From NCBI GenBank assembly GCA_018669475.1, contig JABHCC010000100.1:1-64000 (forward strand): a DNA stretch of 64,000 nt, given 5' to 3'. Source of the DNA: Bacteroidota bacterium. Lineage in GTDB: Bacteria > Bacteroidota > Bacteroidia > Bacteroidales > UBA12481. Position numbers and translations under genes: made by a program. Below, one piece after another: positions 1 to 64,000 of the stretch. The number at the start of each line of letters is the position of its first letter. Positions within the stretch are counted from its first letter, which is position 1. The notes beneath the pieces were generated by a model. That model had not been told where the DNA came from, did not search any database, and saw only the letters and a list, made by a program, of their open reading frames with translations.

Positions 1-668
1 AAGCATTCCACAGCAATTCCGTCTAATTCATTCTCATGATATATTTGCGCTAATAATGAATCAATCCGGCTATGATTCTCAAATTCCTCCTTTCCATGTC
101 CTTTATAATAATCGATAAAATCTTTTGATTTGCTTGCTTCCATAGGATCAACAAGATCAGCCCAGTCGAAAATAGTTACTCTAAAACCAAATTTAGCTCT
201 TAACTCATTAAGATCTGGTATTGAATGCACCAGCCAATCAGAGGAGCGGCCAACAAGCCCAATCTTTTTATGTGTAAATGATCGTACCCGACTCCAGATC
301 TCGATAAGCCTATGTAAATTCTCTATTCTTGAAGAATCAGATAAATTAAAAAGATATGCTCTGATACCCTTATTTTCAAGAAAGGCTTTGACTTCGCTCG
401 CAGCAGCATAAGCATTATTTTCAGCAAAAGCGAGGAGCAAAACATGCCTGCAATCTCCAATACATTCGAGTGCCTTTTTTTCTGATCCTCCTGAGCTGAA
501 TAGTATTGCAGTGGGATCGCTATTTACATAATCGACATCAACTCTGCTAAGCAGTTCTGACAATCTGTTCTGCACAGGCATTTGCAAGTCTTCACCTGCT
601 CCCTCGAAAGCAACGGTCTGAACTCTTAATCTGATACTATTTTTTCTAATGCCCTTTTGCTGCATCAT
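1..668 (-). CDS. L-fucose/L-arabinose isomerase-fold protein, C-terminus missing
   Basis: This reading frame is open from the window edge to a double ATG (668 and 665) and so is a partial gene whose 3' part lies outside. The 222 visible residues contain LLLAFAENNAYAAASEVKAF, then KIGLVGRSSDWLV and, just at the edge, ELDGIAVEC, which fits the N-terminal and middle domains of the FucI/AraA isomerase superfamily (the metal-binding C-terminal domain is not in view). Members interconvert aldoses and ketoses, but many Bacteroidota paralogues have no known substrate, so the family is my call and the reaction is not. Its start lies 23 bases inside the end of ggt, suggesting translational coupling. 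It carries no signal peptide. Confidence 0.6.
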   Translation of the reverse strand, partial: MMQQKGIRKNSIRLRVQTVAFEGAGEDLQMPVQNRLSELLSRVDVDYVNSDPTAILFSSGGSEKKALECIGDCRHVLLLAFAENNAYAAASEVKAFLENKGIRAYLFNLSDSSRIENLHRLIEIWSRVRSFTHKKIGLVGRSSDWLVHSIPDLNELRAKFGFRVTIFDWADLVDPMEASKSKDFIDYYKGHGKEEFENHSRIDSLLAQIYHENELDGIAVEC

Positions 669-2346
669 CTCCCCTTTTATCAGCTCCAGCTTCCAGTTTT
701 CCATCATCTAAGACAAGAATTGCATCTACTCTGCCAATTTTGCCCCGAGGCTTGATTTTGTGTCCCATTGCTTCGAGATTGACAATAGTCAGGCTATCCA
801 AACCATCGGTTTCCACACTAATCTGATCTGGAAAACATTGGTGATGGAATCTACTGGCATCAACAGCTTCCTGCATTCCCATATTGAAATCAACCACATT
901 TAAAATTGTTTGGAATACAGAAGTTATTATAGTTGATCCTCCCGGACTACCAACCACCATAAATAACTCATTATCTTTATTTACTATTGTTGGAGTCATT
1001 GAGCTAAGCATTCTTTTACCGGCTTGAATTGCATTTGCATCACCTCCTATCAAACCATATACATTCGGAAAACCAGGCTTAATACTAAAATCATCCATTT
1101 CATTATTCAGAAGAAAGCCAGCTCCTTTTACCATAATACGATTTCCGTATCCACCATTAAGTGTAGTAGTTGCAGCAACAGCATTCCCCCATTGATCCAC
1201 AATTGAGTAATGTGTTGTTTCTTCGCTTTCTTCAGGGATCATTTGCATTGCTGAAACCTCTTCGCTATTTGTCGCCTTATTCATGTCGATTTCACCAGCT
1301 CTATCCTTCAGATATTTTGGACTCAGTAATTCCTTTCTGGGAACATCAAAGTAATCATCGTCACCCAGCCATTCTGCACGATCAGCATATACTCTTCTCT
1401 CTGCCTCTGCCATCAGGTGAATAGCTTCAATAGAATGAAATCCATACTCAGCGAGTGGATATTCAGCAACAATATTAAAAAGTTGCCCCAGGGCAATTCC
1501 TCCGGATGAAGGAGGAGGCATTGAAACAAACTCATATCCATTATAGTTACCTACAACAGGTTCTCTCCACTGCGCCTCATAAGCAGCAAGATCTTCAATA
1601 GTAATCAGGCCATCCAGTTCCTCCATTTGTTCCACGATCAGACGAGCTGTTTCTCCCTTGTAAAACCCATCCCTTCCATTATCTCTAATGCGCTTGAGAG
1701 TTTCAGCCAATTCTGGTTGCCGCAAAGTATCATTGGCTTGCCAAAGAGTTTCCCGAATAAAGCTCGTTCTCCATGTATTTCTCGTAATCAAACTTCTCTT
1801 AAGCCCGTTAAGACTTCTTGCCTGTGATGCTGTCAGAGGAAATCCTTTCTCAGCCAATTCGATAGCCGGATTAAGCAAATCAGCCCATGGCAATGTCCCG
1901 AATTTTTCCATCCCTTTGGCCATTCCTGCAACAGTTCCGGGAATTCCTGATGCCAGTATAGTTGAAGTACTACTCCCTCTGATAACCTCTTCATCATCAT
2001 CTAAATACATGTTACGATAAGCTGCATCCGGAGCTTTTTCACGGAAATCAAGAGCTGCAAGATCTCCATCAGCTGTTCTTACTATCCAAAATCCACCACC
2101 GCCGATATTACCGGCTGCCGGATAAACAACACTTAAGGCAAACTCAACTGCACATGCTGCATCCATAGCAGTACCACCATTTTCAAGTATTCTTTTTCCA
2201 ACTTCAGATGCTTCAGGATGGGCAGACACCACCATTCCGTTATCAGCAATAAGTCCGCGATATTCCGGTTTATGTACAGAATTATTACAAGAGTAAAATC
2301 CAGCTAATAAACCAGATAACAGCAAAGTACAGATAACCTTATTCAT
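646..2346 (-). CDS. ggt: Gamma-glutamyltranspeptidase, lipoprotein form
   Basis: The 566-residue protein is full length for gamma-glutamyltransferase, an N-terminal nucleophile hydrolase that removes the gamma-glutamyl group from glutathione and related amides outside the cytoplasm. The autoprocessing site is visible as ETTHYSIVD, making T377 the likely new N-terminus of the small subunit, and GSPGGSTI is the substrate-binding loop. The N-terminus (hydrophobic stretch then FYSCNN) is a lipoprotein signal with lipidated Cys near residue 20. It follows the TonB receptor gene by 48 bases and has its own possible -7 box (2363-2370). Family assignment is secure; the physiological substrate is inferred. 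Confidence 0.93.
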   Translation of the reverse strand: MNKVICTLLLSGLLAGFYSCNNSVHKPEYRGLIADNGMVVSAHPEASEVGKRILENGGTAMDAACAVEFALSVVYPAAGNIGGGGFWIVRTADGDLAALDFREKAPDAAYRNMYLDDDEEVIRGSSTSTILASGIPGTVAGMAKGMEKFGTLPWADLLNPAIELAEKGFPLTASQARSLNGLKRSLITRNTWRTSFIRETLWQANDTLRQPELAETLKRIRDNGRDGFYKGETARLIVEQMEELDGLITIEDLAAYEAQWREPVVGNYNGYEFVSMPPPSSGGIALGQLFNIVAEYPLAEYGFHSIEAIHLMAEAERRVYADRAEWLGDDDYFDVPRKELLSPKYLKDRAGEIDMNKATNSEEVSAMQMIPEESEETTHYSIVDQWGNAVAATTTLNGGYGNRIMVKGAGFLLNNEMDDFSIKPGFPNVYGLIGGDANAIQAGKRMLSSMTPTIVNKDNELFMVVGSPGGSTIITSVFQTILNVVDFNMGMQEAVDASRFHHQCFPDQISVETDGLDSLTIVNLEAMGHKIKPRGKIGRVDAILVLDDGKLEAGADKRGDDAAKGH

Positions 2347-2362
2347 AGGATTTGAGTTTTTC

Positions 2363-2370
2363 TAAAGATA
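2363..2370 (-). promoter_or_regulatory. Possible -7 box upstream of ggt
   Basis: On the minus strand the sequence reads TATCTTTA, one base off TAnnTTTG, 16 bases before the ggt start. No clear -33 TTTG was seen at the usual spacing, so this is a weak call. Confidence 0.35.
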
Positions 2371-2394
2371 GCAATAATATCATGCTCAGATTCC

Positions 2395-4446
2395 TCACTG
2401 ATTGTTTTTGTAAAGTCTGAAACTGAGGCCTAAACGCCACCACAGACCTGGCTGGTGAATATGTCCTATATCCTCATACTCCTTGTTAAACAGATTAGTG
2501 GCTGACATATAATATTGAATGTATCGTGTTTGGTAGCTTATTTTTGCATCCAACAGCCAAAAAGGATCATAATCATTGTTAAAACTCTCACCAGTTTCTG
2601 TCCAGTCAGTATAAAAACCAGCCCGGTCTTGCCAGATGGCTGACACATCTATCATTAGTTTTTCCTTGTACGGAACATGAAGCTTAGCAACAATTTTATG
2701 CTGCAAATAATCTAAAACATATCTCGAATCAAAATCTCCTGAATTATAATCAAGATATGCAAAACGATAAGCTGAACTCAAGCTCAATCCATCCCAGACC
2801 TTTCGTAGCTTTGGTCTCCATGTCTGACTGATTTCTACTCCGGTACGATACAGTTCCCCATAATTATTTGTGGACCATTTTTCTTCGGATATTGTTTTTG
2901 TCCAATCGATACTATTCTCACTAAACCCGGTATAAGCACAAACTTTAATCGTTTGGCTTCTTGTAAATCTCTTATAACCTGCTTCAACTGTCCAGGCTTC
3001 CTCAGGTAAAAGATCGGGGTTGCCCTGCATGGTTCGACTACTATAATAAAGCTCAGTGAAAGATGGTAAGCGTAATGACCTGTTAATTGAGAAAAACACA
3101 TTCGAATTATCCCCAGCACGATATCTCAAATCAATTCCAGGATATAGATGTAATCCTGCAGAATGACCTTGAACTAAATGAGCCATTAATCCACTGGTCA
3201 TACTAAAACCTCCTTTTTTCAAGCTATGTTCTGCATATAAACTCAGATGCTGTCTCGCCGCTTTATTCGTGTATAAAATATCAGAATGGCCAATCAGAGC
3301 TTTAGTTTCATTAATCAGATCTCCTAAAACCGTGCTCAGAACTGATTCCCCCTTCCAATCTACACCCATGCTAAATCGTCCGATATGTGAATCCCACCAC
3401 GCATTGTTTATAATTCCAAACACCTGACTAACATGATAATTAGGCTGAGTATACCATGAAGGTGATTCATTTCTGAATAAATGAAATTCATCAAGATGGG
3501 TTTTATAATAGAACTCCTGTTTAAAGCTTATTTTATCCTCTCGTTTCCATCCTAATGAAACAAAACCTGATCCTATTTCCTCATATTGCTCAGGATATAA
3601 GGGAGTATAGAAGGCCTGGGCACCAAAACCTTTCATCAATCCACCAAACTGACCATACCAATGGCTCGCTCCAATTTTTCGATCGGCCCATAAAAACATC
3701 TGAGAGGCTCTAAAATCAGTATTTTCTGAATACCCGTCGCTTTGCGAATATCCGATTGCCAGCAAATGATTACTCTTTTTACCAGCCTGATTAAGCATCA
3801 GTTCTGACCTAAGATATTGATACCTGCCTACGGTGATTTCCCCAGCAATTCCTGACTCCTCAGGCCTCTTTGTCACAATGTTTATTGCTCCGGCATATGC
3901 ATTCGGACCAAGCCATCGCGAAGCCGAGCCCTCAATAATTTCTATCCTTTCCACTGCAGAGAGTGGAATAGGAATATCTGCATTAAAATGTCCGGTTTGA
4001 GGGTCATTAAATGGGACTCCATTTAAAAGAACAAGAACCTGTTCAAAGCTACTCCCCCTTATTGAAAAATCATTCTGTATACCATCAGGACCACGTTGTC
4101 TTACGTCAAGACCAGGTTCCAATCTCAGATAATCCTGGATCGTTTTTGCTGACGATCGCTCAATATCCTTTCGGGTAACTACTGTTACCAATCTTGAAAG
4201 CTCACTAATACTGGCATCAACACGCTGAGCTTTTACCTCTATTTCATCTAAAGTATAATCAGTTTGTCCGCTTTCCAGTTGAATTTCATTCTGGGCATCA
4301 ACAACTTGAGTTGCAGTCAGATAAACAACAGAAATAACTGCTATTCTGACCAGCTTACCCAAGGCACTGAACAAAGAATAACTTTTTCTCTGCCACTGTC
4401 TGAAATGAGTGCTTACTTTCGCTTGTATTTTACTACTAGCTTGCAT
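2395..4446 (-). CDS. TonB-dependent outer-membrane receptor, BtuB-like
   Basis: The 683-residue protein has a plug domain at about residues 65-190 (VVTRKDIERSSAKTIQDYL, then RGSSFEQVLVLLNGVPFNDP and RIEIIEGSASRWLG) followed by a 22-strand-type barrel ending in LWWRLGLSFRLYK, with the aromatic last strand typical of outer-membrane proteins. It lacks the N-terminal carboxypeptidase-like domain of SusC proteins and no SusD follows, so it resembles small cofactor or metal-chelate receptors such as BtuB. No cobalamin riboswitch was recognised in front of it. The N-terminal region is unusually long and basic before its hydrophobic segment (about residues 32-50); the start is 2 bases after folD ends, which may indicate cotranscription. 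Ligand unknown. Confidence 0.85.
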   Translation of the reverse strand: MQASSKIQAKVSTHFRQWQRKSYSLFSALGKLVRIAVISVVYLTATQVVDAQNEIQLESGQTDYTLDEIEVKAQRVDASISELSRLVTVVTRKDIERSSAKTIQDYLRLEPGLDVRQRGPDGIQNDFSIRGSSFEQVLVLLNGVPFNDPQTGHFNADIPIPLSAVERIEIIEGSASRWLGPNAYAGAINIVTKRPEESGIAGEITVGRYQYLRSELMLNQAGKKSNHLLAIGYSQSDGYSENTDFRASQMFLWADRKIGASHWYGQFGGLMKGFGAQAFYTPLYPEQYEEIGSGFVSLGWKREDKISFKQEFYYKTHLDEFHLFRNESPSWYTQPNYHVSQVFGIINNAWWDSHIGRFSMGVDWKGESVLSTVLGDLINETKALIGHSDILYTNKAARQHLSLYAEHSLKKGGFSMTSGLMAHLVQGHSAGLHLYPGIDLRYRAGDNSNVFFSINRSLRLPSFTELYYSSRTMQGNPDLLPEEAWTVEAGYKRFTRSQTIKVCAYTGFSENSIDWTKTISEEKWSTNNYGELYRTGVEISQTWRPKLRKVWDGLSLSSAYRFAYLDYNSGDFDSRYVLDYLQHKIVAKLHVPYKEKLMIDVSAIWQDRAGFYTDWTETGESFNNDYDPFWLLDAKISYQTRYIQYYMSATNLFNKEYEDIGHIHQPGLWWRLGLSFRLYKNNQ

Positions 4447-4448
4447 TA

Positions 4449-5315
4449 CTATTTACTTGCTTTAAGTGTGTTTTTAATTAAGGTTGCAATTGTCATGGGA
4501 CCAACACCACCTGGTACAGGTGTAATATAAGAACATTTTGGTGCAACATTTTCAAAGTCGACATCACCTTTAAGTCTGAATCCTGACTTCGTTTCACTTG
4601 AAGAAACTCTTGTTGTTCCGACATCAATAATTACTGCCCCTTCTTTTACCATATCAGCCTTCAAAAAACCCGGGTTCCCCAAAGCTGGTATCAGAATATC
4701 AGCTTGCAAGGTCATTTCCTTCAGGTTTTTAGTTCTGCTGTGACATAATGTGACAGTACAATCACCAGGGTATGATTTTCTTGAAAGCATCAATGCCAGG
4801 GGAGTACCTACGATATTGCTCCGCCCAATAACAACACAGTGCTTACCTGATGTTGGAATTTTGTAACGTTCAATCAGCTCTATTATTCCCGATGGCGTCG
4901 CAGGAGAAAAAGAAGGTAAGCCCTGCACCATTCTACCCATATTCACAGGATGAAAGCCATCAACATCCTTTTTCGGATCAATTGCCTCAATTAGTTTTTG
5001 TTCAGAGATATGATCAGGTAATGGAACCTGCACAATAAAACCGTCAACATCAGGATTATCATTAAGCTTCTGCACTTCAGCCAGAAGATCATTTTCAGAT
5101 ATGTCTGCAGCTTTCAAAATCAAACTTGATTTCATCCCCACTTCCTGACAAGCCTTCATTTTAAGATTGACATAAGTGTGGCTTGCACCATCTTCACCAA
5201 CCAAAATAGCTGCCAGGTGCGGTATTTTACCTCCATTTTCTAATCTGGAAGTTATTTCTTCTTTAATCTCCTGCCGGATGTCAGCAGCTACTTTTTTCCC
5301 GTCAATAAGAATCAT
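4449..5315 (-). CDS. folD: Methylenetetrahydrofolate dehydrogenase / methenyltetrahydrofolate cyclohydrolase
   Basis: At 288 residues this is the usual bifunctional FolD of one-carbon metabolism, acting in the cytoplasm to interconvert 5,10-methylene- and 10-formyl-tetrahydrofolate. Visible signatures are the catalytic region [30 protein letters not shown], the nucleotide-binding loop [17 protein letters not shown] and the C-terminal [14 protein letters not shown]. It lies 13 bases after ffh and 2 bases before the TonB receptor gene, so it probably shares their transcript. Nothing unusual is seen. Confidence 0.97.
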
Positions 5316-5328
5316 AATCGTATTTCTA

Positions 5329-6663
5329 TTATCTCCTCATTCCTGGCATATTACCCATCATTCGTCCCAGGTTTTTGCCCTGAGTCATCATGCGCATCAT
5401 TTTACGCGTTTCATCAAACTGTTTAATAAGTCGATTCACTTCCTGCACATTGGATCCACTACCCATAGCAATTCTTTTTCGCCTGCTGCCATTTATTAAA
5501 CTCGGACTCTCTCTTTCCTCCTTAGTCATCGAATGGATTATAGCTTCAATTCCTTTGAAAGCATCATCATCCATATCCAGATTTTTCATCGCTTTGCCTA
5601 CACCAGGTATCATCCCTGCCAGGTCTTTCAGATTACCCATTTTCTTTATTTGACTAATCTGCTTAAGGAAATCATCAAAATTAAACTGATTCTTCGCCAG
5701 TTTTCTCTTCAATTTGATTGCATCCTCAGCATCAAACTGTTCCTGAGCTTTTTCTACCAGAGTAACAATATCACCCATGCCCAAAATACGGTCAGCCATC
5801 CGGTCGGGGTGAAAAATATCTAATGCATCAAGTTTTTCGCCGGTTCCAACGAACTTGATTGGCTTATTAACTACAGTTTTAATCGATAGTGCAGCTCCAC
5901 CCCGTGTATCTCCGTCAAGCTTAGTCAACACAACACCATCAAAATTAAGGCGATCATTAAACTCTTTAGCTGTATTTACAGCATCCTGACCTGTCATAGA
6001 GTCAACAACGAAAAGAATCTCATGCGGACTTATTGCATCTTTTACTGAAGAAATTTCATTCATCATTTCTTCATCAATAGCAAGGCGTCCTGCCGTATCG
6101 ACGATGACCAGATCATGACCGTGATTACGAGCATGCTTAACTGCACCTTTTGCAATTTTTACAGGATTTTTATTGTCTTCCTCAGTATAAACAGGAACAG
6201 AGATTTGCTCACCAAGAATCTTTAGCTGTTCGATAGCTGCCGGACGATAAACGTCTCCTGCAACCAGAATAGGGCTCTTTCCTTTCTTTGTTTTCAGGAA
6301 ATTTGCAAGTTTGCCACTGAAGGTTGTTTTACCTGAACCTTGCAAACCAGCAATCAAAATAACAGTTGGATTACCTTTAAGATTTACTTCCTCTTTCTCG
6401 CCCCCCATTAACTCAACAAGCTCATCATGGACAATCTTGACCATCATCTGGCTTGGCTGAATAGCTGTCAATACATTCTGACCTAAAGCTTTCTCTTTAA
6501 CAGAGTTTGTAAAATCCCTGGCGATTTTAAAATTTACGTCAGCATCTAAAAGAGCTCTTCTAACATCTTTCAATGTCTCTGCAACGTTAATCTCAGTAAT
6601 TCGTCCCTGACCCTTAAGTAACTTAAAGGATTTATCTAATCTTTCTGATAAATTTTCAAACAT
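5329..6663 (-). CDS. ffh: Signal recognition particle protein Ffh
   Basis: The 444-residue protein has the three SRP54 parts in order: N helical bundle (residues 1-90), GTPase G domain with P-loop [15 protein letters not shown] near residue 107, DTAGRLA and [10 protein letters not shown], and a methionine-rich M domain ending [20 protein letters not shown] that binds 4.5S RNA and signal sequences. It delivers inner-membrane proteins co-translationally to FtsY. It follows argS by 15 bases and precedes folD by 13, consistent with one operon. Confidence 0.98.
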
Positions 6664-6678
6664 AGCTATGCTAAATTT

Positions 6679-8475
6679 TTACATTCTTTCGGGCATTTCA
6701 ATACCCATAATCCTCATTCCATCCTGTATATGGCGGGCAACAAATGATGCCAAACTCAATCTGAAACCTCTCAATTCTGAATTTTCTTCATTGATTATTG
6801 TACTGTGCTGATAAAACTGATTAAAGGCTTTCACCAACTCATACAAGTAGTTAGCTAATAATGCAGGGCTATATTGCCTGCCTGCTTCCTGAAGAAGCTC
6901 TGGAAAACTGTAAACAAGTTTAATCAGCTGAATTTCCTGTTCATTAACTTGCACATCAAGCGATACAGTTTGTGGTATCGAAATGTTTAGATCCTCCGCT
7001 TTTCTCAGAACAGATTTGATTCTGACATAAGTATATTGAATAAACGGACCTGTATTACCATTAAAATCAATTGATTCCTTCGGATTAAATAACATTGTTC
7101 TAACAGGATCAACTTTTAGAATAAAATACTTAAGAGCCGCCATGGCAATTCTGTAGTTAATCTCTTCCTTTTCCTTCTCTTCAAAGCCATCAAGCTTACC
7201 AAGATCTTTCGATACCTGCCGTGCATTCTCAACCATCTCCTCAATCAATTCATCCGCATCGACCACTTTCCCTTCCCGGGATTTCATTTTCCCATCAGGT
7301 AACTCAACCATGCCATATGAGAGATGATGCAATTGTTCTGCCCAATCGAAACCCAATTTCTTCAAGATAAGAGCCAGCACTTTGAAATGGTAATTTTGCT
7401 CATTTCCAACTACATATACATGGTTTTGAAAGCCAAATTCCTCATGCCGCTGATGAGCGGTCCCCAGATCCTGTGTCATATAGACGCTTGTTCCATCTGA
7501 TCTGAGGAGAAGTTTCTCATCCAGTCCTGAATCGGTAAGATCAGCCCATACCGAGCTATCATCTTTTTTGTACAGCACCCCAGCTTCTAATCCATCCAGA
7601 ACCAGCTGCTTACCCATTTTATATGTTTGGGATTCATAATAAACCTTATCAAAAGCAATACCCAGGCTCTTATATGTAGTATCAAATCCTGTGTATACCC
7701 ATTGATTCATCATTTCCCATAATGCAGTGACTTCACTATCTCCTGCTTCCCATTTTCTTAACATCTCCTGAGCATCAAGCAACATGGGAGCTTTCTTTGC
7801 TGCTTCCTCCTTACTTAAGCCCTGACTTTGTAATTCAGTAACTTCATGCTGATATTCTTTTTCAAATCTTACATAATAATCCCCAACCAGTCGGTCTCCC
7901 TTCATTCCGGATTTCTCCGGAGTTATCCCATCTCCCCATCGCTGCCAGGCCAGCATTGATTTACAGATATGAATTCCTCTGTCATTTACCAGATTAACCA
8001 TTTTAACAGGTTTTCCTGTTGCCATAAGTAATTTGGAAACCGCATATCCCAAAAGATTATTTCTAATATGTCCCAAATGCAAGGGTTTGTTAGTATTCGG
8101 TGATGAATACTCTACAAGAACCGGTGCAGTGCCCTTTTCAGGTTTTACGAACCCGTATGGACTTTGGTCAAGCACATTATTGAGAAATTGAATCCAATAA
8201 GTTTCCTTAGCGGTAAAATTCAAGAAACCTTTTACAACCTCAAACTTCTCTATATCCTGTAGTTTAGCAAGAATATATCCACCCAGATCCTCTCCTGTCT
8301 GAACAGGGTTCTTTCTTGATATTCTTAATAGTGGAAATACAACCAGGGTAAAATCTCCGCTCAGGTCTTTTCTAGTTTTTTGTACTTGAATAGTATTCAA
8401 AGGGCATTCCTGAGAATACAAGTCTTTAATTGCCTCAACAGCAGCATTTCTAATCCTATCTTCCAAGCTGGTCAT
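6679..8475 (-). CDS. argS: Arginyl-tRNA synthetase
   Basis: The 598-residue class I synthetase charges tRNA-Arg. The N-terminal Add1 domain is followed by the HIGH-type motif PLHLGHIRNN, the KMSKS-equivalent GKMKSREGKVV, and an anticodon-binding helical domain at the C-terminus ending with RHIQDGMRIMGIEMPERM. Length is standard. A near-consensus -7 box lies 20 bases upstream, in the 34-base gap after the glycosyltransferase gene, so argS probably has its own promoter and drives ffh and folD. Confidence 0.97.
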   Translation of the reverse strand: MTSLEDRIRNAAVEAIKDLYSQECPLNTIQVQKTRKDLSGDFTLVVFPLLRISRKNPVQTGEDLGGYILAKLQDIEKFEVVKGFLNFTAKETYWIQFLNNVLDQSPYGFVKPEKGTAPVLVEYSSPNTNKPLHLGHIRNNLLGYAVSKLLMATGKPVKMVNLVNDRGIHICKSMLAWQRWGDGITPEKSGMKGDRLVGDYYVRFEKEYQHEVTELQSQGLSKEEAAKKAPMLLDAQEMLRKWEAGDSEVTALWEMMNQWVYTGFDTTYKSLGIAFDKVYYESQTYKMGKQLVLDGLEAGVLYKKDDSSVWADLTDSGLDEKLLLRSDGTSVYMTQDLGTAHQRHEEFGFQNHVYVVGNEQNYHFKVLALILKKLGFDWAEQLHHLSYGMVELPDGKMKSREGKVVDADELIEEMVENARQVSKDLGKLDGFEEKEKEEINYRIAMAALKYFILKVDPVRTMLFNPKESIDFNGNTGPFIQYTYVRIKSVLRKAEDLNISIPQTVSLDVQVNEQEIQLIKLVYSFPELLQEAGRQYSPALLANYLYELVKAFNQFYQHSTIINEENSELRGFRLSLASFVARHIQDGMRIMGIEMPERM

Positions 8476-8495
8476 TATCTGAAATTTTCAGAGCG

Positions 8496-8503
8496 CAAAG
8501 ATA
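8496..8503 (-). promoter_or_regulatory. -7 box of the argS promoter
   Basis: Minus strand reads TATCTTTG, a perfect match to TAnnTTTG, 20 bases upstream of the argS ATG. A TTG lies further upstream (8528-8530), but the spacing of 24 is longer than the usual 19-21, so the -33 part is uncertain. Confidence 0.55.
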
Positions 8504-8509
8504 GCAATA

Positions 8510-9406
8510 TCATGCCGTAATCTCACTCAAATAGCCTATTTTGTAAAGATCAAACCATAATAAGCGTGGCCGGGATGAGCAAAGTTGCCTATGCAAAATG
8601 GATCGGGTAATTCGAAACAATGCACGCATAAGAACATGTAAGCCAGTTCTTTTAAGTCTCTTATAAGTCCTTAGCAATCGTATATCGGATAAAAAATCTG
8701 AAGGAAGAGTTTTATTGCGCATCAGTTGATCCAGAGACCTTATTGATTCTTCCGTCTTTCGAAGAAATTCTTCTCCGGTGTCCAGACCAGTATGTAGCAA
8801 AGGGTTGTCAATATGTTTTATTGGAATCTCAGCATCATTTAACTGATATCCGAAGTAAGTATCTTCATGCCCATAAGCCTTGAACTCTTCAGCAAACCTG
8901 ATTTTTAAAAACAATTCTGAGGGAATTAGAAAATTAAAACTACTGAACTGCCTGTATGGGTCATTTGTTCTTTCATCTGCTGTTCTTAACTCTCGTTGGC
9001 ACCCGTATACCCATCTTAGTGTTTTAGTCTTCTCTTTTGGTGGCAATTCCGAGTAAGCCGTTCCACCACAAATCACTAATTCTGAATTCAGGCATTCTAA
9101 ATACTTTTCAATGAAATCAGTCTGATGAACACGGGCATCCCCATCCATAAATAATAAATACGGGAACTTTGCTTCTGATGCAAGCATATTTCTATTTCTG
9201 CTCCGGCCAAGCTGTTTTGAATTTCTTATAAGTCTTACTTCATTCAGATCTGAGGGAATATTAGTCTGCTTTTCACCGGGTGAATAGCATGAATCATCTC
9301 CTATAAGTATTTCAAATGGGTGACCTGTACTGATCATTTGTTGTCGGATCTCTGTTATCAGAGCTAAACAATCTTCACGATAAATAGGTATTAATACTGA
9401 CAGCAT
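8510..9406 (-). CDS. Family 2 glycosyltransferase
   Basis: The 298-residue protein begins MLSVLIPIYRED, the classical first strand of a GT-A fold, followed by the DxD-like FMDGDARV (metal and nucleotide-sugar binding) and AYGHEDTYFGYQL, which matches the catalytic ED-containing segment of GT2 enzymes. It transfers a sugar from a nucleotide donor, probably at the cytoplasmic face; acceptor unknown. A longer reading frame reaches 9454, but that start lies upstream of the predicted promoter box (9422-9429), so I use 9406. No transmembrane segment is seen. No other surface-polysaccharide genes adjoin it. Confidence 0.85.
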   Translation of the reverse strand: MLSVLIPIYREDCLALITEIRQQMISTGHPFEILIGDDSCYSPGEKQTNIPSDLNEVRLIRNSKQLGRSRNRNMLASEAKFPYLLFMDGDARVHQTDFIEKYLECLNSELVICGGTAYSELPPKEKTKTLRWVYGCQRELRTADERTNDPYRQFSSFNFLIPSELFLKIRFAEEFKAYGHEDTYFGYQLNDAEIPIKHIDNPLLHTGLDTGEEFLRKTEESIRSLDQLMRNKTLPSDFLSDIRLLRTYKRLKRTGLHVLMRALFRITRSILHRQLCSSRPRLLWFDLYKIGYLSEITA

Positions 9407-9421
9407 AATTTTGTTGTTCCC

Positions 9422-9429
9422 CAAAGGTA
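9422..9429 (-). promoter_or_regulatory. -7 box for the glycosyltransferase gene
   Basis: Minus strand reads TACCTTTG, a full match to TAnnTTTG, 15 bases before the ATG at 9406. It sits next to the oppositely directed box at 9439-9446 in a 46-base divergent gap. Confidence 0.5.
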
Positions 9430-9438
9430 ATGAATCCC

Positions 9439-9446
9439 TATATTTG
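9439..9446 (+). promoter_or_regulatory. -7 box for the thioredoxin-fold gene
   Basis: TATATTTG matches TAnnTTTG exactly and ends only 6 bases before the ATG at 9453, so the transcript is predicted to be leaderless or nearly so. No clear -33 TTTG at the normal spacing. Confidence 0.5.
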
Positions 9447-9452
9447 TGCATC

Positions 9453-10793
9453 ATGAACGGAAAAGTATTGAGTCTGGTATTAATAAGCTTTGCTTTTATA
9501 GCGCCAATAGAAGCGCAGAACCCACAAGCAGAGGGCTATCACATTAGCGTTGAATTACCTGGTATTAAAGATACTACAGTTATCCTGGCCCACCGATATG
9601 GAGATAAGTTTTTCACTGACGACACCCTGAGAACCGATCAAAAAGGAATCGGCATTTTTCAAAATGACAAATCCCTGCCACATGGAATGTACCAGATTGT
9701 ACTGCCTGACCGTAGTTTTTTTGATTTTTTTATTGATGACGATCAAAAAATGGCCCTGTACAGCAAGCCGGGCCAATTTGTAGCAAACAATACAGCTAAG
9801 GGACATAAGATCAATCAGTTATTTTTCGACTGGCACAGGGCAACCACTACTTATCAGGGTAAACCCGAGATTAACCAAGTTTGGGACACTACCTTACAAA
9901 GAGCTGGTAGTAGTTTGATGGGAAAGTTTCTTAAAGGAATTCGACCATTCCATGTACCTCCCGAACTTAGCAAGGACTCAGCGTGGCAGAGTAATCAGGA
10001 AATGCAATATCATTATTATAAAAACCATTTTTTCGACCAGATTGATTTGACTGACCCGGGACTGTTACGTACTCCACTGGTTTACAATAAACTTAATCAG
10101 TTTTTCAGTAAAGTTGTCCCACCTCGGGCTGATTCAATAATTAAATATTCTGAGGATATTCTTGGTATTACAAAAAAGGTACCTGAAGCTTTCAGGTTTT
10201 CTCTACAATTTCTTCTTAACTATTATGCTGAACCTAAGATAATGGGGACAGATGCAGTATATGTTTACCTGGCTGACACCTATTATCTTTCTGGTATAGC
10301 AGATTGGGTTGATGAACAGAATCTCAAACTTATCGAAGAGAGATGCAAGGAGCTCAGGCCACTTCTAATTGGTAAAACAGCCCCGGCTATACCAGCCCTG
10401 CAGACACCTGATGGAGAATTTATTCAGATATTTGAATCCAAAGCTAAATGGAGTATCCTATATTTCTGGGAACCTGATTGCGGACATTGCAAAACAACTA
10501 CACCCCAACTTCACAAGTTGAATAAGCAGATCGAATCACTTGGGGGAGAGATTTTTGCTATAAATACCCGTCTGGATAAAGACTCCTGGATAAAATTCAT
10601 TGCTGAACATGAGCTGGATTGGAATAATCTCTATTCGCCAGATAATGTAAGAGAGGTGTTATATGGATATCAGGCCTGGGGTACTCCAAAAATATTTATC
10701 CTGGACAAAAAGCATAAAATTATTGCGAAAGACCTTACTGTTGAGCAAGTTGTGGACTTCCTTACTCATTTGAATCGAATATCGGGATCATGA
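9453..10793 (+). CDS. Thioredoxin-fold (TlpA/DUF5106-type) exported thiol-disulfide protein
   Basis: The 446-residue protein opens with a signal peptide (residues 1-20, hydrophobic, ending APIEAQ). The middle is a beta-rich then helical region like the DUF4369/DUF5106 modules common in Bacteroidota, and the C-terminal 140 residues form a TlpA-like thioredoxin domain with the redox motif WEPDCGHCKTTTP and cis-Pro region GTPKIFILD. It probably reduces or isomerises disulfides in the periplasm. A start at 9411 is possible but would add 14 residues before the signal peptide and run through the promoter, so 9453 is preferred. Its stop codon directly abuts the stop of the convergent protease gene. 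Confidence 0.85.
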   Translation: MNGKVLSLVLISFAFIAPIEAQNPQAEGYHISVELPGIKDTTVILAHRYGDKFFTDDTLRTDQKGIGIFQNDKSLPHGMYQIVLPDRSFFDFFIDDDQKMALYSKPGQFVANNTAKGHKINQLFFDWHRATTTYQGKPEINQVWDTTLQRAGSSLMGKFLKGIRPFHVPPELSKDSAWQSNQEMQYHYYKNHFFDQIDLTDPGLLRTPLVYNKLNQFFSKVVPPRADSIIKYSEDILGITKKVPEAFRFSLQFLLNYYAEPKIMGTDAVYVYLADTYYLSGIADWVDEQNLKLIEERCKELRPLLIGKTAPAIPALQTPDGEFIQIFESKAKWSILYFWEPDCGHCKTTTPQLHKLNKQIESLGGEIFAINTRLDKDSWIKFIAEHELDWNNLYSPDNVREVLYGYQAWGTPKIFILDKKHKIIAKDLTVEQVVDFLTHLNRISGS

Positions 10794-13436
10794 CTAATTT
10801 CTGATCAGCATTATTTTTTTTGTAAAACGCAGGTTATCAAGCTCAACTCTAAGCAGATACACACCACTCACAGGTACAGAAAGTCTAACCTCAATCTGAT
10901 TATCAAACTGATTTAGATAAGTAATAAGTTTTTTTCCGGAAGTTGTGTACACCGTAACGTCGCACGATTCGTAAACAAGGTTATTCAGGTCCAGCCTGAA
11001 AACCCCATCACCAACAAGGCTTGTGAGTACTTTTATTTGTGAGTTGTAATCATCATAAAAGTTAGCTGTCTCAAGCTCAATACCGATAGCAGAATTAAAG
11101 CCAGTTGTTTGACTAAGCTCTTTCCATATTCCATTTCTGTATGCCCAGGAATTGTTTGGGTCTGAATCATTACGTGTAATTGTTAGACCTGAAGCAAAAC
11201 CAGCTGGATGATTAGTCGGCATTTCAAAGCCAACGTATACAAGTGAATCCATTCCAATTGCCGGATCTAACCAATTAGTTACCCAAAATGGTTCATCTGA
11301 GGTTATTAATAGCATGGAATCCCTTCGAAGCACGTTCCATTCACCATCCCAGATAACCGTTGTCAGCCATGTATCAGAGCTTTCTGCTACATTACTATTG
11401 ATGTAAGTTCTGACTCCTGTTATGATCACAGTTGTATCCATGTTTTTCTCAAAAGCATTTGCAAATGCTTCAAAACCAATGGAATTATCCCCCGGAATCA
11501 ATCCCGTATTACCTATTTTCAGTGGCTCAATTACTTCTCTGGCCTTTAACGGACTAATAACTGTTCCTGCAAATATTAATTCTTCGCTGACCACTCTTAT
11601 CATATTCTGGTGTAACATAGAAGTTGTCTGACCATCAATCTCATGCTCAAATAATACATTGTACAATCCGGGCACATCAAAACTTAATTCAACATCCTGG
11701 CTACCACCCTGATCAACAGGTAAATCGTCTTCTTTCTGAGTTTTCCAGTTTAAATATGGCAAAAAGCTTGTTGAGGTATTTGTCAGATTAGTTTTCGCTC
11801 CAGATACAATTCTTGCTTTAGTCAGTTCGAATGAAATCTCATCTGCCACCCAAATAGTTTGCTTAATCGTGTCCACACCCAATCCGTTAGATGCAATCAT
11901 CATTATTTGCTTATATCCCGAACTATTAAAATAGACCAATGGATTTCTCTGTTCTGAAGTTTCAGGTGTTCCATCTTGAAATGTCCAAAACCATTGGTCT
12001 GGTGCACCTGATGTTACATCCTTGAACCTGACAAACTTATCAACTTTGGCCTTTACTGGCAGAACATCAAAATTTGCCAGAGGTTTGTCTGAACCGTAGG
12101 GGTCATATCCGTTCCAAACCTGTGGATCCAAGCCAGCAGGATCCAGCCATGCTTTAAGTTGCTTATCTACTTCAGGGTATCGATCCCATGAAATCCAGAA
12201 TTTTTGAAAATAGTCATTAAAATTATATGTACAGGATGCATCTCCTCCTGTTAAATCTCCAATTATTTTATGCGATTGATTAAAAAGAGGTGACCCGGAT
12301 GAGCCCGGTTCTGTTGTACCCATATCCCATTCACTGATATTCCAGTGTGTATGCTTATCGTATCCTCCGCCAAAATCACCAGTTGATACTCTTCTTTTGG
12401 CTGCAGATATTTTTTTCACATCACCGCTTGGATGGTGGATACATGTAACATTATCGACAAAAGGGTTGCTATTGCGATCCCAGCCTGCATAATATGGATC
12501 ATAGCGCTCAGGGGGTTTGATGCTTAATTCAACAAGAGCAAAATCAAGTTTATTTGTGGTTGCCAGCAAATCACTTGATGAGATTGTGAAGTTTATAGGT
12601 CCGTCTTCTCCATAACACTCAGCACTCTCATATTTGAAATAGAAAATTGAAGTACGAGCATGCAAACCGGTTCCAATACAATGATTTGCAGTTAATAGCA
12701 ATGCCTTGCCATCATTGGCGGTGTTGTTGATTAAAGCACCTGTACAAAGCCAGGTTCCACCTCTTACATATTTGCATACCGCACGCTTCTCTATTTGCCA
12801 ATCAGCTCCCTGCGGACAATTTATATCAATATTGCAATCTCCCGAACTACCAAACTTATCGCGATAGCCAAAGGCATTCTTCATGTCGAGGCTAACCTGT
12901 CCGATTACCAGTTGTGGCCTGAAACCGGCCAGGTTCTTATCAATATTAACTTCAACAACAAGCTGATTACCAGGAATTGGAGAAGTTGCTAATAAGCCTG
13001 ACTCTTTATTGTTTATGCTGGTATATGCTCCGTTTATAATGGTTAGTTCAGGGTCATAAAGATAGACCTGTACACCATCCGGCAGGTAATAATTATCAAA
13101 AATGATATTTTGGCTATATGCTTCGGATGAAAGAATATTTAATTGATAGATCACATATCTATCATCTTCGTAAACAAGGTTGTCGGGATCAATTACATCA
13201 ATACTCACTTTTACCGGCCAGCCAAAAAGATAAGGTTTTGTACCCGGAGTTTGTGAAATCATCACTTGCTCCCAGTCACCGGGAGCATCAGGAATTGTAG
13301 TAAAACCGGCACTTTTCTTTACATTCTTAGTAAAAGAGTGTGGAGTTCCATCAGATGTAATCTGTGCAAAGCCTGAACTATTGAATCCCAGAACTAATAC
13401 CCCAAGAAAGCATATCTTGAATGCAAAACATTTCAT
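10794..13436 (-). CDS. Secreted trypsin-like serine protease with PKD domain and type IX sorting tail
   Basis: The 880-residue protein has a signal peptide (about 1-25), a propeptide-like region, then a cysteine-rich S1 domain resembling lysyl endopeptidase. The triad is visible: H252 in LLTANHCIG, D298 in KLDFALVEL and S380 in PGSSGSPLF. A PKD domain follows at about 455-540 (WTFQDGTPETSEQRNP), then a beta-rich region, and the C-terminus (YLLRVELDNLRFTKKIMLIR) fits a type A type IX secretion signal. It is therefore expected to be secreted and cleaved at the cell surface or released. The -7 box lies 5 bases upstream. Lys-specificity is a guess from overall similarity. Confidence 0.88.
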   Translation of the reverse strand: MKCFAFKICFLGVLVLGFNSSGFAQITSDGTPHSFTKNVKKSAGFTTIPDAPGDWEQVMISQTPGTKPYLFGWPVKVSIDVIDPDNLVYEDDRYVIYQLNILSSEAYSQNIIFDNYYLPDGVQVYLYDPELTIINGAYTSINNKESGLLATSPIPGNQLVVEVNIDKNLAGFRPQLVIGQVSLDMKNAFGYRDKFGSSGDCNIDINCPQGADWQIEKRAVCKYVRGGTWLCTGALINNTANDGKALLLTANHCIGTGLHARTSIFYFKYESAECYGEDGPINFTISSSDLLATTNKLDFALVELSIKPPERYDPYYAGWDRNSNPFVDNVTCIHHPSGDVKKISAAKRRVSTGDFGGGYDKHTHWNISEWDMGTTEPGSSGSPLFNQSHKIIGDLTGGDASCTYNFNDYFQKFWISWDRYPEVDKQLKAWLDPAGLDPQVWNGYDPYGSDKPLANFDVLPVKAKVDKFVRFKDVTSGAPDQWFWTFQDGTPETSEQRNPLVYFNSSGYKQIMMIASNGLGVDTIKQTIWVADEISFELTKARIVSGAKTNLTNTSTSFLPYLNWKTQKEDDLPVDQGGSQDVELSFDVPGLYNVLFEHEIDGQTTSMLHQNMIRVVSEELIFAGTVISPLKAREVIEPLKIGNTGLIPGDNSIGFEAFANAFEKNMDTTVIITGVRTYINSNVAESSDTWLTTVIWDGEWNVLRRDSMLLITSDEPFWVTNWLDPAIGMDSLVYVGFEMPTNHPAGFASGLTITRNDSDPNNSWAYRNGIWKELSQTTGFNSAIGIELETANFYDDYNSQIKVLTSLVGDGVFRLDLNNLVYESCDVTVYTTSGKKLITYLNQFDNQIEVRLSVPVSGVYLLRVELDNLRFTKKIMLIRN

Positions 13437-13441
13437 GCCAG

Positions 13442-13449
13442 CAAAAATA
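13442..13449 (-). promoter_or_regulatory. -7 box of the protease gene
   Basis: Minus strand reads TATTTTTG, a full match to TAnnTTTG, ending 5 bases before the ATG. A start so close to the box predicts a leaderless mRNA. No -33 TTTG seen. Confidence 0.5.
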
Positions 13450-13477
13450 GTTAAAAACTAGATGAGCGAGGAATTAA

Positions 13478-15529
<2,052 letters not shown>

Positions 15530-15538
15530 GTTTGTAGT

Positions 15539-16147
15539 GTGAGTATTAAAACCAGTATACAACAATCGATTATTCTGAGGCCCGGACAAAAAGCGCATAT
15601 GAAGCAGCGTAAGAACCGGAGTTTTATTTCTCTTAATAATGCTGTTACAATAGGGATTATTGCACGGTGCCATGATCAGCATACACTTGAGATTTTGTCA
15701 GATTTCTATGCTCAGCTTCGGAGGGAGGAGTGTAATTATAGAATTCTTTTAATCATTGACAAGAAACAAGATATTGTAAACCATTACGATTATGAGAAGC
15801 TATTTCCAGGAGCTATTCTTACTCTGATCTGTATAAATGATTATACTTTCATGGGGGTTCCAAAGAAAAAGGTGTTTGCTCCTTTTATATCTTCTGATTT
15901 TGATCTGATTTTCAGAATTGGCTTGGGGGCAAGTTTTGAACTGGACACAATACTATTATCAACACGGGCCAGAATGTATGCAGGTCATGATCATCCTGAA
16001 TTGCCATTTATTGACTTTAGAATCACTTTGGAGCAGGATGCTGATCTTGCCGCTCTGACCAGGAATTTACTTATTTACATGGCAAAGCTTGATCAGGATT
16101 CAACTAATAAAGCCGATTCACACACAAATGATTATAGACTATTCTGA
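15539..16147 (+). CDS. DUF6913-type conserved protein of unknown function
   Basis: The 202-residue protein starts at a GTG 9 bases after ligA and stops one base before dapA, so the three are almost certainly cotranscribed. It has no signal peptide or membrane segment, a basic N-terminus (PGQKAHMKQRKNR), and an alternating alpha/beta pattern with RILLIIDKK and ISSDFDLIFRIG. Proteins of this size and position between ligA and dapA recur in Bacteroidota and are listed, from memory, under DUF6913; function unknown. The association with dapA may be only positional. Confidence 0.7.
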   Translation: MSIKTSIQQSIILRPGQKAHMKQRKNRSFISLNNAVTIGIIARCHDQHTLEILSDFYAQLRREECNYRILLIIDKKQDIVNHYDYEKLFPGAILTLICINDYTFMGVPKKKVFAPFISSDFDLIFRIGLGASFELDTILLSTRARMYAGHDHPELPFIDFRITLEQDADLAALTRNLLIYMAKLDQDSTNKADSHTNDYRLF

Positions 16148-16148
16148 T

Positions 16149-17033
16149 ATGGATCATTCATTTTTAAGAGGCACTGGTGTTGCATTAGTGACTCCATTTA
16201 ACTTAGACAAAGAAATAGATTTCGATGCTCTCGAAAAAGTCACCCAGCATGTAATTGCAGGTCAGGCTGACTACCTTGTTGTTATGGGTACAACAGGTGA
16301 ATCGGTAGTATTAGATACAGCTGAAAAGAAGGCTGTTATTGCAAAGATTAGTGAAGTAAACCGTGGCAGATTACCTCTTGTTCTGGGAATTGGAGGAAAC
16401 AACACAGGCGCTGTTGTTAAACAAATTCATGATCAGGATTTTAAGAATATCAGCGCATTATTATCTGTGAGTCCATACTACAACAAACCAAGTCAGGAAG
16501 GTATATTTGAACATTTCTCAGCTATTGCTGCAGCTTCGCCTGTGCCGGTGATAATTTATAATGTGCCTGGAAGAACCGGATCGACAATCAGCCCATCAAC
16601 AACTCTTAAGTTAGCAAATGCTTACTCAAATATTGCAGCTACAAAAGAAGCATCAGGCGACATGGAAGCCATTATGGAAATCATTTCTAAAAAGCCGCAA
16701 GCTTTCATGGTTATTTCAGGTGATGATGCTCTTACACTTCCAATGCTTTCAATAGGAGCTGATGGTGTTATCTCGGTAATTGCCAATGCCCTTCCCTATC
16801 AAATGAGTGAGATAGTGAGACAAGCTCGTAAGAACCAGTTTGATGTAAGTAAGGAAATTCATTATCAGATTCTTCCTATGATAAAGCTGATCTTCAGTGA
16901 AGGAAGTCCGGCAGGAATCAAAGCAGCATTATCTCATATAAATCTAATTGACAACTACATAAGACTACCTCTTGTACCGGCCAGCAAAGCCTTGTATGAG
17001 AAAATAGTCTCGGAAATGAAATCCTTCATGTAG
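16149..17033 (+). CDS. dapA: 4-hydroxy-tetrahydrodipicolinate synthase
   Basis: The 294-residue TIM-barrel enzyme condenses pyruvate with aspartate semialdehyde in lysine and meso-diaminopimelate synthesis, feeding peptidoglycan. Hallmarks are MGTTGES (pyruvate binding), IIYNVPGRTG with the catalytic Tyr, and K166 in ATKEASGD as the Schiff-base lysine. The frame is open further upstream to 16089, inside the preceding gene, but MDHSFLRGTGVALVTPF at 16149 gives the normal family N-terminus. Confidence 0.97.
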   Translation: MDHSFLRGTGVALVTPFNLDKEIDFDALEKVTQHVIAGQADYLVVMGTTGESVVLDTAEKKAVIAKISEVNRGRLPLVLGIGGNNTGAVVKQIHDQDFKNISALLSVSPYYNKPSQEGIFEHFSAIAAASPVPVIIYNVPGRTGSTISPSTTLKLANAYSNIAATKEASGDMEAIMEIISKKPQAFMVISGDDALTLPMLSIGADGVISVIANALPYQMSEIVRQARKNQFDVSKEIHYQILPMIKLIFSEGSPAGIKAALSHINLIDNYIRLPLVPASKALYEKIVSEMKSFM

Positions 17034-17049
17034 TTAGGAAGCTCTAAAA

Positions 17050-20000
17050 TCAGGCAGAGGCCTGTGCTCCTCCTGCCCCATGACATTGTTTATATTTTTT
17101 GCCGCTTCCGCATGGGCAAGGATCATTTCTTCCAACTTTTTTCTCGACTCTTATCGGTTGAACTTTCTTTGGTCTTTGAGGAGCACCATCCTTACCAGTT
17201 GTTGTGCTTGAGGGACCATATCCATCAACATCAGTTTTACTGGTCTGGTACTTACTCATATCCAGTTTTTGTTGACTTTGCGCCTCGCGTACCTGGTCAG
17301 GATCCTGAATAGGAATATGTCCTTTCATCAATAAGGATACAACTTCTTTGTTCACTTTGTCCATCATACTTTTGAACAATTCGAAAGACTCAAGTTTATA
17401 TATCAGGAGAGGATCTTTTTGCTCATATGAAGCATTCTGAACAGATTGCTTTAGTTCATCCATCTCTCTGAGATGCTCTTTCCATGAATCATCGATTGTT
17501 ACCAGGGCAGTAGATTTCTCAAATGATTTAACCAATTCCCTGTTTCGACTTTCATATGCTTTTTTCAGATTTGCATTTATCTGCATGGTTTTCTGACCAT
17601 CGGTAATTGGCACCAGTATATTTACATATTGATGAGATGCTTTCTCATAAACATCCTTAATTACCGGCCATGCTGCCTCAGCCATCTGGGCATTTTTACT
17701 TTCAAAAGTTGCCAGCACCTTTTGGTATATTTGTTCTACGAGATCTTCAATCTTTCCTTGCAGGAACTCTTCTTCATCAACAGGACAGTCAATAGCCAGA
17801 AAGCGTATCAGGTCGAGTTTAAAACCTTCAAAATCTTCTACCTCACGAAATTCATTAACCAATGTTTCGCACAACTCAAACATCATGTTGGCGATATCCA
17901 TTTCAATACGTTCACCATGCAGAGCATGACGTCGACGACTGTAAACAACTTCACGTTGATTATTCATTACATCGTCATATTCAAGAAGGCGCTTTCGAAT
18001 CCCGAAGTTATTCTCTTCTACCTTCTTCTGGGCACGTTCAATAGACTTACTAATCATGGAGTGTTGAATCACTTCCCCATCTTTTAATCCCATTCGGTCC
18101 ATTAATTTAGACACCCTGTCTGAACCAAACAAACGCATCAGGTCATCTTCAAGAGAAACGAAAAACTGAGATGATCCAGGATCTCCCTGCCGGCCAGACC
18201 GACCTCTCAACTGCCTGTCAACACGTCGTGATTCATGGCGTTCAGTTCCGAGAATAGAAAGACCTCCAGCAGCTTTCACATCCGGATGTAATTTAATATC
18301 AGTTCCCCTACCCGCCATATTGGTTGCAATTGTAACCGCACCAGGTTGTCCTGCTCCTGCAACAATATCAGCCTCACGCTGGTGTAATTTGGCATTCAGA
18401 ACATTATGAGTGACACCCTTAATTTTCAACATTCTACTCAGCAACTCTGATATTTCAACTGATGTTGTACCCACAAGAATAGCTCTGCCCTCTGCAACGA
18501 GTTTAACAATTTCATCACCTACAGCATTATACTTCTCCCGTTTAGTTTTATATACTAAGTCTTCCCGGTCATCTCTAACTATTGGACGATTGGTTGGCGT
18601 AACAACCACATCCAGTTTATAGATATCCCACAATTCTCCAGCTTCAGTTTCAGCAGTACCAGTCATCCCGGCAAGCTTATTATACATTCTAAAATAATTC
18701 TGAAGAGTAATTGTAGCAAATGTCTGGGTAGCAGCCTCAACCTTTACATTCTCTTTAGCTTCTATTGCCTGATGTAAACCGTCGGAGTATCTACGACCTT
18801 CCATTATCCGTCCTGTCTGCTCATCAACGATTTTCACCTTATTGTCCATAACGACATACTCAACATCAATCTCAAAAAGAGTATATGCCTTAACGAGCTG
18901 ATTAACTGTATGTACACGTTCTGACTTAATTGAGAAATCACGTATAAGTGTATCCTTCAGCTTTACTTTTTCTTCTTCATTATAATTTTCCTTTTCGATA
19001 TCAGCAATGACACTTCCAATATCCGGCAGGACAAAAAACTCTGAATCTTCCCCTGATGCAGTAATCATATCGATTCCCTTATCAGTTAATTCAACTGAGT
19101 GGTTCTTTTCATCAATGATAAAATACAAGTCAGATGTAACTATATGCATGTTTTTAGAATTCTCCTGCATATAGTGATTCTCAGTTTTACGCATGAGACT
19201 CTTCATCCCTTCTTCACTGAGAAATTTTATAATGGATTTCGTTTTAGGCAAACCTTTATTCGCTCTCAGTAATAACTTGCCACCTTCCTGATCTTTCCCT
19301 TCGGATATTAGTTTTTTTGCCTGAGAAAACACCTCGTTAACTAAACGCTTCTGTGCGCTGTACAGCTTAACCACTCTTGGCTTTAACTCTGCAAAAAGCT
19401 GATCTTCACCCTTTGCCACCGGACCAGATATAATCAGCGGGGTTCGTGCATCATCAACCAAAACTGAGTCTACCTCATCAACTATTGTGAAGTTATGAGC
19501 TCTTTGCACCAGGTCACCCGGGCTAATAGCCATATTATCACGCAAATAGTCAAAACCAAATTCATTATTTGTTCCATATGTTACATCGGCACGATAAGCT
19601 TTTCTGCGCGCTTCTGAGTTCGGATCATGCTTATCGATACAGTCGACTGACATGCCATGAAACTCAAATATGGTTCCCATCCATTCAGCATCACGTTTAG
19701 CCAGGTAATTGTTCACCGTAACAATATGTACCCCTTTCCCTGGTAAAGCATTAAGGAAAACCGGCAGTGTTGCAACCAGGGTCTTACCCTCTCCTGTTGC
19801 CATCTCAGCGATTTTACCATTATGCAGAGTTAATCCACCAATCAACTGCACATCATAATGAATCATATCCCAGGTTATCATGTTACCTCCTGCAAGCCAG
19901 GAGTTATGATACAGGGCTTTATCCCCTTTAATAATTATATCCTCACGTGTAGCTGCCAGATCGCGATCAAAATCACTTGCAGTAACTTCAATTTCTTCAT

Positions 20001-20379
20001 TCTCCACAAAACGGCGGGCCGTATCCTTCACGATTGCAAAGGCGATGTGTGCCACTTCACTCAGAATCTCCTCAATCTTATCAGTGATTGTTTGCTCAAG
20101 TTTATCAACTTGCCCAAAAGCCTTCTCCCTCTCACTGATCGGAATCTCTTCAGCTTCAATTTTAGCTTTAATGTCACGAATCTCTTCCTCTTCACCTTTG
20201 TAATAGTCCTGAACCCTTTTCCGTAATGCAATCGTTCGTTCCCTTAATTCATCATTACTAAGGTCTATCAATTCCTTAGTGACTTCATTTACTTTTATTA
20301 CAATAGGTAGCGCCTCTTTGTAGTCTTTTTCAGCCTTATTTCCGAAAAGTCCTTTGAGTATATTATCTATAACCGCCAT
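17050..20379 (-). CDS. secA: Preprotein translocase ATPase SecA
   Basis: The 1109-residue motor drives unfolded preproteins through SecYEG. Visible parts: Walker A in [12 protein letters not shown], the DEVD box in [14 protein letters not shown], the second RecA domain with [11 protein letters not shown] and [11 protein letters not shown], the helical scaffold, and a C-terminal SEC-C zinc motif [17 protein letters not shown]. It is about 200 residues longer than E. coli SecA, mainly through an insertion near residues 330-470 that is known in Bacteroidota SecA. Its stop lies 16 bases from the convergent dapA stop. Confidence 0.98.
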
Positions 20380-20404
20380 GGTCTTTATTTTATTTTGATG
20401 TTTT

Positions 20405-20419
20405 GATCAAATATTGATC
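20405..20419. repeat. Short inverted repeat upstream of secA
   Basis: GATCAA-ATA-TTGATC is a perfect 6-base inverted repeat in the 73-base gap between dnaX and secA. It could be a protein-binding site or chance; on the minus strand it overlaps AATATTTG, one base off a -7 box. Confidence 0.25.
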
Positions 20420-20452
20420 CAAGTACATTGTCTGCTCTTTTGTCATGCTAGT

Positions 20453-22264
20453 CTATTCATGATCAAGTTTAAATGTCTGTTTAAACAGATCCAGGTCAGG
20501 GTTCTTTTGCTGTAAATGCCTATACTTATCTTCCTGAGTATATAATTTTTTTTCTCCTCCCGGATGGTCTTTCATCTCGTGCTGAAGTTGTAATTTATCA
20601 TTTCCAGTTTTTTGCTTAAGAAAACCTTCAATCTCAAAATGGATACTTTTTAATGCTTTAAGCTGCAAAGGATTATTCGAATGCACAAGAACCATATTAT
20701 CCTGGAGCTCTGGCAATTGACTTGTGAGAGTATTAAACAAACGTGGTTGCTCAATTTTAATACTTTCAGCAAATTCTTTCCACAACACTAAAATCTGTTC
20801 ATTTGTACAATCAAGCAATTCAACGGGACTATCCTCAATTGGCTTTTCTGATTCGGAATTTGAGTCATCCGAAGGATTATTCTTTTTAAGAAAGTCGCTG
20901 ATTCGGGTTCCCGTTTTCAATCCATTATCAATTGGAGCTTTAGCATATGTTGCTGCAGGCTCTGAAGATTTTGGTTTTTCAACAGTATCCACGGCTGAAT
21001 TCTCATTTTCATTATCATCTTTATTATCATCTTCATTATCAATAGATGAAACGGAATTACCATGTACAACTTTTTCCCCTACACTCTCTGATATAGGCGC
21101 TTTCTTTTCTACTGCAGATTTTTCAGGCAATTTTTCCGGCACAATGGCAGGTGTAGCAGAAGACTGAACATGACCCGAAAGATTAGCCAGTTTCAGCAGA
21201 GCAATTTCAATATGTAGTCTGGGATCTTTTGCTTGTTTATAACTTATGTCACAAGCATTAATAATACTCAAGCCCTTAAATAACCAGTCAACTGTGCATT
21301 TTTTTGCTCCAAGCAGGTATTTATCAGCAATTTCGCCACTCAGTTCCATTAGTTGTATAGTTTCAGCATCTCTTGAAACTAATAAATTTCTGAAATGCGA
21401 TCCTAATCCATTAATGAAATTATGGGAGTCAAAGCCTTTATTTAGAATATCATTATATGTAATCAGAGAAGACTGATAGTTCCCAATAAGGAAAGCATCT
21501 GTCAGTACAAAATAATACTCGTAGTCTAAGACATTCAAGTTAGCAACAACCGTATGGTAATCAACATTCTGACCACTGAAAGAAACAACCTGGTCAAATA
21601 TAGACAGAGCATCTCTCATTGATCCGTCAGCCTTTTGGGCAATGATATTTAAGGCTGCATCATCTGCATTAACCTTTTCCTTTACAGCAACTTCAGAAAG
21701 GTGTTCCATGATATCAGAAACATTGATCCGGTTAAAATCAAATATTTGACATCTTGACAAAATTGTCGGAAGAATTTTATGTTTTTCTGTTGTAGCCAGT
21801 ATAAAGATTGCATGTGCAGGAGGTTCTTCCAATGTTTTCAGAAAAGCATTAAATGCCTGTTGCGATAACATATGAACCTCATCAATTATATATATGCTGT
21901 ATTTACCAACTTGTGGTGGTATTCTAACCTGATCAATGAGATTACGTATATCGTCAACATGATTATTTGATGCCGCATCCAGTTCATGAATTGTAAAAGA
22001 ACGATTCTGAATGAAAGACTGACATGATTCACAGTTCCCACAGGCCTCTGTGTTTCCCTCAATTTGCTGACAATTTATAGTTTTTGCAAATATTCTGGCA
22101 CAGGTTGTTTTTCCCACTCCTCTTGGTCCGCAAAACAAATAAGCGTGAGCCAGTTGATTTAGTTTTATCGCGTTCTTGAGAGTTTTGGTAATAGAAGGCT
22201 GTCCAACAACCGTTTCAAAACTATCAGGCCTGTATTTCCGGGCCGAAACCACATAATTTTCCAT
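20453..22264 (-). CDS. dnaX: DNA polymerase III subunit gamma/tau
   Basis: The 603-residue clamp-loader ATPase has Walker A GPRGVGKTTCA, a four-cysteine zinc module (CQQIEGNTEACGNCESC), Walker B IIDEVHML and sensor ATTEKHKILPTILSRCQ in the first 350 residues. The region 360-470 is a low-complexity acidic linker rich in E, D, N and S, then a C-terminal tau-like domain that would contact the polymerase. A run CTT AAA AAG occurs in the linker, but it lacks the leading A of the E. coli slippery heptamer, so I do not predict a frameshifted gamma form. Own promoter at 22287. Confidence 0.95.
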   Translation of the reverse strand: MENYVVSARKYRPDSFETVVGQPSITKTLKNAIKLNQLAHAYLFCGPRGVGKTTCARIFAKTINCQQIEGNTEACGNCESCQSFIQNRSFTIHELDAASNNHVDDIRNLIDQVRIPPQVGKYSIYIIDEVHMLSQQAFNAFLKTLEEPPAHAIFILATTEKHKILPTILSRCQIFDFNRINVSDIMEHLSEVAVKEKVNADDAALNIIAQKADGSMRDALSIFDQVVSFSGQNVDYHTVVANLNVLDYEYYFVLTDAFLIGNYQSSLITYNDILNKGFDSHNFINGLGSHFRNLLVSRDAETIQLMELSGEIADKYLLGAKKCTVDWLFKGLSIINACDISYKQAKDPRLHIEIALLKLANLSGHVQSSATPAIVPEKLPEKSAVEKKAPISESVGEKVVHGNSVSSIDNEDDNKDDNENENSAVDTVEKPKSSEPAATYAKAPIDNGLKTGTRISDFLKKNNPSDDSNSESEKPIEDSPVELLDCTNEQILVLWKEFAESIKIEQPRLFNTLTSQLPELQDNMVLVHSNNPLQLKALKSIHFEIEGFLKQKTGNDKLQLQHEMKDHPGGEKKLYTQEDKYRHLQQKNPDLDLFKQTFKLDHE

Positions 22265-22286
22265 GCATATGCCGATTTATCGTAAG

Positions 22287-22317
22287 CAAAGGTAAAAAAA
22301 TGGTAAAAGCATTTAAA
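22287..22317 (-). promoter_or_regulatory. dnaX promoter
   Basis: Minus strand reads TACCTTTG at 22294-22287, an exact TAnnTTTG box, with TTTA 19 bases upstream (22317-22314), one base off the -33 TTTG. The box lies 22 bases before the dnaX start. Confidence 0.55.
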
Positions 22318-22361
22318 AAAAATATCAATGCTTACAATAAACTTATGAATTACGCGAGCGC

Positions 22362-22384
22362 ATTCCCTGCTGCTTGTGGCGGGG
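22362..22384 (+). repeat. REP-like palindrome, degenerate copy
   Basis: ATTCC-N18 with stem arms 22365-22373 and 22376-22384 around a TT loop. All nine pairs hold as RNA of this strand if G-U pairs are counted. It matches the element at 22421-22444 at 17 of 23 positions, including ATTCC and the GCTTG core. Confidence 0.55.
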
Positions 22385-22420
22385 TAAGCGAGCACAAAAA
22401 AAATATACAATCAATCGAAG

Positions 22421-22444
22421 ATTCCTCGCGGCTTGCCGCGAGGA
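22421..22444 (+). repeat. REP-like palindrome, perfect copy
   Basis: A perfect 10-base-pair stem (22423-22432 with 22435-22444) around TT, GC-rich in very AT-rich surroundings. There is no T run, so it is a poor intrinsic terminator; similarity to the neighbouring copy at 22362 suggests a repetitive extragenic palindrome family. Confidence 0.65.
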
Positions 22445-22467
22445 GCTTCAATAAAACATTCTAATTA

Positions 22468-22498
22468 TTTGATTAGAAAGAAGTATTCGCTATCTTTG
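22468..22498 (+). promoter_or_regulatory. Promoter of the rpsF-rpsR-rplI operon
   Basis: TTTG at 22468-22471, exactly 19 bases, then TATCTTTG at 22491-22498: a complete match to the Bacteroidota -33/-7 consensus (TTTG, TAnnTTTG). The ATG follows 38 bases after the box. Confidence 0.85.
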
Positions 22499-22536
22499 CA
22501 GGCCAAAATAATTCTCAATCAATAAATTAGAAAAGT

Positions 22537-22899
22537 ATGTTGAATCAGTATGAGACCGTTTTCATTATAACTCCCGTTTTGTCTGAAGATCAGATGAAGG
22601 AAGCGGTCAAGAAGTTCTCAGCCTTTCTCAAGGAGAATGGAGCTGAGATTGTCCACGAGGACAACTGGGGCCTACGTAAGCTGGCCTATCCCATCCAGAA
22701 GAAATCCACTGGTTTCTATCATTTGATCGAATTCAAATGTGAGGGTGAATTTATTAATCGCATGGAAACTGAATTTCGCCGTGATGAGCGTATTATCAGA
22801 TTCTTAACCATGAAGATGGAAAGATTTGCGATTGAATATTCCATTAAGCGTCGTAAAAAAATGGCCGAACAAAAAGTAACTGAAAAGGAGGAGAACTAG
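22537..22899 (+). CDS. rpsF: 30S ribosomal protein bS6
   Basis: The 120-residue protein begins [17 protein letters not shown] and has the ferredoxin-like fold pattern of bS6, ending with a charged tail. It binds 16S rRNA as a pair with bS18, the product of the next gene, 2 bases downstream. First gene of the three-gene operon behind the promoter at 22468. Confidence 0.98.
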
Positions 22900-22901
22900 T
22901 C

Positions 22902-23171
22902 ATGGCTACAAACTCAGGAGAAATCAGATATCTCGCCCCACCAACTGTTGAGATAAAGAAAAAGAAGTACTGTCGTTTTCGCAGGAATAACATTAAGTAC
23001 ATTGATTATAAGGATCCTAGCTTTCTGAAGCGTTTTCTCAATGAGCAAGGTAAAATTTTACCTCGCCGGCTAACAGGAACTTCTCTGAAGTTTCAGAGAA
23101 AAATTGCAACTGCAATCAAGCGTGCCCGTCACCTTGCCTTGTTGCCATATGTAACCGATTTGATGAAGTAA
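22902..23171 (+). CDS. rpsR: 30S ribosomal protein bS18
   Basis: The 89-residue basic protein shows [20 protein letters not shown] and the C-terminal [11 protein letters not shown] typical of bS18. A strong purine-rich ribosome binding site (AGGAGG) overlaps the end of rpsF, supporting the ATG at 22902. Confidence 0.98.
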
Positions 23172-23188
23172 ACAAGGAGGACAAAATC

Positions 23189-23635
23189 ATGGAAATTATA
23201 CTAAAACAAGACGTAGCAAAGCTGGGCCATAAGGATGACATTATAACTGTTAAAAACGGTTATGGACGTAATTTCCTTATCCCAAAAAAATTGGGCATCA
23301 TTGCCAGTCCTTCTGCCAAGAAAAATCATGCAGAAAAATTGCGTCAGCAATCTCATAAAGAAGAGCAACTTCGGAAAGATGCTGAAGCATTGGCCGCTAC
23401 ATTATCTAAATTGGAACTGAAGATTGGAGCAAAAACTTCTACTACAGGAAAAATTTTCGGATCAGTGAATACCATACAGATAGCAGAAGTACTGAACGGT
23501 AAAGGTTATGAAATCGACCGTAAAAACATCAGTATGAATGAGGAAGCTGTCAAAGAAGTAGGGAGCTATACAGCTAGTATAAAGTTGTATAAAGACATCA
23601 AAACTGAAATTAGTTTTGAAGTTTGCGCTGAATAA
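23189..23635 (+). CDS. rplI: 50S ribosomal protein bL9
   Basis: The 148-residue protein begins MEIILKQDVAKLGHKDDIITV and contains NGYGRNFLIP, the signature of the N-terminal RNA-binding domain, then a long helix and the C-terminal domain. AAGGAGG lies 10 bases before the ATG, an unusually clear ribosome binding site for this phylum. The operon ends with the terminator at 23663. Confidence 0.98.
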   Translation: MEIILKQDVAKLGHKDDIITVKNGYGRNFLIPKKLGIIASPSAKKNHAEKLRQQSHKEEQLRKDAEALAATLSKLELKIGAKTSTTGKIFGSVNTIQIAEVLNGKGYEIDRKNISMNEEAVKEVGSYTASIKLYKDIKTEISFEVCAE

Positions 23636-23662
23636 CAATTATTCTTGATATAGTTTAAAAAG

Positions 23663-23689
23663 GCCTGCCCATATGGGTAGGCTTTTTTT
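23663..23689 (+). terminator. Terminator after rplI
   Basis: An 8-base-pair stem (23663-23670 with 23675-23682, one G-T pair) with loop ATAT, followed by seven T. A run of A precedes it, so it may also stop ridA transcription from the other side; the ridA stop codon overlaps its end. Confidence 0.85.
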
Positions 23690-24068
23690 ATGCTTTTGCT
23701 GCAATAGCTTCTATTTCAATCATAACACCCAAAGGCAGTTTTACAACTCCAAAGGCCGCCCTTGCAGGTTGTTCTGTGATAAAATACTTACTATATACAG
23801 TATTCATCGCTTTGAAATTCTCCATATCCTCCAGAAGGCATGTACACTTCACTACATCTTTATAACTGTAGCCAGCCTCATCTAAAATTGCACCAATATT
23901 CTCCATAACCTGCTCAGTTTGAATGGAAATATCACCTTCTACAACCAATCCTGTAGATGGGTCTATTGGAATCTGACCTGAAATAAACAGAAAGCCATTT
24001 GCCTCAACTGCCTGACTGTAAGGACCAACTGCTGCAGGTGCCTGATCGCTTGAAATAATTGTTTTCAT
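23688..24068 (-). CDS. ridA: RidA family enamine/imine deaminase
   Basis: The 126-residue protein carries the whole YjgF/RidA signature: [20 protein letters not shown], the loop around [12 protein letters not shown], and [20 protein letters not shown] with the conserved Arg that holds the substrate carboxylate. RidA hydrolyses reactive enamines made by PLP enzymes, protecting the cell from 2-aminoacrylate damage. It lies 126 bases after lptD on the same strand, and this gap holds a leader-like repeat shared with the gene at 49419. Confidence 0.93.
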
Positions 24069-24175
24069 CCGTTAATATTTAATTTTATTTGTCTGATGGA
24101 GCTCGCACAACAAAAACAATCATCCACGTGTGTTAAAATATCTTTCCTTTTGTTATGCTCGGTTCATCCGTATAT
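24069..24175 (-). repeat. Leader-like dispersed repeat, copy A (before ridA)
   Basis: Read toward ridA, this segment shares ordered blocks with 50409-50501: GATGAA..GCAT near the upstream end, ACACACG, a T-rich block with TTTTTGTT, and TAAATATTAACGG right at the start codon. Overall similarity looks to be around 70 percent by eye with small gaps. No terminal inverted repeats. Confidence 0.5.
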
Positions 24176-24194
24176 ATTTAATTCTACATGGTGA

Positions 24195-26867
24195 CTAATT
24201 GAAAAAATCAGCATTGTCATACCAGCTCTTTTCCTTACGATATTTCACATCCTTAAATAGGTTCGCTTTAACATTTATCATAAAAGAATAGCTTTTTCTG
24301 GAGCCAAATGGAATAATTGTAAAGCTCATTTGCCAACAATGCAAGTCCCTGTTTACCGTAAGACTTGTGTAAGTAAACTCATTGCCGACAAAATCGTAAC
24401 CAGAAGAGTAGCGAAGACTCCACTTGGGACTAAATTGTACATTTCCGGAGAATCTCAATGTCTGAGTAAGTTTACTCTCTGTATACGGGTTGAAATTATC
24501 ATACCTTAAACTGTAACCAAATCTGACATCCCATGGCAAACCGTAACTCACTCCCATATCTTCGTAGAATTTCTCAGTTGCCCCACCCCCACTTCCTGAT
24601 GTTTTTCTGAAAGGCAAGGAGAAATCAACAGACATACTGGCATTAGTCAGACGTGCAGGAAGGCCACTTTCAGTGATTAAGTATTTGTCAATCTTATGCT
24701 GACTAAACGTAGATCCATCCTGCTCCTCAATCCATGCATAGGGATCAAAAGTACTGCTGAAATTAATGTTAAAGTTGTTAAGAATTTTCGTTCGCGCGGA
24801 TAAGCGCAACGGAGCCAACTTCATTGAATCAGAAAAAATATTGTAGGAGGTATTGATATTCAGACTCTCAATAAGCTTTACTTTTTTTAATTGTCCCGTG
24901 GTATCAGTAGGATCCACAACTTTCATTTCCAAATTATTACCCAGACTGAAAGATACCGTACCATACTGGCCTGCCACTGAAGGAAGATTGTATAAACCAT
25001 CCTCAAACGTAGAATACCTACTGGTTCTGCCACTTGCATTAGTCTGAACTGTATCATAATACATCGAATCATCATAGCCTAGATCTGGCCTGTAGCTAAA
25101 GGATAATGAAGGCTTAGCAACATGGCGTATAACCTTCACCTTACCCCTCTTAAAATCATAAAATCCGTAAATCTGAGGATTGTAAGTCAGACTTATATTG
25201 GGAGACAAGGCCTGGACATACTGAAGCTGATTCATTCTGGACTCGATAATTTCCTCTTCATCAGGATCCCATTCCTTGGTTGTAGAATAGAAGTATAATA
25301 ATCCCTGATACTTCAAAGATGGTGTCAGAGTCATGTGCGGAATCAACTTAAAAGAAGCCGTCATCGGGATACTATGTTTAAAACCACTTCTCATATTGTT
25401 CAGTACAGAGGGAAGACTATCAGCAATATCCTTTGTAAATAATTGATTTTCGTGCGCATACACCTTGTTCTCCAGGCTGGATGAATATCGCATATCAATT
25501 TTCTCATACCATTTCTGTTTTCCAACAGGATTTTTTCTTTTGAAAGGATAGAATCTCCCAACGGTAAATGATGCAGTTGGCAAATTGAGTACTACAGAAC
25601 TGTCACGGCTGTTTTGTGTATGTCCGACTTTTGCAGTAAAATTAAAGAGACGATTCGGAAATTTTCTAGCATAAGAGATAGATGAAGATTTTTGATTCGT
25701 GAGTATGGCCGCTGTGTTATTAATATTACTGTTGTACTTATCAAACGAACTGCTTGAGAGATTCACACTAGCATTAAAAGTTCGATAAGGATGGGCTTTT
25801 GCATCCTGATTGTGGCTCCATCGCACACGAAAATCATTCGTCACTTTGTATGCTGTAGGATCAATATCTCGCAAAGACCTTTCCCCGGTAGCATTCTTAG
25901 CATACGAGAAATCAAAATTACCTCTGAATTTATATCTTTTTGCATAATTGGTAAGTGCTCCACCTTTCCAACTACCCTTAGAGTAAATATCACCTGTCAG
26001 TTTTAAATCAAAATTATCATTGAGAGAAAAAAACCAGCCACCGTTTCTCAGGTAATAACCCCTGTTAGGTTCATATCCATACTGCGGCATAACCAAACCC
26101 GATGTTTTTTGCCTTTTTTGAGGGAAATATCCGAAAGGAAGGCCTATAAAGTATAGAGGTATATCTTCCACAACAAGATATGCCGGTCCGGCGACAGTAC
26201 TTTTCTCCGGTACCATTTTCCCTTTGGTAATAGCAAAATAGAAATGCGGATGATCTGCATCACAAGTTGTAAACTTACCATCTTTGATATTCAGTGTACC
26301 ATCCGGAAACCTTTTAGAGATGGAACTGTGCAGCAAGGCATTCTCTTCCTGTTTTGTGATCACATCTGTCACCCAGGCTTTCTGTGACTCAAAATTATAT
26401 TTAAGTTCAGTAGCATCATATTCCTCTTCATCCTGAGTAAATTTGGGTTTACCTGTCAACACCCCACTACTATCAGCAACTCCCCGGGCATAAACTTCTT
26501 TTTTGTCTATGCTGATCTCAATATAGGCAGCCTTCAGGTCAAAATCCTTGTAAACGACGCTGGCATCACCATAAAGCCGAATTTTACTATCCTTAAAAGA
26601 CATGTTTATTGAATCGGAGGCATTGTAATCAACAATGGCATCCAGATAATCTTTTGGGTCATCCTTCGTTTGAATAGTATCAGGCTGAGTCACTTCAACT
26701 AGCAGTCTACTGGTGTCAGGGATCTCTACTTCACCCTGTGCATAACTAGTATAGGCAGTCAGGACAAAAAGCCCCGATGAAAGTAATATTTTTAGTATTT
26801 TTGCTATTTGATTCAATGCTGTAAAAGACCATAAAATACGGCACTCAAAGCTACTTAAAAATGACAC
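24195..26867 (-). CDS. lptD: LptD-like lipopolysaccharide assembly protein
   Basis: The 890-residue protein has a signal peptide (hydrophobic about residues 22-44, ending SYAQ), an OstA/LptA-like periplasmic domain at about 75-200 (IRLYGDASVVYKDFDLKAAY, VYARGVADSSG) and a long beta barrel with an aromatic strand rhythm. The family threads LPS into the outer leaflet of the outer membrane. Sequence is far from proteobacterial LptD, as usual in Bacteroidota. Its start and that of amiC are only a few bases apart on opposite strands, so their promoters must lie within each other's 5' coding regions. Confidence 0.85.
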   Translation of the reverse strand: MSFLSSFECRILWSFTALNQIAKILKILLSSGLFVLTAYTSYAQGEVEIPDTSRLLVEVTQPDTIQTKDDPKDYLDAIVDYNASDSINMSFKDSKIRLYGDASVVYKDFDLKAAYIEISIDKKEVYARGVADSSGVLTGKPKFTQDEEEYDATELKYNFESQKAWVTDVITKQEENALLHSSISKRFPDGTLNIKDGKFTTCDADHPHFYFAITKGKMVPEKSTVAGPAYLVVEDIPLYFIGLPFGYFPQKRQKTSGLVMPQYGYEPNRGYYLRNGGWFFSLNDNFDLKLTGDIYSKGSWKGGALTNYAKRYKFRGNFDFSYAKNATGERSLRDIDPTAYKVTNDFRVRWSHNQDAKAHPYRTFNASVNLSSSSFDKYNSNINNTAAILTNQKSSSISYARKFPNRLFNFTAKVGHTQNSRDSSVVLNLPTASFTVGRFYPFKRKNPVGKQKWYEKIDMRYSSSLENKVYAHENQLFTKDIADSLPSVLNNMRSGFKHSIPMTASFKLIPHMTLTPSLKYQGLLYFYSTTKEWDPDEEEIIESRMNQLQYVQALSPNISLTYNPQIYGFYDFKRGKVKVIRHVAKPSLSFSYRPDLGYDDSMYYDTVQTNASGRTSRYSTFEDGLYNLPSVAGQYGTVSFSLGNNLEMKVVDPTDTTGQLKKVKLIESLNINTSYNIFSDSMKLAPLRLSARTKILNNFNINFSSTFDPYAWIEEQDGSTFSQHKIDKYLITESGLPARLTNASMSVDFSLPFRKTSGSGGGATEKFYEDMGVSYGLPWDVRFGYSLRYDNFNPYTESKLTQTLRFSGNVQFSPKWSLRYSSGYDFVGNEFTYTSLTVNRDLHCWQMSFTIIPFGSRKSYSFMINVKANLFKDVKYRKEKSWYDNADFFN

Positions 26868-26887
26868 AAGATTGTAGAAATGTCAAT

Positions 26888-28117
26888 ATGTCAACGTTTA
26901 AATCGTTCAGCAATTGTCTTGAGACGGTTGTAATCAACAGAATGAGCGTGATATGTTTCATTCTTTTTTTAGTAATCGTTCCAATTCAGCTTAATGCTCA
27001 ATCTTCAGGGGACGATGTATTCACTGTAGTAATTGATGCTGGTCATGGTGGGAAAGATCCTGGGGCTGTAGGTAAAAAGAGCTATGAAAAAAATATTGCA
27101 TTGGCGATTGCGAAAAAAGCAGGCTATTATATAGAAAGCCTCATTGATGATGTTCGGGTGATATATACCCGAAAGACTGATGTATTTGTTGATCTTGATG
27201 TAAGGGCAGATATTGCTAATCGGAATAATGCTGATTTATTTATTTCAATACATATAAATAGTATTCCGTCAGGCCGGGCCAGTGGCACAATGACCTTTGT
27301 TATGGGGGTGACTAAGAATGACAATAATCTTCAGTTAGTTAAAGCTGAAAATGAAGTTATTCTTCTGGAGGATGATTATACTGCAAAGTATAAAGGTTAC
27401 GATCCTAACTCAACCGTATCTAAGATTTTCTTTTCTACAATGCAGTGGGCTTACCAAAATCAAAGCCTGGAATTTGCTTCAAAAATGCAAGATCAATTCC
27501 GGACAAAAGCAAAACGAAGAGACCGAGGAGTTCATGCCGGTGGATTATTGGTATTATGGAAAACCACTATGCCGAGTGTACTGGTAGAATGTGGATTTAT
27601 TAGCGATGCAGAGGAAGAAGCTTTTCTAATGACAGATTATGGTCAGGATTTAATTGCATCTGGAATTTATCGTGCCTTCAGAGATTACAAAAAAGAAATC
27701 GACGATCGCACAACAAATGAGATTGTCATTGCAGATGAAATATCACTGTCTGAAGAAGTCACCAATGATGCCGCAGTATCTGAGAAAAAACCTGTGGCGG
27801 AGAAAAAGACAGAGTCTGCGAAAAAGGTTCAGATCTCTTACTCAAAACCTGATCTGCATTTTCGCGTTCAATTATTGGCTACCCAGAAGGAGATTGCAAG
27901 CTCAGCCAGAGAACTTAAGGGTTATACCAACTATGAGATGTTACGCTTAGATGGCTATTATAAATATATGACAAAATCAGTATCATCTTATTCTCAAGCT
28001 CTTAACTTAAGAAAACAAATTCTCTCAAAATTCCCGGGAGCATTTATCGTAGGCTTTAAATCAGGAAAAAAGATTCCTCTGACGCAAGCCATTGAAGAAG
28101 ACAAGAAAATTCATTAA
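26888..28117 (+). CDS. N-acetylmuramoyl-L-alanine amidase with SPOR-like tail
   Basis: About 409 residues. After a signal peptide (ICFILFLVIVPIQLNAQ) the zinc amidase domain (Amidase_3) shows VVIDAGHGGKDPGAVG, the SIHIN motif and VLVECGFISDAEEE with metal and catalytic residues. A charged linker leads to a C-terminal SPOR-like domain (FRVQLLATQKEI). It cleaves the peptide from glycan in peptidoglycan, typically at division. Possible starts are 26861, 26888 and 26942; I chose 26888 because it keeps a basic residue before the hydrophobic core. TATTTTTG at 26796-26803 is a possible -7 box. Confidence 0.9.
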   Translation: MSTFKSFSNCLETVVINRMSVICFILFLVIVPIQLNAQSSGDDVFTVVIDAGHGGKDPGAVGKKSYEKNIALAIAKKAGYYIESLIDDVRVIYTRKTDVFVDLDVRADIANRNNADLFISIHINSIPSGRASGTMTFVMGVTKNDNNLQLVKAENEVILLEDDYTAKYKGYDPNSTVSKIFFSTMQWAYQNQSLEFASKMQDQFRTKAKRRDRGVHAGGLLVLWKTTMPSVLVECGFISDAEEEAFLMTDYGQDLIASGIYRAFRDYKKEIDDRTTNEIVIADEISLSEEVTNDAAVSEKKPVAEKKTESAKKVQISYSKPDLHFRVQLLATQKEIASSARELKGYTNYEMLRLDGYYKYMTKSVSSYSQALNLRKQILSKFPGAFIVGFKSGKKIPLTQAIEEDKKIH

Positions 28118-28126
28118 TTTCCTGTT

Positions 28127-29380
28127 ATGAAAACCGGACGTCTGATAAGAATTGGTCTTTTATTCGCAATAAGCATATTTGTACTTGTCTGGGGTATCAA
28201 TTTTTTAAAAGGCAAGAATTTCCTAAAACCTGAAAAGGTCTTCTTTGCTAAATATGAAAGAATTGGCTCACTGATGGTTAGTAGTCCTGTCATGGTAAAA
28301 GGCTTCAAAGTAGGTGAAGTACGTGACATTTCGCTTGGTGAAGATTTTGAGTCTCCTGTGCTTGTGAAATTTGCTATTACATACGAAGCACTGGAATTAC
28401 CCATAGGAACTGAAGTTAAAATCATCAGTACTGATTTGATGGGAACGAAAGGTATTGAACTAATCATGGTTGAAGATACTGTACTGATTCCCTATGGGGA
28501 TACACTTATTGGGATCATTGAAGGTGATTTAAAAGATCAGGTTAATACTCAGATGTTGCCCTTGAAGCGCAAAGCTGAAGATTTGATGGCATCTATGGAC
28601 TCGGTTCTGGTATCTTTACATTTGGTTTTTGATCAGCAAAACAGATCTAATCTCTCGCAAAGTTTTGAAATAGTTACCCAGACATTAAAGAACGTAGAAC
28701 AAACGTCTGTCTTTCTGGAAAACTATGTCAAATCAGAATCTGGTAAGCTCAGTTATGTTTTAAGTAATCTGGATAGCCTCACACAGAATCTTGTTAATCG
28801 AACAGCTGAATTACAGTTATCTATTCTTAACATCGGGTCCTTTACAGATTCATTAAATAAGGTACCGCTTAGAATTGCGGTGGAACAATTCGTCGACGTT
28901 CTTCAAGATGTAAACCAAATTATTCAGATGACAAATGCAGGTGAAGGAAGTTTAGGAAAACTACTTCAGAGTGATTCATTATACTATACCATTGAAAATG
29001 TTAGCCGATCATTGAATGACTTATTGCTTGACATTAAGCTCAATCCTAAGAGATATATTAGGGTCTCAGCCATTGACAGGGGAAAAACTATTATCACCAC
29101 CGACAATCAGGAATTTTTAAGTGCTGTAGCAAGCGATATAGATCTGGAGTATTATGTATGTATATATAATAATCTGGTTCCTCTTTTGCCAGATCACGAG
29201 TTGTACAAAACTTATAAGAAGTTGAGTTTTATTCAGGTTGGCAAGCATTTCTATTATTATCCGATAGTCACGCGAAACTTTGATAAAGCACGCAGAAGCT
29301 TTAGTAAGCTTGTATCCACTTATCCTGATGTGGCCATCTACGCCTGGATCGATGGAAAATGGCAAAATATATCACTTTAA
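28127..29380 (+). CDS. MCE/MlaD family lipid-transport protein
   Basis: The 417-residue protein has one N-terminal membrane anchor (LLFAISIFVLVWGINFL), then an MCE domain at about 40-115 (SPVMVKGFKVGEVRDISL, TDLMGTKGIELIM), then a long helical region and a short unassigned C-terminal part (from about 310). Such proteins form periplasmic hexamers that carry phospholipids between membranes with an MlaE/MlaF ABC transporter, not in this window. It lies 9 bases after amiC, so the two are likely cotranscribed. Confidence 0.88.
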   Translation: MKTGRLIRIGLLFAISIFVLVWGINFLKGKNFLKPEKVFFAKYERIGSLMVSSPVMVKGFKVGEVRDISLGEDFESPVLVKFAITYEALELPIGTEVKIISTDLMGTKGIELIMVEDTVLIPYGDTLIGIIEGDLKDQVNTQMLPLKRKAEDLMASMDSVLVSLHLVFDQQNRSNLSQSFEIVTQTLKNVEQTSVFLENYVKSESGKLSYVLSNLDSLTQNLVNRTAELQLSILNIGSFTDSLNKVPLRIAVEQFVDVLQDVNQIIQMTNAGEGSLGKLLQSDSLYYTIENVSRSLNDLLLDIKLNPKRYIRVSAIDRGKTIITTDNQEFLSAVASDIDLEYYVCIYNNLVPLLPDHELYKTYKKLSFIQVGKHFYYYPIVTRNFDKARRSFSKLVSTYPDVAIYAWIDGKWQNISL

Positions 29381-29630
29381 TGTTAATCCTGCAGCTGTAG
29401 CGTTATCCTTCTCACACTTTATTAATGTATTCTATATCAAGCGTTTTAAAATTCATATCTGATAATCAGCATGTTACGAATTTTGCATAACTTGAAATTT
29501 TATTTAACTGACTACTAAGGTCATAGAGTTTTTATGAAAGATTCAATCTGTTTCACGTTTTTTTTTAAGATTTTTTTCACCAACTTGCATGTCCCAAACC
29601 CTTTGTATAACTTATTAATTACCAGTGCTG
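29381..29630. other. dnaA upstream gap without recognised DnaA boxes
   Basis: These 250 AT-rich bases contain T runs (around 29560-29580) and small palindromes (CTGATAATCAG) but no TTATNCACA box on either strand, and no convincing -33/-7 promoter. They presumably hold the dnaA promoter; I see no sign of oriC. Confidence 0.4.
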
Positions 29631-31061
29631 ATGAAGTCAAACCATGTTGATGTATGGAAACGCTGTCTGTTAATCATTAAAGATAACGTACCCGCAATGA
29701 GTTTTAAAACTTGGTTTGAACCTATCGTTCCGCTTAAGATCGAAAATGAGGTTCTCACCATTCAAGTTCCATCAACATTCTTTTATGAATATCTGGAAGA
29801 ACAATACATAACTATCCTGAGTAAAACTATCCGAATGGAACTTGGCACAGAAGCCAAACTAGAGTACAGTGTAGTAATGGAGAACAACGGATATTCTGAT
29901 ACAAAGCCTTACACAATAAAACTCCCGACGAAAGCAAAAACCAGCTTAAAAAACAAGCCTTTGTCTATGCCTTTGGATGAGGATGAAAGGACCATCAGGA
30001 ATCCGTTTATTATACCGGGCATCAAAAAGTTACATGTTGATCCCCAGCTGAACCCAGATTATTCTTTCTCAAATTTTATTGAAGGTGATTGTAATCGTTT
30101 GGCTCGTTCTGCAGGTTTTGCAGTTGCACAGAATCCGGGAGGAACAGCTTTTAATCCTCTCCTAATTTATGGAGGGTCAGGATTAGGCAAAACCCATCTA
30201 GCACAGGCTATTGGTATTGAAGTAAAGGAGAAATATCCCGAAAAAATTGTTCTGTTTGTTAATTCGAACAAATTCCAGACGCAATTTGTAGAAGCTACCA
30301 GAAATAATAACCGGAATGATTTTCTTCATTTCTATCAAATGATTGATGTATTAATCATAGATGATGTGCAGGAATTTGCCGGTAAGGAGAAAACCCAGGA
30401 CACATTCTTTCATATTTTCAATCATTTGCATCAATCAGGTAAACAACTGATTTTAACATCTGATAAGCCTCCTGTTGAATTGAAAGGAATGGAGCAAAGG
30501 TTACTGAGCAGGTTTAAATGGGGACTTTCTGCTGATCTTCAGGTACCTGATTTTGAAACCCGTGTGGCTATTCTGCACAAAAAGGTTTATAATGATGGCA
30601 TCCACATGGATACAGAAATTCTTGAATACATTGCTTCACAAATCAGCAACAATGTTAGAGAACTTGAAGGTGCTCTGGTATCCCTGCTTGCCCAATCTAC
30701 TCTCAACAAAAAGGAAATAACGCTGGACCTTGTGCGAGAAATGATTGATAAGCTGGTTAAAAATACTACTCGTGAATTGTCTATTGATTATATTCAAAAG
30801 ATAGTCAGTGACTATTTCAGTATTCCAATTGATATCATGCATTCAAAGACCAGAAAAAGAGAAATTGTTCAGGCAAGACAAATTGCTATGTTCTTTTCTA
30901 AGAATCTGACAAAATCATCTCTGGCTACAATTGGATCACAAATCGGAGGCAAGGATCATGCAACGGTATTACACGCTTGTAAAACTGTCAACAACCTGGT
31001 AGAAACCGATAAGCGTTTCAGAATATACATTGAAGAGATAGAGAAGAAATTAAAAATGTAG
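29631..31061 (+). CDS. dnaA: Chromosomal replication initiator DnaA
   Basis: The 476-residue protein has domain I (VWKRCLLIIKDNV, FKTWFEPIVPL), a short linker, the AAA+ domain with Walker A GGSGLGKTHLAQ and Walker B VLIIDDVQEF, and domain IV with the DNA-binding signature IGGKDHATVLHA. It melts oriC when bound to ATP. An upstream GTG at 29625 gives MLMKSN, but ATG 29631 is preferred. Confidence 0.98.
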   Translation: MKSNHVDVWKRCLLIIKDNVPAMSFKTWFEPIVPLKIENEVLTIQVPSTFFYEYLEEQYITILSKTIRMELGTEAKLEYSVVMENNGYSDTKPYTIKLPTKAKTSLKNKPLSMPLDEDERTIRNPFIIPGIKKLHVDPQLNPDYSFSNFIEGDCNRLARSAGFAVAQNPGGTAFNPLLIYGGSGLGKTHLAQAIGIEVKEKYPEKIVLFVNSNKFQTQFVEATRNNNRNDFLHFYQMIDVLIIDDVQEFAGKEKTQDTFFHIFNHLHQSGKQLILTSDKPPVELKGMEQRLLSRFKWGLSADLQVPDFETRVAILHKKVYNDGIHMDTEILEYIASQISNNVRELEGALVSLLAQSTLNKKEITLDLVREMIDKLVKNTTRELSIDYIQKIVSDYFSIPIDIMHSKTRKREIVQARQIAMFFSKNLTKSSLATIGSQIGGKDHATVLHACKTVNNLVETDKRFRIYIEEIEKKLKM

Positions 31062-31188
31062 ACCTAATTTTCTTGTCATGGACATTGTTAGGTTCATGGT
31101 TCTTATCTATTCCTTATTCAATATGTTTTAAATCATATTACATCTCTGAATAGTTCAGTATCATTACTTTTCAATTTTTGAATTAGAA

Positions 31189-33342
31189 ATGACTCGAAAT
31201 ATTATTTTAGCAACTTTCCTGCTTACCTTCTCCTTAAGCACATCTGCTCAAACTACTTATTCTCCGAAACAAACAAGTGAAGCAATCATTCTGGACGGAA
31301 ATCTTGATGAAAGCTTTTGGTCCGGGGCAATGTTGGCAGACAAGTTTAAATCATACTTTCCAGAATACGGGAAAGACATGCCCTACAAAACTGAAATCTA
31401 TCTGGCATATAACGCTGAGAATTTACTCTTTGGATTCAAATGTTTTGACCCTAATCCTGAGAACATTAAGGCAACGATGGCAGCTCGTGATCAGATCCGA
31501 ATAGAAGACTGGGTTTGCATCAATCTTGATCCTTTTAATGATCAGCAAAGCCTGTATGCATTCTATGCTAATCCTTTGGGTATTCAGATGGATAGTCGTG
31601 CATCTTCTAATAATGAGGATACCGGAGCTGATTTCATTTTCTATTCCAAAGGACTATTAACTGAGTCGGGCTATCAGGTGGAAATTAAGATTCCATTTAA
31701 AAGCCTTCGATACAAAAGATCTGAAACTGTTACAATGGGTATGATCATTGAGCGAAGGATTCATCATCTCAGCATTAATGGTACTTACCCTGCTCTTGAT
31801 CCCAGACAGGGAATGAATTTCCTAACCCAAATGCTTCCATTTGAACTTTCTGGTATCAAGCATTATACTTTACTTGAATTGCTTCCAGCTGTTACTTATT
31901 CAAGGATATCAGAGCAAAAAGAAGGCAAATTGGGTCTTACAAGGAATAAACCTGAACTCAGTTTGACCAGTAAAATCGGACTCACATCTCAGTTAAGTTT
32001 AGACTTAACTTATAATCCTGATTTTAGTCAGGTTGAAGCTGATGCAGGTCAAATTGAAGAAAATCAACGGTACTCCCTCTACTATAAAGAGAAAAGACCT
32101 TTCTTTCAGGAAGGAAAGGAAAGCTTCAATATTGCAGCGGCTAGTGAATTCGGATCCTTTCAGAGTGTAGTGCACACACGTCAGATCGCAAATCCTCTCA
32201 TTGGAGTCAAGCTGAGCGGAAAGATCAGCGCCAAAAGCAGAATGGCTTTACTGTACAGTCTGGATGAACCCTTTTCCTCAAATGCTGACACCAGCAAATT
32301 GTATTCAAATTTCTTTGTTGGGCGATATCAATATGCCCTCAAAAAGGACTCCTATGTTGGTCTTGTTTTTACCGACAGGGAAGATCCTGACCAATATAAT
32401 CGTCTTGCAGGCTTCGATGGAAGATTCAGACTGAATGATGCATCTGCTATAGAGTATCATTTATTTGGTTCTGCTTCAACCGATAATGATTCACAAAAGC
32501 AGAGAACAGGGATCGCTGGAACAATTTCATACAGGCAGCAAAACAAAAAAAGGAATCTGAGTATTGACGTTCAGCACCTTGGAAATGATTTCGAAACCCG
32601 AACAGGGTACTTGCAAAGAAATGGCATTAATAGATTGTTTCTTACCTACAAGCCCAATTTCTATTTGCAAAATAGTTTTTTTACCAAGATCTCACCCATG
32701 AGCTTCTTCGTCTTATCGCAAGTGATTGATGCTAATCTTTGGGAGAAGGATTTAGGTTTGGGAATTGAGTTATCCGGAGATCGCTCCAGTATTATTAATA
32801 CTTTCATCAATCCCTCTTCGGAGGTTTTTCTTGGTAAAACGTTCCGAACCAATTCATTTCATTTTAGAGGAATGTCACAAATTCTCCCCAGTCTGTTTAT
32901 TATGGCTGATTACAGATTCGGTGAATCTGTGAGATATGTAGAAAATCCATATAGTGGATACGGTCATAAAGGAAGTATACAATTTACCTATCAAGCCTTA
33001 ACAAGTTTTCAAACAGAGCTTTGTATTAGTTACTCTGATTTTTATAAAGCCACCGACAGCAGCAAAGATTTTGACTATCTTATATTGAGAAGTAAAAACA
33101 CATATCAGCTGAATAAGTATCTTTTCTTCAGAATAATCGTCGAGTATAACTCTTTCTACAACACCTTGACCAGCGACTTATTAGCTTCATTCACCTATAT
33201 CCCTGGCACTGTGGTTCATTTGGGCTATGGATCTTTGTACGAGCAAAAGACATGGACAGGAAGAGATTATCAACCTGGATCTGAGTTTACTGAAATGAAG
33301 CGTGGCTTTTTCTTTAAAGCCAGCTACTTATTCAGAACCTAG
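31189..33342 (+). CDS. DUF5916 outer-membrane protein with CBM9-like N-terminal domain
   Basis: The 717-residue protein has a signal peptide (1-21), a carbohydrate-binding family 9-like domain (AIILDGNLDESFW, then WVCINLDPFNDQQ and IKIPFKSLRY, about 30-220) and a C-terminal region of alternating aromatic strands matching DUF5916, probably an outer-membrane barrel ending in FFFKASYLFRT. It is common in Bacteroidota and of unknown function, sometimes labelled hydrolase without evidence. It follows dnaA by 127 bases. Its stop sits 2 bases from the convergent lipoprotein gene. Confidence 0.8.
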   Translation: MTRNIILATFLLTFSLSTSAQTTYSPKQTSEAIILDGNLDESFWSGAMLADKFKSYFPEYGKDMPYKTEIYLAYNAENLLFGFKCFDPNPENIKATMAARDQIRIEDWVCINLDPFNDQQSLYAFYANPLGIQMDSRASSNNEDTGADFIFYSKGLLTESGYQVEIKIPFKSLRYKRSETVTMGMIIERRIHHLSINGTYPALDPRQGMNFLTQMLPFELSGIKHYTLLELLPAVTYSRISEQKEGKLGLTRNKPELSLTSKIGLTSQLSLDLTYNPDFSQVEADAGQIEENQRYSLYYKEKRPFFQEGKESFNIAAASEFGSFQSVVHTRQIANPLIGVKLSGKISAKSRMALLYSLDEPFSSNADTSKLYSNFFVGRYQYALKKDSYVGLVFTDREDPDQYNRLAGFDGRFRLNDASAIEYHLFGSASTDNDSQKQRTGIAGTISYRQQNKKRNLSIDVQHLGNDFETRTGYLQRNGINRLFLTYKPNFYLQNSFFTKISPMSFFVLSQVIDANLWEKDLGLGIELSGDRSSIINTFINPSSEVFLGKTFRTNSFHFRGMSQILPSLFIMADYRFGESVRYVENPYSGYGHKGSIQFTYQALTSFQTELCISYSDFYKATDSSKDFDYLILRSKNTYQLNKYLFFRIIVEYNSFYNTLTSDLLASFTYIPGTVVHLGYGSLYEQKTWTGRDYQPGSEFTEMKRGFFFKASYLFRT

Positions 33343-33344
33343 TT

Positions 33345-34202
33345 TTACTTTTTTCTTGGTGGAAATATAATAATCCGGGCGGGGCCCAAAACACCTTCAG
33401 AAGCAACAGCAAGTCCTCCATCAGAGGTCCATGTCATTGCCTCAGGTTGAGGTAATATTGACGGATCAATTTCAATAATATCTTCAAGAGCTCCTCCTGA
33501 GTTGAGCTCAATCAAAAGTGCAGGTCTGCTACACAATATGAACCAGTTTCCCGAATCATCATCATGTAACAAGTCAGAAAAACGAAGCTCTGAACCAATG
33601 GCTGTAACAAGAGGATACCTACGCTCCATTTCAACATAAAAGGTCCAGATCTTCTCCACGGGTATTCTAATACTTTTTTCTTCAGTAAGATTTTCAAATG
33701 AATAGAGGTGAATGTATCGCTCAGAATAAGCTAGTTTGCTATTATTTTGAGCTTTTCTCCCAACCAAATAGGCATATTCCCCTGACTCCTCAACCCATAT
33801 TCCTTCATATTCTACTTCAGGATAGTTTAAAGCATACATGTTAATCAGGATTATTTCATCATTATGTTTTTTTAATTCATATATAATCCCACGGCTATCA
33901 ACAACATATATCTTCCCATTCCTTATGCATATAGCCTCGTAATCACCTGGCAATCCAAAATCCAAACGGTCAAGTATCGACCAGTCTTTGTCGCTCAAAG
34001 AATAAAGCATTCCAGCTTCATCCTGTACAGCTATTATTAGAGAATCAGTCACCACTAAACCAGATATTTCAAGGAGCTCTTGCTCCAGATTAATAACTTT
34101 GATATCCGGTGAATCAGTTTTTGACTGAGAAGACTGCCCACAAGCTGTACAAATGTTCAGCAAAATCAGAAGGCAAATCTGAATAATATTCAAACATTTC
34201 AT
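33345..34202 (-). CDS. SdiA-regulated-like lipoprotein
   Basis: The 285-residue protein has a lipoprotein signal (ICLLILLNICTACGQSS, Cys near residue 22) and then beta-propeller-like repeats: ELLEISGLVVTDSLIIAVQDE, LPGDYEAICI, EYEGIWVEESGEYAYLVGR and PQPEAMTWTSDGGLAVASE. This acidic, calcium-site-like pattern is that of the SdiA-regulated family; function unknown. A longer frame uses TTG at 34208; I prefer ATG 34202. TACATTTG at 34213-34206 is a -7 box match only 3 bases before that ATG, directly after the terminator of the upstream genes. Confidence 0.75.
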   Translation of the reverse strand: MKCLNIIQICLLILLNICTACGQSSQSKTDSPDIKVINLEQELLEISGLVVTDSLIIAVQDEAGMLYSLSDKDWSILDRLDFGLPGDYEAICIRNGKIYVVDSRGIIYELKKHNDEIILINMYALNYPEVEYEGIWVEESGEYAYLVGRKAQNNSKLAYSERYIHLYSFENLTEEKSIRIPVEKIWTFYVEMERRYPLVTAIGSELRFSDLLHDDDSGNWFILCSRPALLIELNSGGALEDIIEIDPSILPQPEAMTWTSDGGLAVASEGVLGPARIIIFPPRKK

Positions 34203-34205
34203 ATT

Positions 34206-34213
34206 CAAATGTA
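34206..34213 (-). promoter_or_regulatory. -7 box match before the SdiA-regulated-like gene
   Basis: Minus strand TACATTTG fits TAnnTTTG and ends 3 bases before the ATG, immediately after the terminator at 34218. If used, the mRNA begins at or next to the start codon. It overlaps the alternative TTG start, which argues for the ATG. Confidence 0.35.
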
Positions 34214-34217
34214 AAAA

Positions 34218-34245
34218 AAAAGACCGGTTTGAAATCCGGTCTTTT
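34218..34245 (-). terminator. Terminator of the HTH/small membrane protein operon
   Basis: Stem arms 34236-34245 and 34218-34227 (10 pairs, core GACCGG/CCGGTC) with an 8-base loop, followed on the minus strand by a long T run. It lies 26 bases after the HTH gene stop and just before the next gene. Confidence 0.88.
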
Positions 34246-34270
34246 ACTTACACCATTGATTACGCCGTAT

Positions 34271-34549
34271 TTACTCTGTTTTCTTGCTATTTCTCAGCAT
34301 TTCAATCAGGTTAATTTCAAATTCATACAGTCGTACATGCCTGGATTTATACTCAATTAAGTCAGCCGGCTGGCAACTCAATGCATCACATAAAGCTTCA
34401 AGAGTAGTAAATCTTATTGCACGTGCTTTGCCCCTCTTAATATTTGACAGATTTGCCAGGGTAATTTTCACTCTTCCTGAAAGCTCAGTCAGACTCATTT
34501 TTCTCCTGGCCATTACTAAATCCAATTTTGTCACAATGGGCATAATCAA
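34271..34549 (-). CDS. Small Cro/C1-type helix-turn-helix regulator
   Basis: The 92-residue protein is essentially one HTH_XRE domain: LDLVMARRKMSLTELSGRVK, then ITLANLSNIKRGKARAIRF as recognition region, and LEALCDALSCQPADLIEY, the standard last helix of YozG-like regulators. The extra 25 C-terminal residues are charged. It follows the 46-residue membrane protein by 37 bases, and the two end at a shared terminator, so the regulator may control its small partner. ATG 34543 is an equally possible start. Confidence 0.88.
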   Translation of the reverse strand: MIMPIVTKLDLVMARRKMSLTELSGRVKITLANLSNIKRGKARAIRFTTLEALCDALSCQPADLIEYKSRHVRLYEFEINLIEMLRNSKKTE

Positions 34550-34586
34550 GGAAATTGATATATGATATGATTAAAGTTAAAGTCTT

Positions 34587-34727
34587 TTAAAATCTCAGTT
34601 TCTCAACCAGCATACTTACAGTGTAGAGAACAATAACAAAACCTGACACCCAATGGGCAATTCTGGACCATAAGAGCCGTGCTGTCTTACGATTTTTAGC
34701 TTTCTTCTGAGGACTGATCTTATTCAT
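34587..34727 (-). CDS. Small single-pass membrane protein, 46 residues
   Basis: A short complete frame beginning MNKISPQKKAKNRKTARLLW, then RIAHWVSGFVIVLYTVSML and a charged end. The basic N-terminus followed by one hydrophobic helix predicts an N-in inner-membrane protein. Support: a TATATTTG box 19 bases upstream, its position as first gene before the HTH regulator, and the shared terminator. I recognise no family. Similar pairs of DUF2975-like membrane proteins with YozG-type regulators are known, and this could be a much reduced relative, but that is inference. Confidence 0.65.
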   Translation of the reverse strand: MNKISPQKKAKNRKTARLLWSRIAHWVSGFVIVLYTVSMLVEKLRF

Positions 34728-34746
34728 TTCATTCTGATTTATTGAC

Positions 34747-34754
34747 CAAATATA
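34747..34754 (-). promoter_or_regulatory. -7 box of the small membrane protein/HTH operon
   Basis: Minus strand TATATTTG matches TAnnTTTG, 19 bases before the ATG at 34727. No -33 TTTG at the expected place. Confidence 0.5.
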
Positions 34755-34810
34755 ATACATATTTATCGTTTATCATAATTATTTTATTGTTTTTCGATAT
34801 TTTATTGCCG

Positions 34811-34843
34811 AAAAAAGTCCGATACCAGGTATCGGACTTTTTT
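34811..34843 (-). terminator. Terminator of the glycerophosphodiesterase gene
   Basis: A perfect 14-base-pair stem (34811-34824 with 34830-34843) around a 5-base loop, with the A/T ends forming a T run on either strand, 12 bases after the gene's stop. Confidence 0.92.
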
Positions 34844-34855
34844 ATTTGAGCTTAA

Positions 34856-35656
34856 CTATTTCAGATTATCAATAAGATATCCGGGCCTGTTGGTTGTAAT
34901 ACCAACCACACCCCATTTCATCAGCTCTTTTGAAGAATTAATAGAATCAACTGTCCAGGCAAGACAAAGCATCCCAGCCTCAGCCAAACCTTTAACTAGT
35001 TCTGGCGTAATTGTAGCAGAACGCAAGTCAGCTCCATCAAGTTTATGCTCCTTCAGAGAATCAATATACTTGTTATAGTTACTCTTAAGGACAATGCTTT
35101 TGAGATGGTAACAGGGAATATCCGGAAAACGTTCTTTTGCTTCAGCAATGGTTTCAAAATCAAAAGCTATAATTCTGAATTGCTCGTTCTTATGATGATT
35201 CTTAATCTGCTTTTCCAACACAGGAAGGATCTCTATTGAAGCTTTGATCTCAATATATAAGGTTCTTCCATTTGGCAGGGCATCAAGTATATCTTCTAAT
35301 AGAGGGATCGGTTCACCTGCGAATTCAGGAGACTTAAATGAACCGGCATCCAGATCTTTTATTGCAGAGTAATTAACATCAGCAATTTGATGCCGTTTAC
35401 CGCATGTTCTGAATGTGGATTTATCATGAATAACAACTATTTCCTTGTCAGCCGTCATATGAATATCGATCTCCACTCCATCTGCACCTAATTCCCAGGC
35501 AAGTTTTGCAGCGGCAAGTGTATTTTCAGGGGCTAAAAATGAAGCTCCTCTGTGCCCAACTATCTCAATTCCAAGATGATTATTTTGTGCTAAGCTCATT
35601 GATTGACCAATTGTCAGTAGGCAAAGGCATAATAATAGGATATTCAGTCGTTTCAT
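34856..35656 (-). CDS. Glycerophosphodiester phosphodiesterase, exported
   Basis: The 266-residue protein has a signal peptide (1-23, ending MSLAQ) and a GDPD TIM barrel: VGHRGASFLAPENTLAA with the catalytic His and metal ligands, GADGVEIDIHMT, VVIHD, LYIEIKA and a C-terminal AWTVDSINSSKELMKWGVVG. It splits deacylated phospholipid headgroups to glycerol-3-phosphate and an alcohol, here in the periplasm. It is divergent from the M28 peptidase gene and followed by a strong terminator, so likely monocistronic. Confidence 0.92.
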   Translation of the reverse strand: MKRLNILLLCLCLLTIGQSMSLAQNNHLGIEIVGHRGASFLAPENTLAAAKLAWELGADGVEIDIHMTADKEIVVIHDKSTFRTCGKRHQIADVNYSAIKDLDAGSFKSPEFAGEPIPLLEDILDALPNGRTLYIEIKASIEILPVLEKQIKNHHKNEQFRIIAFDFETIAEAKERFPDIPCYHLKSIVLKSNYNKYIDSLKEHKLDGADLRSATITPELVKGLAEAGMLCLAWTVDSINSSKELMKWGVVGITTNRPGYLIDNLK

Positions 35657-35693
35657 TTATTAGTGATTTATGGTTTTAGCACTTGAATATCCT

Positions 35694-35701
35694 TATTTTT
35701 G
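35694..35701 (+). promoter_or_regulatory. -7 box of the M28 peptidase gene
   Basis: TATTTTTG fits TAnnTTTG and lies 23 bases before the ATG at 35725, in the gap divergent to the glycerophosphodiesterase gene. No good -33 match. Confidence 0.4.
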
Positions 35702-35724
35702 ATCACTTAACACAAATAATTCGA

Positions 35725-37254
35725 ATGAAAACATTGATTTTTCTTGTTTTGTTGGCGCTTCCTGTCTTCGGAGTATCGCAATCCGTCCAGCTTGAAGAAT
35801 ATTCTGGGAATATTACATTGGAAGAATTAAAAGAAATAGTACTAACACTGGCCTCCGATGAATTCGAAGGTAGAGATACCGGAACAAAAGGTCAAAAGCT
35901 AGCAGCTGAATACTTAAGAAAACAATTCATTGAAATCGGATTGGAGGGACCCTCTGAAAGTGGGGATCCTTATTATCAGGAGTTTTCATTATCCAGATCA
36001 GGATTCCAGACTTTGAGTCTTATCAGGGGGGTTGACAGTCTGTTCTCTGACAAGGAACTTGTATTGGTAGGTCAATGTCCTCCAATGGATTTAGAAACTG
36101 AGCTAATATTTGTTGGATACGGAATTGATGATCCTATATATTCAGACTATCCTGTTGATTTATCTCTTGAAGGAAAACTGGTAGCATTTATGTCAGGTGA
36201 ACCTAAAGAGAAAAATGGCAAATATTTAATTTCAGGAACTTATCTGCCACAATATACTGACAGAGGACTAACGAAAGCGAAGATTGCTCTTAAAAAAGGT
36301 GCAATTGGCGCTATCATGATCAATCCGGATCAGGAGCAGGTTAAGAAACTTGCATCTATGAATAAGCGATTCAGATCAGGGATGCAGCTGAGATTACCGC
36401 AGCAGGAAACTGAAGGAAAGAGCATAAGCGGTGTTATCCATATCGGAATTGATGATGCAGCTATATTGTTCAATACAAGTACAAGCAGTATTCTTAAGAC
36501 GGTCGAGAAGATGGACAAAGGGAAAACCCAAACAGGTAAATATGTAAGTTCTGTAAAAGCCAGCCTGATCAGTTCAGGGGCGAATGTTGAAACTGAAAAC
36601 GTAGTGGGTTTAATAAAAGGATCTGAATTACCTGACGAATACGTCATCCTGACTGCTCATTATGATCATCTTGGGAAACGTGAAAAATCAATTTATAACG
36701 GAGCAGATGACAATGCCACAGGGACGGCTGCTCTTGTTGAAGTAGCTGAGACTTTTATGCAGATGGCCAGGTCGGGTATACGTCCGAAACGAAGTGTTTT
36801 ATTCATGCCTGTATCAGGGGAAGAAAAAGGTCTGCTTGGCAGTAGGTATTATGTTCAAAATCCGATATTTCCATTGAATAAAACAGTTGCAGCAATCAAT
36901 ATGGATATGATTGGCCGAACTGATCCTGACCATTCTGAAAATCCTGATTATGTATATGTTTTTATGAATGATACTCTGAATTCCTCGCTGGATTCTATCG
37001 CACAACTGGCAGGTTCTTATGTAGATTCGAATTTTGCTCCTGAATATATTTATAACTCGTCTGGTACTTCAAGATACAGGGGATCTGATCATGCAAGTTT
37101 CCAGAATGTCAATATTCCGATATTATATTTCTTTTGTGGTATTCATGAAGACTACCACAAGCCAAGTGACACATGGGAGAAAGTAGAATATGATAAATTG
37201 ACTACAATTAGCAAAATGGTTTTTATTTCTACCTGGGAATTAGCAAATCAATAA
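35725..37254 (+). CDS. M28 family zinc aminopeptidase with PA domain
   Basis: The 509-residue exported protein has a signal peptide (1-19), a PA-type insertion around 110-290, and the dinuclear zinc peptidase domain: LTAHYDHLG, NGADDNATGTAALVEVAE, VSGEEKGLLGSRYY with the catalytic Glu, NMDMIGR and IHEDYHKPSDTW with the last metal His. It removes N-terminal residues from periplasmic or external peptides. The frame is open to 35683, but the signal peptide begins at ATG 35725, after the promoter box. Confidence 0.92.
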   Translation: MKTLIFLVLLALPVFGVSQSVQLEEYSGNITLEELKEIVLTLASDEFEGRDTGTKGQKLAAEYLRKQFIEIGLEGPSESGDPYYQEFSLSRSGFQTLSLIRGVDSLFSDKELVLVGQCPPMDLETELIFVGYGIDDPIYSDYPVDLSLEGKLVAFMSGEPKEKNGKYLISGTYLPQYTDRGLTKAKIALKKGAIGAIMINPDQEQVKKLASMNKRFRSGMQLRLPQQETEGKSISGVIHIGIDDAAILFNTSTSSILKTVEKMDKGKTQTGKYVSSVKASLISSGANVETENVVGLIKGSELPDEYVILTAHYDHLGKREKSIYNGADDNATGTAALVEVAETFMQMARSGIRPKRSVLFMPVSGEEKGLLGSRYYVQNPIFPLNKTVAAINMDMIGRTDPDHSENPDYVYVFMNDTLNSSLDSIAQLAGSYVDSNFAPEYIYNSSGTSRYRGSDHASFQNVNIPILYFFCGIHEDYHKPSDTWEKVEYDKLTTISKMVFISTWELANQ

Positions 37255-37328
37255 TTGCTATAGTCTGTTTCGAAGAAATGATTACTTTTAATGCCGCGGT
37301 TAGCAAACCAAACTTATAAATCATACTT

Positions 37329-38897
37329 ATGGAGAATATTTTTACCGAACAGGATAAAAAATTTCTACAGCAGAGAAACATGCAACCTAACAAAGTGTTG
37401 GGACAGATTGATAATTACAGGAAAGGATTTCCATTTGTAGAATTGCATGAAGCAGCAAGTTTGAAGCACGGAATCACCCAACTATCATCAAAAAAGATGG
37501 ATGACATGGTTTCAGTATTTGAAGATTTTGCTTCAGACAATGAAATCGTCAAGTTTGTTCCGGCTTCCGGTGCTGCCTCCCGGATGTTTAAAAACCTTTT
37601 TGAATTCAGAAATTCATATCGGGGAACCTATGATGATCAACTTGAGCTTCTAAAAGACAAGGGACCTGATTCAGTTTACTATTTCTTTGAACACATTGAG
37701 GAGTTTGCATTCTTTCCTGATCTTCTTGATGCATTTGATAAACGAAAACTCAATTTTGAAAATACACTGAAAGAACTAAGATACGAGAGAGTTCTAAATA
37801 CCTTATTAACTGAAAAAGGCTTATGCTATGGGGAAATACCCAAGGCCCTGATTCCGTTTCACATTTATCCTAATGAAGTAAGAACTGCTTTTGCTGAGCA
37901 CCTTGCAGAAGGAGCAAAGTATGCCAGATCGAGTGGGAATGTTTGTAAGATTCACTTTACTGTTTCTCCTCAACACATGGAAATGATGCATGATCATTTT
38001 CAGGAACTGAAAGACACTTATGAAGATCGATATAATATTCGATATGAGATAAGCTATAGTTTGCAGGATCCTTCAACGGATGTCATTACCGTTGACATGA
38101 ACAACAATCCGCTTAGAAATGAACTCGGTGAGTTTGTATTCAGGCCAGGAGGACATGGAGCTTTGCTAAAGAACCTTAATGAACTGAAAGCCGACCTGAT
38201 CATTATTAAGAATATTGACAATGTATGTCATGACCGGGTTAAGTACGATACCCATTACTATAAAATGGCCTTATGTGGTTATCTTGTTTTTCTACAAGAA
38301 CAAATACACAGCTATCTTAAAGGGCTGAAAAAACCAACTGCCCCATCAACTAAGGTTATAACAAATATGTTATCCTTTATGGAGCATAAACTGAATATCA
38401 GACCACCTCTTGAATCTAATCATTGGAATAAAGAAAAGAAGATTGCCTTTATTAAGGAAAAGCTAAACAGACCAATCAGGGTTTGTGGAATGGTTGAGAA
38501 TGAAGGGGAGCCGGGGGGAGGACCATTTTGGGTTGAGAATAAGGATGGATCTTTTGGCCTTCAAATCATTGAAGCTTCTCAAATTAATTCTAAGGATGAG
38601 AATCAATTAGAGATAATAAATAGGAGTACACATTTCAACCCTGTTGACCTCATTTGCAGTACTATTGACTTTGAAGGAAAACATTTCAATTTGTATGACT
38701 ATGTTAATCCTAACACTGGTTTCATCAGCCATAAATCGCTTGATGGAGAGGAGATAAAGGCACAAGAATTGCCAGGATTATGGAATGGCACAATGGCCGA
38801 TTGGATAACCATTTTTGTAGAAGTACCTCTGATAACCTTCAATCCGGTAAAAATCATTAATGATCTGTTGCGGACTCAGCATTTGAATATGACATAG
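37329..38897 (+). CDS. DUF4301 family protein
   Basis: The 522-residue cytoplasmic protein matches DUF4301 as I remember it: VKFVPASGAASRMFKNLFEF near residue 77, EFVFRPGGHGALLKNLNELK near 260 and GMVENEGEPGGGPFWVENKDG near 385. The glycine-rich loops and ADLIIIKNIDNV resemble nucleotidyltransferase/UDP-sugar pyrophosphorylase folds, suggesting a nucleotide-sugar type activity, but this is inference. It stands alone between an exported peptidase and a TPR protein. Confidence 0.8.
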   Translation: MENIFTEQDKKFLQQRNMQPNKVLGQIDNYRKGFPFVELHEAASLKHGITQLSSKKMDDMVSVFEDFASDNEIVKFVPASGAASRMFKNLFEFRNSYRGTYDDQLELLKDKGPDSVYYFFEHIEEFAFFPDLLDAFDKRKLNFENTLKELRYERVLNTLLTEKGLCYGEIPKALIPFHIYPNEVRTAFAEHLAEGAKYARSSGNVCKIHFTVSPQHMEMMHDHFQELKDTYEDRYNIRYEISYSLQDPSTDVITVDMNNNPLRNELGEFVFRPGGHGALLKNLNELKADLIIIKNIDNVCHDRVKYDTHYYKMALCGYLVFLQEQIHSYLKGLKKPTAPSTKVITNMLSFMEHKLNIRPPLESNHWNKEKKIAFIKEKLNRPIRVCGMVENEGEPGGGPFWVENKDGSFGLQIIEASQINSKDENQLEIINRSTHFNPVDLICSTIDFEGKHFNLYDYVNPNTGFISHKSLDGEEIKAQELPGLWNGTMADWITIFVEVPLITFNPVKIINDLLRTQHLNMT

Positions 38898-38936
38898 ATT
38901 TTTACCTAAATCCTATGTTAACTCGCTGTAACTTTA

Positions 38937-38944
38937 TACTTTTG
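38937..38944 (+). promoter_or_regulatory. -7 box of the TPR gene
   Basis: TACTTTTG fits TAnnTTTG, 24 bases before the ATG at 38969. No clear -33. Would drive TPR gene, DUF368 gene and aroE. Confidence 0.45.
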
Positions 38945-38968
38945 TAGCCTTTTTGGAAAAGGATAATT

Positions 38969-40147
38969 ATGCATATTGGTGGAGAAGAGGAATTGTGGAA
39001 CGATGAGATGACTGATTCAGTGGATCGTTATGAAAAAATGATTCTAAATCAGGACGAGTGGTATTTTGATGTTCATGAGCTGGAAAATATTATTGATTAT
39101 TATTTCAATCAAAAAAAGTTTCAGTCTGCTCGGGATGCATTAAAGCTTGCTTTAAGGTTACATCCTGATTCCCCAGCCCTCAAACTTAAAGAATCTCAAC
39201 TGCATATTGAACGCGGTGAGGCAAAAAAAGCATTGGCTATCATTGAATTACTGGAACCTATCGACAGTTTTAATGATCAGCTATATATAATAAAAGGATC
39301 AGCATTTCTTTTATTGGATAACATAAGTAAGGCTCAGGAAAGTTATCAAAAAGCACTTGATGCAAGTGAGGATCCGGATGAATGGGTTCTCAATATTGTG
39401 TACGCTTTTGTAAAACTTGGAGAATTTGAGACCGCAATTACTTTTTTGAAACAAGCCTTAGCTAAAGACCCTAACAGTGAGGACCTTTTATGGGAGCTTG
39501 CAGTTTGTTATGAACAGGCCGGACAAGAAGAAAAAGCTATCGAATCATATAAAACCTGCATCGAAAATGATCCGTTTTCTGATGCTTCATGGTTTAATCT
39601 GGGAGTTCTATATAATCAAGCAGAGCAATTCGAGGCTTCAGTAGAAGCTTTTGACTATGTTCTTGCAATTTCCCCCGACTTTCAGGCTGCTCTTTTTAAC
39701 AAAGGGAATGCTCTGGCCAATAACAATCTTCATGAGGAGGCAATAAAAGTATATGCTGAGTACTTGATTGACAATGATAATCATGCTCAAACGCATTTCT
39801 ATATTGGCGAAAGCTATGAAAAACTTAATAAGGCAACTTTAGCCTTGCAGTATTTCAGAAAGGCTCGCTCTATTGATCCCAATTACTCCGAACCATGGTT
39901 CGGCATGGCAAGTATAATGCATACTCAGGGAAATGATTATGAAGCCATGTATTACATTCGTAAGGCAATTAGCCTGAAAAAAGGTAATCCCGACTATTTA
40001 TTTCTGGCCGGGGAGGTGTATATTAGTCTGGAATTTTATGAAGATGCTCACGAGGTATTTAAGCAGGTACTGAAGCTTGACCCTGACGATAGTGAAGCCA
40101 AAAAGCATATCGAAACAATCAAATCCAAACTTGATGAACCTGAATAA
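38969..40147 (+). CDS. Tetratricopeptide repeat protein
   Basis: The 392-residue protein has no signal peptide and is made of about ten TPR units (for example LALRLHPDSPALKLKESQLH, ALAKDPNSEDLLWELAVCYE, SLEFYEDAHEVFKQVLKLDP), so it is a cytoplasmic scaffold or adaptor. Its 3' end overlaps the DUF368 gene by 14 bases, implying coupled translation. Specific partner unknown. Confidence 0.88.
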   Translation: MHIGGEEELWNDEMTDSVDRYEKMILNQDEWYFDVHELENIIDYYFNQKKFQSARDALKLALRLHPDSPALKLKESQLHIERGEAKKALAIIELLEPIDSFNDQLYIIKGSAFLLLDNISKAQESYQKALDASEDPDEWVLNIVYAFVKLGEFETAITFLKQALAKDPNSEDLLWELAVCYEQAGQEEKAIESYKTCIENDPFSDASWFNLGVLYNQAEQFEASVEAFDYVLAISPDFQAALFNKGNALANNNLHEEAIKVYAEYLIDNDNHAQTHFYIGESYEKLNKATLALQYFRKARSIDPNYSEPWFGMASIMHTQGNDYEAMYYIRKAISLKKGNPDYLFLAGEVYISLEFYEDAHEVFKQVLKLDPDDSEAKKHIETIKSKLDEPE

Positions 40148-41084
40148 TTTTATTAAACATTATGGGGGGCTGCTCCTGAAGGGAATGGGAATGGGTGCAG
40201 CTAATGTTATCCCAGGTGTTAGCGGAGGCACTATAGCTTTGATTACAGGAATTTTTGAACCGTTAATTCACTCTCTGAAATCGTTTAATCTTGTAGCAAT
40301 AAAATTGTTATTTACCGGTAAATGGAAAACATTTGCTAAACATATTAATCTCAATTTTCTAATTGCTGTCTTTTTAGGGATATTCATCAGTATTTATAGT
40401 TTGGCCAAGATACTTGGATATCTTTTTGAGAACTATCCCGTACTGATATGGGCCTTCTTTTTTGGCCTAATCATGGCATCAGTATATTATGTCGGCAGAA
40501 CAATTGGTAACAGGAAAACTTCCGTCTGGATGATGTTCCTTATTGGCACAATAATAGCCATAGGTATCGCATTATTAAAACCTGCTCAACAGAATGAGCA
40601 AATCTATTATCTTTTTATCTGTGGTATTGTAGCAGTTTGCAGCATGATACTTCCCGGTTTATCAGGTTCATTTGTCCTGATACTACTTGGTAATTATCAA
40701 TTAGTTATGATAGATGCTGTAAGCAACCTCGATATTGATATTCTTATTCCGGTCATTGGTGGTGCTATTGTGGGTCTTCTTGCCTTTTCACATCTCCTTT
40801 CATGGATCTTCAAAAAATACAAGAACCAAACCCTCGCACTGCTTACAGGTTTTATGCTCGGATCTCTTTTAATGCTCTGGCCCTGGAAAGAAGCCATCTA
40901 CACCCTGGATGAACAAGGTAATAATGTACTTTCCCGTTCAGGAGATTTACTTTTGGAAGGCTATCGTTATATCACTCCCTACTTTACTGACACTGCAACT
41001 TATTTGGCTATCTTTTGCATTCTTTTGGGAGCATTATCGATTGCATTAATTGAAATGCAGGCAAAAAGGAGCACAGCAAAATGA
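40134..41084 (+). CDS. DUF368 polytopic membrane protein
   Basis: The 316-residue protein has about nine hydrophobic segments and the family mark GMGMGAANVIPGVSGGTIAL near the N-terminus, repeated more weakly as CSMILPGLSGSFVLILLG, an inverted-repeat transporter pattern. DUF368 proteins (PopT/UptA-related superfamily) have been linked to recycling of undecaprenyl phosphate across the membrane; applying that here is inference. The frame is open to 40077, inside the TPR gene, but the start at 40134 matches the family. It overlaps aroE by 4 bases. Confidence 0.88.
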   Translation: MNLNNFIKHYGGLLLKGMGMGAANVIPGVSGGTIALITGIFEPLIHSLKSFNLVAIKLLFTGKWKTFAKHINLNFLIAVFLGIFISIYSLAKILGYLFENYPVLIWAFFFGLIMASVYYVGRTIGNRKTSVWMMFLIGTIIAIGIALLKPAQQNEQIYYLFICGIVAVCSMILPGLSGSFVLILLGNYQLVMIDAVSNLDIDILIPVIGGAIVGLLAFSHLLSWIFKKYKNQTLALLTGFMLGSLLMLWPWKEAIYTLDEQGNNVLSRSGDLLLEGYRYITPYFTDTATYLAIFCILLGALSIALIEMQAKRSTAK

Positions 41085-41827
41085 TCAGGCGTTTTGGACT
41101 CATAGGATATCCTTTAGGTCATTCTTTTTCACCCGACTATTTTGCCCGAAAATTCAAGCAAGACAAGATCTCCGATTGTGTTTATGATACCTTTGAAATA
41201 CAATCTATCAATGAGCTTAATCATGTGCTTCAGAAACACCAGGATATTCAAGGGCTGAATGTAACTATTCCTTACAAGGAAGCAGTGATTCCTTATCTTA
41301 ATGAATTAAGTGAAGAAGCTAAACTCATTGGTGCAGTGAACACCATTCAATTTATCAAAGAAGCGAAGGGCTTAAAGAAAATCGGACACAATACTGATGT
41401 TCAAGGTTTCAGAGACAGTCTCTCAGATCTGATAGGCTCTGCCCGCCCTGCAGCATTGGTTCTTGGATCGGGAGGTTCATCAAAAGCAGTGTGTTATGTA
41501 CTCAGAGAGATGGGTATTGCTTTTCATATAGTTTCAAGATCCGGTTCAGAAAAGACTATCTCCTATGGTAGTCTGACTGCAAAAACCATCCAGAAGCATT
41601 CTTTGATAATCAACACTACTCCACTTGGAATGCATCCAAAAGTTGATACAAAACCTTTGATACCGTACAAAGGTTTAAGCTCAAATCATTTTCTATTTGA
41701 CCTGGTTTATAATCCTGAAATTACAGCGTTTATGAAAGAAGGGAATTTCGCCGGAGCCAAAACTAAAAATGGTTTTGACATGCTAATGCTCCAGGCTGAA
41801 GCCTCATGGAGAATATGGAATCAATAG
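41081..41827 (+). CDS. aroE: Shikimate dehydrogenase
   Basis: The 248-residue NADP enzyme reduces 3-dehydroshikimate in aromatic amino acid synthesis. Visible: FGLIGYPLGHSFSP, NVTIPYKEAV with the catalytic Lys, GAVNTI, HNTDVQGF with the substrate Asp, LGSGGSSKAVCYVL nucleotide loop, NTTPLGMHP and NGFDMLMLQAEASWRIW. Slightly shorter than the E. coli enzyme, as normal in Bacteroidota. Last gene of the plus-strand group, convergent with the lyase gene. Confidence 0.96.
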   Translation: MIRRFGLIGYPLGHSFSPDYFARKFKQDKISDCVYDTFEIQSINELNHVLQKHQDIQGLNVTIPYKEAVIPYLNELSEEAKLIGAVNTIQFIKEAKGLKKIGHNTDVQGFRDSLSDLIGSARPAALVLGSGGSSKAVCYVLREMGIAFHIVSRSGSEKTISYGSLTAKTIQKHSLIINTTPLGMHPKVDTKPLIPYKGLSSNHFLFDLVYNPEITAFMKEGNFAGAKTKNGFDMLMLQAEASWRIWNQ

Positions 41828-41848
41828 ACAAAGCTATTCGGGTTTATC

Positions 41849-44167
41849 TCATTCCTCTTCAACACTCCGCCAATACCTGGCTTTAGATATCCCTGATACA
41901 TCACCACTACCATCAAAGGCCAGACCAAAATAATTAGGTTTCTGGCTAAATAACTCTTTCCCTTTATAAATAGCCTTTGATACATTAACCAAAGTGTACT
42001 TCAAAGCATTATTGGATCCCTTCAGGTAATAAAAATCTGCATTTGTCTTCATTTCGCCATAGCTGACTTTTCCAGATTCATAGGTGTATTTTGGTCGTCT
42101 GTAATCACGAATCATCTCTTTTCTTAAATCAGCCTTTACACCAATCTCATAGAATACCTCATCCTGATTAATCCTTAAGCATATCCCATTGCTTTCTTCC
42201 TCATCCTGAACCAATTCAATTTGTGCAAGCAAACTCTCAGGACGGATCTTACTATCATGCGGATACAATACGGTGACAAAGGCTATCGTTTGACCCAGTT
42301 CGAAGAACTGACCAGAATACTCTGATATTAAATACTCCTCCTGCCAGTACCGTGGTGCTTTTTCCACACTTTCAAAACGGTAATGTGATCTGGGAAAATG
42401 AATTAGTAATCTTTGATCTGAATCAACACTTAAATTTCTTAAGCTATCATATCCGGTATCATACCAATGTTCACCCTGCTCGTATATCTTTCTTGTATAC
42501 CACAAATTGGCTGCGGTTAAAAAGTTCTCACGCGTTCCTTTCAGCAAATCAACCACCACATAACAATTTGCTTCTTTTAGCCATACGATTATACGGTCTG
42601 ATTCATAAGCCATATTATCATCTATAACCCGTGTTCGCGAATAGTCAAAATCATTAAATGTTAAAAAATCAATCTTCTGCGTCCTTACATTCTTGTATCC
42701 TCCTGAATTTCTCAAGAAACCTAAAACACTCTGACCAGGAATCTCAGGGCGGTCAGTAGGTGAGTATCTAAACTCACCTTCTTTTTGCCCAAAGAATATC
42801 TTCTCAGGACGTACACACATCCTGTTATGGAAGTAATCCTGTCGGTATGCACCAAATGGTCCGCTAGGCATGAAATCACGATATCCCCCATCATGCAATA
42901 ATATTCCCCTATTATTCATTAGCAAAACAATACTATTCTCATCAGCATGCCCGTGTGTCATCTTTTCTTCCTCTACTACAATTCCATCACGAAGAAACCC
43001 TCTGGATAAGTAACCTGCTTCACCTTCATCTTTGTAGTTAAGCAACAGATAACTATCATCAGGATTCCAGCCCGATCGCATAACTACCTTTTTCCCAATC
43101 ACATCATCCATCACCTCTACACTACCCGACTTGGGCTGCACTGCTTCTACAGACTGATCTCCAAGAAGATAACAATCCAGAAGAATATATGCCAAACCGA
43201 TTGACTTAGTATTATCCCAATTAATATACTTCTCAGCAAGTTTCTCAGCCACCCATTTATGCTCTGATGACTGATAAACACCAGCTGCCGTTTCAAAATA
43301 AACCAGCCAACGCGACCAATTTGATTGCCAATAAGCATCTCCAAAATCCGGAATCATATAATCCGGACAAAAAAGCTCCAGGAAATACCTAGAATAATAA
43401 AACATCTCCGGCTCATAGAATAATTTGCTCATTTGGTCAGTTGCATATCCATATCCTATCAATGCATACAGCCAAATGGCATTATAATGAGAAGCATCCT
43501 CAATTTCCCAATTACCCCAATTGTCAAATATCAGAGCCTTTTCATACATCTTCCAGATTTCGATATCACAGTGCTCAGGCATTACTTTTAAAGCCAAGGC
43601 CATTGTTTCAGCCCTAAGGGCAGCCCTGTTCATGGCTCCCCATTCCTGACTCTGAAGTAAATAATTCACAGAATGGGCCATCACTTCTTCAAGATGCCTG
43701 GTTTCCTCCTCACTAAACCAAGAGCTTTCTTTCAGAATCTCGTACGGTCGCAAGAATCGCTGGGCAGTAAAGAAATCAGGTAGTGCCGGTACTCCATTTG
43801 TATAATCAGGCCTTTTCTCAGCAGCCCAATCAGGAAACACATCACGAAAGCTATCATATTTAAGTAGTATCTCTTTAGCTCTTTGTGCATACACTTTCTT
43901 TCTCTTCATCTTATACAGATGTGCGTATATTGTCGCAATTTCAAGCATTCGGGAAGGCGGTCGATATCCAAAAACAGAATTAGGATCAGTGTTAGCTCTC
44001 CATATCCCAGTCAGAGAATCCAGATTATCGTAAGTCCAGTTAGCTGAACGTTCGGCAAATTCCAGATATTTAACATCCAGTTTCTTTTGAGCACCTGCCG
44101 GATGAGCTGTCGCCAGCAAGATGATTAGAAGTAATTGCAGACCTTTTAGTTGTGACATATTTAACAT
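41849..44167 (-). CDS. Secreted heparinase II/III-type polysaccharide lyase
   Basis: The 772-residue protein has a signal peptide (hydrophobic, ending PAGAQ), a helical toroid at about 60-340 with repeated Trp/Tyr-rich helices (NYLLQSQEWGAMNRAALRAE), then a heparinase II/III-like beta domain with MTHGHADENSIVLLMNNRG and LLHDGGYRDF, the family signature including the metal-site His. Such lyases split uronate-containing polysaccharides by beta elimination, leaving an unsaturated uronate. It is the last gene of the nine-gene catabolic cluster, 27 bases after the Gfo/Idh gene. Substrate unknown; the only clearly exported member of the set. Confidence 0.82.
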   Translation of the reverse strand: MLNMSQLKGLQLLLIILLATAHPAGAQKKLDVKYLEFAERSANWTYDNLDSLTGIWRANTDPNSVFGYRPPSRMLEIATIYAHLYKMKRKKVYAQRAKEILLKYDSFRDVFPDWAAEKRPDYTNGVPALPDFFTAQRFLRPYEILKESSWFSEEETRHLEEVMAHSVNYLLQSQEWGAMNRAALRAETMALALKVMPEHCDIEIWKMYEKALIFDNWGNWEIEDASHYNAIWLYALIGYGYATDQMSKLFYEPEMFYYSRYFLELFCPDYMIPDFGDAYWQSNWSRWLVYFETAAGVYQSSEHKWVAEKLAEKYINWDNTKSIGLAYILLDCYLLGDQSVEAVQPKSGSVEVMDDVIGKKVVMRSGWNPDDSYLLLNYKDEGEAGYLSRGFLRDGIVVEEEKMTHGHADENSIVLLMNNRGILLHDGGYRDFMPSGPFGAYRQDYFHNRMCVRPEKIFFGQKEGEFRYSPTDRPEIPGQSVLGFLRNSGGYKNVRTQKIDFLTFNDFDYSRTRVIDDNMAYESDRIIVWLKEANCYVVVDLLKGTRENFLTAANLWYTRKIYEQGEHWYDTGYDSLRNLSVDSDQRLLIHFPRSHYRFESVEKAPRYWQEEYLISEYSGQFFELGQTIAFVTVLYPHDSKIRPESLLAQIELVQDEEESNGICLRINQDEVFYEIGVKADLRKEMIRDYRRPKYTYESGKVSYGEMKTNADFYYLKGSNNALKYTLVNVSKAIYKGKELFSQKPNYFGLAFDGSGDVSGISKARYWRSVEEE

Positions 44168-44194
44168 CAGTATAATTATTTAATGTTATTGTGT

Positions 44195-45376
44195 TCAGTA
44201 TTTTATATTGAATTTCTGTCCCGGAGAAGCATAAGCAAAGCCAGATTGACCTGGCATAACACCCTGTTGATAAGAAGAATATATCATGTAACTTAATCCC
44301 TGAACATATCTTCTGACCCCATCATCAACAACTAATGAAGGCTCGAAACCTTTTATAAGCTTAATCTCTGACAGTGCCTCAATTACCTGGGTATGTGCCA
44401 GAGAAGCCTCAGGCGGACAAATAAGCGTGGGTTTATTCTGGCATGCCTCAATTGCAACTTTCAATTTATGAAATTGCAAGGTATCATCGGGATTACCATA
44501 GTTCTTGATGCTTCCGTCATTAAAAACAGCAACAATATCTTTCGATAATTCTCCATAATAAACAACTCCATTATCACACTCTAAAATAAATAGCGGACCT
44601 TTCTCTGTATGAGTTGCATGCGAGCCATAGAAAGATATTCTTGTTTCATCCCTGGTAAATAGTTCAAGAACTGCTGTGTCAAATGTCTGAATGTTATAAG
44701 CCCTGTACAATTCTGCCTGACCTGATACCGGCACAGCTGATTCCTCCATACTGGATCCGGTAAGATAAAGCAGGTTATGTAAAAAATGTGCCATGGCATT
44801 ATTTACCGGATTATCATTAATGATTTCACCGGAGTGACTGTACTTCTTTCCAGCCCAATTATTCCTATTATAATAATTGTAATCTCTTGGCCATAATATC
44901 ATGGTTTTAGCACGTTTAACTTTACCTAATTTTCCATCCAGAAGATCTTGTTTCAGATCTCTGATTGCTTTGGAAAAGCTCCATTGATATCCGGTCATTA
45001 CCCATCCTTTGCTCGCATCCCGGGCCTCAATAATTCTATGTGCCTCTTGTAAAGAAGAAGCCAGTGGTTTATCAAGTAAAACATTACACCCATGCTTTAA
45101 AGCATCAATAGTCTGAGAACCATGCCTGTGAATTGGCGAAACAATAACGACCAGATCAATATTCTTCAGAGAATTTTTAAAGTCTTCGTATTCAGTGAAA
45201 CAATTTACTCCATTTTTTATCAGCTCCGGATAGATTTCCAAATCCACAAGTTTGGGATCAAATACTGAGCTAAGAATAGCATTGAAGCCATCCGGCAGGT
45301 TAAAAAATGCTTTCAAATAATGATAGCCATATCCTCCGGCTCCCGACAGGGCAACAGATATTTTGTGCTTATTCAT
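44195..45376 (-). CDS. Gfo/Idh/MocA family oxidoreductase
   Basis: The 393-residue protein has an N-terminal Rossmann domain with the glycine stretch SGAGGYGYHYLKAF, VVIVSPIHRHGSQTIDALKHG and LLDKPLASSLQEAH (the usual EKP is DKP here), then the substrate-binding sheet domain. The family oxidises or reduces ring hydroxyls of sugars and cyclitols with NAD(P), including C3 oxidation of glycosides. No signal peptide. Overlaps the SDR gene by 4 bases. Confidence 0.88.
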   Translation of the reverse strand: MNKHKISVALSGAGGYGYHYLKAFFNLPDGFNAILSSVFDPKLVDLEIYPELIKNGVNCFTEYEDFKNSLKNIDLVVIVSPIHRHGSQTIDALKHGCNVLLDKPLASSLQEAHRIIEARDASKGWVMTGYQWSFSKAIRDLKQDLLDGKLGKVKRAKTMILWPRDYNYYNRNNWAGKKYSHSGEIINDNPVNNAMAHFLHNLLYLTGSSMEESAVPVSGQAELYRAYNIQTFDTAVLELFTRDETRISFYGSHATHTEKGPLFILECDNGVVYYGELSKDIVAVFNDGSIKNYGNPDDTLQFHKLKVAIEACQNKPTLICPPEASLAHTQVIEALSEIKLIKGFEPSLVVDDGVRRYVQGLSYMIYSSYQQGVMPGQSGFAYASPGQKFNIKY

Positions 45377-46137
45377 TTTAATGATCTTATCTGCATACCT
45401 CCTGAAATTTCTACAACCATGCCATTGGCATAATTAAAATCGCCTGAAAGCAGAGATCTTACTGCTCCTGCAATATCCTCAGGCTGACCTATTCTTGCCT
45501 GCGGAATCAGGCCTTCGCTAATGAGTTTTGAATATTTCTCCATTACAGGTTTTGTCATGTCTGTTTCAATAACACCCGGTCTGACTTCAAATACTCTTAT
45601 TGATGAATCAGCTAAACGATCAGCCATAACTTGAGAAAACATACTCAAAGCGGCTTTTGACATGCAGTATTCGGCTCTGTTTATTGAGGAAGTAATTGCT
45701 GAAACAGAAGTAATAAAAATGATCGAGCCGGTATCAGCTTTTACCATACTTGGATATAATAGTTGAGTCAGAAAAACAGGGCCGGCAAGATTAATATTCA
45801 TCACTCTCGTATAGCTCTCTCTTGTCATTTCTAATACATCATTTCGTACTTTTGGTGCTACGCCAGCATTATGAATCACTACATTAAGCCAATCACATTC
45901 ATTATCAACGAAGTCTCTGATTTTGATTTGATCATCCTGATCTCCAATGTCAGCGCGCAAACATGAATAGCTTACATCATTTATCCGGGCCAGATCATTC
46001 ATTACTTTGTCATCCTGATCAATATTTCGGGATACTCCTATCACAGAATATCCAGCAGACAATAATTCCTTTGCTATTGAACGGCCTATTCCCCTGGATG
46101 CACCAGTTACTAATGCTGTCTTTCTTTCCTGATTCAT
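45373..46137 (-). CDS. Short-chain dehydrogenase/reductase
   Basis: The 254-residue protein is a classical SDR: TGASRGIGRSIA for cofactor, NAGVAP, and the catalytic Ser-Tyr-Lys in ITSVSAITSSINRAEYCMSKAAL, with a C-terminal ANGMVVEISGGMQIR. R/D-type residues after the first strand (VSRNIDQDD) do not settle NAD versus NADP. In the cluster it probably interconverts a keto and hydroxy intermediate. Overlaps both neighbours by 4 bases. Confidence 0.9.
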   Translation of the reverse strand: MNQERKTALVTGASRGIGRSIAKELLSAGYSVIGVSRNIDQDDKVMNDLARINDVSYSCLRADIGDQDDQIKIRDFVDNECDWLNVVIHNAGVAPKVRNDVLEMTRESYTRVMNINLAGPVFLTQLLYPSMVKADTGSIIFITSVSAITSSINRAEYCMSKAALSMFSQVMADRLADSSIRVFEVRPGVIETDMTKPVMEKYSKLISEGLIPQARIGQPEDIAGAVRSLLSGDFNYANGMVVEISGGMQIRSLK

Positions 46138-48131
46138 GAGCCTACTATTTTATTGTTTCTAAAATCTTTCCAGAGGGTCTCGAACCACTCTGTATCTACT
46201 GGTATTGAACGAACTTCTTGCCATTCAGTATTCAGCTCATCATCGGCAAACCAAAGCTGTAATTGATTCTCACTGGTGAAACATGGTGGTTCTTCCAGAT
46301 CATAGCAAAGTGTTTTATTTACCCAAGGCAAAGATTTACTTCCTGTTTGTTTAAGAATAATATATGAGCCACGACTTTCTCCTCCATTTGCAATATGCAA
46401 ATCAATTGCTTTCAGAAAGCACAGTTGAGAGATCAGGTGTTCACGCAAACGAAATAACTCACAGGCAGAATAGCCATTTGTGGGAATACTTAAGGCAAAT
46501 ACTCGTTCTTTTTGCTCCAAACAGTTTAATATGGCTTTCTTAATCTTCTGCTCATTTCTAATGAAACCAGCACTTTCAGACATTCTGGTTTTTAGAATCG
46601 AGAATTCTTTTTCATTATTCTGTGCTTCAGGAATACTCTCCTCATAATCTCCTGTATTGAACAAATCATAAATTTGGTTTTCAACAGAATATATAAATGC
46701 ACTTCTCTTTACTTTAAAAGATTTATTTCGTGACTTGATCATCTGGGAAGCCCTTATTCCTCCAACCTGACCCGCATTCAGAGCTGAGCCTCCCGGACGA
46801 TAAACTCCATGGCTTCCATTCACTTCTCCGACGGGAAATAAATTACTGATGTTACTTTCCCACCAAACAGAAGCAACAAGTCCCCCATTGCAATGTTGTG
46901 CACATACATCAATCTCAAGCGCCTCAGTATATAAATCAATCCTATTTCGTCGATATAAGTCTATAGCGGGTCGGTTCATTTGCTCAAGTCTCAGAATAGG
47001 AGTATCAGCATTTACATTAGAATTAGCCAGATATTCTTTAAGCAGATCCCCGCCTTCTGAGATACTAATTTCTTCTCCGTCAGATCCTTTTAAATTTGAA
47101 CGATAATCAATAAAGACTCGTCTATTAAAGATGTATTTCTCCTGATAAACAAGGAGATCAATGAGAGATGAACCTTGATTATCAACCTTTCTGGCATCAA
47201 ATGGCCACTGATATCCTTTCAAAAATATTGCATTAATCAAATCGGCGGGCCTTGTGAAATATTCAGATAAAAACTCATATTCCCTTCCGGCCTCATCCAC
47301 ACTATAATATCTTGGAATTACTTGCTGATAAGATCCTGACAAATTCCAGCGAAATTTAGTTGAGGCGATCCCAAATTGTGACTCTGTAAGGTTACAAGCT
47401 TTAGCTCCAATATCCATTGCCAAACCCATTGCACCAACCTGAGATTCAGGATATACTGATGCCTCGTACAATCCTCCCGGGCCACCAGTAGCCAAAATAG
47501 TATTCTCTGCCTGAATAAGCAGGTAATTGGCTTTTGCATCTGGGTCGCTTCCCAAGCTCAATGCCAAAACTCCAATAAGTTTATCACCCTGAGGTCCTGA
47601 TGTTGTCAATAGCTTTATAACCTGATAACGATCCAGGATTGGAATATTTGCCTCAACAACTTTTCTTGCCAGTGCCTCGAACATAAGTTTGCTTGTAAGA
47701 GGGCCTGCTGACGTACCGCGTCCTTTAGGATCATGATCAGTAAGATATCCCGGAAAGCGGCCATAACGGTCAAATGGGAATGGTACTCCAGCACTAACAA
47801 GATTGTAGAAAGCCTGACTTGACAGTGCTGCTTCAATCAGGGCGATATCTCCATGCATTGCACCTCCTTTGAACAGACTTTCAGCCATATCCAGAACACT
47901 ATCTCCTTCAGGTCCATCGGCAGCTAATCGGTGATAAGTTTGCTTATCGGAGCCAGCATTATTTGAGGTGCCACCACCCCATTTCTCAGTAATTACAGAA
48001 ATTTTTTCAATCCCATTCTCATGTAGTTGGACAGCTGCATTTAATCCTGCTGCTCCTGAACCAATAACCAGTGCATCGAGTCGCAAAAACTCAAAATTTA
48101 TTCCTGCTATATCAAGTTTTTCTTTATGCAT
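46134..48131 (-). CDS. FAD-dependent fumarate reductase/aspartate oxidase-like protein
   Basis: The 665-residue protein has the dinucleotide loop ALVIGSGAAGLNAAVQLHEN, a flavin-binding ATGGPGGLYEA, and the substrate and FAD region HCNGGLVASVWWESNISNLF plus GEVNGSHGVYRPGGSALNAG, all as in the flavoprotein subunit superfamily of fumarate reductase, succinate dehydrogenase and L-aspartate oxidase. No twin-arginine or other signal peptide. The family moves hydride to or from a C=C next to a carboxylate or carbonyl. The substrate residues differ from true fumarate reductases, so function is open. The C-terminal 170 residues are divergent. It overlaps the old-yellow-enzyme gene by 8 bases. Confidence 0.8.
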   Translation of the reverse strand: MHKEKLDIAGINFEFLRLDALVIGSGAAGLNAAVQLHENGIEKISVITEKWGGGTSNNAGSDKQTYHRLAADGPEGDSVLDMAESLFKGGAMHGDIALIEAALSSQAFYNLVSAGVPFPFDRYGRFPGYLTDHDPKGRGTSAGPLTSKLMFEALARKVVEANIPILDRYQVIKLLTTSGPQGDKLIGVLALSLGSDPDAKANYLLIQAENTILATGGPGGLYEASVYPESQVGAMGLAMDIGAKACNLTESQFGIASTKFRWNLSGSYQQVIPRYYSVDEAGREYEFLSEYFTRPADLINAIFLKGYQWPFDARKVDNQGSSLIDLLVYQEKYIFNRRVFIDYRSNLKGSDGEEISISEGGDLLKEYLANSNVNADTPILRLEQMNRPAIDLYRRNRIDLYTEALEIDVCAQHCNGGLVASVWWESNISNLFPVGEVNGSHGVYRPGGSALNAGQVGGIRASQMIKSRNKSFKVKRSAFIYSVENQIYDLFNTGDYEESIPEAQNNEKEFSILKTRMSESAGFIRNEQKIKKAILNCLEQKERVFALSIPTNGYSACELFRLREHLISQLCFLKAIDLHIANGGESRGSYIILKQTGSKSLPWVNKTLCYDLEEPPCFTSENQLQLWFADDELNTEWQEVRSIPVDTEWFETLWKDFRNNKIVGS

Positions 48132-49422
48132 AAAAATCCCTGTCTCTAACGATACAACCTGAGCTTAAGCCATTCCGCATTCGATTAGTGCAACCTGAAC
48201 AGGCTATGCATACTTTTTTAATATTAGCCTCCTTTTCACGATAAAGGTCTGAAACTAAGTCAGGATATGCAATTCCTAATCTGCCAACTCCTACAGCCAT
48301 CGCCATATTTTTCTCAATAATTCCGGCAGCAACATTTGGAAAGAAATGTCTCAGCCATGATAATCCGGCCCCTACTACAGGGTTTGAAGTAAACTTACTG
48401 CTTTCTGAGCAGAGATGAATCATTCTTGCCACACCGGTCAGCTGGTGTTCAGGAGATTCAACACTATTTGTACTTGTCTTGTCAAATGGACGTCCTATCC
48501 ATGGATTAATATATGGGATTCCTGCACTTACACTCCATAAGCTAACTCCTTCTGAATCCATTGTATTCATGAGGGTTTCCACTTCTGAAAGATCTATTGT
48601 TGCAGATCCATCATCAGAAACCCCGAAGCCTTGATCAAGTCCATCATAGACATTAATTCTCGCACTAATAACTAATTGAGGTTCCGTTTGTCTAACACCT
48701 TCAATAATTTCTTTCATCAGGCGCAAACGTTTTTGCAGCTCCGGGCCACCATAAATACTGTTGGCTCTCTCCCTTGCAAATAGCAGCTCGTGTAAAAGAT
48801 AACCATGGCATGCTTTGATATCTACTCCATCAAATCCTGCTCTTCTCGCCAGAGAAGCTGCATCAATATGAGCATCCCTGATTCTTTTTAAATCATCGTC
48901 GTTTAATAAAATGGCTGATGAACTGGCTTCAGGCAGTCCATCACCCTGTGTCACAATTCTAGGAGCGGGACTCCCCTCGGGCTTAGCATACCTTCCAGAA
49001 TGGGTGAGCTGTATAATAGTTCTCACCTCAGAAGTGTCTGACCCAACCGGCTTTCCCTTGGCATGTATTCTTTCAACCAAGTGTTTAAAACTGTCTATAT
49101 TCTTTTGGTGTAAGAATAGTTGGGCTGGATTCGACCTGCCTTCTTCAGTAACACTAGTTGCTTCAGCCCATATTAATCCACTTCCTCCGGATGAAAACCT
49201 TTGATAGCGGCGAAAGCTAAGATCCCCGGGTGAACCGTCAGGTTTGGCATCAAACCCTTCCATAGGATGAATAAGAAATCGATTGGCAACAGACAGGTTT
49301 CCAAAAGACCACCCTGAAAATAAGCTATCAATATTCTCACTCCATGGTAAATCCAAACCCAATTCCCGGGCATGAGATTTTATTTCATCTGCAGTTTTAT
49401 AATGAAAGCGTTTATTTATCAT
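48124..49422 (-). CDS. Old-yellow-enzyme family reductase with C-terminal Fe-S cysteines
   Basis: The 432-residue FMN TIM barrel shows HPMEGFDAKPDGSPGDL, QLTHSGRYAKP and GVDIKACHGYLLHELL. In typical OYEs the substrate pair is His-x-x-His/Asn; here the first is K203, with H206 and Y208 kept. The C-terminus has C405, C408, C411 and C423 (CX2CX2CX11C), close to the 4Fe-4S set of 2,4-dienoyl-CoA reductase, but the following flavin/NADH domains of that enzyme are absent. It is expected to reduce an activated alkene using an external electron donor. Overlaps its neighbours by 8 and 4 bases. Confidence 0.85.
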   Translation of the reverse strand: MINKRFHYKTADEIKSHARELGLDLPWSENIDSLFSGWSFGNLSVANRFLIHPMEGFDAKPDGSPGDLSFRRYQRFSSGGSGLIWAEATSVTEEGRSNPAQLFLHQKNIDSFKHLVERIHAKGKPVGSDTSEVRTIIQLTHSGRYAKPEGSPAPRIVTQGDGLPEASSSAILLNDDDLKRIRDAHIDAASLARRAGFDGVDIKACHGYLLHELLFARERANSIYGGPELQKRLRLMKEIIEGVRQTEPQLVISARINVYDGLDQGFGVSDDGSATIDLSEVETLMNTMDSEGVSLWSVSAGIPYINPWIGRPFDKTSTNSVESPEHQLTGVARMIHLCSESSKFTSNPVVGAGLSWLRHFFPNVAAGIIEKNMAMAVGVGRLGIAYPDLVSDLYREKEANIKKVCIACSGCTNRMRNGLSSGCIVRDRDFYA

Positions 49423-50408
49423 TGGATATTCAGATTTACAACTATTTCCTTTAGCCTCCTGATATTCTCTGTCATACGAGATTCACATACATCACGCCAT
49501 AAATTACGATCCATAAAATTACGCTCAATGACCGATCTTTCTGATTCTGCTTCCTGAGCAAGTGTAAATAGTTTACTTAATTCCCTATCATTCAAATTCG
49601 GAAATTTATTCCTGAAAACCTGATCATTAATTGGCAAATCGAATGAACCGTTGTGATCTTCAATACTAAGATTAAGCTCAGGAAATGTATGGTAAAGTTC
49701 TTTGATAATATCCGGCAGGTGAATATAGCCCTGATCAATAGCTGCCGGAAAACTTATAAGGCCATTAGAAGAGGACAGGAGTCCACCATCTTTAATGTGA
49801 GTGCTTACGATCCAGGGTAATAAGCGTTTAACTGCATCTACAGGATTTTCGAGCATTGTAAGCAGATTCATGGTATCAAGACATATACCAATTCCTTCAC
49901 CAGGACCAATCCCCAGCAATTCGAAAACTTTCAGTAACTCGAAACTTGTAAGCTCAAAATGTGTTTCGATGGCCCATATTACGCCAAGGTCTTTAATAAT
50001 GGGATGTAACTTTCTGAGTTCATCCGCCATTTGATTAATGAACAGACTGGTATCGGGACTATTATTTTGCCACCGCATTAGTCCACCACTGCAACTGCGA
50101 ACAATTTGCACCCTCAGGAAAGCAGCTTCTTCTGCCATTAACTGATTTTGGGATAGAATTTCTTTAGCCCCCCAATTCTGCATATCAAGTGGAAAATGCT
50201 GACCACCGCCCCACTCAAGATACATATCATTATCCTTAGCAAAGTCTTTGACATCCCTGAGCAAACCTTTGTCATAATGTCGGTTCGGTCTGCCTGGTAT
50301 ACCAGAGAATGCCACTCCGGCAGCTCCATTCTTCAAAGCCCATTCCATGGTTTCATGGGGGCTTAGTCCCAGAGGCAATAATCCGTAATTATCTATTCCA
50401 ACTTTCAC
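49419..50408 (-). CDS. Sugar isomerase/epimerase-type TIM barrel protein
   Basis: The 329-residue protein belongs to the AP endonuclease 2-like (xylose isomerase-like) barrels. Metal ligands are visible in IWAIETHFELTS, GICLDTMN, VSTHIKDG and LSIEDHNG. Family members isomerise or epimerise sugars, or eliminate/hydrate 3-keto-glycosides. No signal peptide. The start codon is GTG at 50408, directly after the repeat-like leader 50409-50501. First gene of the second, tightly overlapping half of the cluster. Confidence 0.85.
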   Translation of the reverse strand: MKVGIDNYGLLPLGLSPHETMEWALKNGAAGVAFSGIPGRPNRHYDKGLLRDVKDFAKDNDMYLEWGGGQHFPLDMQNWGAKEILSQNQLMAEEAAFLRVQIVRSCSGGLMRWQNNSPDTSLFINQMADELRKLHPIIKDLGVIWAIETHFELTSFELLKVFELLGIGPGEGIGICLDTMNLLTMLENPVDAVKRLLPWIVSTHIKDGGLLSSSNGLISFPAAIDQGYIHLPDIIKELYHTFPELNLSIEDHNGSFDLPINDQVFRNKFPNLNDRELSKLFTLAQEAESERSVIERNFMDRNLWRDVCESRMTENIRRLKEIVVNLNIQ

Positions 50409-50501
50409 CGTTAATATTTATTTCATTTACCGGATGTATCTCACTAACAAAAAATAATTATCGTCGTGTGTCAAAATGGTTTTTTTATCATGCTTGCTTC
50501 A
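50409..50501 (-). repeat. Leader-like dispersed repeat, copy B (before the isomerase gene)
   Basis: Fills the whole 93-base gap. Shares ordered blocks with 24069-24175 on the same strand: GATGAAGCAAGCAT-like start, ACACACG, TTTTTTGTT and TAAATATTAACGG ending at the start codon. It is the only real gap within an otherwise overlapping gene set, so it probably holds a promoter or leader for the downstream half. Confidence 0.5.
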
Positions 50502-52802
50502 TCAGATTTTCATTCCAGCCTTTTTTACCATATAATCCGGATCAATATAGGGATCCAGTTTCCCGTATTTCTTCATCAGTGCAATCTTCGTTCTTATCTG
50601 ATCTTGTATGTTCTCACCATACATTAGCGGGGATTCACCATTCTTCATCAAAGCAATGAAAGATATATCTGAGTCAAATAAGAGAAGCAATTCTTCCATA
50701 TTACTTATCTCCGATGCTATCATCTCATCCAATAAAGCTCTGTACTTTTTTCTATCTGAATCCTCTGTTGAGCGAATATAGCCGTGCACTCCTGTTATCC
50801 ATGCAGCAATATTACGGTGAGTCATGATCCAATTTTTCAATGCCTTAATTCTAATTAGCTGGTCGTATAATATACCACCCTTACCACTCTTATCACTTTT
50901 GCGCTCAACGGCCTCAGTCAGAATAAGAATGGCTTTATCAAGATGTTTCCAAACCTCTGCATCTATTCTTGGTAAAGCTTTCTCACAATGCTCAAATGAT
51001 GAAATATCGAATAGAACATCACGGGCAAGATCAACATTATTAGGATTATGAGGTGTCGTACACATCATATCCTCGTAATAATCTTTCTCATTCTGAGGAA
51101 TGGCCTCAATATTCGGAACCAGCGGACGTGTCCATAGCCTATACCATGCGAAGCCAATGGTATTATACAGGCCTGATACATTAGGGAAATTCAGAATCCC
51201 CTGCTCAACTTCATCCCATGCCTGAAGTAATTCGTCAGGACTATCTCCCTTTGTCCATTTTCTGGCAATAGAATATAAAACTGAATTAATATCCTGGTCA
51301 TGACCATATTGAAATCTTCGTAATATCTCGTAATTTACAAAATAGGGCACCTGTTCAGGGGGAAATGTTCCTCCATACACAACCAGATCCCTGACCTGTC
51401 CTTCCTTTAATGTTTGCAGTCTCTTCCACACTAGTTTTGGATATGGAATCCCCATTAAAGGGGCAAAGAGGACCTCAGGGCCCATACCAAAATAGAAAGC
51501 AGATTTCACACCTCTTTCTCTGCTTTCCAGTATTTTATCAGTTTCAATCTTATCAAAACCCTGATGATGAGCTGATCCGCCATTAAGCATATGTGAATCT
51601 TCATAAACCGGATGGCTATATGGCATATCCCAGCCTTTAGCAGCCAGTGATGCAGTTTCAACATCCAGTCCATCACCCAGGCCATTCCAAATAATGTCAT
51701 GTTCTCCATAGAAAGATTCCAGTCGTGTAACAACTCTGAATTCAGGATTTATCTCACGTCCTGCTTCAAGAAGAGACTGCAAAAAATTCAAAGCATTATT
51801 TCCAGCCAGGCGGGCAATTTCAGCATCATCTTTCCATTCTCTAACAAGGTATGCTCCACCATTTCTACCCACGTACAATGATTTTGTATGTTCAAATCCA
51901 GCACCACTATCATTGGTCCATATGGTGAGAAAACCTAATTCAGGCACTTCAGTCAGCAGTTTCCTTACCATTTCTTTATAATGATTAATAACTGCCGGAT
52001 GAGTGATGGTCATGTTATACCGCGGTTTAAAACTTCTGAACGGATGATCAACCCTAGCTCCCCTAAGCATTGGATATTGAGAGAAGAATTCCTCAGGAAC
52101 GGATCTGGGTTCAAAACACATCAAGCCTGGAACCAGACCCTTTTCAGTTACCCACTTAGCGTTTTGTTTCAGATAATTCAGATTTGCTGAGAGATAATAG
52201 TTTGGATACAGCCCTTTATTCAAAGAACTATAAACAAATTGGTCAAGGGCCGGACAATATGTATAAAACATAGGATATGTCTCTCCTTTTACTCCTGTCT
52301 CAAGCCCCATTGGGTATGCCAAACCATTTACCTCTACATGTGTTACAGCTTGTTTAGCCAGGTTGCGTATATAGCTTTCCCGATTTAAACCACTTGATAC
52401 TCGTCCTTCCTGGGTCAGGAAATAATCATAAGCTGTTCGCAACTGTTCGAATGCCAGGCTAAATATCTTTTTACAGCCATTGTCGTCAATAGTCTCTTCT
52501 CCACAATCGAGGAACAAGTGTGTGAGATATGAAAAAAGATATTTTTTATCCGGCAGGAGAATATGACCCCTTCCCTTAATACTAATTTCAAATCCAAATT
52601 TCTTTTTCCTGCCGGATAAGACAGGCTCATCTCGAGATCCACAAAGTTGAATCAGGCAAGCTTGATTTTCCAATTCATCATCCTTAAGCTCCAATTCCCA
52701 ACTCAGGTTCATTTCTGCAATGAACTCACAAACTAAACTTTTAAGTTCTTTAGAAAGCCGAACCTTTTTCACCGATGTGAGAGTCTGTTTAATATTAGTC
52801 AT
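50502..52802 (-). CDS. Putative glycoside hydrolase-like protein, family not recognised
   Basis: The 766-residue protein has no signal peptide. An N-terminal alpha/beta region (1-140, with RGHILLPDKKYLFSYLTHLF) resembles the domain that precedes the barrel in GH20, GH67 and related enzymes. The centre has barrel-like segments including VPGLMCFEPRSVPEEFF, ELGFLTIWTNDSGAGFEHTK and VVTRLESFYGEHDIIWNGLG, rich in acidic and aromatic residues near strand ends. The rest is helical. I infer an intracellular glycosidase, perhaps on a glucuronide; catalytic residues cannot be assigned. It overlaps the following gene in transcription order by none and the preceding by 4 bases. Confidence 0.5.
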   Translation of the reverse strand: MTNIKQTLTSVKKVRLSKELKSLVCEFIAEMNLSWELELKDDELENQACLIQLCGSRDEPVLSGRKKKFGFEISIKGRGHILLPDKKYLFSYLTHLFLDCGEETIDDNGCKKIFSLAFEQLRTAYDYFLTQEGRVSSGLNRESYIRNLAKQAVTHVEVNGLAYPMGLETGVKGETYPMFYTYCPALDQFVYSSLNKGLYPNYYLSANLNYLKQNAKWVTEKGLVPGLMCFEPRSVPEEFFSQYPMLRGARVDHPFRSFKPRYNMTITHPAVINHYKEMVRKLLTEVPELGFLTIWTNDSGAGFEHTKSLYVGRNGGAYLVREWKDDAEIARLAGNNALNFLQSLLEAGREINPEFRVVTRLESFYGEHDIIWNGLGDGLDVETASLAAKGWDMPYSHPVYEDSHMLNGGSAHHQGFDKIETDKILESRERGVKSAFYFGMGPEVLFAPLMGIPYPKLVWKRLQTLKEGQVRDLVVYGGTFPPEQVPYFVNYEILRRFQYGHDQDINSVLYSIARKWTKGDSPDELLQAWDEVEQGILNFPNVSGLYNTIGFAWYRLWTRPLVPNIEAIPQNEKDYYEDMMCTTPHNPNNVDLARDVLFDISSFEHCEKALPRIDAEVWKHLDKAILILTEAVERKSDKSGKGGILYDQLIRIKALKNWIMTHRNIAAWITGVHGYIRSTEDSDRKKYRALLDEMIASEISNMEELLLLFDSDISFIALMKNGESPLMYGENIQDQIRTKIALMKKYGKLDPYIDPDYMVKKAGMKI

Positions 52803-54379
52803 GTTCCCGTATCCAATTCTATTTTTATAATGGGGTTTACTGTTTGAGACAGGTGAAAATCAATATAAGCGGAGTCATTCAGTTCGCATGACTCATAACT
52901 AACATCCTGCTTATCTACCTTCAAACCATTAACCCGGGCCTGATCTGGTATCAGAATGTGTGCAAATATATTTTCAAATTCACCCTTCAGGGCAAATAGC
53001 ATTTCATTATCGGTCAATTCATAGGTATAGCCAATACCTGCCTCAGTTGCACTATAGGATATCTCGAATTCAGCTTTCTTTGAGCCAAGAGCTGTCCATT
53101 TAGGACTGAAACTTAAGTTTCTAAAGGAATGACCTTCGTCTTTAATACCGCAAAGGCCTTGAATAAGAGCTATAAGCATCGCAGAAGAGCCCCAACCATC
53201 TGTAGGCGTAGCATCCGGACTAGTACTGGTTTCAATGCTTGAGGCCTTACCATCAGGAAAATACCACAAATAGCTTTCTCCATTTGAAGTAAGGTTTTCA
53301 TATTTAAATAATTGTTCGAGTCCGAACTTTTCAAATCCATTTTCTAGAGCGGCGAGAGCCAGTTCCCCTCCTGCAAGTGGAAATATGCCACCATTAATAT
53401 ATGCTCCTGCAATTAGTTTTTCATCTCCAAAAATCCCGTCAGGAAAAGGTGGCTCAATTGAGAACCATGGTGCAAAAACTCCAGTTTCATCAGCACGGTA
53501 TTGGTACTCACGAAACATTGCAGCTGCTTTTGCTGAATCAGTTATCCCTCTGTTAACCGCCATTGGATTAGACAAGCTTAGCTGAATATCTTCCTTGCAT
53601 TCAGGTATTTCCACATCAGAAAGTTTAATAAAATGCTGATAATATCTGCCATTCCAGCACAGCTTGTTGATCCGCTTCTTAATTTTCTCAGCTTGCTGCA
53701 GGTAATAGTTTTGCTTATCGGGTTTGTCAACTGTTTGACAAATTTTTGACAAACAGATAAGAGCTTCATACAGACCGGTATTATCGCCATGAAAGATACC
53801 CCAGAATGTATTCTTGTCGATCTGAAATTGCAGCCACTCATGCTTACCGGCACTATATGCAAAATCCCAGGTATCAATTGTATATGGCCTTTTCACTAAC
53901 TGGTAGTCTTGATCCCAGCGTTGATCATCAGTCATTAAATAGAAAAGTGCTCTTTCAAGATGAGGTAATAATTTCCTTATCCATGGAAAATCCCCTGTAG
54001 CCTGCCAGGCCAGCCATGCAGCTTTCACAAAACGATACTCAACATCCGCTTCAACTGGTACACGCACATATTTGGTCCAGTTTTCACGTTCGCATGGTTT
54101 TTTCTCAGGATAAGTTGTGAAATAATCAAAAATACGACCATTTAAGGCCTGTGTATCGGCGAAATGCTGTACTACAGACTTTACATCATTTTCAAAATAT
54201 CTCACTCCCCGAAGCATATCAGAATAATCTCTGATCCATATAGACTGAGCATCTGGTGAACGGTAGCCTCTTATATTCTTCCCATCAATCGAGACTTCCA
54301 GAATATCCTGTGAAAGGAAGTCCTTAATCCTCGGAGCGAGTCGATTTATCCAGGGAGTATCTGAATGAAGAAGAATCAT
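52799..54379 (-). CDS. Six-hairpin (alpha/alpha)6 glycosidase-like protein
   Basis: The 526-residue cytoplasmic protein has the helical toroid pattern of GH15/GH63/GH78-type enzymes: SIWIRDYSDMLRGVRYFE, EYRFVKAAWLAWQATGDF, IDTWDFAYSAGKHEW, GDNTGLYEALICLSK and a late SPDATPTDGWGSSAMLIALI, then a short beta domain. The WIRDYSD and TDGW acids are candidate catalytic residues. It probably hydrolyses a small imported glycoside. A 15-base-pair hairpin lies within it (53714-53761). It overlaps the next gene by 4 bases and follows the symporter by 6. Confidence 0.6.
   Translation of the reverse strand: MILLHSDTPWINRLAPRIKDFLSQDILEVSIDGKNIRGYRSPDAQSIWIRDYSDMLRGVRYFENDVKSVVQHFADTQALNGRIFDYFTTYPEKKPCERENWTKYVRVPVEADVEYRFVKAAWLAWQATGDFPWIRKLLPHLERALFYLMTDDQRWDQDYQLVKRPYTIDTWDFAYSAGKHEWLQFQIDKNTFWGIFHGDNTGLYEALICLSKICQTVDKPDKQNYYLQQAEKIKKRINKLCWNGRYYQHFIKLSDVEIPECKEDIQLSLSNPMAVNRGITDSAKAAAMFREYQYRADETGVFAPWFSIEPPFPDGIFGDEKLIAGAYINGGIFPLAGGELALAALENGFEKFGLEQLFKYENLTSNGESYLWYFPDGKASSIETSTSPDATPTDGWGSSAMLIALIQGLCGIKDEGHSFRNLSFSPKWTALGSKKAEFEISYSATEAGIGYTYELTDNEMLFALKGEFENIFAHILIPDQARVNGLKVDKQDVSYESCELNDSAYIDFHLSQTVNPIIKIELDTGT
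53714..53761. repeat. Long imperfect hairpin inside a coding region
   Basis: Arms 53714-53719 with 53756-53761 (6 pairs) and 53722-53730 with 53746-53754 (9 pairs), separated by a small internal bulge and a 15-base loop that contains a further TTTGACAAA copy. Structure is clear in DNA and in the minus-strand mRNA. Confidence 0.6.
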
Positions 54380-54385
54380 AATAGA

Positions 54386-56491
54386 TTATTTTATAGTCAC
54401 CACAATCCAAAGCAAGAGAATTATTATTCCTACCAAAACCCAGCTTCCGAAGAATCCCAGGTAATCTATTTTCTTAAGTTTCAACATTTCCCATTTTGTA
54501 TTGGGAAACATCTTGCGATGCTTGAAACGATCAGGATTATTATAAGAGATCTCCAGTTCTTCCTTTTCCATTTCATCGCTTGCTTGCACAGGTGTATGCA
54601 TCTTTGCAAAGAATGCATTGGTCACATTGCGCGGCACTTCTTTGGTAAAAGCTGAAATAAGAAATAGCAGGAGAAATGGAAAAAGAGCTGAGAAGAAAAA
54701 CCTGAGAGCCACTAACTGTGCTTTCGACCACCTACTGAAATCTATCCCCAACCAACTAACTACCCATATTTCTGCCTGAAAACGACCTTGTCCAATTTTT
54801 GGTGAATCAGAATCTTTAGGATTCTCACGTACTACTTGTTCAAAGAAAATTCCGACCGGCAATACAACATGTTCTTTTTTCATAGTCTCTCCAACAAAAG
54901 CAGCCTGTCCATTTTCGACATCAGCCTGAAGAGCTTTTGTTTCAATCATGACAGTTTTCCCAACAGTCTCAACAGTAAAAGCTTCTCTGGTAGTTATAGC
55001 CTCAATTGAAGGAAAGAGATTAGGTATAACTGCATAGATAAGCAGGCAAACAGAGGCTTGAATGATCACAGCTGTTTTAGTTAATCTGCGCCAGAGGAAT
55101 CCAAGCCAGATAGCTGCTCCAAAAACAGCAGGAACAGATATTATATACTTAAACAGTTCAAGCAAGTTATCCACATATAATGCAACTCCAATTCCACCCA
55201 GAAGGGTAACAGCAATCACAATACGGCCAATGAACAGGTAATGCTTTTCAGTTTTGTCTGGGTATAGCGGTTTATATATATTTCTGATGAACAAGGCAGA
55301 ATAAGAAACTGAACTGGCATCGAGAGTTGACATATTGGCCGCTAATATTCCTACAAGCATTAATCCTATTGCACCAGGAAAAAGCAAATCGTTAGTCATG
55401 TAGCCCCAAATCAGATCAGGATCATGAAGCTTTCCTGCATAAAGGCCAATTGCTATTAGTCCGGCCAAAGCCCACAAAATCATGATAAACCTTTTTGTAA
55501 ACATCCCTGCTATCATTCCAAATCGTGCTGTACTTTCATTTGTTGCAGAGCCAGCAGTCTGCATTCCGGAGGCTACTGCAATTATGGAAACCAGATTCGC
55601 CAGTACCATTGCCAGAATTGTATACCAGGCATATTCACTCATAGTTGCAGAGCCAAAGAGCTCAAACATATAATCCGGGACTGTTGCATGCAAACCGCTG
55701 AATCCTCCGATCTTTGACAATCCTACAGGAATCAGAATAGCGCTGAAAATAATTATCAACACACCTTGTATGGCGTCGGTTATTGCTGCGGCTCTGAATC
55801 CCCCCATCATAGTGTAGATTCCAACAATTAGTGCATAAATGAAGTAGAATAGTATCGGATTTGTATGGCTAACAAATGATTTCAATTCTCCTCTTTTTGA
55901 CTTCTCATGCAGATATTCATATCGAAGTATATCCTCTTCGGTATCGATAGTGTCAAGTTGTTTTCTTAATTCCTGATACTCCTTGAAATCAAATACAGCC
56001 TGCTTTTCAGTTGCTGAATACTCTTCAATTTGTTTAGGTGTCATTGCCATCATAGTTTTGGCAGCGACCATATATCCAACTCCACCTCCCAGTAATGACA
56101 GAAGCAAAATAAATACAGCATAAGCAGCACCTAACATCTTACTATTGAAGCGCTCAGTAAAGAAATCTCCAATCGTAGTCAGGCGTGATCTTCTGAAAAA
56201 TAAGGTAGAGAACCAATAAAATGGAGTAAGAAACAATACAAGGAATTGTATCCACATTCCACCAATACCCTGACGATAAATTTCACGCGAGGTAGCAACA
56301 GCCTGATCAGCATTTGTTGAACAACCAAAATTCAGAAAAAACTGGTAAAACTTGTTAAGTTTTCGTCCGGCAAGAAAAAAATCTTGTGTATCCTGATTTT
56401 TAGTAGCTGCTCGCTTTCCCAGCCAGAGTACAAGGCCAATAAAAAGTATTATGATTAGTAAATCGATGATGTGGATTCCCCAGACAGTCAT
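54386..56491 (-). CDS. Sodium:solute symporter (SSS family)
   Basis: The 701-residue membrane protein has the SSS core: IHIIDLLIIILFIGLVLWLG as first segment, CSTNADQAVATSREIYRQG, MGGFRAAAITDAIQGVLII and NMSTLDASSVSYSALFIRNI with the sodium-site Ser residues. It is longer than usual, with a soluble insertion near residues 150-210 and another near 500-590 before the last membrane segments. It imports a sugar, uronate or similar solute with Na+. First gene of the catabolic cluster, preceded by a candidate operator. Confidence 0.92.
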   Translation of the reverse strand: MTVWGIHIIDLLIIILFIGLVLWLGKRAATKNQDTQDFFLAGRKLNKFYQFFLNFGCSTNADQAVATSREIYRQGIGGMWIQFLVLFLTPFYWFSTLFFRRSRLTTIGDFFTERFNSKMLGAAYAVFILLLSLLGGGVGYMVAAKTMMAMTPKQIEEYSATEKQAVFDFKEYQELRKQLDTIDTEEDILRYEYLHEKSKRGELKSFVSHTNPILFYFIYALIVGIYTMMGGFRAAAITDAIQGVLIIIFSAILIPVGLSKIGGFSGLHATVPDYMFELFGSATMSEYAWYTILAMVLANLVSIIAVASGMQTAGSATNESTARFGMIAGMFTKRFIMILWALAGLIAIGLYAGKLHDPDLIWGYMTNDLLFPGAIGLMLVGILAANMSTLDASSVSYSALFIRNIYKPLYPDKTEKHYLFIGRIVIAVTLLGGIGVALYVDNLLELFKYIISVPAVFGAAIWLGFLWRRLTKTAVIIQASVCLLIYAVIPNLFPSIEAITTREAFTVETVGKTVMIETKALQADVENGQAAFVGETMKKEHVVLPVGIFFEQVVRENPKDSDSPKIGQGRFQAEIWVVSWLGIDFSRWSKAQLVALRFFFSALFPFLLLFLISAFTKEVPRNVTNAFFAKMHTPVQASDEMEKEELEISYNNPDRFKHRKMFPNTKWEMLKLKKIDYLGFFGSWVLVGIIILLLWIVVTIK

Positions 56492-56501
56492 ATTCAGATT
56501 T

Positions 56502-56523
56502 TCATGGTTTCAATGCCATGAAT
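56502..56523. promoter_or_regulatory. Candidate operator upstream of the symporter gene
   Basis: TTCATGG and CCATGAA form a perfect 7-base inverted repeat with an 8-base spacer, 10 bases before the symporter ATG. Just upstream on the minus strand is CATTTTTG (56536-56529), one base off a -7 box. This placement suits a repressor site, but no regulator gene is nearby. Confidence 0.4.
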
Positions 56524-56560
56524 TTAGCAAAAATGCAGGAGGAGCAATAGCTGAAAATCA

Positions 56561-57364
56561 CTAAAAAAACCAGGGTAAGGAAGATGTCTTACTAATTGCG
56601 TATAATTCAGCAGGATAATCTACTTCAGTTAAGAACAGACCTTGAGGAGGAGCTGACTGACCAGCTTTTGATCTGTCTTTAGCTTTAATAATATCTTCAA
56701 AATCTTGTATACCCAGTTTACTCTGTCCCACTTCCACTAATGTGCCTACTATTGCCCTGACCATATTACGTAAGAAACGATCTGCCTGAATTTTAAATAT
56801 AAATATCTTATCATGCTTTTGGCATTGAGCTAACATGATATTACAATCATTTGTCCGGGTATCAGCGTGCAAACGGGCAAAACTGGTAAAATCTTTGTAG
56901 TTCAGTAACTTTTCTGCTGCCTTATTCATTAAGTCAATCTCCAGCTCACCTTCAATCAGCCATGATAAACCATTGAGAAACGGTTGCTTCTCCCTACTGA
57001 TCATATAATGGTAAGTTCGTGATTTTGCAGAGAAGCGGGCATGGAAATCATCTGAAACATGCTCGATCCTGTCGATTCGTATTTCGTGTTTCAAAAAGCG
57101 ATTAAGTTTGTGTTGCAGCTGTCTGCAATCAATCAGATCACCTGCATAGTCAAAGTGGGCAACAAAATGAGATGCATGTACACCAGTATCGGTACGACCA
57201 GCGCCAACAATATTAATATTTTGTTTCAATAGTAAAACAAGAACGTTGTTCAGCTCTTCCTGTACTGTATGAGCATTAGGCTGCATCTGCCATCCATGAT
57301 AATTATGACCATTATAAGACAGCTCTAACAGGTATCTTTTATTCAAACTTAAATCACTTAACAT
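56561..57364 (-). CDS. truA: tRNA pseudouridine(38-40) synthase
   Basis: The 267-residue enzyme makes pseudouridine in the anticodon stem of tRNAs. It shows YLLELSYNGHNYHGWQMQP, GAGRTDTGVHA with the catalytic D59, FHARFSAKSRTYHYMI and FLRNMVRAIVGTLVEVG. Length is normal. Separate from the catabolic cluster by 69 bases and divergent from the Bat operon. Confidence 0.97.
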   Translation of the reverse strand: MLSDLSLNKRYLLELSYNGHNYHGWQMQPNAHTVQEELNNVLVLLLKQNINIVGAGRTDTGVHASHFVAHFDYAGDLIDCRQLQHKLNRFLKHEIRIDRIEHVSDDFHARFSAKSRTYHYMISREKQPFLNGLSWLIEGELEIDLMNKAAEKLLNYKDFTSFARLHADTRTNDCNIMLAQCQKHDKIFIFKIQADRFLRNMVRAIVGTLVEVGQSKLGIQDFEDIIKAKDRSKAGQSAPPQGLFLTEVDYPAELYAISKTSSLPWFF

Positions 57365-57371
57365 ACGTTAA

Positions 57372-57379
57372 CAAAAATA
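57372..57379 (-). promoter_or_regulatory. -7 box of truA
   Basis: Minus strand TATTTTTG fits TAnnTTTG and ends 7 bases before the ATG, so the leader would be very short. No -33 match. Confidence 0.45.
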
Positions 57380-57463
57380 TGAAATTATTAATATTGCATT
57401 GATGTAATTTCGAACTTTGAAAAAGATAAAATCGGGAATTATCCCAAAATAAAGAAAAATAGT

Positions 57464-58459
57464 ATGGAAACCACTGTAGATATCAGGGAGATCAATGAAA
57501 AGATACAACGTGAGAGTGGATTCGTTGAGATGATAGTTCAGGAAATGAACAAGGTAATTGTTGGCCAAAAACACCTGATTAATAGCTTATTAATTGGCTT
57601 ATTATCAAATGGACACATTTTACTGGAGGGAGTACCTGGCCTCGCTAAAACTTTAGCAATAAGCAATCTTGCAAACACAATAGAATCAGGCTTTAGTCGT
57701 ATTCAATTTACACCTGATCTGCTTCCGGCTGACTTGATCGGAACATTAATATACAGTCAGAAGAAAGAAGAATTCCAGGTAAAAAAGGGTCCTATATTTT
57801 CAAATTTCATTTTAGCGGATGAGATTAACAGGGCACCAGCAAAGGTTCAAAGTGCTCTGCTTGAATCAATGCAGGAACGACAGGTTACCATTGGTACAGA
57901 GAGTTTTCCTTTAACTGAGCCATTTCTGGTTTTAGCCACACAAAATCCTATTGAACAAGAAGGGACATACCCACTACCTGAAGCTCAGGTAGACCGTTTC
58001 ATGCTTAAGGTAGTTATTGATTATCCTTCGAAAGAAGATGAAAAACTGATTATTCGTCAGAATCTGGCAAAGGATTTCCCTGAAACTAAAACCGTTCTTG
58101 GTGCTGATGCCATTCTCCGTGCACGTGAGGTGGTTAAAGAAGTTTATCTCGACGAAAAAATAGAAAATTATATAATTGATATAGTTTTTGCAACACGATC
58201 ACCTAAGGAATATAAGCTGGATGATTATGCACGCTATATTAGTTTTGGCGGAAGTCCGAGAGCAAGTATTGCACTGGCCAAAGCAGCCAAAGCTTATGCT
58301 TTTATCCGTCGAAGGGGCTACGTAGTACCAGAAGATATCCGGGCAGTATGCTATGATGTGTTACGCCACCGTATTGGTTTGACCTATGAAGCAGAAGCTG
58401 AAAATGTAACTAGCGAAGATATTATCACTGGTATTCTGAATCAGGTTGAAGTACCTTAA
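57464..58459 (+). CDS. MoxR family AAA+ ATPase
   Basis: The 331-residue ATPase has Walker A LLEGVPGLAKTLA, Walker B FILADEINRAPAKVQSALLE, the sensor ATQNPIEQEGTYPLPEAQVD and a C-terminal lid. MoxR proteins act as chaperones for VWA-domain partners, and here it opens the Bat operon, whose products carry those domains. It is 8 bases from the DUF58 gene. Confidence 0.95.
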   Translation: METTVDIREINEKIQRESGFVEMIVQEMNKVIVGQKHLINSLLIGLLSNGHILLEGVPGLAKTLAISNLANTIESGFSRIQFTPDLLPADLIGTLIYSQKKEEFQVKKGPIFSNFILADEINRAPAKVQSALLESMQERQVTIGTESFPLTEPFLVLATQNPIEQEGTYPLPEAQVDRFMLKVVIDYPSKEDEKLIIRQNLAKDFPETKTVLGADAILRAREVVKEVYLDEKIENYIIDIVFATRSPKEYKLDDYARYISFGGSPRASIALAKAAKAYAFIRRRGYVVPEDIRAVCYDVLRHRIGLTYEAEAENVTSEDIITGILNQVEVP

Positions 58460-58467
58460 TTTTTATT

Positions 58468-59355
58468 GTGGACTCAAAAGAATTATTATCGAAAATACGC
58501 CGGATTGAGATCAAGACCCGGAGAATGACCAGCCAGGTATTCGCAGGTGAATACCATAGTGCTTTCAAAGGTCAGGGTATGGCATTTAGCGAAGTCAGGG
58601 AGTATCAATATGGAGATCCTATACGGAATATTGACTGGAATGTTACTGCCCGCTTCAATCGCCCTTTCATTAAAGTTTTTGAAGAAGAGAGGGAACTAAC
58701 TGTAATGCTCCTGGTTGATGTGAGTGGATCAAATGAATTTGGTACAGCAGAGAATCTGAAGCGTGAATACATGACTGAGGTTGCGGCAGTAATTGCCTTT
58801 TCAGCAATACAGAATAATGATAAAATCGGAGTAATCTTCTTTACCGACCAGATTGAGAAATTCATTCCACCAAAGAAAGGTAAGAAGCATATAATGCGCA
58901 TAATCCTGGAACTGTTGAATTTCCAACCTGAGCGTAAAACTACAGATGTATCAAATGCTCTGAAATACCTGACAAACGCTATTAAAAAAAGATCAACGGC
59001 ATTTTTATTGTCTGATTTTATAGAAACCGGAGTTTCTAATGAGGAATTACAAAACAGCTTAACCCTTGCTAATAAGAAGCATGATCTGGTTGGACTACTC
59101 ATTCAGGACAAAGGTGAATTCAGTCTTCCCAATATTGGATTATCTCAGTTTCGTGATCCGGAGACAGGAGAAATAAGATGGATTGATACTTCAGATAAAA
59201 AACTGAAACAAAAGCTTTCTAATTGGTGGAATCAACGAAATATTGATCTTGATGAAAGTTTCAGGAGAAGTGGAGTTGATTATGCAACTATCCAAACTGA
59301 TCAGGACTATGTTCAACCTCTAATGAAATTATTTAAAAGGAGGGGCCAGCGATGA
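58468..59355 (+). CDS. DUF58 (VWA-like) protein
   Basis: The 295-residue protein starts at GTG and has the DUF58 core GMAFSEVREYQYGDPIRNID, then a von Willebrand A-like domain with LLVDVSGSNEFG as a DxSxS metal site. No signal peptide or membrane segment. It is the usual partner of MoxR ATPase. It overlaps the next gene by 4 bases. Confidence 0.93.
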   Translation: MDSKELLSKIRRIEIKTRRMTSQVFAGEYHSAFKGQGMAFSEVREYQYGDPIRNIDWNVTARFNRPFIKVFEEERELTVMLLVDVSGSNEFGTAENLKREYMTEVAAVIAFSAIQNNDKIGVIFFTDQIEKFIPPKKGKKHIMRIILELLNFQPERKTTDVSNALKYLTNAIKKRSTAFLLSDFIETGVSNEELQNSLTLANKKHDLVGLLIQDKGEFSLPNIGLSQFRDPETGEIRWIDTSDKKLKQKLSNWWNQRNIDLDESFRRSGVDYATIQTDQDYVQPLMKLFKRRGQR

Positions 59356-60356
59356 GAATAATAAAGCTATTCAGCTTGTTGTCAGTGTCCATGTTTTTTT
59401 CCGCAATTGTAAGCATTGGTCAGGAAGTCACGGTAAAATCATCAATTGATACAACTCAGATACTTATTGGTGACCAGGTCAATATTCTTCTTGAAATTGA
59501 TCAGCCAAAAGAAAAGAATCTTGCTTTCCCTGTTTTCAAAGACACTCTTGTTAAGATGCTTGAGGTACTGAATGTTTCGGGTATAGATACAGTTCAAGCA
59601 AATGACGGACGAATTCAATTACGCCAAAGGCTTCTGGTCACCTCTTTTGATACCGGATTTTACATTATACCTTCATTCTATTTCGTTGATCAGGAAACCC
59701 GTGATAGTTTCAGAACTGAAGCTTTACCCCTTGAGGTTTTCACTCTTGAGATTGATACTACAAAAGGGATAACAGATATTAAGCTTCCTTATGATGTTCC
59801 ATTGACCTTTTTAGATATTTTGCCTTATATTATTGTTGGCCTCTTATTAATAGGTCTGATAATATTGATCCTTTATATAAGACATAAACGTAAACAGAAG
59901 CCAGAGCCCGTAGCTGTCAGAGTCAAGCCTGCGGAACCAGCTCATTTATGGGCACTAAGAAGTCTTGACGCTCTTGTAAATGAGAAACTTTGGCAAAAAG
60001 GAAAAATCAAACTTTACCATAGCAGAATATCTGAAATTATCCGCTTTTATATTGAATACAGATTTAATACTCCTGCAATGGAACAGATCACATCTGAAAT
60101 ACTTATTGCATGTGAAAAAAATGATTCAATTTCGGATGAATTGACTCATAAGCTTGGTGAACTGCTTGAATTATCAGACTTAGTCAAATTTGCTAAATGG
60201 GCTCCTGTTCCGGATGAAAATGAACGTTCACTTGAAATTGCCTATGATTTTGTTCTGAAAACGAAACAAATTATAAACTTAAGAAGTTCAGAATCTACCG
60301 AGACTAATAATACTCAGTCAGAAATGGACAATAAAAAGGAGGGCAAAAATGGCTAA
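59352..60356 (+). CDS. BatD-like membrane protein of the Bat operon
   Basis: The 334-residue protein has a signal peptide (1-23), a beta-rich periplasmic domain (25-150, VKSSIDTTQILIGDQVNILL), one strong membrane helix near 160-178 (ILPYIIVGLLLIGLIILILY) and a basic, then helical cytoplasmic tail. This resembles a short BatD or DUF4381-like module and is regularly found between DUF58 and batA in Bacteroidota. A clear AAGGAGG site precedes the ATG. It overlaps batA by 8 bases. Function unknown beyond association with the VWA proteins. Confidence 0.75.
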   Translation: MRIIKLFSLLSVSMFFSAIVSIGQEVTVKSSIDTTQILIGDQVNILLEIDQPKEKNLAFPVFKDTLVKMLEVLNVSGIDTVQANDGRIQLRQRLLVTSFDTGFYIIPSFYFVDQETRDSFRTEALPLEVFTLEIDTTKGITDIKLPYDVPLTFLDILPYIIVGLLLIGLIILILYIRHKRKQKPEPVAVRVKPAEPAHLWALRSLDALVNEKLWQKGKIKLYHSRISEIIRFYIEYRFNTPAMEQITSEILIACEKNDSISDELTHKLGELLELSDLVKFAKWAPVPDENERSLEIAYDFVLKTKQIINLRSSESTETNNTQSEMDNKKEGKNG

Positions 60357-61341
60357 CATTCAATTTGCCAATGAGTCTTTACTTTGGTTCTTGCTGCTTA
60401 TTCCCTGCATTATTGCATGGTACATATTTAAAAGTAAGCATTCTCAGGCGAATCTTCAGGTTTCTACTTTGGCAGGAATGATAGGCCATAGTAAAACATG
60501 GCGGGTATACTTACGACATTTCCCTTTTGCATTCAGAATTGCAGCGCTTAGCTTGCTAATCCTGGTATTAGCGCGACCACAATCTACAAGCTCATGGGAA
60601 AATGTTTCCACAGAAGGTATTGATATAATTCTTGCTCTTGATATATCTGGCAGTATGTTGGCTGAGGATTTCAAACCCAACAGGCTTGAAGCTTCTATTG
60701 ATGTTGCGATGGAATTCATTGCAGGTCGTCCTGATGATCGTATGGGTCTGGTTGTTTTCAGCGGTGAATCTTTCACTCAATGTCCATTAACAACAGATCA
60801 TGCGGTTCTTATGAATCTGTTTCAGGATATTAAAAGTGGAATGATTGAAGATGGTACTGCCATTGGACTTGGTTTGGCGAATGCCGTTAGCAGGCTTGAA
60901 GAGTCCAGCGCCGAGAGTAAAGTAGTAATTCTTTTAACTGATGGTGTTAATAATCAAGGTGAAATTGCTCCTCTGACTGCTGCTGAAATTGCTAAAACCT
61001 TTGGTGTTAGGGTATATACTGTTGGAGTTGGCACATTAGGTACAGCACCATACCCTGTCAGAACAGCATTTGGGGTACAATATCAGAATGTGCCCGTTCA
61101 AATTGATGAAGATGTTCTGCGCGAAATAGCCCGGATGACTGATGGGCAATATTTCAGGGCAACCAATAATGCCAAATTAAAAGATATTTATAATGAGATT
61201 GACCAATTGGAAAAATCCAAAATTGAGGTAAGAGAAATTTCACGAAAAACAGAAGAGTTTTTTTGGTGGGCTTTACTGGCAGGACTATTTCTGATTGCTG
61301 AATTACTTCTACGTTTAACTATTTTCAGAAGCAATCCATAG
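60349..61341 (+). CDS. batA: BatA, membrane VWA-domain protein
   Basis: The 330-residue protein has two N-terminal membrane segments, a VWA domain (from about 85) with the metal-ion site LALDISGSMLAEDF and later ILLTDGVNNQG, and a C-terminal helix (FFWWALLAGLFLIAELLL). The domain probably binds a ligand in the periplasm. In Bacteroides the bat genes are needed for oxygen tolerance; that role is carried over here by homology. An AGGAGGG site lies before the ATG. Confidence 0.92.
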   Translation: MANIQFANESLLWFLLLIPCIIAWYIFKSKHSQANLQVSTLAGMIGHSKTWRVYLRHFPFAFRIAALSLLILVLARPQSTSSWENVSTEGIDIILALDISGSMLAEDFKPNRLEASIDVAMEFIAGRPDDRMGLVVFSGESFTQCPLTTDHAVLMNLFQDIKSGMIEDGTAIGLGLANAVSRLEESSAESKVVILLTDGVNNQGEIAPLTAAEIAKTFGVRVYTVGVGTLGTAPYPVRTAFGVQYQNVPVQIDEDVLREIARMTDGQYFRATNNAKLKDIYNEIDQLEKSKIEVREISRKTEEFFWWALLAGLFLIAELLLRLTIFRSNP

Positions 61342-61344
61342 ATA

Positions 61345-62415
61345 ATGAACAGTTTTAGATTTGAACATACTGAATTTTTATATTTGCTTTTGCTGATACC
61401 AGTATTCCTGGTTCTTTTCTGGCTTGTAAATATTAAAACTAAAAAGGCACTGTCAAAGTGGATGAATCCCGTTCACAGCTCGACTCTCATGCCTTTAGCA
61501 TCCGGAGGAAAAAAATTATTGAAGCTAATTATCTTTCTAGTGGCTTATTCCCTGGTAATATTCTCTATTGCCCGTCCCCAATTCGGATCAAAACTTACTG
61601 ATGTAAAAAGGAAAGGTGTTGAGATTATTATTGCTATTGACGTTTCTAACTCAATGCTCGCAGAAGATATTCAGCCCAATCGTCTGGCCAATGCAAAAAG
61701 AGCCATCAGCAGACTTATTGATGAATTGGCAAACGATAAAATCGGATTGATTGTTTTTGCCGGAGATGCCTATATTCAGCTTCCGATAACAACTGACTTC
61801 GGGGCTGCAAAACTTTTTCTCAGCTCTGTAAATACTGAAATAGTGCCACGTCAGGGAACATCTATTGGAGCAGCAATTAAGCTTGCCGCCAGATCATTTT
61901 CACCTGAAGTGGAAAAAAGCAAGGCCATTATAATTATTACTGACGGGGAAAATCATGAAGAAGGGGCATCAGAAGCAGCAGTAGCAGCTGCAGAAAAAGG
62001 AATATTTGTTCATACTATTGGTATGGGATTACCACAAGGTGCACCCATTCCAATACTAAATCAGTTCGGGCAAAAAGATTTTCGTACTGATCACGAAGGA
62101 AATATTATTGTTTCAAAGTTAGATGAAAGTATGCTTCAGGAAATTGCTCTTGCTGGTGAGGGAATTTATATCAGAGCATCTAATTCCAAAACAGGTTTGA
62201 GTACTTTATTCAAAGAAATTAACCAAATGGAGAAACAAGATATTGAAGCACGCGTTTATTCTGAGTATGAAGAACAGTTTCAATATCCAATTGCATTGGC
62301 AATTGTATTATTAATTATCGAATTCCTACTTTTGAACCGAAAGAATCGCTGGTTAAGCAGGTTCAAATTAGTGGGTCAGACTGAGGACAAAATTGACAAA
62401 AATATCATAGGATGA
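61345..62415 (+). CDS. batB: BatB, membrane VWA-domain protein
   Basis: The 356-residue paralogue of BatA has the same plan: two N-terminal helices, VWA domain with IAIDVSNSMLAEDIQPNRLA (DxSxS) and IIITDGENHEEG, and a C-terminal helix near 318-333. Starts 3 bases after batA and overlaps batC by 4 bases. Confidence 0.92.
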   Translation: MNSFRFEHTEFLYLLLLIPVFLVLFWLVNIKTKKALSKWMNPVHSSTLMPLASGGKKLLKLIIFLVAYSLVIFSIARPQFGSKLTDVKRKGVEIIIAIDVSNSMLAEDIQPNRLANAKRAISRLIDELANDKIGLIVFAGDAYIQLPITTDFGAAKLFLSSVNTEIVPRQGTSIGAAIKLAARSFSPEVEKSKAIIIITDGENHEEGASEAAVAAAEKGIFVHTIGMGLPQGAPIPILNQFGQKDFRTDHEGNIIVSKLDESMLQEIALAGEGIYIRASNSKTGLSTLFKEINQMEKQDIEARVYSEYEEQFQYPIALAIVLLIIEFLLLNRKNRWLSRFKLVGQTEDKIDKNIIG

Positions 62416-63161
62416 AGGAACTGATTTTAATAATTGTGCTATCAGGCTTGTGGCTAAGCAATGTATCGGCTCAGCAGTATAAGGGTGATATCAGAGAGGG
62501 AAACCGACAGTTCAAATCTGAAAAATTTGAAGATTCTGAGATATCTTACAGAAAAGCTCTGGATGTGCAAGATGGTTCAATCCCGGCCACTTTTAATCTT
62601 GGTGACGCATTATATCGTCAGGAGAAATTTGAAGAGGCTGGTCGTCAATTTGCTGCTGTTGGAACAAAAAATACCAGTAAAGAAGTTCAGTCTCAAGCAT
62701 ATCATAATCTTGGGAACAGCCTTCTGCAGGCAAGCAAATTAGATGAAAGTATTGAAGCCTTTAAACAAGCATTACGGCTGAATCCAGATGATATGGAAAC
62801 AAAGTATAATCTGGCATACGCACAAAATCTAAAAAAACAGCAGGAGCAGGAGAAACAAGAAAACCAGGATCAGGATCAGGACCAGAATCAGGATCAGGAA
62901 AAAAACGAGGATCAGAAACAGAATCAGGATCAAGAAGGAGATCAGAAAGAAGACCAACAGCAACAACAGCAGCAGCAAGAACAGAACGACCAACAACAAA
63001 AAGAACAGCAAAAACAGCAACAGGAGCAGGAGGGTAAAATTTCAAAAGAGGATGCAAAAAGAATGATTGCAGCTTTGGCGAATGATGAGAAAGAAACGAT
63101 GGAAAAGGTCAAAAAGGCAAAAGCAAAAGCAAAAAGGGTCAGAACACTTAAAGATTGGTAA
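62412..63161 (+). CDS. batC: BatC, TPR protein with Q/D/E-rich tail
   Basis: The 249-residue protein has a signal peptide (ending VSAQQ), three or four TPR units (NRQFKSEKFEDSEISYRKAL, PATFNLGDALYRQEKFEEAG, ESIEAFKQALRLNPDDMETK) and then a low-complexity Q/D/E region at about residues 143-206 followed by a basic C-terminus. It presumably scaffolds BatA and BatB in the periplasm. Normal member of the Bat operon, though the repetitive tail is long. Confidence 0.9.
   Translation: MKELILIIVLSGLWLSNVSAQQYKGDIREGNRQFKSEKFEDSEISYRKALDVQDGSIPATFNLGDALYRQEKFEEAGRQFAAVGTKNTSKEVQSQAYHNLGNSLLQASKLDESIEAFKQALRLNPDDMETKYNLAYAQNLKKQQEQEKQENQDQDQDQNQDQEKNEDQKQNQDQEGDQKEDQQQQQQQQEQNDQQQKEQQKQQQEQEGKISKEDAKRMIAALANDEKETMEKVKKAKAKAKRVRTLKDW
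62838..63033 (+). repeat. CAG/GAT-rich tandem low-complexity DNA within batC
   Basis: Imperfect repetition of CAGGATCAG and CAACAG units encodes the Q/D/E-rich tract. Such sequence can vary in length by slippage. Long open frames on the opposite strand here are artefacts of it. Confidence 0.8.
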
Positions 63162-63183
63162 TCCAGGATAAGTCAAAATAGCT

Positions 63184-64000
63184 ATGCGATTGATTATCTC
63201 AATAATACTCTTACTAGTCAACCTTGCCACACAGGCACAGAGCAATATAAGCCTTATTGCAACTGCACCTGCTGTTGTGGAGAAAGGTGAGTATTTCAGG
63301 TTATCTTATACAGTTAATGCGAAAGCTGAAAACTTCAAGGGACCGCGGCTTAACGATTTTGTTTTTAATGGTCCTATGCTGTCAACAAACATGAGCACTC
63401 AGATCATTGGAGGCAAGGTAAACCGAACATCATCATACATATACAATTATACAGTTCAGGCTCAAAAAGAAGGCAAATTCAGAATTCCGAAAGCAACAGT
63501 TACCGTTGATGGCAAAACATATACTTCGAATCAACTCAATATTGAGGTAGTAAAAGAAAATCCGGCAGGAAATCCGGTGGGAAATCAAAATAGAAATCAA
63601 AGTCAGAGGCAAGGACAATCTCAAACAATAGCAGAAGATGATCTGTTCGTAAGAGTAAATCTGGATCGAAAAAATGTTTATAAAGGAGAACAGATCTTTG
63701 CCACTATTAAAGTTTACACTAGGGTGAATCTTGCTAGATTTGGAGAGATTAAACTTCCATCATTTCAAGGTTTCTGGTCGCAGCAAATAAAAACTACTGA
63801 TCAGGTAACGCTAGCCAGGGAAAACCTGGATGGCAGCATCTATAATGTTGGAACTATAAAAAAATCTATTCTTGTCCCACAACAAACGGGAGATATTATT
63901 ATCGAACCTTTTGAACTGGAATGTTTCATTAATCAACAGGCTCGTTCACAATCAATATTTGATGATTTCTTTGGCTCACAAAGAACTATAACAAAGAAGG
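63184..64000 (+). CDS. batD: BatD, N-terminal part (runs off the window)
   Basis: The visible 272 residues start MRLIISIILLLVNLATQAQ, a signal peptide, then the BatD beta-sandwich domains: ISLIATAPAVVEKGEYFRLS, RLNDFVFNGPMLSTNMS, and a second unit with LFVRVNLDRKNVYKGEQIFA. An asparagine- and glutamine-rich linker (GNQNRNQSQRQGQSQ) separates them. It begins 22 bases after batC. The frame is open to the edge, so the rest, including the expected membrane helix, is outside. Confidence 0.9.
   Translation, partial: MRLIISIILLLVNLATQAQSNISLIATAPAVVEKGEYFRLSYTVNAKAENFKGPRLNDFVFNGPMLSTNMSTQIIGGKVNRTSSYIYNYTVQAQKEGKFRIPKATVTVDGKTYTSNQLNIEVVKENPAGNPVGNQNRNQSQRQGQSQTIAEDDLFVRVNLDRKNVYKGEQIFATIKVYTRVNLARFGEIKLPSFQGFWSQQIKTTDQVTLARENLDGSIYNVGTIKKSILVPQQTGDIIIEPFELECFINQQARSQSIFDDFFGSQRTITKK

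Follow-up and report, generated by a model that had tools for sequence, protein, structure and literature searches.

What might two flavoenzymes be doing in the middle of a cluster that otherwise resembles a carbohydrate catabolic operon? The question arises from nine genes at 41849-56491 of the window, the 64,000-nucleotide stretch of a Bacteroidota contig (JABHCC010000100.1) analysed here. The original prediction was that an OYE-family reductase and a fumarate-reductase-like flavoprotein may saturate or isomerise the products of a lyase or of keto-elimination, instead of using the usual KduI/KduD-type route to 2-keto-3-deoxygluconate (KDG).

Architecture of the cluster

All nine open reading frames lie on the - strand at the places originally given, and most of them do overlap by 4-8 bases (5/8 junctions; in transcription order, gap 6, overlap 4, gap 93, overlap 4, overlap 8, overlap 4, overlap 4 and gap 27). 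The first encodes a sodium:solute symporter (54386..56491; SSS family, PF00474, 8e-19) that likely takes up a sugar or sugar acid, and relatives 59-72% identical to it are found near the FAD gene in two Aminicenantes loci (L012, L024) and one Phycisphaerae locus (L066). After two glycosidase-like genes come an AP_endonuc_2 TIM-barrel isomerase/eliminase-like protein with a GTG start (49419..50408; PF01261, 2e-12), a single-domain flavoprotein of the OYE family predicted to carry a 4Fe-4S site (48124..49422; Oxidored_FMN, PF00724, 2e-31), an FAD protein of the SdhA/NadB superfamily that forms the core of the module described below (46134..48131; FAD_binding_2, PF00890, 3e-20), an SDR dehydrogenase (45373..46137) and a Gfo/Idh/MocA oxidoreductase (44195..45376; PF01408, 2e-16). 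The SDR scores above the cut-off of NF009386 (275.9 bits) and far below that of the KduD model (124.8 bits, cut-off 338.85), so it is not KduD; Pfam places no KduI in the cluster.

Pfam thus backs the identities first proposed for these proteins and for the symporter. For the 526-aa, 766-aa and 772-aa proteins, originally read as two glycosidases and a heparinase, it gives no family above cut-off, and PDB sequence searches returned no significant match. The 526-aa protein (52799..54379) is weakly similar to GH116/MGH1-type enzymes (PF04685, 3e-4, below cut-off), and relatives of it are kept in 5 other loci. The model of the 766-aa protein (50502..52802; pLDDT 71.5) has a fold like that of the GH67/GH84/GH20/GH138 group, suggesting a putative exo-glycosidase. 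Its best Foldseek match is GH138 (6hzg, 4.8e-12), and comparison with GH67 (1mqr) gives VIA Z 18.1 with rmsd 4.9 over 505 aligned residues, several GH families being tied at a VIA Z of about 18 in a comparison that covers the listed families only. The 772-aa protein (41849..44167), with a signal-like N-terminus, is putatively a secreted lyase resembling the PL39/PL17 type, to judge from a weak model (pLDDT 58) that matches PL39 6jp4 by Foldseek (4e-13) and by VIA (Z 18.6, rmsd 7.6, 432 aligned). It contains the motif HGHADENS; in place of the PL39 motif ADNH (PMC10056287), all five relatives have AMNR or PMNR.

A conserved OYE-FAD-SDR module

Relatives of the FAD protein number 253 in GTDB genomes. 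We surveyed the FAD gene neighbourhood in 80 genome loci from several phyla, scoring gene presence by tblastn, and found an SDR in 68/80 and an OYE in 59/80. The gene order is OYE-FAD-SDR in 40 loci and OYE-SDR-FAD in 6. This clustering across phyla exceeds chance, and the three genes form a conserved module. Gfo, present in 13/80 loci, lies outside the core, as does the TIM protein, a relative of which is found in 17/80, mostly directly upstream of the OYE.

These counts bear on a 3-keto-glycoside scheme, with oxidation by Gfo/Idh and elimination by the TIM protein giving a 2-hydroxy-3-keto-glycal that the OYE would then reduce. The window cluster holds both a Gfo/Idh and an AP_endonuc_2 protein, and this enone intermediate is known from levoglucosan catabolism (PMC7676230). 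However, neither gene belongs to the core, and the known pathway hydrates the glycal with no need for an OYE; we consider this scheme very improbable.

Random samples contained the FAD protein in 3 other genomes of 247 at the level of the order, and in none of 395 besides the window's own at the level of the phylum, which indicates that the module is rare in Bacteroidota. The window protein sits on a long branch of the FAD tree and keeps 135/139 conserved positions, so that decay is unlikely. Actinomycetota and E. coli have an FAD-SDR pair that is not accompanied by this OYE. The E. coli pair, present in 3,106/5,426 genomes, lies in an operon between ytfB and rplI, for which literature searches found no description, beside genes for a CoA transferase and an enoyl-CoA hydratase (crotonase). 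These two neighbours are not accounted for by a simple KDG route.

Linkage to KDG-consuming enzymes

A KDPG aldolase gene lies within the locus in 12 cases, usually with a KDG kinase gene (L010, L014, L017, L022, L024, L027, L054, L065, L066, L071, L078 and L083), as compared with a chance expectation of about 0.3 for a single-copy gene; L063 adds a thirteenth match, a partial one. The 12 loci span six phyla (Aminicenantota, Calditrichota, Planctomycetota, Bacillota, Actinomycetota and Bacteroidota), and aldolase and kinase were identified by PF01081 and PF00294 matches and by NF041633 (908 bits). In 10/12 the module-linked aldolase is the sole PF01081 protein of the genome. At L010, a window-type cluster with TIM, OYE, FAD, SDR, Gfo and lyase genes has the genome's only KDPG aldolase at its end, and a Rhizobium plasmid carries a Gfo-FAD-KdgK-like kinase-aldolase arrangement. 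Because the module recurs in unrelated bacteria, often beside two KDG-consuming enzymes, it probably makes KDG.

The KduI/KduD and UxaCBA/UxuAB hexuronate pathways have the same presumed end product. In contrast to these pathways, the module occurs in seven KDG-linked genomes (those of L014, L017, L022, L024, L027, L065 and L066) from which PF04962, PF02614, PF03786 and PF04295 are absent; that is, the KduI and UxaC isomerases, UxuA (mannonate dehydratase) and altronate dehydratase are all missing. The proposal that the cluster works instead of a KduI/KduD-type route fits this linkage of the OYE/FAD/SDR set to KDG metabolism in genomes that have neither KduI nor UxaC.

The linkage is not uniform. 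At about 20 Bacteroidales loci, KDG genes were not found within 10 kb, and the window's own genome has its KDPG aldolase on a different contig and does encode UxaC, UxuA and GH88. KDG-linked proteins are scattered over the FAD tree and form no single clade, so the family as a whole may not share one function. Enolase-superfamily proteins occur in all 20 genomes tested; a gluconate-type dehydratase could be among them, so that KDG may have another source. MR_MLE_C is uninformative, since every genome has it. If such a dehydratase made a 2-keto-3-deoxy acid such as KDGal, the FAD protein might oxidise it and the SDR re-reduce it to KDG as a stereochemical switch. This would account for FAD-SDR being the part common to Actinomycetota and E. 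coli, and an enolase-superfamily gene does lie near the pair at L078. It leaves the OYE of the anaerobes unexplained, however, and MR_MLE proteins are common everywhere, controls included; we regard such a switch as unlikely.

The two flavoenzymes

The OYE was described from the outset as having Fe-S cysteines, and this is borne out: C405, C408, C411 and C423 align with the four 4Fe-4S ligands of the 2,4-dienoyl-CoA reductase FadH and are invariant in 52/52 relatives. K203, C205, H206, Y208 and E55 are also conserved. The barrel and Y208, the equivalent of FadH Tyr167, are shared with the FadH family. In contrast to FadH, the 432-aa protein stops just past its last cysteine and thus has no C-terminal FAD/NADPH domain, and FadH Glu165 and His253 are replaced by His206 and Pro303, the latter in 52/52 relatives. 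The FAD protein resembles fumarate reductase and L-aspartate oxidase in its FAD_binding_2 fold and in one conserved arginine, R445. However, in 62 proteins aligned with FrdA and NadB, the catalytic His233, Glu246 and GPRD arginine of FrdA are not conserved.

These differences weigh against the chemistry first envisaged, in which the OYE and FAD proteins reduce or isomerise the double bond of 4,5-unsaturated uronates released by a lyase. Several observations do favour it: the lyase-like gene itself, a GH88-like gene near the triad at L062, an RG-I lyase gene near FAD-SDR in Cellulomonas (L088), and the absence of the KduI/IolB family (PF04962) from 28/45 genomes, G000 having one partial match at a contig end. 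But the lyase-like gene is confined to 5 neighbourhoods (the window, L009, L010, L061 and L066) and has AMNR where ADNH would stand, most KDG-linked genomes tested have no GH88/GH105 protein or a marginal match, the OYE active site is altered and the catalytic residues of fumarate reductase are gone. Judging from the structures, moreover, the product of such saturation would be a 4-deoxyuronate, which could become KDG only after re-oxidation. Saturation of lyase products by the flavoenzymes is thus improbable, and what survives of the uronate idea is the indirect support lent by KDG linkage.

The original prediction knew of no described pathway with this gene set. We likewise found no match for the nine genes, but the core trio is known by enzyme class from equol biosynthesis, where a contiguous NADH:flavin oxidoreductase (OYE), SDR and succinate-dehydrogenase-like flavoprotein act as daidzein, dihydrodaidzein and tetrahydrodaidzein reductases (PMC4381290). 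By analogy, the OYE could reduce a C=C bond and the SDR a C=O bond of an aromatic or similar aglycone, with the SdhA-like protein stripping a hydroxyl and the Gfo/Idh and TIM proteins deglycosylating by 3-keto elimination, a reaction that Gfo and isomerase-like proteins do perform (PMC7676230); the CoA transferase and crotonase of the E. coli locus would suit such a pathway. Equol biosynthesis acts on isoflavones, whereas the window-type module has KDG and glycosidase-like gene neighbours and a single-domain OYE without the NAD(P)H/FAD domain. Together with the existence of FAD-SDR without OYE, this makes an equol-like role quite unlikely.

A tentative model for flavin-dependent KDG formation

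We tentatively favour a model in which the OYE-FAD-SDR core produces KDG, or a close 2-keto-3-deoxy acid, from a sugar acid, and in which, with similar reservation, the whole cluster serves as an operon for glycan or glycoside catabolism. What was observed is that the module is conserved, that it is tied to KDPG aldolase and KDG kinase, and that the seven KDG-linked genomes named above lack the standard KDG-forming enzymes; from gene content and sequence we infer the direction of the reaction, the enzyme roles, the complex and the product. The sugar acid would be supplied by the symporter, the glycosidase-like and lyase-like proteins and the Gfo/Idh-TIM pair. The FAD protein would carry out a redox step on it and, in anaerobes, the 4Fe-4S cluster and FMN of the OYE might relay electrons between this protein and NAD(P)H, a partnership suggested by the loss of FadH's FAD/NADPH domain. 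The SDR would perform the last NAD(P)H reduction to KDG, like DEH reductase and KduD, and KDG kinase and KDPG aldolase would then yield pyruvate and glyceraldehyde-3-phosphate.

The conversion of DEH to KDG by SDR reductases is known (PMC4306948, PMC8563752). The alginate route of DEH reductase (A1-R/FlRed), KDG kinase and KDPG aldolase likewise uses an SDR, a kinase and an aldolase in sequence and does not need KduI (PMC4306948, PMC5334617); unlike the module, it is fed by alginate lyases and contains no FAD/OYE pair. Literature searches on OYE with KDG or uronate found no description.

The broader proposal, which we put forward still more cautiously, is a new flavin-dependent pathway from sugar acid to KDG, with the FrdA-like FAD protein and the 4Fe-4S OYE joined in a single two-headed redox enzyme. 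Such a pathway would be widespread among uncultured anaerobes, and more than half of complete E. coli genomes would have a version of it that consists of FAD-SDR and lacks the OYE. If true, it would explain a large group of proteins that bear just the name 'FAD-binding protein' and provide a lead on the function of the ytfB-rplI operon. It would also supply the KDG-forming step in Aminicenantes and similar lineages, where none of the standard uronate or KduI-type enzymes turned up.

A conserved flavoenzyme module within the nine-gene cluster

All nine open reading frames of the original prediction are found on the - strand at 41849-56491; the host genome, from a Bacteroidota bacterium, measures 5.6 Mb. 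Neighbouring genes overlap by 4-8 bases at five of the eight junctions, and gaps of 6, 93 and 27 bases separate them at the other three. Domain searches bear out the identities given to the symporter, the TIM barrel protein, the Fe-S OYE flavoprotein, the FAD protein, the SDR dehydrogenase and the Gfo/Idh oxidoreductase, whereas neither the pair of glycosidase-like proteins nor the lyase-like one reaches the cut-off of a known family.

The FAD protein is scarce among Bacteroidota. A search of GTDB genomes found 253 relatives, and of these we fetched 80 loci, in which tblastn detects the OYE in 59 and the SDR in 68. When the neighbourhoods are clustered, 40 loci have the gene order OYE-FAD-SDR and six the order OYE-SDR-FAD, while nine contain only OYE-FAD, a count that partly reflects contigs ending at that point. 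The OYE-FAD-SDR core is a module. The nearest relative of the window's FAD gene (L009:5332-7326, in a metagenome-assembled genome) has 57% identity and flanking genes identical in kind; it carries one in-frame stop, through either assembly error or decay. Two other relatives, which belong to one family, have acquired unrelated genes: an ATPase-like gene immediately upstream of the OYE (L008:6950-8293) and a nuclease-like gene between OYE and FAD (L007:2822-3967).

The module OYE is present in none of the Actinomycetota loci. Among genomes whose locus lacks it, whole-genome searches returned only distant OYE relatives (<=80 bits) in the genome of locus L048 and in five actinobacterial genomes, and no OYE above the limit in three further genomes; the genomes of L046, L066 and L076 have a close OYE relative away from the FAD locus. 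The actinobacterial FAD-SDR pairs of L078, L079, L083, L085 and L088 occur without the Fe-S OYE, and a luciferase-like monooxygenase lies near the pair in Propioniciclava (L078:5681-6703).

Active sites of the flavoproteins and the accessory enzymes

The FAD protein is a member of the SdhA/NadB superfamily, in which some proteins operate with an Fe-S partner. Compared with FrdA, it lacks His233, Glu246 and the arginine of the GPRD motif, and the equivalent of R391 (R445) is the only residue of the catalytic set that is retained. The label of fumarate reductase, in its catalytic sense, is therefore unwarranted. In the OYE, the four cluster cysteines and Tyr167 are kept relative to FadH, but Lys203, Cys205, His206 and Glu55 replace Met162, Ser164, Glu165 and His27 of that enzyme, and Pro303 stands in place of His253. 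Because the OYE chain stops after its Fe-S cluster, it probably needs an external electron partner.

The 766-aa protein models as an exo-glycosidase resembling GH67, GH84, GH20 and GH138; since several families tie, no substrate can be deduced from the match. The 772-aa protein resembles PL39 and PL17 lyases and GAG lyases, and has an HxHxD-type motif. At the position of the ADNH motif of PL39 (PMC10056287), however, it reads AMNR, so that activity of this putative lyase is not assured. Counting the window, just five neighbourhoods of the FAD gene contain the gene for this lyase-like protein.

Linkage to KDG catabolism

The enzymes that consume 2-keto-3-deoxygluconate (KDG), namely KDG kinase and then KDPG aldolase, recur beside the module. 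Directly after the SDR, loci of Aminicenantes, Calditrichota and Planctomycetota often have a fusion of KDPG aldolase and KDG kinase; in the Tepidanaerobacteraceae locus L071 the kinase precedes the triad and the aldolase follows it; and in Propioniciclava (L078 and L083) both genes lie immediately ahead of SDR-FAD. The cluster at L010 has the window's own TIM-OYE-FAD-SDR-Gfo-lyase order, with the aldolase at its end. Twelve KDG-linked loci are observed, where chance would give about 0.3 for a single-copy gene, and in 10 of the 12 the locus aldolase is the sole PF01081 protein of its genome, some of the genomes counted being incomplete. Downstream of the fusion, a conserved protein of about 670 aa is encoded at L017:14807-16813, L022:16233-18266 and L024:16646-18670, and the L017 member has no Pfam match.

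KduI/IolB, UxaC, UxuA and altronate dehydratase are all missing from seven KDG-linked genomes (those of L014, L017, L022, L024, L027, L065 and L066), again with some assemblies incomplete; the 20 genomes searched for PF01081, UxuA and altronate dehydratase were picked partly because they carry the KDG link, so that these counts do not come from a random sample. The earlier proposal that the cluster replaces KduI/KduD-type steps is plausible.

Other genomic contexts

On a Rhizobium plasmid the gene order is Gfo/Idh, FAD, a KdgK-like kinase and aldolase. Cellulomonas and Ruania carry rhamnogalacturonan and rhamnose-type genes close to FAD-SDR, and in Treponema and Lachnospiraceae the neighbourhood includes GH4 or GH78 genes; these neighbours hint at pectin-like substrates in those genomes.

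Among 5,426 complete genomes of E. coli, 3,106 also have the FAD gene. In E. coli HS the interval between ytfB and rplI holds, in order, an SDR, a TIM barrel protein, an enoyl-CoA hydratase, a CoA transferase, the FAD protein and a TRAP transporter (the E. coli operon occupies L093:7937-16860 and L098:3024-11947), and in K-12 MG1655 yjfZ adjoins rplI in its place. We found no description of this operon in the literature. Its SDR and FAD proteins share 35-43% identity with those of the module, and a plain KDG route does not account for its CoA enzymes.

A proposed flavin-dependent route to KDG

The cluster is indeed unusual, as first suggested. The combination of enzyme classes, OYE with SDR and an SdhA-like protein, is not itself new, since the equol-type trio already has it (PMC4381290). 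The chemistry originally proposed, in which the flavoenzymes act on the double bond of lyase products, is the weaker option. The cluster is best read as making KDG from some sugar acid by a flavin-dependent route, in which the SDR would carry out the reductive step to KDG in the manner of DEH reductases, which offer a good precedent (PMC4306948), and we infer that a flavin-dependent step forms part of the same route.
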